Below, one piece after another: positions 1 to 21,085 of a DNA stretch of 21,085 nucleotides (position 1 is the first letter of the stretch; each line of letters opens with the position of its first letter). Made by a program: the position numbers and the translations under genes. Under the pieces are notes generated by a model, which was given only the letters and a program-made list of their open reading frames with translations, made no database searches and was not told the origin of the DNA. Source of the DNA: a virus; IMG/VR virus record IMGVR_UViG_3300020411_000528, positions 1 through 21,085 of that record. One strand, 5' to 3'.

Positions 1-553
1 AAAAATATCCATGCTCATAATTTTTTAGTACTTCATTTTCTGTTCCTGGATTCATTGTACCATCACCAGTAGCTGCTGTTTGTGCAGAAAAATCTATGCC
101 TTTTCCTCCAGCTCCTCCTATAACAAGATTACCATTATCTAATGTCATATTACCTTGATAATCTATATAAACCTGTCTGTTAACTCCACCTACTCCAGCA
201 ATGTTAATAGAAAAATCTGCATAGTTACCACCAGCTCTACCACTTATAATTCTTGTAGTATTACCACTTCTATCTATACCACCTTTATCTACTGTTAAAG
301 TACTTAATGCACCAGAAACATACATTCCTCCTGAAAGAGCTACATTTTCAGAACTATCTATTGTAATAGCATTAGCATCAGCATTGTCATCTATTCCAAC
401 AGAAGTAAAAGCACCAGTAGTAGTTATTGCACCACTTGTACTTATTTCAACATTGTTTGCTAGCTGTGCAGATTCAATAGCATCATCTGCTATTTGTGCA
501 GTATCTACAGAATCATCTGATAAACTTGCAGTTGTTATTTTTGATAATGCCAT
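1..553 (-). CDS. Fibre-like structural protein, 5' part only (cut by window edge)
   Basis: The open frame starts at ATG 553, which overlaps the TAA stop of the S74 fibre gene (TAATG), and runs without a stop to the window edge, giving about 184 residues of an incomplete protein. It begins MALSKITTASLSDDSV and continues with TAQIADDAIESAQLANNV, the N-terminal style common in environmental phage tail and fibre proteins. Gly/Ser/Thr/Asn-rich beta-type sequence follows, and near the edge the motif NEVLKNYEHGYF resembles the 'NYEEGTWTP' linker that precedes C-terminal receptor-binding domains. Its role as a tail fibre or virion-surface protein is inferred from composition and from position directly after two other fibre-like genes. 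The C-terminal half is not visible. Confidence 0.75.
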   Translation of the reverse strand, partial: MALSKITTASLSDDSVDTAQIADDAIESAQLANNVEISTSGAITTTGAFTSVGIDDNADANAITIDSSENVALSGGMYVSGALSTLTVDKGGIDRSGNTTRIISGRAGGNYADFSINIAGVGGVNRQVYIDYQGNMTLDNGNLVIGGAGGKGIDFSAQTAATGDGTMNPGTENEVLKNYEHGYF

Positions 554-2133
554 TATTTATTCTCCAATGCTGTTATTCGTGCTTCTAATTCTTTAATAGT
601 ATTAATAGCAACCATAAGTAGACCATGATAATCAACTGACATTTTACCTTCTTCACCATAAGTAATATCAGGTAAAACCTTTTTTAAATCTTGAGCTATA
701 ACACCATAATGAATATTACTATCCATATCATCATCGCTAAATACTTCAACTTCTTCACCATCTTTTTCTTCATAATGAATATTTTTATATCTGTAAGATT
801 TAGGTTTAACGTCTTTAAGTTTACTCCAACCTTCAGTACAATCACCTATTACATTTTTAAATGCTTTATCAGAAGTATAACCACCAGCTGCCCATACTGC
901 TCCACCATTACTTACTTGGAATATTGAAGCATCATCATGTCTAAATAGATTTAAGTTTTTACCACCACTATTATCATTCCAACCTTCTATAGTTGCATGA
1001 GTTCCATGAGTATTAAAACATCTTAATGCCCAAGCATTATTTGGTTGTGAATCTTTAACACCAATTTTTACAGTGCCATCAGTATTTATTTCTAAACAAT
1101 TTTGCCAACTAATAGCAGCGCCAGCACTGGTACTATCAGCATATCTAAATATTGTTTGACCAGCAGCAGTAAAATTTAATTGAGTAGCAATCCCAGTTTC
1201 TTTAGCTTTCCATTGACCATCATAATAATTATTATGTGAAACTACACTATCACCACCATGATAATGACCTATACCACATTTTTCACCAATATCAATATGA
1301 CTCCAATTAGCATGGTGTCCATAAGGAACATGACCTAATCCAAGATTACCAGCAGCATCTATTCGCATTCTTTCAGTCATTGTAGTAGCAGCATCTGTAT
1401 TAGCGTTAGATCCTGTATACCATATATGATAAAGATCAGTAACACCACCTATTACATATCTACCAGCTTGACCAGTTTCTTTAATTTTCCATGCACCATC
1501 GTGATAAGTGTTAAATGCTAACTGAATATCACCATCAGTTTTATATTGACCTATTGCACCTCTATTACCAATATCAATCATTGACCAATTTGAATGCCAA
1601 CTTTCTGGTATAGTTCCTATCCCAACATTACCTGCACTATCTATATGAACTACATCAGCACCAGCAGTTCTAAAATCTATTCTATCATCTGTATCAGCGG
1701 TTATACTTGTGTCATTATCCGCATCAAGTATTAATTCTTGACCTTGAATATCTACAGCACCACTAAACGTACCAGTAGTTGCGCTTAAAGCACCACTAAA
1801 CGTAGCAGTAGTTCCCACCAATCCGCTAGTAAATGTACCAGATGTAGCAGTTAAAGCTTGATCAGATGGATGTGAAATACTTTGTAATGCTAACTCGTCA
1901 TATATAATATAAAAGTCATCTGTTCCTGCAACACTACCTGTAGTTGTTAATGTAGTTCCATTAACTGTATAAGCAGTAGTTGGCTCTTGTCGTACATGGT
2001 TTATATAAACAGACAAATCATTTGCATGAGATACTGAATGAGTTAAAGTAAAACTTGTACCACTTTGTCCTGTAAGATCTTGTTTTTCCCTAGATGAAAA
2101 TGCATCAGCTAACGGATTTCCTACGTATGACAT
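553..2133 (-). CDS. Tail fibre/spike protein with C-terminal S74 intramolecular chaperone
   Basis: This is a 526-aa protein. The N-terminus (MSYVGNPLADAFSSREKQ, then a beta-rich domain to about residue 95) resembles virion-attachment domains of environmental phage fibres. The middle has Thr/Ala/Gly repeats (GTFSGAL, ATTGTFSGAV) and paired segments 'DSAGNVGIG' and 'DAAGNLGLG', each followed by similar W-S-x-I-D-I-G sequence, indicating an internal duplication. The last 106 residues match the peptidase S74 / intramolecular chaperone family: SDKAFKNVI carries the Ser421/Lys426 dyad expected for self-cleavage, followed by YGVIAQDLKKVLP and a terminal coiled coil (IKELEARITALENK). In the family this domain trimerises the fibre and is then released by autoproteolysis. 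The start has a strong AGGAGG site. Receptor specificity cannot be read from the sequence. Confidence 0.88.
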   Translation of the reverse strand: MSYVGNPLADAFSSREKQDLTGQSGTSFTLTHSVSHANDLSVYINHVRQEPTTAYTVNGTTLTTTGSVAGTDDFYIIYDELALQSISHPSDQALTATSGTFTSGLVGTTATFSGALSATTGTFSGAVDIQGQELILDADNDTSITADTDDRIDFRTAGADVVHIDSAGNVGIGTIPESWHSNWSMIDIGNRGAIGQYKTDGDIQLAFNTYHDGAWKIKETGQAGRYVIGGVTDLYHIWYTGSNANTDAATTMTERMRIDAAGNLGLGHVPYGHHANWSHIDIGEKCGIGHYHGGDSVVSHNNYYDGQWKAKETGIATQLNFTAAGQTIFRYADSTSAGAAISWQNCLEINTDGTVKIGVKDSQPNNAWALRCFNTHGTHATIEGWNDNSGGKNLNLFRHDDASIFQVSNGGAVWAAGGYTSDKAFKNVIGDCTEGWSKLKDVKPKSYRYKNIHYEEKDGEEVEVFSDDDMDSNIHYGVIAQDLKKVLPDITYGEEGKMSVDYHGLLMVAINTIKELEARITALENK

Positions 2134-2142
2134 TTAACCCTC

Positions 2143-2475
2143 CTATGTACTAATTGCGTCTACAACAGATACTACTGCATCTAATGAACTTGCTGTATTT
2201 GATTTAATATATAATCTATCTCCACTTACACAAACTACTTTAGCACCACCATCTATAAGTTCTAAACTTGAACCACTTGGAATTGGTGCGGATTTTATTA
2301 AATAATAATCATTTGTATTTTTTATATATACATCTACTGTTATTGATTGTGTATGTACATTTGCTAATCGTATTCCTACAATACAATCATAACTATCAAA
2401 GTTACTACCATCAGGAATATCGACTGCAGACGTTCCTATATTTCTTTCTTTATATTGTCTAAAATTCTGTGCCAT
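2143..2475 (-). CDS. Small predicted virion protein between two fibre genes (unknown)
   Basis: This 110-aa protein starts with MAQNFRQYKERNIGTSA and has a GGGAG ribosome binding site. The sequence alternates hydrophobic and polar residues (VGIRLANVH, ITVDVYIKN, YYLIKSAPIPSGSSLELI), which suggests an all-beta fold. Similar short proteins sit among tail fibre genes in environmental phages, but I cannot assign a named family. Its location between the 749-aa repetitive protein and the S74 fibre, 9-10 bp from each, suggests a structural or fibre-accessory role. Confidence 0.7.
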   Translation of the reverse strand: MAQNFRQYKERNIGTSAVDIPDGSNFDSYDCIVGIRLANVHTQSITVDVYIKNTNDYYLIKSAPIPSGSSLELIDGGAKVVCVSGDRLYIKSNTASSLDAVVSVVDAIST

Positions 2476-2485
2476 TATTTTCTCC

Positions 2486-4735
2486 CTATAATGCGATTGC
2501 CATTGCTACTGCAAAGCCTTGAGTTGCTACATCAGCTGAATTTACTTTAACTGCAGGTGCATTAAAAGTTTTATTTACATTCCATGCATTATCTGAATTT
2601 GTGTAAGTAAATGTTGCGTCTGTATCACTTCCACAATCAACTGTAAGACCACCACCATTTGCAGCTGCTGCATTATTAGAACCTTTTGCAACTGTAATAT
2701 TCTTATCAGTTACATCTACTGTTGTAGAGTTTACTGTAGTTGTTGTACCATCTACTTGTAAATTTCCTTTTACTTGAACAGTTCCTGTATTATCACCTAC
2801 TGTAGCTGGGTCAATAACAAATGTAGCGGGACCTCTAAGTTCGCCAGCAATAGTTAAGTTATCACCTAAACTTACCGCATTACCAAAAGCATTTGTAATT
2901 CTACCATCAGCTCTTGCATTAGTATAGTATAAGTTTGAACTACCCTCAGATAAATCATCAGTATCATAAGCTGAAACAAATGTTACAAATGAAGAACCAT
3001 TATGTACTTTCATTTCATTATTAGCTGTATCATACCATAAATCACCTTCACCTACTGTACCACCTGTAGGAGCAGAGCTAGCTATAAAATAAGTATTAGC
3101 AAAAGTATTTACATTAGTTATATTTGTAGCAACTGTGTTAACGTTTGATATTGAACCACTAACTGTACTAACGTGAGATATATTTGATGCTACTGTATTA
3201 ACATTAGTTACTGCACCTGCAACAGTTGCAATATTTGCAATTACTCCTGTTCCATTTAAATTAGCCATGTTAGTTACATTAGTACTTGTACCAAGATTAC
3301 CCATAGCGGTTACATTTGCTGAAGTTCCTAATAAACCCATGTCAGTAACTACCGCACTTGTACCTAGTAATCCCATAGCTGTAACATTAGCACTTGTGCC
3401 TAAGTGACCCATCGCTGTAACATTAGCCGATGTTCCTAATAAATCCATATCGGTAACTACAGCACTTGTGCCTAATAAACCCATGTCTTCTACAACTGCA
3501 CTAGTACCTAATAATCCCATTGCTGTAACATTAGCACTTGTACCTAAATGACCCATGGCAGTTACATTAGCACTGGTACCTAATAAGCCCATATCCGTAA
3601 TAACAGAAGATACACCTAATAAACCTACTTCTGTAGCTTTACCTGCAACGGCTGTTACATCACTAGATATTCCTGCAACAGTAGTTACGTTACTAGATAC
3701 CCCTGCAACGGTAGTTACATTAGAAGCTATCCCAGCTACAGTAGTTACGTTTGATGCAACACCTGCAACAGTTGCTATATTTCCTACTACGCCTGATGCA
3801 CCAAGTGTAGCCATATTAGTTACATTTGCACTTGTACCTAACAATCCCATGTCTGTAACAACATCTGATACACCCAGTAATCCCATAGCAGTTACATTTG
3901 CTGAAGTTCCTAAATGACCCATTGCAGTTACGTTAGCTGAAGTTCCAAGATGTCCCATTGCAGTTACATTTGCAGAGGTTCCTAAAAATCCCATATCTTC
4001 AACAACTGCAGCAGTTCCAAGTAATCCCATATCTGTAACAACTGCGCTAGTACCTAATAATCCCATAGCAGTTACGTTAGCTGAAGTTCCTAAGTGACCC
4101 ATCGCTGTAACATTAGCGCTTGTGCCTAAGATGCCCATATCTGTAATAACATCAGCTACGCCTAGTAATCCTATCTCAGTAGCTTTGCCAGCCACTACTC
4201 CAATATCTGTTGCATCGGCAGCAACAGCAGTTACATCACTAGATATACCAGCTACAGTCGTTACATTACCATGTATTCCAGCTACTGTTGTAACATTAGA
4301 GGCTATACCTGAAACTGTATTTATATGTCCCTGCTCTGTTGTTGTAGGTTTAATTCTACTCCAAGCTGAACCTGTATAAGATTTTATTACATTATCCGAT
4401 GTATTCCAATAAAGTGCTCCCGTTAATAATGCATCTCCATCATTATCAACACTAGGATCGCTATTTTTATTTCCTAAATATCTATCATCAAAAGCATCAT
4501 AACTAGCTGCTGCACTTGCAGCTGAACTTGCAGCTGCCGTAGCTTGTTCAGTAGCTGTAGTTGCACTGGATGCTGCATTAGCGGCAGAAGTATTAGCTGC
4601 ATCTACATCAGCAGCTATAGTTCCTGCTAAGGTTTCTAAAACAACGGTATCGCCTGTATTAAACAAACCACCTTTTGATTCATCTGAAGTTGAACCGGTT
4701 TTATTTTGTGTATCTGGTGATGCTGGTGTTGCCAT
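2486..4735 (-). CDS. 749-aa repetitive fibre-like protein
   Basis: ATG 4735 overlaps the stop of the adaptor gene (TAATG). Residues 40-80 are Ala/Ser/Thr-rich and likely helical, followed by a fibre-type segment (YLGNKNSDPSVDNDGDALL, ALYWNTSDNVIKSYTGSAW, about 86-125). Residues 140-190 and 322-371 are ten-residue repeats of the SNVTTVAGI type. Residues 190-321 and 372-503 are two arrays of eleven 12-residue repeats of the LGTSANVTAMGH type. The C-terminal part contains LWYDTANNEMKVHNGSSF, SEGSSNLYYTNARADGRI and TTTTVNSTTVDVTDKNI, motifs seen in many environmental phage structural proteins. A long, rod-like, probably trimeric fibre or tail appendage is the inference. Length has probably evolved by repeat gain and loss. 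Confidence 0.8.
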   Translation of the reverse strand: MATPASPDTQNKTGSTSDESKGGLFNTGDTVVLETLAGTIAADVDAANTSAANAASSATTATEQATAAASSAASAAASYDAFDDRYLGNKNSDPSVDNDGDALLTGALYWNTSDNVIKSYTGSAWSRIKPTTTEQGHINTVSGIASNVTTVAGIHGNVTTVAGISSDVTAVAADATDIGVVAGKATEIGLLGVADVITDMGILGTSANVTAMGHLGTSANVTAMGLLGTSAVVTDMGLLGTAAVVEDMGFLGTSANVTAMGHLGTSANVTAMGHLGTSANVTAMGLLGVSDVVTDMGLLGTSANVTNMATLGASGVVGNIATVAGVASNVTTVAGIASNVTTVAGVSSNVTTVAGISSDVTAVAGKATEVGLLGVSSVITDMGLLGTSANVTAMGHLGTSANVTAMGLLGTSAVVEDMGLLGTSAVVTDMDLLGTSANVTAMGHLGTSANVTAMGLLGTSAVVTDMGLLGTSANVTAMGNLGTSTNVTNMANLNGTGVIANIATVAGAVTNVNTVASNISHVSTVSGSISNVNTVATNITNVNTFANTYFIASSAPTGGTVGEGDLWYDTANNEMKVHNGSSFVTFVSAYDTDDLSEGSSNLYYTNARADGRITNAFGNAVSLGDNLTIAGELRGPATFVIDPATVGDNTGTVQVKGNLQVDGTTTTVNSTTVDVTDKNITVAKGSNNAAAANGGGLTVDCGSDTDATFTYTNSDNAWNVNKTFNAPAVKVNSADVATQGFAVAMAIAL
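3227..3622 (-). repeat. Second array of eleven 36-bp (12-residue) repeats
   Basis: Codons 372-503 of the 749-aa protein encode eleven 12-residue units of consensus L-L-G-T-S-A-N-V-T-A-M-G, with variants A-V-V-T-D-M-G and a divergent final unit NLNGTGVIANIA. Units identical in protein differ at synonymous positions (for example GTAACATTAGC versus GTTACATTTGC on the plus strand), so the array is not a recent copy-paste product. Confidence 0.9.
3773..4168 (-). repeat. First array of eleven 36-bp (12-residue) repeats
   Basis: Codons 190-321 of the 749-aa protein encode eleven 12-residue units of the same type, from LLGVADVITDMG to the divergent end unit TLGASGVVGNIA. Both arrays have exactly eleven units and are preceded by ten-residue SNVTTVAG-type repeats and a KATE(I/V)G junction, so the larger segment seems to have been duplicated as a block. 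Confidence 0.9.
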
Positions 4736-5841
4736 TAGATTAACCCTCTTCCATTAAAAGTTACCTGAACATTTCCTCCAGAAGCATTACGTTGAGCATC
4801 TTCATTGTTCAATTCTAGAATTTCTTCATTAAATAATTGTTTATATTTTGCTGCTTGATCATCATCTTGTAAGTATGCAAATGCCTCAGCAAGTGCACCC
4901 ATTAATAAAACTCTTTCATTCTCATCTCTTAACCAATGATATGTTTCATTACCTACATACGTATTACTATTTGTATTAGCAAAGACTAACTCTGTATTTG
5001 TTAATAGACTAGGTTGTCCTGTAGCCATTCTTACCTTTACTGTTGGACTTGTAGATACAATACTATCTATTACAGGTTGAGCTCCACTATTTAAAGTTAC
5101 ATTGTTTCCTGATAATGTCATACCAGCATTTAAATTACTTGCATCAGATACATTATCAATTGTAATATCTTTATTATTATTAGTAATAGATACAACTTGT
5201 GCTGTTACTTTATCTGCACCAAGTGATATTGCTTCTTCTGCTTTTGCTTGTGTTGTATAAGCAGTTTGTGTATTACCATCTACAAAATACAATCTAGTAC
5301 CTGCAGCGTCTTGTGTTAAAAATCCTGCAGCATAGTTAGCAGGAACTACTGCATACTTTGCATTTAATGCAGGTAGTCTTTTATAATAATGTAACTCTAC
5401 TCTATCTGGTGTACCTATTCCAGAACCTTTATTAAATCCAGGTGATAATAATAAAGTATTGCCAACTCTTGACCAATAAGCCATGTAATCATATTTTTCT
5501 GCGTACCAATCATTATAAGTTCTTAGATCTGTCTTCTCATTAAATACACGGCATGTTCTTCCATCTGCATCTATTTCTCTTATTTGAATAAATTCTATTA
5601 GATCTGCTGGTAAAGTTAATTCAGTTTTACTAGGAGCATATCCATTTCCAGATGTTGTTGCTGATGTTAAAGCAGTTGAAGTATAAGTTACAGTTTGTTC
5701 AAGTGCTACTACCCTAAGGTTTCTATAACACTTATCAGCAGCATATCTCATACAATCTTGTATTCTTGTATCTGATAATACTGAAGAGTCTTTATTAGAC
5801 CAATCCCTTACTAATGCTGTAAAGTTTGCATAAGTTGGCAT
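4735..5841 (-). CDS. Head-tail adaptor (connector) protein, Su10 adaptor-like
   Basis: This 368-aa protein begins MPTYANFTALVRDWSNKDSS with helix 'DTRIQDCMRYAADKCYRNLRVVALEQ', then a Gly/Ser segment and 'LTLPADLIEFIQIREIDADGR'. This arrangement, an N-terminal helical bundle with I-x-D-x-x-x-x-A/Y-x-R-x-L-R followed by LPxDxxE, is typical of the adaptor proteins that dock on the portal in Su10-, P22- and N4-like short-tailed phages. Residues around 180-280 look like an inserted beta domain, and the C-terminus returns to helices (ERVLLMGALAEAFAYLQDDDQAAKYKQLF). Position downstream of capsid and upstream of fibres fits. The exact family is from recall, not a search. A GGGAG site precedes the ATG. 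Confidence 0.75.
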   Translation of the reverse strand: MPTYANFTALVRDWSNKDSSVLSDTRIQDCMRYAADKCYRNLRVVALEQTVTYTSTALTSATTSGNGYAPSKTELTLPADLIEFIQIREIDADGRTCRVFNEKTDLRTYNDWYAEKYDYMAYWSRVGNTLLLSPGFNKGSGIGTPDRVELHYYKRLPALNAKYAVVPANYAAGFLTQDAAGTRLYFVDGNTQTAYTTQAKAEEAISLGADKVTAQVVSITNNNKDITIDNVSDASNLNAGMTLSGNNVTLNSGAQPVIDSIVSTSPTVKVRMATGQPSLLTNTELVFANTNSNTYVGNETYHWLRDENERVLLMGALAEAFAYLQDDDQAAKYKQLFNEEILELNNEDAQRNASGGNVQVTFNGRGLI

Positions 5842-5852
5842 AATTATCTCCC

Positions 5853-6194
5853 TTAAGTATTGACAAGAAGATGAGGGTATTCCGTTTGTAATATATATCT
5901 TAACTTTTTCATTTTGTCTTTATCTTGCATAAAGCTTTGTGAGTGAAGATCTATACCATGGTCTTCATTTATTTTAATAGCCACAATATCAGGAATAGTA
6001 GCCATCTTCCTATAACCATGTTTAGTTTTCCCAAAGTGTTCTTGTTTTTCACGTTCTAATTGGGTGTGCTTTAAGTATTGATCAACATTCTGAGTAGCTT
6101 GCCATTGATTTGTATTTAAATCATAACCAGCTTTAATACCTTTGTTAGGATCTACTGTTGCACTCCCAAATCTAAATTCATTTTCTTTTGCCAT
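5853..6194 (-). CDS. Conserved small virion-cluster protein (unknown)
   Basis: The ATG at 6194 (113 aa, MAKENEFRFGSATVDPN) is preferred over the TTG two codons upstream because AGGAG lies 6 nt before it. The sequence has a basic, helical middle (YLKHTQLEREKQEHFGKTKH) followed by GYRKMATIPDIVAIKINEDHGIDLH and a C-terminal helix. Proteins with a 'P-D-I-V-A-I-K-I' segment in this position, between capsid and adaptor, are familiar from environmental podovirus-like genomes, but I know of no assigned role. A head-completion or packaging accessory function is possible. Confidence 0.72.
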   Translation of the reverse strand: MAKENEFRFGSATVDPNKGIKAGYDLNTNQWQATQNVDQYLKHTQLEREKQEHFGKTKHGYRKMATIPDIVAIKINEDHGIDLHSQSFMQDKDKMKKLRYILQTEYPHLLVNT

Positions 6195-6208
6195 CCTCAA
6201 CTCCTAGC

Positions 6209-6442
6209 TTACGTAGCAGGTTCTGTTATTGCTGTAAATCTACCTGACTTACCAATATAACCTAATAGATCTCCAGCTGTTGCTGCAGTAAGCGATGCTT
6301 GTAAAGCTGGAGCTGGTGTACCACTTACATTTACAAGATCTAAATGAGTTAGCTTATAGCCACCATTTGTTGCTGCGCCTATTCTATACACACACTTTTC
6401 AACTGGATATATATTTCCTGCATTTGTTTTTATAACGTACAT
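6209..6442 (-). CDS. Small protein of the capsid cluster (unknown)
   Basis: This 77-aa protein (MYVIKTNAGNIYPVEKCVYR...) is preceded by a strong GGGAGG site. It reads as short beta strands followed by an Ala-rich helix (APALQASLTAATAGDLLGYIG). No catalytic motif or membrane segment is visible. It sits 8 bp upstream of the 113-aa gene and 20 bp downstream of the 65-aa gene, so it is co-transcribed with virion genes. It could be a capsid decoration or head-completion protein; this is position-based inference only. Confidence 0.65.
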   Translation of the reverse strand: MYVIKTNAGNIYPVEKCVYRIGAATNGGYKLTHLDLVNVSGTPAPALQASLTAATAGDLLGYIGKSGRFTAITEPAT

Positions 6443-6462
6443 AGTTCCCTCCCGTTATTTAT

Positions 6463-6660
6463 TTATCTACATGTTAAGACGTTACCGCCTGCTTTATAAT
6501 ATTTAGAAATCTTTCCACCTTTATTTTTATACATCTTTCCCCAGTTTCTTCCAGTATAAACTTTTTTACCATTAACTATCATATAACCAGCGCCTTTAGG
6601 TGGTAAAAAAACTGGTCTTGGTGCTAATGTAAGTTTTGGATCTTTAATTGGCTTAGGCAT
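6463..6660 (-). CDS. Small basic protein after the capsid gene (unknown)
   Basis: This 65-aa protein is very basic (PKPIKDPKLTLAPRPVFLPP at the N-terminus, then Gly/Lys/Tyr-rich GKKVYTGRNWGKMYKNKGGK). A GGGAGATAG ribosome binding site begins immediately after the U-tract of the capsid-gene terminator, so ribosome loading on read-through RNA and termination share the same few bases. The Pro-rich start and Lys/Gly-rich rest suggest a nucleic-acid- or capsid-binding peptide. No family is recognised. Confidence 0.65.
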   Translation of the reverse strand: MPKPIKDPKLTLAPRPVFLPPKGAGYMIVNGKKVYTGRNWGKMYKNKGGKISKYYKAGGNVLTCR

Positions 6661-6672
6661 TATCTATCTCCC

Positions 6673-6703
6673 AAAAAAAGGAGAGACTAATTAAAGCCTC
6701 TCC
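6673..6703 (-). terminator. Intrinsic terminator after the major capsid gene
   Basis: On the minus strand, 10 nt after the capsid stop, GGAGAG (complement of 6698-6703) pairs with CTCTCC (complement of 6680-6685) around a 12-nt loop, followed directly by seven U (complement of 6673-6679). This would attenuate transcription between abundant capsid message and downstream tail genes. Confidence 0.85.
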
Positions 6704-6712
6704 CAGTATTAT

Positions 6713-7858
6713 TTAGCTAAGACCGTAGATTGCTCCACAACCTTTTGGATTACGTACTTCAAGAGTACATTCTTCAACCATCATACCGACAGTTGAGTCA
6801 CCCTTCTGACCAACGTCAACCTCTTGTAGAGGTCTTAATGTAGCTACATTAAACCACATTGGATCATAGATTAATGCACAGAAATCTGCGAGATCTGTAG
6901 CTTGACCAAGATCTGTAGAGTTATCTGCTCTCTTAAAAGTAACTTCACTACTTAGTCCCATAATATAATTAGGAACAACCATAATGTCACCGAAGTCTGA
7001 CATATAAACGTCAACAGATTGCCTTAGCTTTCCGCCTGCGTCAATATTTCTAACTACTCCAGTATCACTAACCATAAGATCAGAGAAGTCTCTTCGTAGT
7101 TTTGGTGAAAGCATTACTTTAGTAGCTTTACCACCTTCTTCATAGATGCTCTGCATAACAGAATCAATATCTGAAAGTGCAAGAGAACCTTCTGCTGGTG
7201 CAGAACTAGATGATGAACCAGATTTAATTCTACCTGTTCCATCGCCTTGAGTAGTTGCATTACCCCAACCGCCTAATACTTTAGTAGTACTAGCGTCGTT
7301 AATGAATGCTTGGTAACTACCTGCAGATCTTGCAGTATTACCTTGTGCACCTACGGCAGCAGATACATTCCAAGAGTGAACCATATCATGTTCAATATCT
7401 CTTCGTAGTTCTGTACCACGTTTCTTAAGCTGGTATGCATATTCGTCTGCAACACCTGCTTGATCAACAGCACGTCTTGTACCAGAAACACCAATAGTCT
7501 TAGCGTTAATCTGAGTATAGTTTCCTAGTCGAGTTCTTTCAGGACCCTTCTGCGCAAACTTAGCACCAACGGCTGGAGTTTGAGCTGTACCACCTGTATA
7601 AGCAGAAGCAGCTGGCTCAAGATAATCTTGACCTTCAGCTACTCTTGAATCGCCAGGAGTATCTAGTGTGTCTGTTTGCCATTCATGATAAATAGCAGTT
7701 GCTTTAGTTTTACCAATAGATGAAGTAAAAGGTGTTTCATCTCTAGTAATCATAGTTATAAAGTTCGCTAGGTCTTCTCTTTGAGATACGTTAGCTGACG
7801 TAGCTCTAGCTGGTCCCTGAGGACCTCCAGTACCGCGAACACCAATAGTAGTTGCCAT
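6713..7858 (-). CDS. Major capsid protein, Su10/DUF5309 type
   Basis: This 381-aa protein contains LANFITMITRDETPFTSSIG and KATAIYHEWQTDTL near the N-terminus, then TRLGNYTQINAKTIGVSGTR, YAYQLKKRGTELRRDIEHDM and KATKVMLSPKLRRDFSDLM. These are hallmarks of the DUF5309 family, the HK97-fold capsid of Su10-like phages (family assignment from recall). The C-terminal region ends in QEVDVGQKGDSTVGMMVEEC. It lies directly behind the scaffold gene and has its own terminator, both usual for a highly expressed capsid gene. The start has GGAGG 9-10 nt upstream. No obvious propeptide is seen; DNA and codon use are somewhat less AT-rich than the small genes, consistent with high expression. Confidence 0.93.
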   Translation of the reverse strand: MATTIGVRGTGGPQGPARATSANVSQREDLANFITMITRDETPFTSSIGKTKATAIYHEWQTDTLDTPGDSRVAEGQDYLEPAASAYTGGTAQTPAVGAKFAQKGPERTRLGNYTQINAKTIGVSGTRRAVDQAGVADEYAYQLKKRGTELRRDIEHDMVHSWNVSAAVGAQGNTARSAGSYQAFINDASTTKVLGGWGNATTQGDGTGRIKSGSSSSSAPAEGSLALSDIDSVMQSIYEEGGKATKVMLSPKLRRDFSDLMVSDTGVVRNIDAGGKLRQSVDVYMSDFGDIMVVPNYIMGLSSEVTFKRADNSTDLGQATDLADFCALIYDPMWFNVATLRPLQEVDVGQKGDSTVGMMVEECTLEVRNPKGCGAIYGLS

Positions 7859-7879
7859 CTTATAAAACCTCCATAAGAT

Positions 7880-8998
7880 TTACATATTAGACAGTGACTG
7901 CTCGGCATAACTTCTTAAAAAGGCATCTTGATCTGCTTTAGTCGAATTTTTACTTAAAGCTCTTTTTCTTAAGGCTTCAGCTGCATCAACTTTCTTTTGT
8001 TGTGCAGGTCTAGACTTTCGAGTAGGAATCTTTTTAGTAGGTGCTGCTTTTCTTTTAGCAGAACCTTTACTGACTCCTTGCTTTAAAATTCGATAATCAT
8101 TAACAAACTTAACAATAGCAGGATCAACAATAGTATCTAATATTTGCTCATTGATTCCTTCTTTAAGTGCAAACTCACGAATATCTTTAGCAACTGTTTC
8201 ATTAAATCCAGGAATTAAACTTGGAATGGTATCATTAAAAACTTTTAATTGTGCATCCCATTGTTGTTTCATTTGTTCCTGAGATTTTTGTGCAACAGCT
8301 TTTTGAAGACCTTCACGGTTTCTTCTAGCTTCCCAATATTCTTTTTGCTTTTGTTCTCGTTTGTCTTTAAGATCTCCAAGATCGTATGTATTACCATCTT
8401 TTCGAGCTTCATCAATTTGCTTTTCAAGTGCATGAAATTCTTTTGCATGCTCTTGTTCAGATTTATATAAAACTGCTACAGAAGCTGTTGACATATTGCG
8501 TACTTCTTCTAGCTTATTATTATAATCTTCTTCAAAGCTTTTCCTTGCGTCACCAAGTTCACGACCCTTTTTGGATAGAGATTGTTCAGTAGAATAACCT
8601 TTAATAAGATCATTAAAAGAAACTTCAGTATCTTGCCCATCGATCTTAATAGATACTTTTGCTTCTAAGTCTAATTCTTCTGGAGTAAAAATTGTAGTAT
8701 CTTGGGTAGCGGATTCTTCATCGGCATCCTCACCTTCACTTTCTACTTCTTCAGTTTCAGCTCCTTCTTCAATTTCTTCGGTTGCAGATTCCTCAGATTC
8801 CTTCGGGTCTTCTTGTTCTGATTCATCTGGGTCAATCTCAGGTACTTGCTCTTCGGGTAGAGACTGCTCTTCATTCGGTACAAATTCCGAATTAGAAACA
8901 ATGTCAGCCAGCAATTGTTCTTGCGTTCGACCATCCGGTGCAACAGAGTCATCCTTTGGTGGGGTAGAGTCTGTTCTTGCTTCGGTATTTTCACTCAT
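7880..8998 (-). CDS. Scaffolding protein
   Basis: This 372-aa protein has the scaffold layout. Residues 1-100 are extremely acidic (EESATEEIEEGAETEEVE), followed by a small folded segment (FTPEELDLEAKVSIKIDGQD), a long charged coiled coil (about 140-235, rich in E/K/Q/R), a helical region, and a basic C-terminus (KRKAAPTKKIPTRKSRPAQQ then RKRALSKNSTKADQDAFL). In P22-like phages such a basic C-terminal helix-turn-helix binds the coat protein. Location immediately before the capsid gene is the classical one. Overlapping antisense or shifted frames here arise from its biased codons and are not genes. Confidence 0.88.
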   Translation of the reverse strand: MSENTEARTDSTPPKDDSVAPDGRTQEQLLADIVSNSEFVPNEEQSLPEEQVPEIDPDESEQEDPKESEESATEEIEEGAETEEVESEGEDADEESATQDTTIFTPEELDLEAKVSIKIDGQDTEVSFNDLIKGYSTEQSLSKKGRELGDARKSFEEDYNNKLEEVRNMSTASVAVLYKSEQEHAKEFHALEKQIDEARKDGNTYDLGDLKDKREQKQKEYWEARRNREGLQKAVAQKSQEQMKQQWDAQLKVFNDTIPSLIPGFNETVAKDIREFALKEGINEQILDTIVDPAIVKFVNDYRILKQGVSKGSAKRKAAPTKKIPTRKSRPAQQKKVDAAEALRKRALSKNSTKADQDAFLRSYAEQSLSNM

Positions 8999-8999
8999 A

Positions 9000-9209
9000 T
9001 TAGCTTACCTCTTTATTTTTAATAGTAGGCTTTTTAGAATTCTTTTCTAACATTTTAGAATATTTTTCTTCAAGAAAATATAAATAATATAATTTATCAC
9101 AATTAAGTTTAGTTTTACCACCACTTCTCATTGCATCATATTCTAAAGTGTTTATCATCTCTCTAGTATTATATAAGAGTTTTTCGTAATCAATGTCCCT
9201 TTGCATCAT
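9000..9209 (-). CDS. Small coiled-coil protein upstream of scaffold (unknown)
   Basis: This 69-aa protein (MMQRDIDYEKLLYNTREMIN...) is mostly helical and highly charged, ending in a Lys-rich tail. The start overlaps the previous gene by 20 bp, with TGGAGG just upstream of ATGATG, and the stop is 1 bp from the scaffold start, so translation is probably coupled. The charged helix and position suggest an assembly helper or head protein; the function is unknown. Confidence 0.68.
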   Translation of the reverse strand: MMQRDIDYEKLLYNTREMINTLEYDAMRSGGKTKLNCDKLYYLYFLEEKYSKMLEKNSKKPTIKNKEVS

Positions 9210-9528
9210 TGTCCTCCAGGATATGTGGGATATTCTTCCCGTATGTCTCGAAGTTTATCATTCTTTCTTTAACACTTCCTAGTGCCATAGCAGAAGAGTA
9301 GAGGAACTCTCGAGACTTTGTTTCATGTGGTTCTGTCTTTAACCATTCAATAAACAAATCAATTAATACTTCGCCATACACTTCATCAAAAAACTCAGTA
9401 CGTTCTTTTGATGCGAAGTGCCCTTTAACATGGGCACGTCGCGCTAATTCGTCTGGATGAATTTTGTGTTTACCGTATGACTTGTCATTACCCAGCCTCT
9501 TCTCGGCTGTCTCACGATACTTGTCCAT
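9190..9528 (-). CDS. Conserved head-cluster protein (unknown)
   Basis: This 112-aa protein contains HKIHPDELARRAHVKGHFAS, FFDEVYGEVLIDLFIEWLKTEP and a C-terminal helix. The sequence is soluble, mixed-charge and helical. It begins 3 bp after the stop of the 37-aa gene, with only a weak ribosome binding site (GGCGGC), so it likely depends on coupled translation. Genes of this size between portal and scaffold recur in P22-type and environmental phage clusters, but I cannot name a function. Confidence 0.7.
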   Translation of the reverse strand: MDKYRETAEKRLGNDKSYGKHKIHPDELARRAHVKGHFASKERTEFFDEVYGEVLIDLFIEWLKTEPHETKSREFLYSSAMALGSVKERMINFETYGKNIPHILEDNDAKGH

Positions 9529-9531
9529 ATA

Positions 9532-9645
9532 TTAGCCGCCAAATGCAGATACTAATAATGGAGTTACAACTTCTTTTGTTACGCCAATAGCTAGTATTAC
9601 TTTAATTCCGAAACTAACTATGCCTGAAAATGTAATAGGATCCAT
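9532..9645 (-). CDS. 37-aa hydrophobic peptide, probable membrane protein
   Basis: The frame from ATG 9645 to TAA 9532-9534 encodes MDPITFSGIVSFGIKVILAI then GVTKEVVTPLLVSAFGG. AAGGAGGAC lies immediately upstream of the start, one of the best ribosome binding sites in the window, and the gene exactly fills the space between hsp20 and the 112-aa gene. One membrane-spanning segment (about residues 5-22) is likely. It could be a holin-like or virion membrane-associated peptide, but one short hydrophobic stretch is not enough to decide. Confidence 0.68.
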   Translation of the reverse strand: MDPITFSGIVSFGIKVILAIGVTKEVVTPLLVSAFGG

Positions 9646-9655
9646 AATGTCCTCC

Positions 9656-10078
9656 TTAATTTATTTTGATTAATTTAGGTTTCTTTTCTTCTGGAACAAT
9701 CTTTTCCAGTTTGATAGTTAAAAGGCCATCTTCTAACTTTGCATCTTTAACTTCAATGTCATCTGCAATAGTAAACTCACGGGTAAACTTTCTATATGAT
9801 ATACCCTTATAAACGTTTTTAGTATTATGATCGTTTTCTTTTACAGATTTTATTTTTAATACATTTTCTGCAACTTCAACTTCAATATCTTCTTTACCGA
9901 AACCTGCAAGTGCCATTTCAATTCTAAAGTTATATTCATCTTCCTTCATAATATCATATGGAGGATATGTTTTAGTTACCCTTGAGCTATGTGCAAGCTG
10001 ATCAAATAAACGATCAAAGCCAACAGCATAAGGTGTTAATGTATTAAAGTGATCAAATAAAGTTAATGTTTGATTCAT
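9656..10078 (-). CDS. Small heat shock protein, Hsp20/IbpA-like
   Basis: This 140-aa alpha-crystallin-type chaperone has an N-terminus (TPYAVGFDRLFDQLAHSSRV, then YPPYDIMKEDEYNFRIEMAL) that parallels bacterial IbpA/IbpB, including the 'A-x-G-F-D-R-L-F' and 'YPPY' elements. The alpha-crystallin domain spans about 40-125, with AGFGKEDIEVEV and GLLTIKLEKIVPEEKKP, and the C-terminus LIKIN supplies the I-x-I anchoring motif. These proteins hold unfolding proteins for refolding by other chaperones. Hsp20 homologues are known in T4-like cyanophages. Here the gene lies inside the head cluster with AAGGAG at the start, so the phage may make it late, to protect virion proteins or host folding capacity. 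Confidence 0.93.
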   Translation of the reverse strand: MNQTLTLFDHFNTLTPYAVGFDRLFDQLAHSSRVTKTYPPYDIMKEDEYNFRIEMALAGFGKEDIEVEVAENVLKIKSVKENDHNTKNVYKGISYRKFTREFTIADDIEVKDAKLEDGLLTIKLEKIVPEEKKPKLIKIN

Positions 10079-10182
10079 AAGTTTTCTCCTTTGTAAGCAA
10101 GATTATTAGTAACCCATTAGGCGTTACTATTTATTAATTATTTTAAGTAGCCATTCAATATATTTTTGAAATAGCTCCTTAC

Positions 10183-10479
10183 TCATGTTATAAGTGTAAG
10201 ATATACAACTTCATTAGCTTGTGCGGATGTTCCATGTGCAGTTGTTAAGCTAGTTAAAGTTTGATTTCCATTATTAAGACCTGTTACAATCTTATATCCT
10301 TTAGCTTCACATGTAACACCTGTTTGTACATCTGTACCTCCAGTGGCTACATTAAATGTGATTTTAGAATCACTATCATTAGTAACCATTACTTTACCAC
10401 CACCAGATCCTCCAGCAGTAGTAACCGTACCCGATTGGGTTCCCCCAACTCCGGCTGTATCTATTGTAACTGTTGCCAT
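10183..10479 (-). CDS. 98-aa Gly/Thr-rich beta protein after portal (unknown)
   Basis: ATG 10479 follows the portal TAA with no gap, and the portal end supplies the AGGGAG ribosome binding site. The sequence is Thr/Gly/Val-rich without charged clusters (MATVTIDTAGVGGTQSGTVT, KVMVTNDSDSKITFNVATGG), typical of small beta-sandwich virion or decoration proteins. There is no catalytic motif or signal peptide. A capsid decoration or fibre-like role is a guess from composition and location. Confidence 0.7.
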   Translation of the reverse strand: MATVTIDTAGVGGTQSGTVTTAGGSGGGKVMVTNDSDSKITFNVATGGTDVQTGVTCEAKGYKIVTGLNNGNQTLTSLTTAHGTSAQANEVVYLTLIT

Positions 10480-12651
10480 TTACAATTCTCCCTGTTGTTG
10501 TGGCCCTTGCAATATTTGCTTTGCCATTGTTATTATCTGAGCGTAATTAGGATGCTCAGGTATTTGGGCACCTTCTTTAGTTGCCTTTATTGCAAGGTCA
10601 GCCCATTCTTGAAAGTGTTTATCAATAGACACTGCTAATTGTTTAGCGTTATCATCTTGAGTATTTTTAGTTTGAGCTTGAGTATAACCAACGTTGGCCT
10701 CCGCTAAAGCGGAATCAGCCATAGCTTTTCTCTGCTCTTGCTGCTGCATTTGTTCAGCATTTTGAGATTGCTTTTCAATTTCTTGAGCAGCTTTCTGTTT
10801 AAACTCATCAGTAGTATAATCTTCTAAGAAATCATTACTATCTAAGTTCATAGCTTCAATTAACTTAGTAGCCAAAACAGCAGGAGCTTCAGGTTTAATT
10901 ACCATACCTATACCTTGATTATTTAATGCTGGTAATATTTCTGAACCTACTTTAGATAGTTTTTGAATTTGATTAGCATTAGAATTTTCACCAATATCTA
11001 ATAAGATTTCTACATCCATTTTATTTGGTAGTGTATCTATGTTAACTGTACCGTATACACCGTCAAGATTATAAGATACATTACCTTTCATATTCTTACG
11101 CATTGTTTCATATATACCGGCTATTAACCTTTTAAACCCTGTTTCAGCAAATCGTCTGGCAATATGTTGAATACGTTTCTGCGCTGCAGACTGCACAGCA
11201 GCCAGCTTTTGTTCTGAGTTACCTGATATATACAAAGTATCATTAAGGCCCTGTGCGGCCTTTGACATGCCCGTTGCCTGCTCTTTTATTAACTGCAGGT
11301 ACTCTAATAATGGTACTGTACCTGTAGATATTGTTTCAGGTGGCATTTGTAATACAGCCTGTTGAGGATTACCGTTCGTTGGTATAATCTGTTTAGGCTT
11401 CATATTTTGTAATGCACTGAAGTCTACAACATTCGGATCAGCTAACTTAGGTGAATAGTTTGTTAAGTAAGTATTTTCTACAAACCCACGTAAGATTGCA
11501 GTTGATGCTAACGTAGAACTACGTGTAAAGTCTGCCATTGACAATCCATAAAATTCAAATGGAATATCAATAGGAACAATTGAAGCTAATGGAATATCTT
11601 CTACATCGGCTTCTTGAAGTATATTATTACCAACAGAAATAATATGTTTTAATTCTGCAATACCATCACCATCTCTATCAACATTAATCCAGGATTCTGT
11701 TAGTACAATATTTCTATTTGCTTCTAACGGAACTAAATCATGCTGCTGATTACCCTGCCAATATTCCTGACCTGTAATTTCTTTTCTTGCTGCAACATCT
11801 TCAGAGTATTGTGTACTTCCTAACCATTCCTCATTTGATAGTTCATCCCACTCAGTTATATTATCTGCAACTTCAGGATATAACTTACGTAATTCAGAAC
11901 GTGTCATCTCAGTCTGAATACCTACAAAGTTTGCATCAGTAATACACGTTGCTTCTCTGGATAACCTAAAGTTTTCCGGTGGAACAATTTCTATTTTAAC
12001 TTTTGATTTATCTATTGTCTTTTTTATTCTGACATTAGTATACATTATTTCTGCGTTAGGCTGCATATCACCTTGTAAAGGATCTGTTTCAGCAAAAACA
12101 TTTTCAGATTGTAACTCACCTACAATCTCTACAGTATCATCAGCTAACAACTCATCTAGCTTTGCCTGTGAAATCTGTTCGAATTCCTCAAATATATAAT
12201 CATAATCTTCAATATATGACCAACGACAGATAGCATTCTTCCATAATAGTGATGCTTTAATCCATTGTTGCATTAATTCCCAGCCATTATTCTTTTTAAA
12301 CAAACAATAATTAACTATATTACCTGCATCTTTAGCTGCTGCAAAACTACCAGGAGTCTCATCATATGGTATAAATCGTGCTAATTTATGGTTACTTAAG
12401 AACAAATCAGAGATAATAGCAGTGTATGCTTCTACAACTTCAGTAGTTGATGTATCTACAATTGTACTTACACCTTGCGGTGTTAAGTGATTCTCAGCTA
12501 AACCTGCATATTCGTATGTAGCTTTTAATCTTTCTCGTGCAAGATCTGAACTGTTAAGCCAATCACCGCTGGAATTAGCAACACCAGTTTCAATCATCTG
12601 TATTAATTGTTCATCGGTAACTTTTTCTTTATAACCATCAGGCTTACTCAT
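10480..12651 (-). CDS. Portal protein, P22 type
   Basis: This 723-aa protein is close to the 725 aa of P22 gp1. Recognisable segments are an N-terminal helical region, 'KVKIEIVPPENFRLSREATC', 'NIVLTESWINVDRDGDGIAE', 'IPFEFYGLSMADFTRSSTLA', 'STAILRGFVENTYLTNYSPK' and 'EQATGMSKAAQGLNDTLY'. The C-terminal 80 residues are a Gln-rich coiled coil, matching the barrel helix of P22-type portals. It forms the dodecameric ring at the capsid vertex through which DNA enters and leaves and which binds terminase and the adaptor. ATG 12651 overlaps the stop of the 55-aa gene (ATGA). Confidence 0.92.
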   Translation of the reverse strand: MSKPDGYKEKVTDEQLIQMIETGVANSSGDWLNSSDLARERLKATYEYAGLAENHLTPQGVSTIVDTSTTEVVEAYTAIISDLFLSNHKLARFIPYDETPGSFAAAKDAGNIVNYCLFKKNNGWELMQQWIKASLLWKNAICRWSYIEDYDYIFEEFEQISQAKLDELLADDTVEIVGELQSENVFAETDPLQGDMQPNAEIMYTNVRIKKTIDKSKVKIEIVPPENFRLSREATCITDANFVGIQTEMTRSELRKLYPEVADNITEWDELSNEEWLGSTQYSEDVAARKEITGQEYWQGNQQHDLVPLEANRNIVLTESWINVDRDGDGIAELKHIISVGNNILQEADVEDIPLASIVPIDIPFEFYGLSMADFTRSSTLASTAILRGFVENTYLTNYSPKLADPNVVDFSALQNMKPKQIIPTNGNPQQAVLQMPPETISTGTVPLLEYLQLIKEQATGMSKAAQGLNDTLYISGNSEQKLAAVQSAAQKRIQHIARRFAETGFKRLIAGIYETMRKNMKGNVSYNLDGVYGTVNIDTLPNKMDVEILLDIGENSNANQIQKLSKVGSEILPALNNQGIGMVIKPEAPAVLATKLIEAMNLDSNDFLEDYTTDEFKQKAAQEIEKQSQNAEQMQQQEQRKAMADSALAEANVGYTQAQTKNTQDDNAKQLAVSIDKHFQEWADLAIKATKEGAQIPEHPNYAQIITMAKQILQGPQQQGEL

Positions 12652-12815
12652 TGTAAACCTCCTTGATAAGTAAGTATCTTTTTCTTTGATGCTTCTATAT
12701 CTTTTACTGTATACGATCCGGCTTTAGGTAAGATTCTTTCTTTTTCTTTTTTCTTCTTACCTTTACCGCTTAAATACTTTGGATCTTTACTATCTTGTAT
12801 AAATCTTTCAAACAT
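12648..12815 (-). CDS. 55-aa basic protein upstream of portal
   Basis: The frame from ATG 12815 to TGA 12648-12650 encodes MFERFIQDSKDPKYLSGKGK followed by a Lys cluster (KKKEKERILPKAGSYTVKDI) and a C-terminal helix. AGGAG precedes the start and the stop overlaps the portal ATG in the ATGA arrangement, which strongly supports translation. It has no recognisable family. The Lys-rich segment could bind nucleic acid or the acidic portal or scaffold. Confidence 0.7.
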   Translation of the reverse strand: MFERFIQDSKDPKYLSGKGKKKKEKERILPKAGSYTVKDIEASKKKILTYQGGLQ

Positions 12816-12838
12816 TTTCCGCTCCTGGGATTTTAATT

Positions 12839-14614
12839 CTAATTTTTTAATTTGTCAAAAGGGCCTGCAGGTTTTGTATTGTTTAACTCAGCTAACCATT
12901 CAGCAAAATCTTTTTCTTCTCGTGAATCATATTTAGATATCCCTCTCCAATAATCTCCTCCATATAAATCTGACTGTTTCCAATCTTTATAATAAGGAAG
13001 TAAAGTATCTATATTACTTTGGTTTACATGACTAGAAGGACCTAATTGATTTAATTGATTTAATTGATTTGGATCTTCTATATTTATTATATTATTAGAC
13101 TGATTAGGATTATGATATATTGAATCTAACCTCATTGAATCAAACCAATTACCTTTTGATATAGGCTCTAACAATTTACTATACCACTCAGGAGCACTTC
13201 CTGCTCTAGCAAACTCTGGATAAGGATTTACAAAAGTAGGTACTTTATTCCAAGGGTGTAAAAGTTTTTCTTGTTTAATACCAAGTTTATGATCTGTTCC
13301 TCTTAAAGGCCATTGCATAACAGGATGACGTATTTCATTTTCCCATATTGGTTTAGTACGATCTCTTAAAGGACCTGTCAGTGCTAAATAATTTTGTAAT
13401 AATTGGTCTTGAGCATTTATTCTATCAAAGTGAAGATCCATATATGAGCCTTTAGTCCAATCAAAGTAACTAGGGTTTTTAGTTTTAAATGGATATATGC
13501 TAGGATTACCACCCTCATCTCCATAACTTAATTTGCTCATATAATCTTCAGTTTGTTCTTTAACCCATCCCTCTTCTATAAGTTTTCTAAGATCTACATA
13601 ACGATCATCTCCATAAAAAGCACTAATATGCTTTGGATGAAATTTAATTGTAGATAATCCTTGAAGATCTTCTAAGTTTGCATTAGCAAGATCAAAAGGA
13701 ATTGATTTAAGAGATTCTTTAGATGATTCTTTAAATATCTTTGGGCCTTCTGTATTATCAACAGGAGTAACCGTATCAAATGTATCACTAGGCTGAAACA
13801 AAGAATTCATTGATAAAGGAGGAAGTTTTTCAACAACTACATCACTTCCTTTTGGTTTATTAAATATAAGATCCGTTATATTGTTGTCATGCTCTTTAGA
13901 AAGTGGACCTCTTAAGTTTACAAATTTTGGATACCTACTAGCAAGGCTACTCCAAGATTCTGGAATATAATTTTCTATATAATCATCTTCACCACTTTCT
14001 GTTGCTATAGCAATTTTCTGTCTATAAGGTTTACCATAAAGTGTTTCTAATAAAAAAGGATCATTAGATATTTTATTTTTATCACCATGTGTTCTTTCTT
14101 CAAATGTAACTGCTAAATCATCATAAGTAATATTTCCTGGTGAAGGCATAGGAATTGATATATGTGGTGCATCTAGTCTTTCATTTCCAACAGGTTGACT
14201 ATAATATTTACCTGCATATAATTGTTCGTATTTATTTCCTGCTTGTTCTGGATTATCAGGGTATAATGTAGCTCCTTCAGGAATAGGTTTATCACCAGAA
14301 ATAGCTATCATAGGTGCAGTATCTATTAATTCCATCTGTTTTTTATGAAGCATCTTTTGAAGTTCAGTAGGAAATTCATTAGCTGGTGGTGGAAAAGGAA
14401 GCTTTTTAATATAATCCGTCCACCACATGTTTAATGGACTTCCTTCTTTTTCTGTAGGTTTACCATCTACAAAATTTTCATAGTTGTATTGTGTATAGGG
14501 GCCTTTAAATATTTCTTGACGTCGTCCTTCTTCATCTATATAAGTACCTTCAATAGTGGGTCTTAATCCTAATTTCTTTTGCCAGTATGCTAAATCTTTT
14601 TCAGGATTTCCCAT
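12839..14614 (-). CDS. 591-aa protein of unknown function in the head cluster
   Basis: A strong AGGAGG site precedes ATG 14614. The protein starts MGNPEKDLAYWQKKLGLRPT. It is Asp/Asn/Pro/Tyr/Trp-rich, soluble, without membrane segments or signal peptide, and has a tandem NQLNQLNQLG stretch near residue 530. Two parts might be functional: 'DDLAVTFEERTHGDKNKIS' (about 165-183), where E-E-x-x-H loosely resembles degenerate metallopeptidase-like segments of phage proteins, and 'LRKLIEEGWVKEQTEDYM'. Neither is enough for an assignment. Its place between small genes after terminase and the portal suggests an injected or internal virion protein or a packaging accessory protein, by analogy only. Confidence 0.75.
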   Translation of the reverse strand: MGNPEKDLAYWQKKLGLRPTIEGTYIDEEGRRQEIFKGPYTQYNYENFVDGKPTEKEGSPLNMWWTDYIKKLPFPPPANEFPTELQKMLHKKQMELIDTAPMIAISGDKPIPEGATLYPDNPEQAGNKYEQLYAGKYYSQPVGNERLDAPHISIPMPSPGNITYDDLAVTFEERTHGDKNKISNDPFLLETLYGKPYRQKIAIATESGEDDYIENYIPESWSSLASRYPKFVNLRGPLSKEHDNNITDLIFNKPKGSDVVVEKLPPLSMNSLFQPSDTFDTVTPVDNTEGPKIFKESSKESLKSIPFDLANANLEDLQGLSTIKFHPKHISAFYGDDRYVDLRKLIEEGWVKEQTEDYMSKLSYGDEGGNPSIYPFKTKNPSYFDWTKGSYMDLHFDRINAQDQLLQNYLALTGPLRDRTKPIWENEIRHPVMQWPLRGTDHKLGIKQEKLLHPWNKVPTFVNPYPEFARAGSAPEWYSKLLEPISKGNWFDSMRLDSIYHNPNQSNNIINIEDPNQLNQLNQLGPSSHVNQSNIDTLLPYYKDWKQSDLYGGDYWRGISKYDSREEKDFAEWLAELNNTKPAGPFDKLKN

Positions 14615-14628
14615 ACTAACCTCCTGTA

Positions 14629-14841
14629 CTAATCATCACACTGACATTGATTCTTTTTTAATTCAATTACTTCCTCTATTAATTTTGCATTACGCTTTAA
14701 TAATTTATAATGTGCTTTCTGATGTTCTTTTAAATCCATCTTAACTAACCAGAGTTCTTGTCTTGCAGCCAACATCTCTCTTCTTAATGTTTCTTCAAAA
14801 CTTTCTTCATGATTTTTCCAGCCGTCCCCTGTATTAAACAT
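14629..14841 (-). CDS. 70-aa coiled-coil protein (unknown)
   Basis: After MFNTGDGWKNHEESFEETLR the whole protein is a charged amphipathic helix (REMLAARQELWLVKMDLKEH, then LLKRNAKLIEEVIELKK) ending in QCQCDD. The ribosome binding site AGAGG lies in the end of the preceding gene, whose stop is 1 bp away. The coiled-coil form and position after a membrane protein recall spanin- or accessory-type genes, but there is no signal peptide or membrane segment, so the function is open. Confidence 0.68.
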   Translation of the reverse strand: MFNTGDGWKNHEESFEETLRREMLAARQELWLVKMDLKEHQKAHYKLLKRNAKLIEEVIELKKNQCQCDD

Positions 14842-14842
14842 G

Positions 14843-15178
14843 CTAACCTCTTCTACTCATCCAGGCTGATGCACCCATATATGCACCGACTATACCTGCT
14901 CCTGAGATATAAAATAAATTACTTACATCTGATAGTGCTTCTACTCTATCAAGTGGGACCCACGGCAAAAACATTGCCGCGGTAAACACACCCATAGCTA
15001 TTAAAGTATACCTTGCCATTCTTAATTGTGCAAGTTCTTTACGTAAAGTTGATTCTGTTTCTTTTATTTCTTTCAAATGTGCTAACTCCGCATCGGATAC
15101 AACACCATCACCATCCTCATCGTATTCGTTGAACTTTGAGTTTTTCTCTAAGTTTTTTTGAATTGCTTTCATTATCAT
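14843..15178 (-). CDS. EF-hand membrane protein
   Basis: This 111-aa protein has a canonical calcium-binding EF-hand loop (DEDGDGVVSDAE, about residues 20-31, with D at 1, 3, 5, G at 6, V at 8, E at 12) followed by a charged helix (KEIKETESTLRKELAQLRMA). Two hydrophobic segments follow: ARYTLIAMGVFTAAMFLPWV (about 54-73) and LFYISGAGIVGAYMGASAWM (about 87-107). The protein is therefore predicted to be a hairpin membrane protein with a soluble Ca-binding N-terminus. A holin or membrane-associated virion role is plausible from the two-segment topology and small size, but no lysis partner is identifiable here. GAGAAG lies upstream of the start. Confidence 0.75.
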   Translation of the reverse strand: MIMKAIQKNLEKNSKFNEYDEDGDGVVSDAELAHLKEIKETESTLRKELAQLRMARYTLIAMGVFTAAMFLPWVPLDRVEALSDVSNLFYISGAGIVGAYMGASAWMSRRG

Positions 15179-15272
15179 TTTTCTTCTCAGGTAATTTTGT
15201 TTCTAAGTTATATGCCCTTCTAACTTTATGTATCCTCATTTTAATTAAACTAACTCTGTCTTCTAAGTCCAT
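15117..15272 (-). CDS. 51-aa basic ORF overlapping the EF-hand gene
   Basis: The frame from ATG 15272 encodes MDLEDRVSLIKMRIHKVRRA, YNLETKLPEKKNDNESNSKK and LREKLKVQRIR. Its start overlaps the stop of the 66-aa gene by 8-10 bp, and it fills the otherwise empty 84-bp gap before the EF-hand gene, then overlaps that gene by 62 bp in another frame. It is basic and helical. Start signals are weak, so translation would need coupling to the upstream gene. A tiny real gene and a chance open frame are both possible. Confidence 0.45.
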   Translation of the reverse strand: MDLEDRVSLIKMRIHKVRRAYNLETKLPEKKNDNESNSKKLREKLKVQRIR

Positions 15273-15463
15273 AATCCGTTTTTCCACTGATGCAAGTGAG
15301 TCTCAATAAACTCATCAGTGTTACGAATTTTTAATTTATTAAATTCTTTTAAAGAATCCCACAGTACTTTACGATCAAAGTGGGGTGTATTTAAATTATT
15401 CTCTTCACAATAGTTATCTAATACTTCCATTGCTTTCTGAGCTTCTTGAGGTTTTACCTTCAT
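15263..15463 (-). CDS. 66-aa helical protein (unknown)
   Basis: This 66-aa protein starts at ATG 15463, adjacent to the stop of the basic 91-aa gene (TAAATG), with no strong ribosome binding site. The sequence (MKVKPQEAQKAMEVLDNYCE, then FDRKVLWDSLKEFNKLKIRN, ending QWKNGLWT) suggests a compact all-helical domain. No family is recognised. Its length and tight packing make it a credible small gene of the packaging cluster. Confidence 0.65.
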   Translation of the reverse strand: MKVKPQEAQKAMEVLDNYCEENNLNTPHFDRKVLWDSLKEFNKLKIRNTDEFIETHLHQWKNGLWT

Positions 15464-15739
15464 TTACCATTTAACCTTATGTGACCAGTATCTAGCACTT
15501 AGCTTACTTGGATTTGCATCTTGCGCATTATGTCTAGCATAATATGATTTTTTACGTGCTTTATCTTTTGCACTAGTAGGATTTTTACCAGCACCCTTTA
15601 CACCTTGCTGTCCAAATCTTACTAACTTAACTTGATCTCCAACTTTTGCTAACACTGCATGTGAACTTCTAGCATGACCCGGAGTTCGTTTTGGTTTATT
15701 ATATCCAGAAAATTTTTCACCTCTGTAATCAATCGACAT
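15464..15739 (-). CDS. Basic conserved phage protein (SYYARH/ARYWSHKVKW type)
   Basis: This 91-aa, strongly basic protein reads YNKPKRTPGHARSSHAVLAK, VKLVRFGQQGVKGAGKNPTS, KKSYYARHNAQDANPSKLSA and ends ARYWSHKVKW. The combination of 'KLVRFGQQGVKG', 'FKARH/YYARH' and a C-terminal 'S-A-x-Y-W-x-x-K-V-K-W' is widespread near packaging genes in short-tailed phages. As far as I know the family has no proven role; DNA binding is likely given the charge. The start lies within the end of the 41-aa gene, with GAGGGAT as ribosome binding site. Confidence 0.8.
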   Translation of the reverse strand: MSIDYRGEKFSGYNKPKRTPGHARSSHAVLAKVGDQVKLVRFGQQGVKGAGKNPTSAKDKARKKSYYARHNAQDANPSKLSARYWSHKVKW

Positions 15740-15854
15740 TCTTATCCCTCATCTTTTTAATGTAAGCTATAGCCTCTGCCATAGATGGTATGTAGTTTCC
15801 TTTAGCTGCCACACTATTTTGATAACGTATAGCAGCTCTTCTTAATTTTTTCAT
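15729..15854 (-). CDS. 41-aa basic helical protein
   Basis: The frame from ATG 15854 to TGA 15729-15731 encodes MKKLRRAAIRYQNSVAAKGN, YIPSMAEAIAYIKKMRDKNV and D. Its start overlaps the stop of the 38-aa gene in the ATGA form and its end overlaps the 91-aa gene by 11 bp, so three genes are coupled. It is basic, amphipathic and without membrane segment. A small DNA-binding or regulatory peptide is possible; no family is recognised. Confidence 0.62.
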   Translation of the reverse strand: MKKLRRAAIRYQNSVAAKGNYIPSMAEAIAYIKKMRDKNVD

Positions 15855-15967
15855 TGTATAAAGATATGGTATATTAACAAACCAATTATTAATAACTTAC
15901 CATAATCTAAATCCCAGGCTGTGCCTTCACCGAATTTTTTACTAAAATTTTTTAATTTTTCTTTCAT
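15851..15967 (-). CDS. 38-aa small membrane protein
   Basis: The frame from ATG 15967 to TGA 15851-15853 encodes MKEKLKNFSKKFGEGTAWDL then DYGKLLIIGLLIYHIFIQ. The ribosome binding site AAGGAGG is excellent. The N-terminus is basic and amphipathic, and the last 16 residues form one hydrophobic membrane segment, so an N-in, C-terminally anchored peptide is expected. Holin-like or membrane-signalling roles are possible. A GC-rich stem lies directly upstream. Confidence 0.68.
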   Translation of the reverse strand: MKEKLKNFSKKFGEGTAWDLDYGKLLIIGLLIYHIFIQ

Positions 15968-15983
15968 GTATACCTCCTTAGGT

Positions 15984-16008
15984 GGCGGATTTATCCCCTG
16001 CTTCCGCC
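15984..16008 (-). promoter_or_regulatory. GC-rich hairpin between terminase and the 38-aa gene
   Basis: GGCGGA at 15984-15989 pairs with TCCGCC at 16003-16008 around a 13-nt loop. The surrounding 15981-16020 has 27 of 40 bases G or C by my count, far above the local level of about one third. It lies after the terminase stop and ends 16 nt before the start codon of the 38-aa gene, just upstream of AAGGAGG. There is no U-tract, so a translational or RNA-processing element is more likely than a terminator. Confidence 0.5.
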
Positions 16009-16033
16009 GGAGCAGCGAGGACAATGGGAACTC

Positions 16034-17701
16034 TTAAAGCCATAGTGTGTTATCATTAGCGGGTATTGCTCCTGCTTTTTGAGACCATGGTACTTTATCT
16101 TTTGTTAACTTATCATAATGTGTTCTAAGAGTTTCTAAGGCAATAGCTGTAGCCATAATAGTATCATCATGACACCCAGGAGCAGCCTCAGTTCTTCCGG
16201 ATTCGGTACTAACATAATCTTTTAGTTCCTGTATAATTACTTTAGATCCTATCCATATATCATCATTTTCTACAGCATTCTTTAAATTACCTATAATATG
16301 AGGCTTAGTAACCTGTGTTGTTCTAAATCCAGGCACCTGACCTTCTTCTTTTGATATTGAAGAAATCTTTGTTTGTTTATATATATTTAAATAATTCATC
16401 TGCGCTAAACGCGATAAGGTTGCAACACCCATTGAATTACTTTCAACAGTTAGTAATGCATTGTTATAGTACCTACCAAGGTAAAACAACAAATCACCAA
16501 ACTTACTAGGGTCAATATAGCTGTCGCGATACAAAGCAATTACTTTCCTATCTGTATCCATAACAACAGCACAAGAATAATCCTGACCTACACCTAAAGC
16601 CACATCGGCAGCAAGTATAAAATTACTATCCCAATCAGGATACTCCCATATATCCAGGTGGCCATCTCTAGAATCCTCCCATGTTAATGAGTTAAAATCA
16701 AAAAGCATTTTCTTTTTAGGTTCAACTGCTATTAATTTATTTACTTTGTCCATCGCAAAGACAGACTTACCAGCTGTAATAAAAGCTTCATCGGGAGTTG
16801 CTGGGTATTCCTGGCGGAACTTTAGTTCCCCACCTTCAGCAATCTTCAACCGACGCCAGTAGAGTTGTCCGTTGTTTAAGTTGTGTTGCTCTACCAGTAG
16901 CTCCTCTTCTGAGGAACGTTCGAAACCTTCAGGTGGATCTCTATAGTATTCAGGCGTAGAGAACCACGGAAGGAATATCGGTAAATACTCATTCTCACCA
17001 TCCAGTGCACCTTTCCACAATCTGTAGAATTCACCTTGAGCGCCGTTAGCTGTTGACTCAAGTATGACTTCGGTACCTGGAGCTTCAGATATACCCTGGA
17101 ACAAACCAGCTAATATCTTTTCATCATGCTGCCAGAAGGCAACCTCTGATAAATGTGCAATCGTTGGTGTTGTACCACGACCTGCTTCAGGTGATCCTGC
17201 AGTATATAATCTATATGACGATATAGGTTTATCTTTACCTTCCTTTTTAAAGTGAGGTGAAGATATAACAATTTCTTTAGCATTCGATTTAATTTCATTT
17301 GGCTTATAGATAGTATTCATATTCTTAATAATATTCTTAGACAAATTAAATAATGCGTCAGATGTTGCACTGTCATGCGCCATAACAACTGAACGTGCGT
17401 GCGGAGTGAAATATGTTTTCCAGAATACTCTACCAGCACAGTAAGTACTAATACCTTGCTGTCTGGCTTTCAATATGATTGCTCTAACCTTTCCAGTGTC
17501 AGCCAGCTGTTTATCTAAAAGTTCTGTAATTTTTTCTTGGCAGCTGTTGAACTTAAAATCTATAAAGCCCCTTCTTGCATCCTTAGTAATGATCTTAATA
17601 TTGTCAGATGCAAAAGAAGTAAAGTTATTTTCGTAATCTTTTAATTTATTTCTTTTGTTCTTTTCTTCGAGAAGTCTTAATAATTCTTTATTCTTATTCA
17701 T
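16034..17701 (-). CDS. terL: Terminase large subunit
   Basis: This 555-aa packaging motor has an N-terminal ATPase with a variant Walker A KARQQGIST (residues 78-86), Walker B region IAHLSEVAFW (181-190, acidic residue E186) and coupling motif ESTANG (215-220). A C-terminal RNase H-like nuclease has ADVALGVGQDYS (Asp366), LLTVESNSMG (Glu420) and CHDDTIMATAIALE (Asp512/Asp513). All the catalytic parts look intact. It cuts concatemeric DNA and drives it into the prohead through the portal. The gene is first in the minus-strand block, with AGGAGAGG before its ATG. No small terminase subunit is recognisable beside it; one of the small basic genes or a gene outside the window might fill that role. 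Confidence 0.95.
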   Translation of the reverse strand: MNKNKELLRLLEEKNKRNKLKDYENNFTSFASDNIKIITKDARRGFIDFKFNSCQEKITELLDKQLADTGKVRAIILKARQQGISTYCAGRVFWKTYFTPHARSVVMAHDSATSDALFNLSKNIIKNMNTIYKPNEIKSNAKEIVISSPHFKKEGKDKPISSYRLYTAGSPEAGRGTTPTIAHLSEVAFWQHDEKILAGLFQGISEAPGTEVILESTANGAQGEFYRLWKGALDGENEYLPIFLPWFSTPEYYRDPPEGFERSSEEELLVEQHNLNNGQLYWRRLKIAEGGELKFRQEYPATPDEAFITAGKSVFAMDKVNKLIAVEPKKKMLFDFNSLTWEDSRDGHLDIWEYPDWDSNFILAADVALGVGQDYSCAVVMDTDRKVIALYRDSYIDPSKFGDLLFYLGRYYNNALLTVESNSMGVATLSRLAQMNYLNIYKQTKISSISKEEGQVPGFRTTQVTKPHIIGNLKNAVENDDIWIGSKVIIQELKDYVSTESGRTEAAPGCHDDTIMATAIALETLRTHYDKLTKDKVPWSQKAGAIPANDNTLWL

Positions 17702-17727
17702 AAAACCTCTCCTCGGATTAACTTTAA

Positions 17728-17753
17728 GGGGACATTTAAATTTAAACGTCTCC
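17728..17753. repeat. Inverted repeat upstream of terminase
   Basis: GGGGAC (17728-17733) pairs with GTCTCC (17748-17753), with one G-U pair; inside lie one mismatch and the palindrome TTTAAATTTAAA (17735-17746). There is no U-tract on either side, so it is more likely an operator-like or cruciform site or the terminase leader stem than a terminator. Confidence 0.45.
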
Positions 17754-17914
17754 TATAAGGGGGGATCTATATAATATATACTACCTTGAGGATAGATAAA
17801 TTTGTCTCAAAAAATGTGTTATACCCTAATATAATTCAACACCCCCTAAAAACCCCAAACACTCATTCTACTAACCATTCCTTTCTTATACCACCTACTC
17901 TCATACTAACTAAT

Positions 17915-17963
17915 AAAAATTTATTATCATAAATTTTTCAATACATTTAATTTAAACTATAAT
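17915..17963 (+). promoter_or_regulatory. Hairpin plus promoter of the G-less gene
   Basis: AAAAATTTAT (17915-17924) and ATAAATTTTT (17929-17938) form a perfect 10-bp inverted repeat with loop TATC. Its right arm runs into TTTTCA (17935-17940), a plausible -35, followed after exactly 17 nt by TATAAT (17958-17963). Transcription would begin near 17970, only about ten bases before the start codon. The hairpin and AAATTTTTC box recur before two other plus-strand genes. Confidence 0.65.
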
Positions 17964-17980
17964 AAATCACAGGAGACACT

Positions 17981-18493
17981 ATGTCCACATTTCAATATAA
18001 TAATTATAATAATAATTCTAATAACTACCAACAATATAATTCTAAAAATCCATTACAATTATTTTATAATCCATTATATAATCCACAACAATTTAATAAT
18101 TTATATAATTATATAAATCAACAACAAATATTATCATTATTAAAATCTAAACAAATTTCATTTAATTTCTTTTTCTTTAATAATCATAATACTTCAATAC
18201 ATTTATATAATAATAATATTTATAATAATATATCTAATATAAATCAATTTAATAATTTATATACATATATTAATACACCAAATATTACACAATTATTAAA
18301 TACACAACAATTAACAATTTATTATATAATTTATAATCCTACTACACATCAATTATATAATCAATTCTATAAAATTATTAATAAATCTATTAATACTTAT
18401 ACACCAAATAATATTAATAATATTAATAATCAACCTAATACATCACATAATAATTTTAACCAATTATTATCAACCCCAACACCAACTAAATAA
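17981..18493 (+). CDS. Asn/Gln/Tyr-rich protein encoded entirely without G codons
   Basis: This 170-aa ORF has a good AGGAG site, ATG start, double TAA stop, promoter before it and strong terminator behind it, so it is a complete expression unit. After Met, only the 11 amino acids with G-free codons are used (F, L, I, S, P, T, Y, H, Q, N, K); there is no Gly, Ala, Val, Asp, Glu, Arg, Trp, Cys or internal Met. Asn makes up 45 of 170 residues, Lys only six. Residues 37-88 and 89-138 are a tandem duplication (QFNNLYNYIN... and QFNNLYTYIN...), implying a real domain. Fold and function are unrecognised; it resembles prion-like N/Q-rich sequences only in composition. It could be a protein made when GTP is scarce or a message that must lack G. 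Confidence 0.75.
   Translation: MSTFQYNNYNNNSNNYQQYNSKNPLQLFYNPLYNPQQFNNLYNYINQQQILSLLKSKQISFNFFFFNNHNTSIHLYNNNIYNNISNINQFNNLYTYINTPNITQLLNTQQLTIYYIIYNPTTHQLYNQFYKIINKSINTYTPNNINNINNQPNTSHNNFNQLLSTPTPTK
18089..18394 (+). repeat. Diverged tandem duplication inside the G-less ORF
   Basis: Codons 37-88 and 89-138 align: QFNNLY-x-YIN-xxx-I-xx-LL-xxx-Q is identical at 14 of the first 22 positions, hydrophobic positions continue to match through the FNFFFF / YYIIY strand, and LYN recurs after a two-residue gap. The copies have diverged in sequence but both remain G-free. Confidence 0.8.
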
Positions 18494-18499
18494 TAACAG

Positions 18500-18521
18500 G
18501 AGACCCTTCGGGGTCTCTTTT
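18500..18521 (+). terminator. Intrinsic terminator with UUCG loop after the G-less gene
   Basis: GAGACCC (18500-18506) pairs perfectly with GGGTCTC (18511-18517) around the extra-stable tetraloop TTCG, followed by TTTT. It begins within a few bases of the double stop codon and is the first place after the start codon where G occurs. Confidence 0.92.
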
Positions 18522-18528
18522 AAAATTT

Positions 18529-18660
18529 GCACCGGCATCCTTTAGTGCGTGTAGATCTCGTAGTACTGTCAGAATCCTAACAATGAAGTTTACTTGGAGT
18601 TATTCTGTCAGAATTCCGACGATACTACCGACGTCCTATCTCTCAGTGCTATCAGATCTC
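18529..18660 (+). ncRNA. Candidate structured RNA in a gene-free interval
   Basis: The 275 bp between the terminator and the zinc-finger gene contain no supported gene. The part 18531-18670 is about 43% GC by my count, higher than its surroundings. A long-range helix pairs 18553-18558 (AGATCT) with 18654-18659 and 18561-18568 (TAGTACTG) with 18644-18651 (CAGTGCTA, one G-U), with a 2x2 internal loop. Inside it, CAGAAT (18570-18575) pairs with ATTCTG (18602-18607), and AAC (18579-18581) with GTT (18599-18601). A third short stem is GACG (18618-18621) with CGTC (18632-18635). The promoter for such an RNA is not evident. The folding was done by eye. Confidence 0.4.
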
Positions 18661-18708
18661 GAAGATTTGTGTACTATTTGTAACACCTCTTCACCACCTT
18701 CTCTCTTC

Positions 18709-18751
18709 AAAATTTATTATCATAAATTTTTCCATACTATTTTCTTTTAAT
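18709..18751 (+). promoter_or_regulatory. Second copy of hairpin/AAATTTTTC promoter element
   Basis: AAAATTTAT (18709-18717) and ATAAATTTT (18722-18730) form a 9-bp inverted repeat with the same TATC loop as the copy at 17915. It is followed by AAATTTTTCC, ATACTATTTTC and a weak -10-like TTTAAT (18746-18751). The start codon of the zinc-finger gene is 17 nt further on, again giving a very short leader. Confidence 0.6.
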
Positions 18752-18768
18752 AAACATCGGAGTAAAAA

Positions 18769-19029
18769 ATGCAAAAAGAAACATTCAGTCTACGTGACAA
18801 TAAGACACTTAAATATCTCAGAAGTAACATGAGCTACGAAGAAGCCGCAGCTCTCAGAGATTCCAAAGAACCTGTCGCATCTCATAACTATGTAGATTAT
18901 AAATATGAGATCTTATCAGATCAATATGTGTGTGATAACTGTCATCATCCCGAAGACTTTCCACATCATACTTGTGCAATTAAATATGATTATGTAAGAG
19001 TATGTGATTATTGTCATAGAGAATGCTAA
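18769..19029 (+). CDS. Small zinc-finger-like protein
   Basis: This 86-aa protein has CGGAG five nucleotides before its ATG. The N-terminal half is helical and charged (MQKETFSLRDNKTLKYLRSN, MSYEEAAALRD). The C-terminus has CDNCHH (Cys55, Cys58), Cys69 with flanking histidines, and CDYCHREC (Cys79, Cys82, Cys86), the spacing of a treble-clef or zinc-ribbon type metal site. In early phage genes such proteins often bind DNA, RNA or host polymerase; which one applies is unknown. The gene's stop overlaps the next start (TAATG). Confidence 0.75.
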   Translation: MQKETFSLRDNKTLKYLRSNMSYEEAAALRDSKEPVASHNYVDYKYEILSDQYVCDNCHHPEDFPHHTCAIKYDYVRVCDYCHREC

Positions 19030-19376
19030 TGTCAAATATAATTAGCCTCTGTAAATATCGTGAAAAACTATTAACTGAGTGCAATGAAGAAACCATTGCA
19101 TTCGGTATAGACGATCTACCAATTATGCATTTTAATCTCGATGAAATTATTGACTACAAGGAGAAACCAATCATGTTCACAGAACTTGAAAATAAACTTA
19201 TAAAACTTGAAGCTAAACTTGATCTTATATTAAATAAGCTTGAAGCTGAAACTAATCCTGAAGACTTATTGTCTCAGTCAGAAATCGACATGATGAAATC
19301 ATGGCGAGCCGATGCGAAAGCAATGGATAAAGAGTCTAGAACTAATGAAGCAGATAATACACCAACTGGTGAATAA
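19029..19376 (+). CDS. 115-aa protein with C-terminal coiled coil; possible internal start
   Basis: ATG 19029 (overlapping the previous stop) is chosen over ATG 19023 because the overlap and AGAGAA spacing favour it. The N-terminal 48 residues (MSNIISLCKYREKLLTECNE, then FGIDDLPIMHFNLDEIIDYK) form one unit. Then follows a coiled coil (FTELENKLIKLEAKLDLILN) and an acidic tail. An in-frame ATG at 19173 has AAGGAG nine bases upstream, a better site than the first start, so a 67-aa coiled-coil product alone may also be made. Function unknown; an early regulatory protein is plausible. Confidence 0.7.
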   Translation: MSNIISLCKYREKLLTECNEETIAFGIDDLPIMHFNLDEIIDYKEKPIMFTELENKLIKLEAKLDLILNKLEAETNPEDLLSQSEIDMMKSWRADAKAMDKESRTNEADNTPTGE

Positions 19377-19394
19377 TCTCTTATTATTCTCTTT
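19371..19394 (+). terminator. Weak AT-rich terminator
   Basis: GAATAAT (19371-19377) pairs with ATTATTC (19383-19389) around CTCTT, followed by TCTTTT. The stem includes the stop codon of the 115-aa gene. The lack of GC pairs makes it a weak terminator. Confidence 0.5.
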
Positions 19395-19395
19395 T

Positions 19396-19443
19396 AAATT
19401 TGCTAACGCAAATTTTTCTTATACTATCTTCTCTAATTATAAA
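19396..19443 (+). promoter_or_regulatory. Third copy of hairpin/AAATTTTTC promoter element
   Basis: AAATTTGC (19396-19403) and GCAAATTT (19408-19415) form an 8-bp stem with loop TAAC, then AAATTTTTC, ATACTATCTTCTC and TATAAA (19438-19443). From ATACTAT on it closely matches the copy at 18732. It precedes the long leader of the ssDNA-binding protein gene. Confidence 0.6.
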
Positions 19444-19449
19444 ATATCT

Positions 19450-19611
19450 TGTAGTAGCTGTAATAACCTACGAAATACAGATAACTGATGTTCACACATC
19501 CTAAGAGAAGTAAGTCCACAGTATACAGTGAGCATTGTGTATACAGACCTGAGTAAGTCTCAAAAACTGCTCAATATAAATATTAACTCTAGCATAGGAA
19601 AGGTACTATTC
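19450..19611 (+). promoter_or_regulatory. Long, partly structured leader of the SSB gene
   Basis: About 160 nt separate the predicted transcription start from the SSB start codon, unlike the roughly ten-base leaders of the other units. It contains a 7-bp hairpin GTATACA (19521-19527) / TGTATAC (19538-19544), a small AGAC/GTCT stem (19545-19560) and then an A-rich unstructured stretch before AGGAAAGG. This layout recalls the autoregulated leader of T4 gene 32, where the ssDNA-binding protein coats its own message; here that is only an analogy. Confidence 0.45.
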
Positions 19612-20121
19612 ATGCAGAATTTTGAAGCAAAAGAATATCGTATAAACGATGTTGAATTAAACTGGGCTAAGCTCAGCAAACCTGTAAATCCATTTGGAAC
19701 TGAACAATGGGAATTGCAAATAGCAACTACTGATAAAGCTAAAGCTGATGAGTGGACTGCAAATCATTTAAATGTAAAGAATGATAAAGTAGATTCATCT
19801 AAGTTTACTGTTTCTCTTAAAAGAAAAGCAGTTAAAGCTAATGGCGATAATAACTCACCTGTAAGAGTTGTAGACGCTGCTGCTTTATCTATGCCAGTTG
19901 AGCGAGTAGCTCAAATTGGTAATGGATCAACTGGTAATGTAATTATTTATCAATATCCATATAAGCAAGCTGGTCGTGAAGGTATTGCTAGTTCATTAAC
20001 TGCAGTTCAAGTTGTAAAATTCAATGAATATACAGCACCTGTAGACTTTGAGCCTGTTGAAGGATCATATACACCTGCTGAGGGCAATGGTAGTAGCTCA
20101 AGCTCAGAAATGCCGTTCTAG
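19612..20121 (+). CDS. Single-stranded DNA-binding protein
   Basis: ATG 19612 (169 aa, MQNFEAKEYRINDVELNWAK) is chosen because AGGAAAGG lies 8 nt upstream; a frame extension to GTG 19528 passes through the structured leader and has no ribosome binding site. The protein has a beta-rich core (WELQIATTDKAKADEWTANH, KFTVSLKRKAVKANGD, TGNVIIYQYPYKQAGREGIA, SLTAVQVVKFNEYTAP), consistent with an OB fold, then a flexible acidic and Ser-rich tail ending SSEMPF. An acidic tail ending in a hydrophobic -PF tip is the partner-binding signature of SSB proteins (E. coli SSB ends DIPF). It would coat ssDNA during phage replication. The family is inferred from architecture, not from close sequence recall. Confidence 0.75.
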   Translation: MQNFEAKEYRINDVELNWAKLSKPVNPFGTEQWELQIATTDKAKADEWTANHLNVKNDKVDSSKFTVSLKRKAVKANGDNNSPVRVVDAAALSMPVERVAQIGNGSTGNVIIYQYPYKQAGREGIASSLTAVQVVKFNEYTAPVDFEPVEGSYTPAEGNGSSSSSEMPF

Positions 20122-20134
20122 TTAATATTAGTTG

Positions 20135-20164
20135 CGGGAAGATGTGTTTAGTCATGTCTTCCCG
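20135..20164 (+). terminator. Hairpin after the SSB gene
   Basis: CGGGAAGA (20135-20142) pairs perfectly with TCTTCCCG (20157-20164), and wobble pairs extend it inward. Only TTCTA follows, so it may be an inefficient terminator or an mRNA 3'-end stabiliser between SSB and the next gene. Confidence 0.6.
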
Positions 20165-20198
20165 TTCTAAAATAACTTTCCCTACATCCGGAGGTTCT

Positions 20199-20513
20199 AT
20201 GGAAATGAGAAGCATTAAAGCTCGTTGCACTAATACTAAAGAAGTTATTTTAACTGAACCAATGGTTAATGAAGAGATCATTGAGTTAGTTGCTTTAGCT
20301 CATAAGCTTGAAGTTAAAGTAACTATTAGTAAAACAGGTAAATTATTAATATTTAAATGTGATGATCTTGAAGAAGTATTCGAAATCCTACAAGAATTTG
20401 GTCTTATAGAATACATTGGTAGCTTAAGAGAAATTATAGATTGGAAAATAATTTCTGATACTACCGGCAACAATACCCAAGTAATTAAATTTAAACCAAA
20501 AGAAGGAGATTAA
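20199..20513 (+). CDS. 104-aa protein of unknown function
   Basis: The start is ATG 20199, with GGAGG 4-5 nt upstream; an upstream in-frame ATG at 20142 lies within the SSB terminator stem and is unlikely. The protein (MEMRSIKARCTNTKEVILTE, then EEIIELVALAHKLEVKVTIS) alternates strands and helices, with DDLEEVFEILQEFGLIEYIG in the middle and a basic C-terminus. It looks like a small alpha/beta domain. No family is recognised. It forms an operon with the lipoprotein gene, whose GTG start overlaps this region's end. Confidence 0.7.
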   Translation: MEMRSIKARCTNTKEVILTEPMVNEEIIELVALAHKLEVKVTISKTGKLLIFKCDDLEEVFEILQEFGLIEYIGSLREIIDWKIISDTTGNNTQVIKFKPKEGD

Positions 20514-20514
20514 T

Positions 20515-20724
20515 GTGAAGTATATATTCGCAGCTTTTATTGGTATATCTATTGCAGCTCTGTTAAGTGCTTGCTCATTTATGCCACCACCATTAAATGA
20601 TCCACATGTTTCTACATTCGGTAAAAAGTGTAATGAAGAAGTATGGAGTTACATCTGGATAACTAAAAGAGGTGAGAATCTTACCGCATCTGAAGAAAAC
20701 TGTAAAATTCCAATTAAGAAATGA
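20515..20724 (+). CDS. Small lipoprotein
   Basis: This 69-aa protein uses a GTG start (the ATG one base out of phase would stop at once) with AAGGAG upstream. It has a lipoprotein signal: basic MK, hydrophobic YIFAAFIGISIAALL, then lipobox LSAC with Cys20. The mature part is short, with two more Cys (Cys38 and Cys62) that might form a disulfide. It would be anchored to a membrane, most likely the host outer membrane. Roles in superinfection exclusion or as an outer spanin are possible, but it lacks the proline-rich body of typical o-spanins. Confidence 0.75.
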   Translation: MKYIFAAFIGISIAALLSACSFMPPPLNDPHVSTFGKKCNEEVWSYIWITKRGENLTASEENCKIPIKK

Positions 20725-20921
20725 GTAATAATATGAGTGATAATGATAAACCTGTTGAAGGTCTGAAAGGTAAATTCGTTTCAGAACCTAAAGACTATAG
20801 TGTTCCTTTAATGACTGAAGAGTTCAAAAAGAATTATGCAGCTGAGCTTAAAGAAAAAATCATTAAAGAAAGTAATCTTAATCGTGAGTGGGCTAAAGAC
20901 CACTTAGAAGTTATTATGTAG
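20721..20921 (+). CDS. 66-aa charged protein (unknown)
   Basis: ATG 20721 overlaps the lipoprotein stop (ATGA), suggesting coupled translation; a second ATG four codons later is an alternative start. The sequence (MSNNMSDNDKPVEGLKGKFV, then FKKNYAAELKEKIIKESNLN) is hydrophilic with one long helix and no membrane segment. No family is recognised. It continues the plus-strand early operon. Confidence 0.65.
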   Translation: MSNNMSDNDKPVEGLKGKFVSEPKDYSVPLMTEEFKKNYAAELKEKIIKESNLNREWAKDHLEVIM

Positions 20922-20932
20922 AAAGGTATCTT

Positions 20933-21085
20933 ATGGCAGTATATAGACAACCTCGAAATGGTAAAGACTTTTGGCGTACATCGTCATATAGATTTACTAT
21001 AGCATCTAAACACGATAAAAGTTTTATCGATCTTAAGACTAATATATCTAAACATAATGCAGCAGTTAGAAAACGTGTAAGAACA
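20933..21085 (+). CDS. Start of a further early gene (cut by window edge)
   Basis: GAAAGG precedes ATG 20933, and the frame stays open for 51 codons to the window edge: MAVYRQPRNGKDFWRTSSYR, FTIASKHDKSFIDLKTNISK, then HNAAVRKRVRT. The sequence is strongly basic. Too little is visible to assign a family; a nucleic-acid-binding protein is plausible from charge. Confidence 0.65.
   Translation, partial: MAVYRQPRNGKDFWRTSSYRFTIASKHDKSFIDLKTNISKHNAAVRKRVRT

Follow-up and report, generated by a model that had tools for sequence, protein, structure and literature searches.

Can selection remove a single base from an entire viral gene and its untranslated leader, and if so, what makes that base harmful? 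The question is raised by a locus in a 21-kb fragment of IMG/VR (IMGVR_UViG_3300020411_000528, positions 1 to 21,085; hereafter the window, meaning the whole stretch of 21,085 nucleotides that was analysed), which carries SU10-type portal and major capsid genes. On direct reading, G occurs between positions 17819 and 18498 solely at 17972, 17973, 17975 and 17983. A preliminary description of this DNA had placed every G of the segment in the Shine-Dalgarno (SD) sequence and the start codon, and the repeated count (A312 C116 G4 T248; A share of the coding strand, 46%) proved it exact. Full-text searches of openly licensed papers turned up no description of a natural gene, or of a phage unit, that lacks guanine. 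In the G-less cassette used for in-vitro transcription, a transcript without G needs no GTP; the omission of G is alike in both cases, whereas the cassette is artificial and non-coding and the phage unit is natural, coding and under selection.

Composition and borders of the G-free unit

The uninterrupted G-free runs extend over 17819-17971 (153 nt) and 17984-18498 (515 nt). Among 300 sequences simulated from the window with a first-order Markov model, the longest G-free run had a median of 51 and a maximum of 80 nt against the actual 515, which rules out a chance origin of the zone. With the amino acids held fixed, a G-containing synonym is possible at 74 codons of the open reading frame (ORF); about 9.3 G-containing codons are expected from early-gene usage and none is observed (P about 10^-4.7), and after the start Met all residues (169/169) are encodable without G. 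Codon bias alone was rejected, as leaders and synonymous sites both follow the G-free rule. The synonymous-codon test thus bears out the earlier suggestion that the constraint acts on nucleic acid.

The features of the locus are collected in Table 1. The G-free zone runs from the element TATACCC-(-10-like)-ACCCCCT to the terminator and is flanked by ordinary G on both sides; the first G is at 18499, and ordinary G content returns at the terminator. Within the element, a -10-like TATAAT occupies 17830-17835 and the predicted transcription start is A17841; it is a putative promoter directed into the unit. A reading of the element as a late promoter from which the phage polymerase would transcribe the opposite strand is less favoured: AU-only RNA structures that are conserved, together with the terminators, speak for transcription of the early strand across the unit.

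Table 1. Features around the G-free unit of the window, with strand and basis of assignment.
Feature	Position	Strand	Basis or remark
terL, terminase large subunit, divergent late gene	16034..17701	-	62% identity to terL of Roseobacter phage CRP-7
Intergenic region between terL and G-free unit, ordinary G, conserved inverted repeat GGGGACATTTAAATTTAAACGTCTCC	17702..17819	.	conserved upstream of relatives' terL
Promoter-like element TATACCC-TAA-TATAAT-TCAACACCCCCT	17820..17847	+	single copy per genome; spacing fixed, or nearly so, among relatives
G-free 5' leader	17841..17971	+	base count
AU-only hairpin AAATTTATTATCATAAATTTTTC, terminator- or attenuator-like	17917..17939	+	equivalents in L005, L010, L119
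Shine-Dalgarno GGAG, three of the unit's four G	17972..17975	+	direct reading
ORF of 170 codons, G-free past ATG, ending TAA TAA	17981..18493	+	
Terminator hairpin GAGACCC-TTCG-GGGTCTC followed by TTTT	18500..18521	+	direct reading; scan listed the stem on the minus strand
Next early gene, small Cys/His-rich protein, ordinary composition	18769..19029	+	relatives in L005, L010, L002, L037

Conserved RNA made of A-U pairs only was found in the leaders or trailers of the related units L005, L010, L011, L031, L032, L119 (two copies), L134 and L137, and 8 of the 19 predicted pairs have changed on both sides with pairing kept. It can be deduced from this covariation that structure is kept and G alone is excluded. 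Selection for unstructured RNA was accordingly rejected, and with it the earlier idea of a structure-avoiding RNA, which the conserved AU-only hairpins of the relatives' units contradict. A search of Rfam gave no match in the window or the units, and counts of G in terminator-like hairpins inside versus outside the units were uninformative. The hairpin of the window recurs at 18710-18732, ahead of the following gene; each phage seems to possess a private hairpin of its own, repeated before several early genes (AAATTTATTATCATAAATTTTTC in the window, AAAAATAATTATTCAATTATTTTT in L119). Ahead of the second early gene, a conserved block GTTTACTTGGAGTTATTCTGTCAGAATTCCGACG...GTCC spans 18586-18640 of the window, and the relatives' version of it contains a perfect, operator-like palindrome, TGTCAGAATTCTGACA.

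Relatives of the unit and the action of selection

A protein search with the window ORF alone found nothing, and family members were reached through terL, which served as the anchor for locating relatives (referred to here by L numbers), together with the promoter-like element; the two kinds of search yielded about 120 contigs. The G share was scored over the 500 nt that follow the element at 36 non-redundant loci. It was at most 6% at 26 of the 36, including 15 at or below 2.5%, and 13-28% at the remaining 10, these counts being approximate because contigs L125/L145 and L128 each entered at two neighbouring anchor positions. The preliminary description had held that a gene of ordinary composition here in related phages would speak against its reading, and at these 26 loci the composition is far from ordinary. 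In the first 100 nt, G is zero or near-zero in almost all relatives. The most distant members of this set share about 60% terL identity with the window; the terL of L115 and L119 is only 59-62% identical to that of the window, and CRP-7 is equally distant.

The individual units are 956 nt with 6 G in L010, 833 nt with 7 G in L005, 1072 nt with 5 G in L115 (L113 being alike) and 721 nt with 3 G in L032, while L119 (1047 nt) and L141 (603 nt) have zero G. Absence of G at positions free to vary is strict in the window, L002, L005, L010, L032, L113, L115 and L119 and relaxed in L001 and L014. The 3' untranslated parts are likewise G-free in L005, L010, L115 and L119. In the looser members L001, L014 and L037, the G of the ORF lies mostly in the 3' part, and the ORF of L001 tolerates 15 G. 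Phage isolates, searched at both the DNA and the protein level, gave no match for the unit, and its carriers are metagenome contigs only.

Throughout the family, the unit is the first early-strand gene, divergent from terL and behind the TATACCC..ACCCCCT element. Its occupant varies: L003, L012 and L013, with terL 90-96% identical, retain a short G-poor leader only and then carry other genes, so the first-gene locus is exchangeable. Some of the first genes found here are unrelated to the family and yet G-poor (L061, with 6 G in 255 nt, L112 and L021), which indicates that the rule belongs to the transcript and not to one protein. Upstream of terL in L003, L012 and L013, the G-free gene is replaced by G-rich DNA (GGTAGGAGGAGGGTGGCATCC..., GACCTGAGCATGTCGTTAAACTGCT...), probably structured and non-coding, and a gene for a SLOG-like (GGRDF) protein. 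At the same position in L068 lies a collagen-like, Gly-Pro-rich repeat gene on the opposite strand.

Between the ORFs of the window and L005, none of 117 differences involves G, whereas 46 of 116 do so when the nearby ssb genes of these two phages are compared. The other ORF pairs agree (window/L010, 0/105; L113/L115, 0/104; L134/L137, 0/39). When dN/dS is counted over A, C and T alone, most values fall at 0.15-0.6 and the highest is 0.86, with 0.45-0.46 for the window ORF against L005 and L010 and 0.33-0.47 for L141 against L134, L137, L189 and L190; the ORF is therefore kept as a protein. Taken together, purifying selection is shown to strip guanosine from the whole unit, from promoter-like start to terminator, with protein-level selection alongside. 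Selection is directed against guanosine in the transcript or, equivalently, cytosine in the template. These substitutions, and borders that fall at the promoter-like element and the terminator, lend support to the earlier proposal of a unit selected for expression as a nearly G-free mRNA.

The carriers form a clade of short-tailed marine phages with SU10-type head genes and a CRP-7-like terL, in which the G-free unit adjoins terL divergently and heads the early strand. In L005, an apparently complete genome of 58,008 bp, the early strand that it heads carries ssb, the thymidylate-synthase homologue, DNA polymerase, primase-helicase, dCMP deaminase and a T7-like RNA polymerase, where polymerase, primase and RNA polymerase were named by sequence likeness to the CRP-7 annotation. 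A 280-nt exact terminal direct repeat is present immediately upstream of terL in G016 (L077; L192:1-280, L193:3473-3752), which points to linear genomes whose early genes are located at one terminus. As this repeat occupies the same place, the G-free locus is probably at a genome end, and region 17702..17819 is the probable site of the terminal repeat, the end in the window being placed from G016.

Translation initiation and the encoded protein

The preliminary description had regarded the four exceptions as exactly the bases needed for initiation. This is correct in the window but does not extend to relatives with ATG only (L134/L137) or not even ATG (L119/L141). GGAG and ATG are both retained in the window, L005 and L010. 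The SD is absent in L134, L137, L139, L142 and L189, where the G of the start codon is the sole G at the initiation site. In L119 and L141 the homologous start is ATA and ATC, respectively, and the SD is likewise absent. Loss of G from the initiation site is thus graded, up to complete removal, and the series from GGAG with ATG, through ATG only (L134, L137), to none (L119, L141) indicates a cost for each single G.

The ATA and ATC starts of L119 and L141 are preceded by a conserved leader, ACATCTAATAAATTAATATATA, and L190 has this leader with ATGAG. The 22-nt ACATCTAATAAATTAATATATA stands a few bases before the SD-less starts (L119:1219-1240, L141, L134, L137, L189) and is non-coding, as it occurs in different frames. 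It is possibly a G-free ribosome entry element, and the AUA and AUC codons would be used as starts given that the ORF is open, homologous and selected.

Besides its start Met, the window protein draws on 11 amino acids, with Gly, Ala, Asp, Glu, Val, Arg, Cys, Trp and internal Met absent. Its core is duplicated (about 18062-18205 and 18224-18391), and alignments show a family core NP(L/I)YN..Q ... Y(I/L) ... IN..L common to the relatives and the window protein. AlphaFold2 modelled core residues 28-137 with a pLDDT of about 88, though the whole model is weak (pTM 0.59); the model of the short relatives was too weak for use (pLDDT 53.7). Pfam and PHROG gave no match for the protein of the G-free ORF, and Foldseek against PDB and BFVD, with a model usable in the core only, gave no convincing fold match (all E > 0.1). 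From position, size and exchangeability, we infer a small host-takeover or counter-defence protein.

First-expressed anti-restriction genes such as T7 gene 0.3 (ocr), the latter of ordinary base composition, occupy the leading end of short-tailed phage genomes. The G-free gene resembles them as a small, exchangeable first early gene beside a probable genome end. It differs in its composition, and the searches of Pfam, PHROG and Foldseek placed it neither by homology nor by fold with T7 0.3/ocr.

Candidate reasons for the exclusion of guanosine

The observations suggest that G in the message of this unit is dangerous during infection. Guanosine in the RNA and cytosine in the template are indistinguishable from sequence, and a modified template cytosine, a GTP analogue and a G-specific RNase all fit the exclusion of G. 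The unit is best read as an accessory first-expressed gene, and the explanation we tentatively prefer is a first-expressed, exchangeable early unit whose mRNA is made at a time when placement of G into RNA is a weak step. At every G the polymerase would stall or release the RNA, so that each G would cut the yield of full-length message and be selected away, even from the ribosome site and the start codon. A hazard in RNA synthesis would fit best owing to the cost per G, the independence of context, the transcription-unit borders and the 3' tolerance of looser members, the 3' bias of G in the ORFs of L001, L014 and L037 being what a chain-ending hazard would be expected to leave. Counting against this explanation, the next early genes have ordinary G yet need transcription, and an ordinary first gene is present in 10 of 36 relatives. 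The broader proposition, that a natural coding unit omits one nucleotide for expression when guanosine incorporation fails, as a counter-defence or early-expression strategy, is likewise tentative and held only marginally more firmly.

Two causes of such a weak step can be envisaged, of which the first is ranked slightly above the second: bulky modified cytosines in the phage template may slow GTP incorporation by the host polymerase, or the host may supply chain-terminating or scarce GTP. With respect to the first, wherever a thymidylate-synthase-family enzyme was found in relatives of the two close clades, it has Asp at Ec177. The Asp form was seen in L005, L001, L012, L013, L015, L019, L025, L045, L130, L133, L134 and L135; the region concerned lies outside the window's own contig. 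The L005 homologue (L175; L005 19836-20648, minus strand) reads PSD for PFN, with Asp at the substrate position. L005 also carries PRA-PH(-like) and dCMP deaminase genes near it, all among its early genes, and passages of PMC8670742 describe this set, with an Asp177 thymidylate-synthase homologue, for modified-cytosine contigs and phages. From gene content, modified-cytosine DNA is probable in the clade of L005. The same passages of PMC8670742 do not describe a G-free transcription unit. One modified cytosine, 5-carboxylcytosine, has been reported to pause RNA polymerase II (PMC8191312). The first cause is weakened by L012, L013 and L135, which have the Asp enzyme yet an ordinary first gene, and by L045, in which the enzyme is present and the G-free leader absent.

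With respect to the second cause, bacterial viperins produce ddhGTP, an RNA chain terminator (PMC10732462, PMC12926258), and thus represent a defence acting at single nucleotides in RNA synthesis that could in principle be evaded by base omission; no report of a phage answering viperin in this manner was found in the literature searched. Viperin was found in 0 of 136 genomes of the SAR116 order, which holds the best chromosomal PstS match (a host guess only), and in 0 of 247 genomes from the order to which a Pelagibacter bin belongs, likewise a guessed host, while a control search of 385 genomes of the class placed 3 above the cut-off. The lack of viperins in the two candidate host orders weakens the second cause, which also needs an extra assumption if the host polymerase, tolerated in viperin hosts, transcribes the first gene.

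Among the alternatives, a G-specific endoribonuclease, either a host abortive-infection toxin or phage-encoded, could cut single-stranded RNA so that a G-free inhibitor mRNA survives and is translated. The cost per G would follow, as would the G-free 3' untranslated parts, and the G exceptions (SD, start codon, terminator stems) are paired in use. We nevertheless consider it unlikely, because rRNA, tRNA and other phage mRNA would be destroyed too, 15 G are tolerated in the L001 ORF, and a guanosine-specific anti-phage RNase is not evident in the top ten titles and abstracts of the literature search. Somewhat more doubtful still is a DNA-level cause, in which terminal DNA avoids double-strand sites (of restriction, a modification-dependent nuclease or primase) or forms a strand-asymmetric origin, the ORF being incidental. 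The terminal position of the locus agrees with this, a G-free strand confines cytosine to one strand, and no palindrome in the unit contains G, whereas the flanks have 18 and 22 such palindromes of four bases. The restriction idea of the preliminary description is upheld to that extent and falls short at the start codon, whose loss of G multi-base sites leave unexplained. The borders are moreover a promoter-like element and a terminator, with no fixed length, and the origin or R-loop idea of the preliminary description gains little from a zone that follows a transcription unit. C is not depleted 21-23 nt before residual G, contrary to a PvuRts1I-like two-strand site; a two-strand modified-cytosine nuclease with a spacing of about 22 nt is hence unsupported.

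Leader and ORF might instead form one long C-over-G loading site for Rho, for attenuation or Rho titration, as the C-rich, G-free leaders of L061, L002 and L003 would allow. A Rho site should be C-rich, G-poor and unstructured, and the ORFs of the window, L005 and L010 are G-poor but with just 14-16% C, with AU hairpins conserved inside the unit; total loss of G, SD and ATG is not required by Rho either, and this account is improbable. A mutational origin, strand-specific cytosine deamination emptying the template strand of C, would agree with the G-free, A-rich coding strand of the window, yet it is very improbable: the L002 ORF has 36% C and no G after ATG, which precludes a simple G-to-A change, the zone takes in the unit as a whole and stops abruptly, and C often differs from T where no difference involves G. 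An assembly or sequencing artefact, conceivable insofar as the unit is known from metagenome contigs and no isolate, is of negligible probability, being refuted by the presence of the unit, with ORFs that have diverged and are under selection, in dozens of contigs that stem from different samples.

If selection can strip one base from a whole mRNA, as far as the start codon, infection must include a step that senses individual nucleotides; identifying it would bring to light a new host defence, a hidden cost of modified phage DNA or a new way for translation to start. Natural folded proteins from 11 amino acids provide a test of the minimal folding alphabet, and G-free units also supply natural AU-only structured RNAs.

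The closest isolate by terL is Roseobacter phage CRP-7 (MK613349; 62%), in which no G-free or C-free stretch and no Asp thymidylate-synthase homologue were found; its early module includes a T7-like RNA polymerase (PMC6918029). The nearest chromosomal relatives of the L005 PstS are in SAR116 bins, and SAR116 is our guess for the host from this protein. The L005 pstS (L108:10034-11062; L154) is 99% identical to a pstS from the bin Candidatus Pelagibacter MED605, carried there on a contig of 15.6 kb that is perhaps a mis-binned phage contig. Elsewhere in the window, a tail-type protein with many LGTSANVTAMG-like repeats is encoded at 2486-4735 (minus strand), and an Hsp20-type small heat shock gene lies among the structural genes at 9656-10078 (minus strand).
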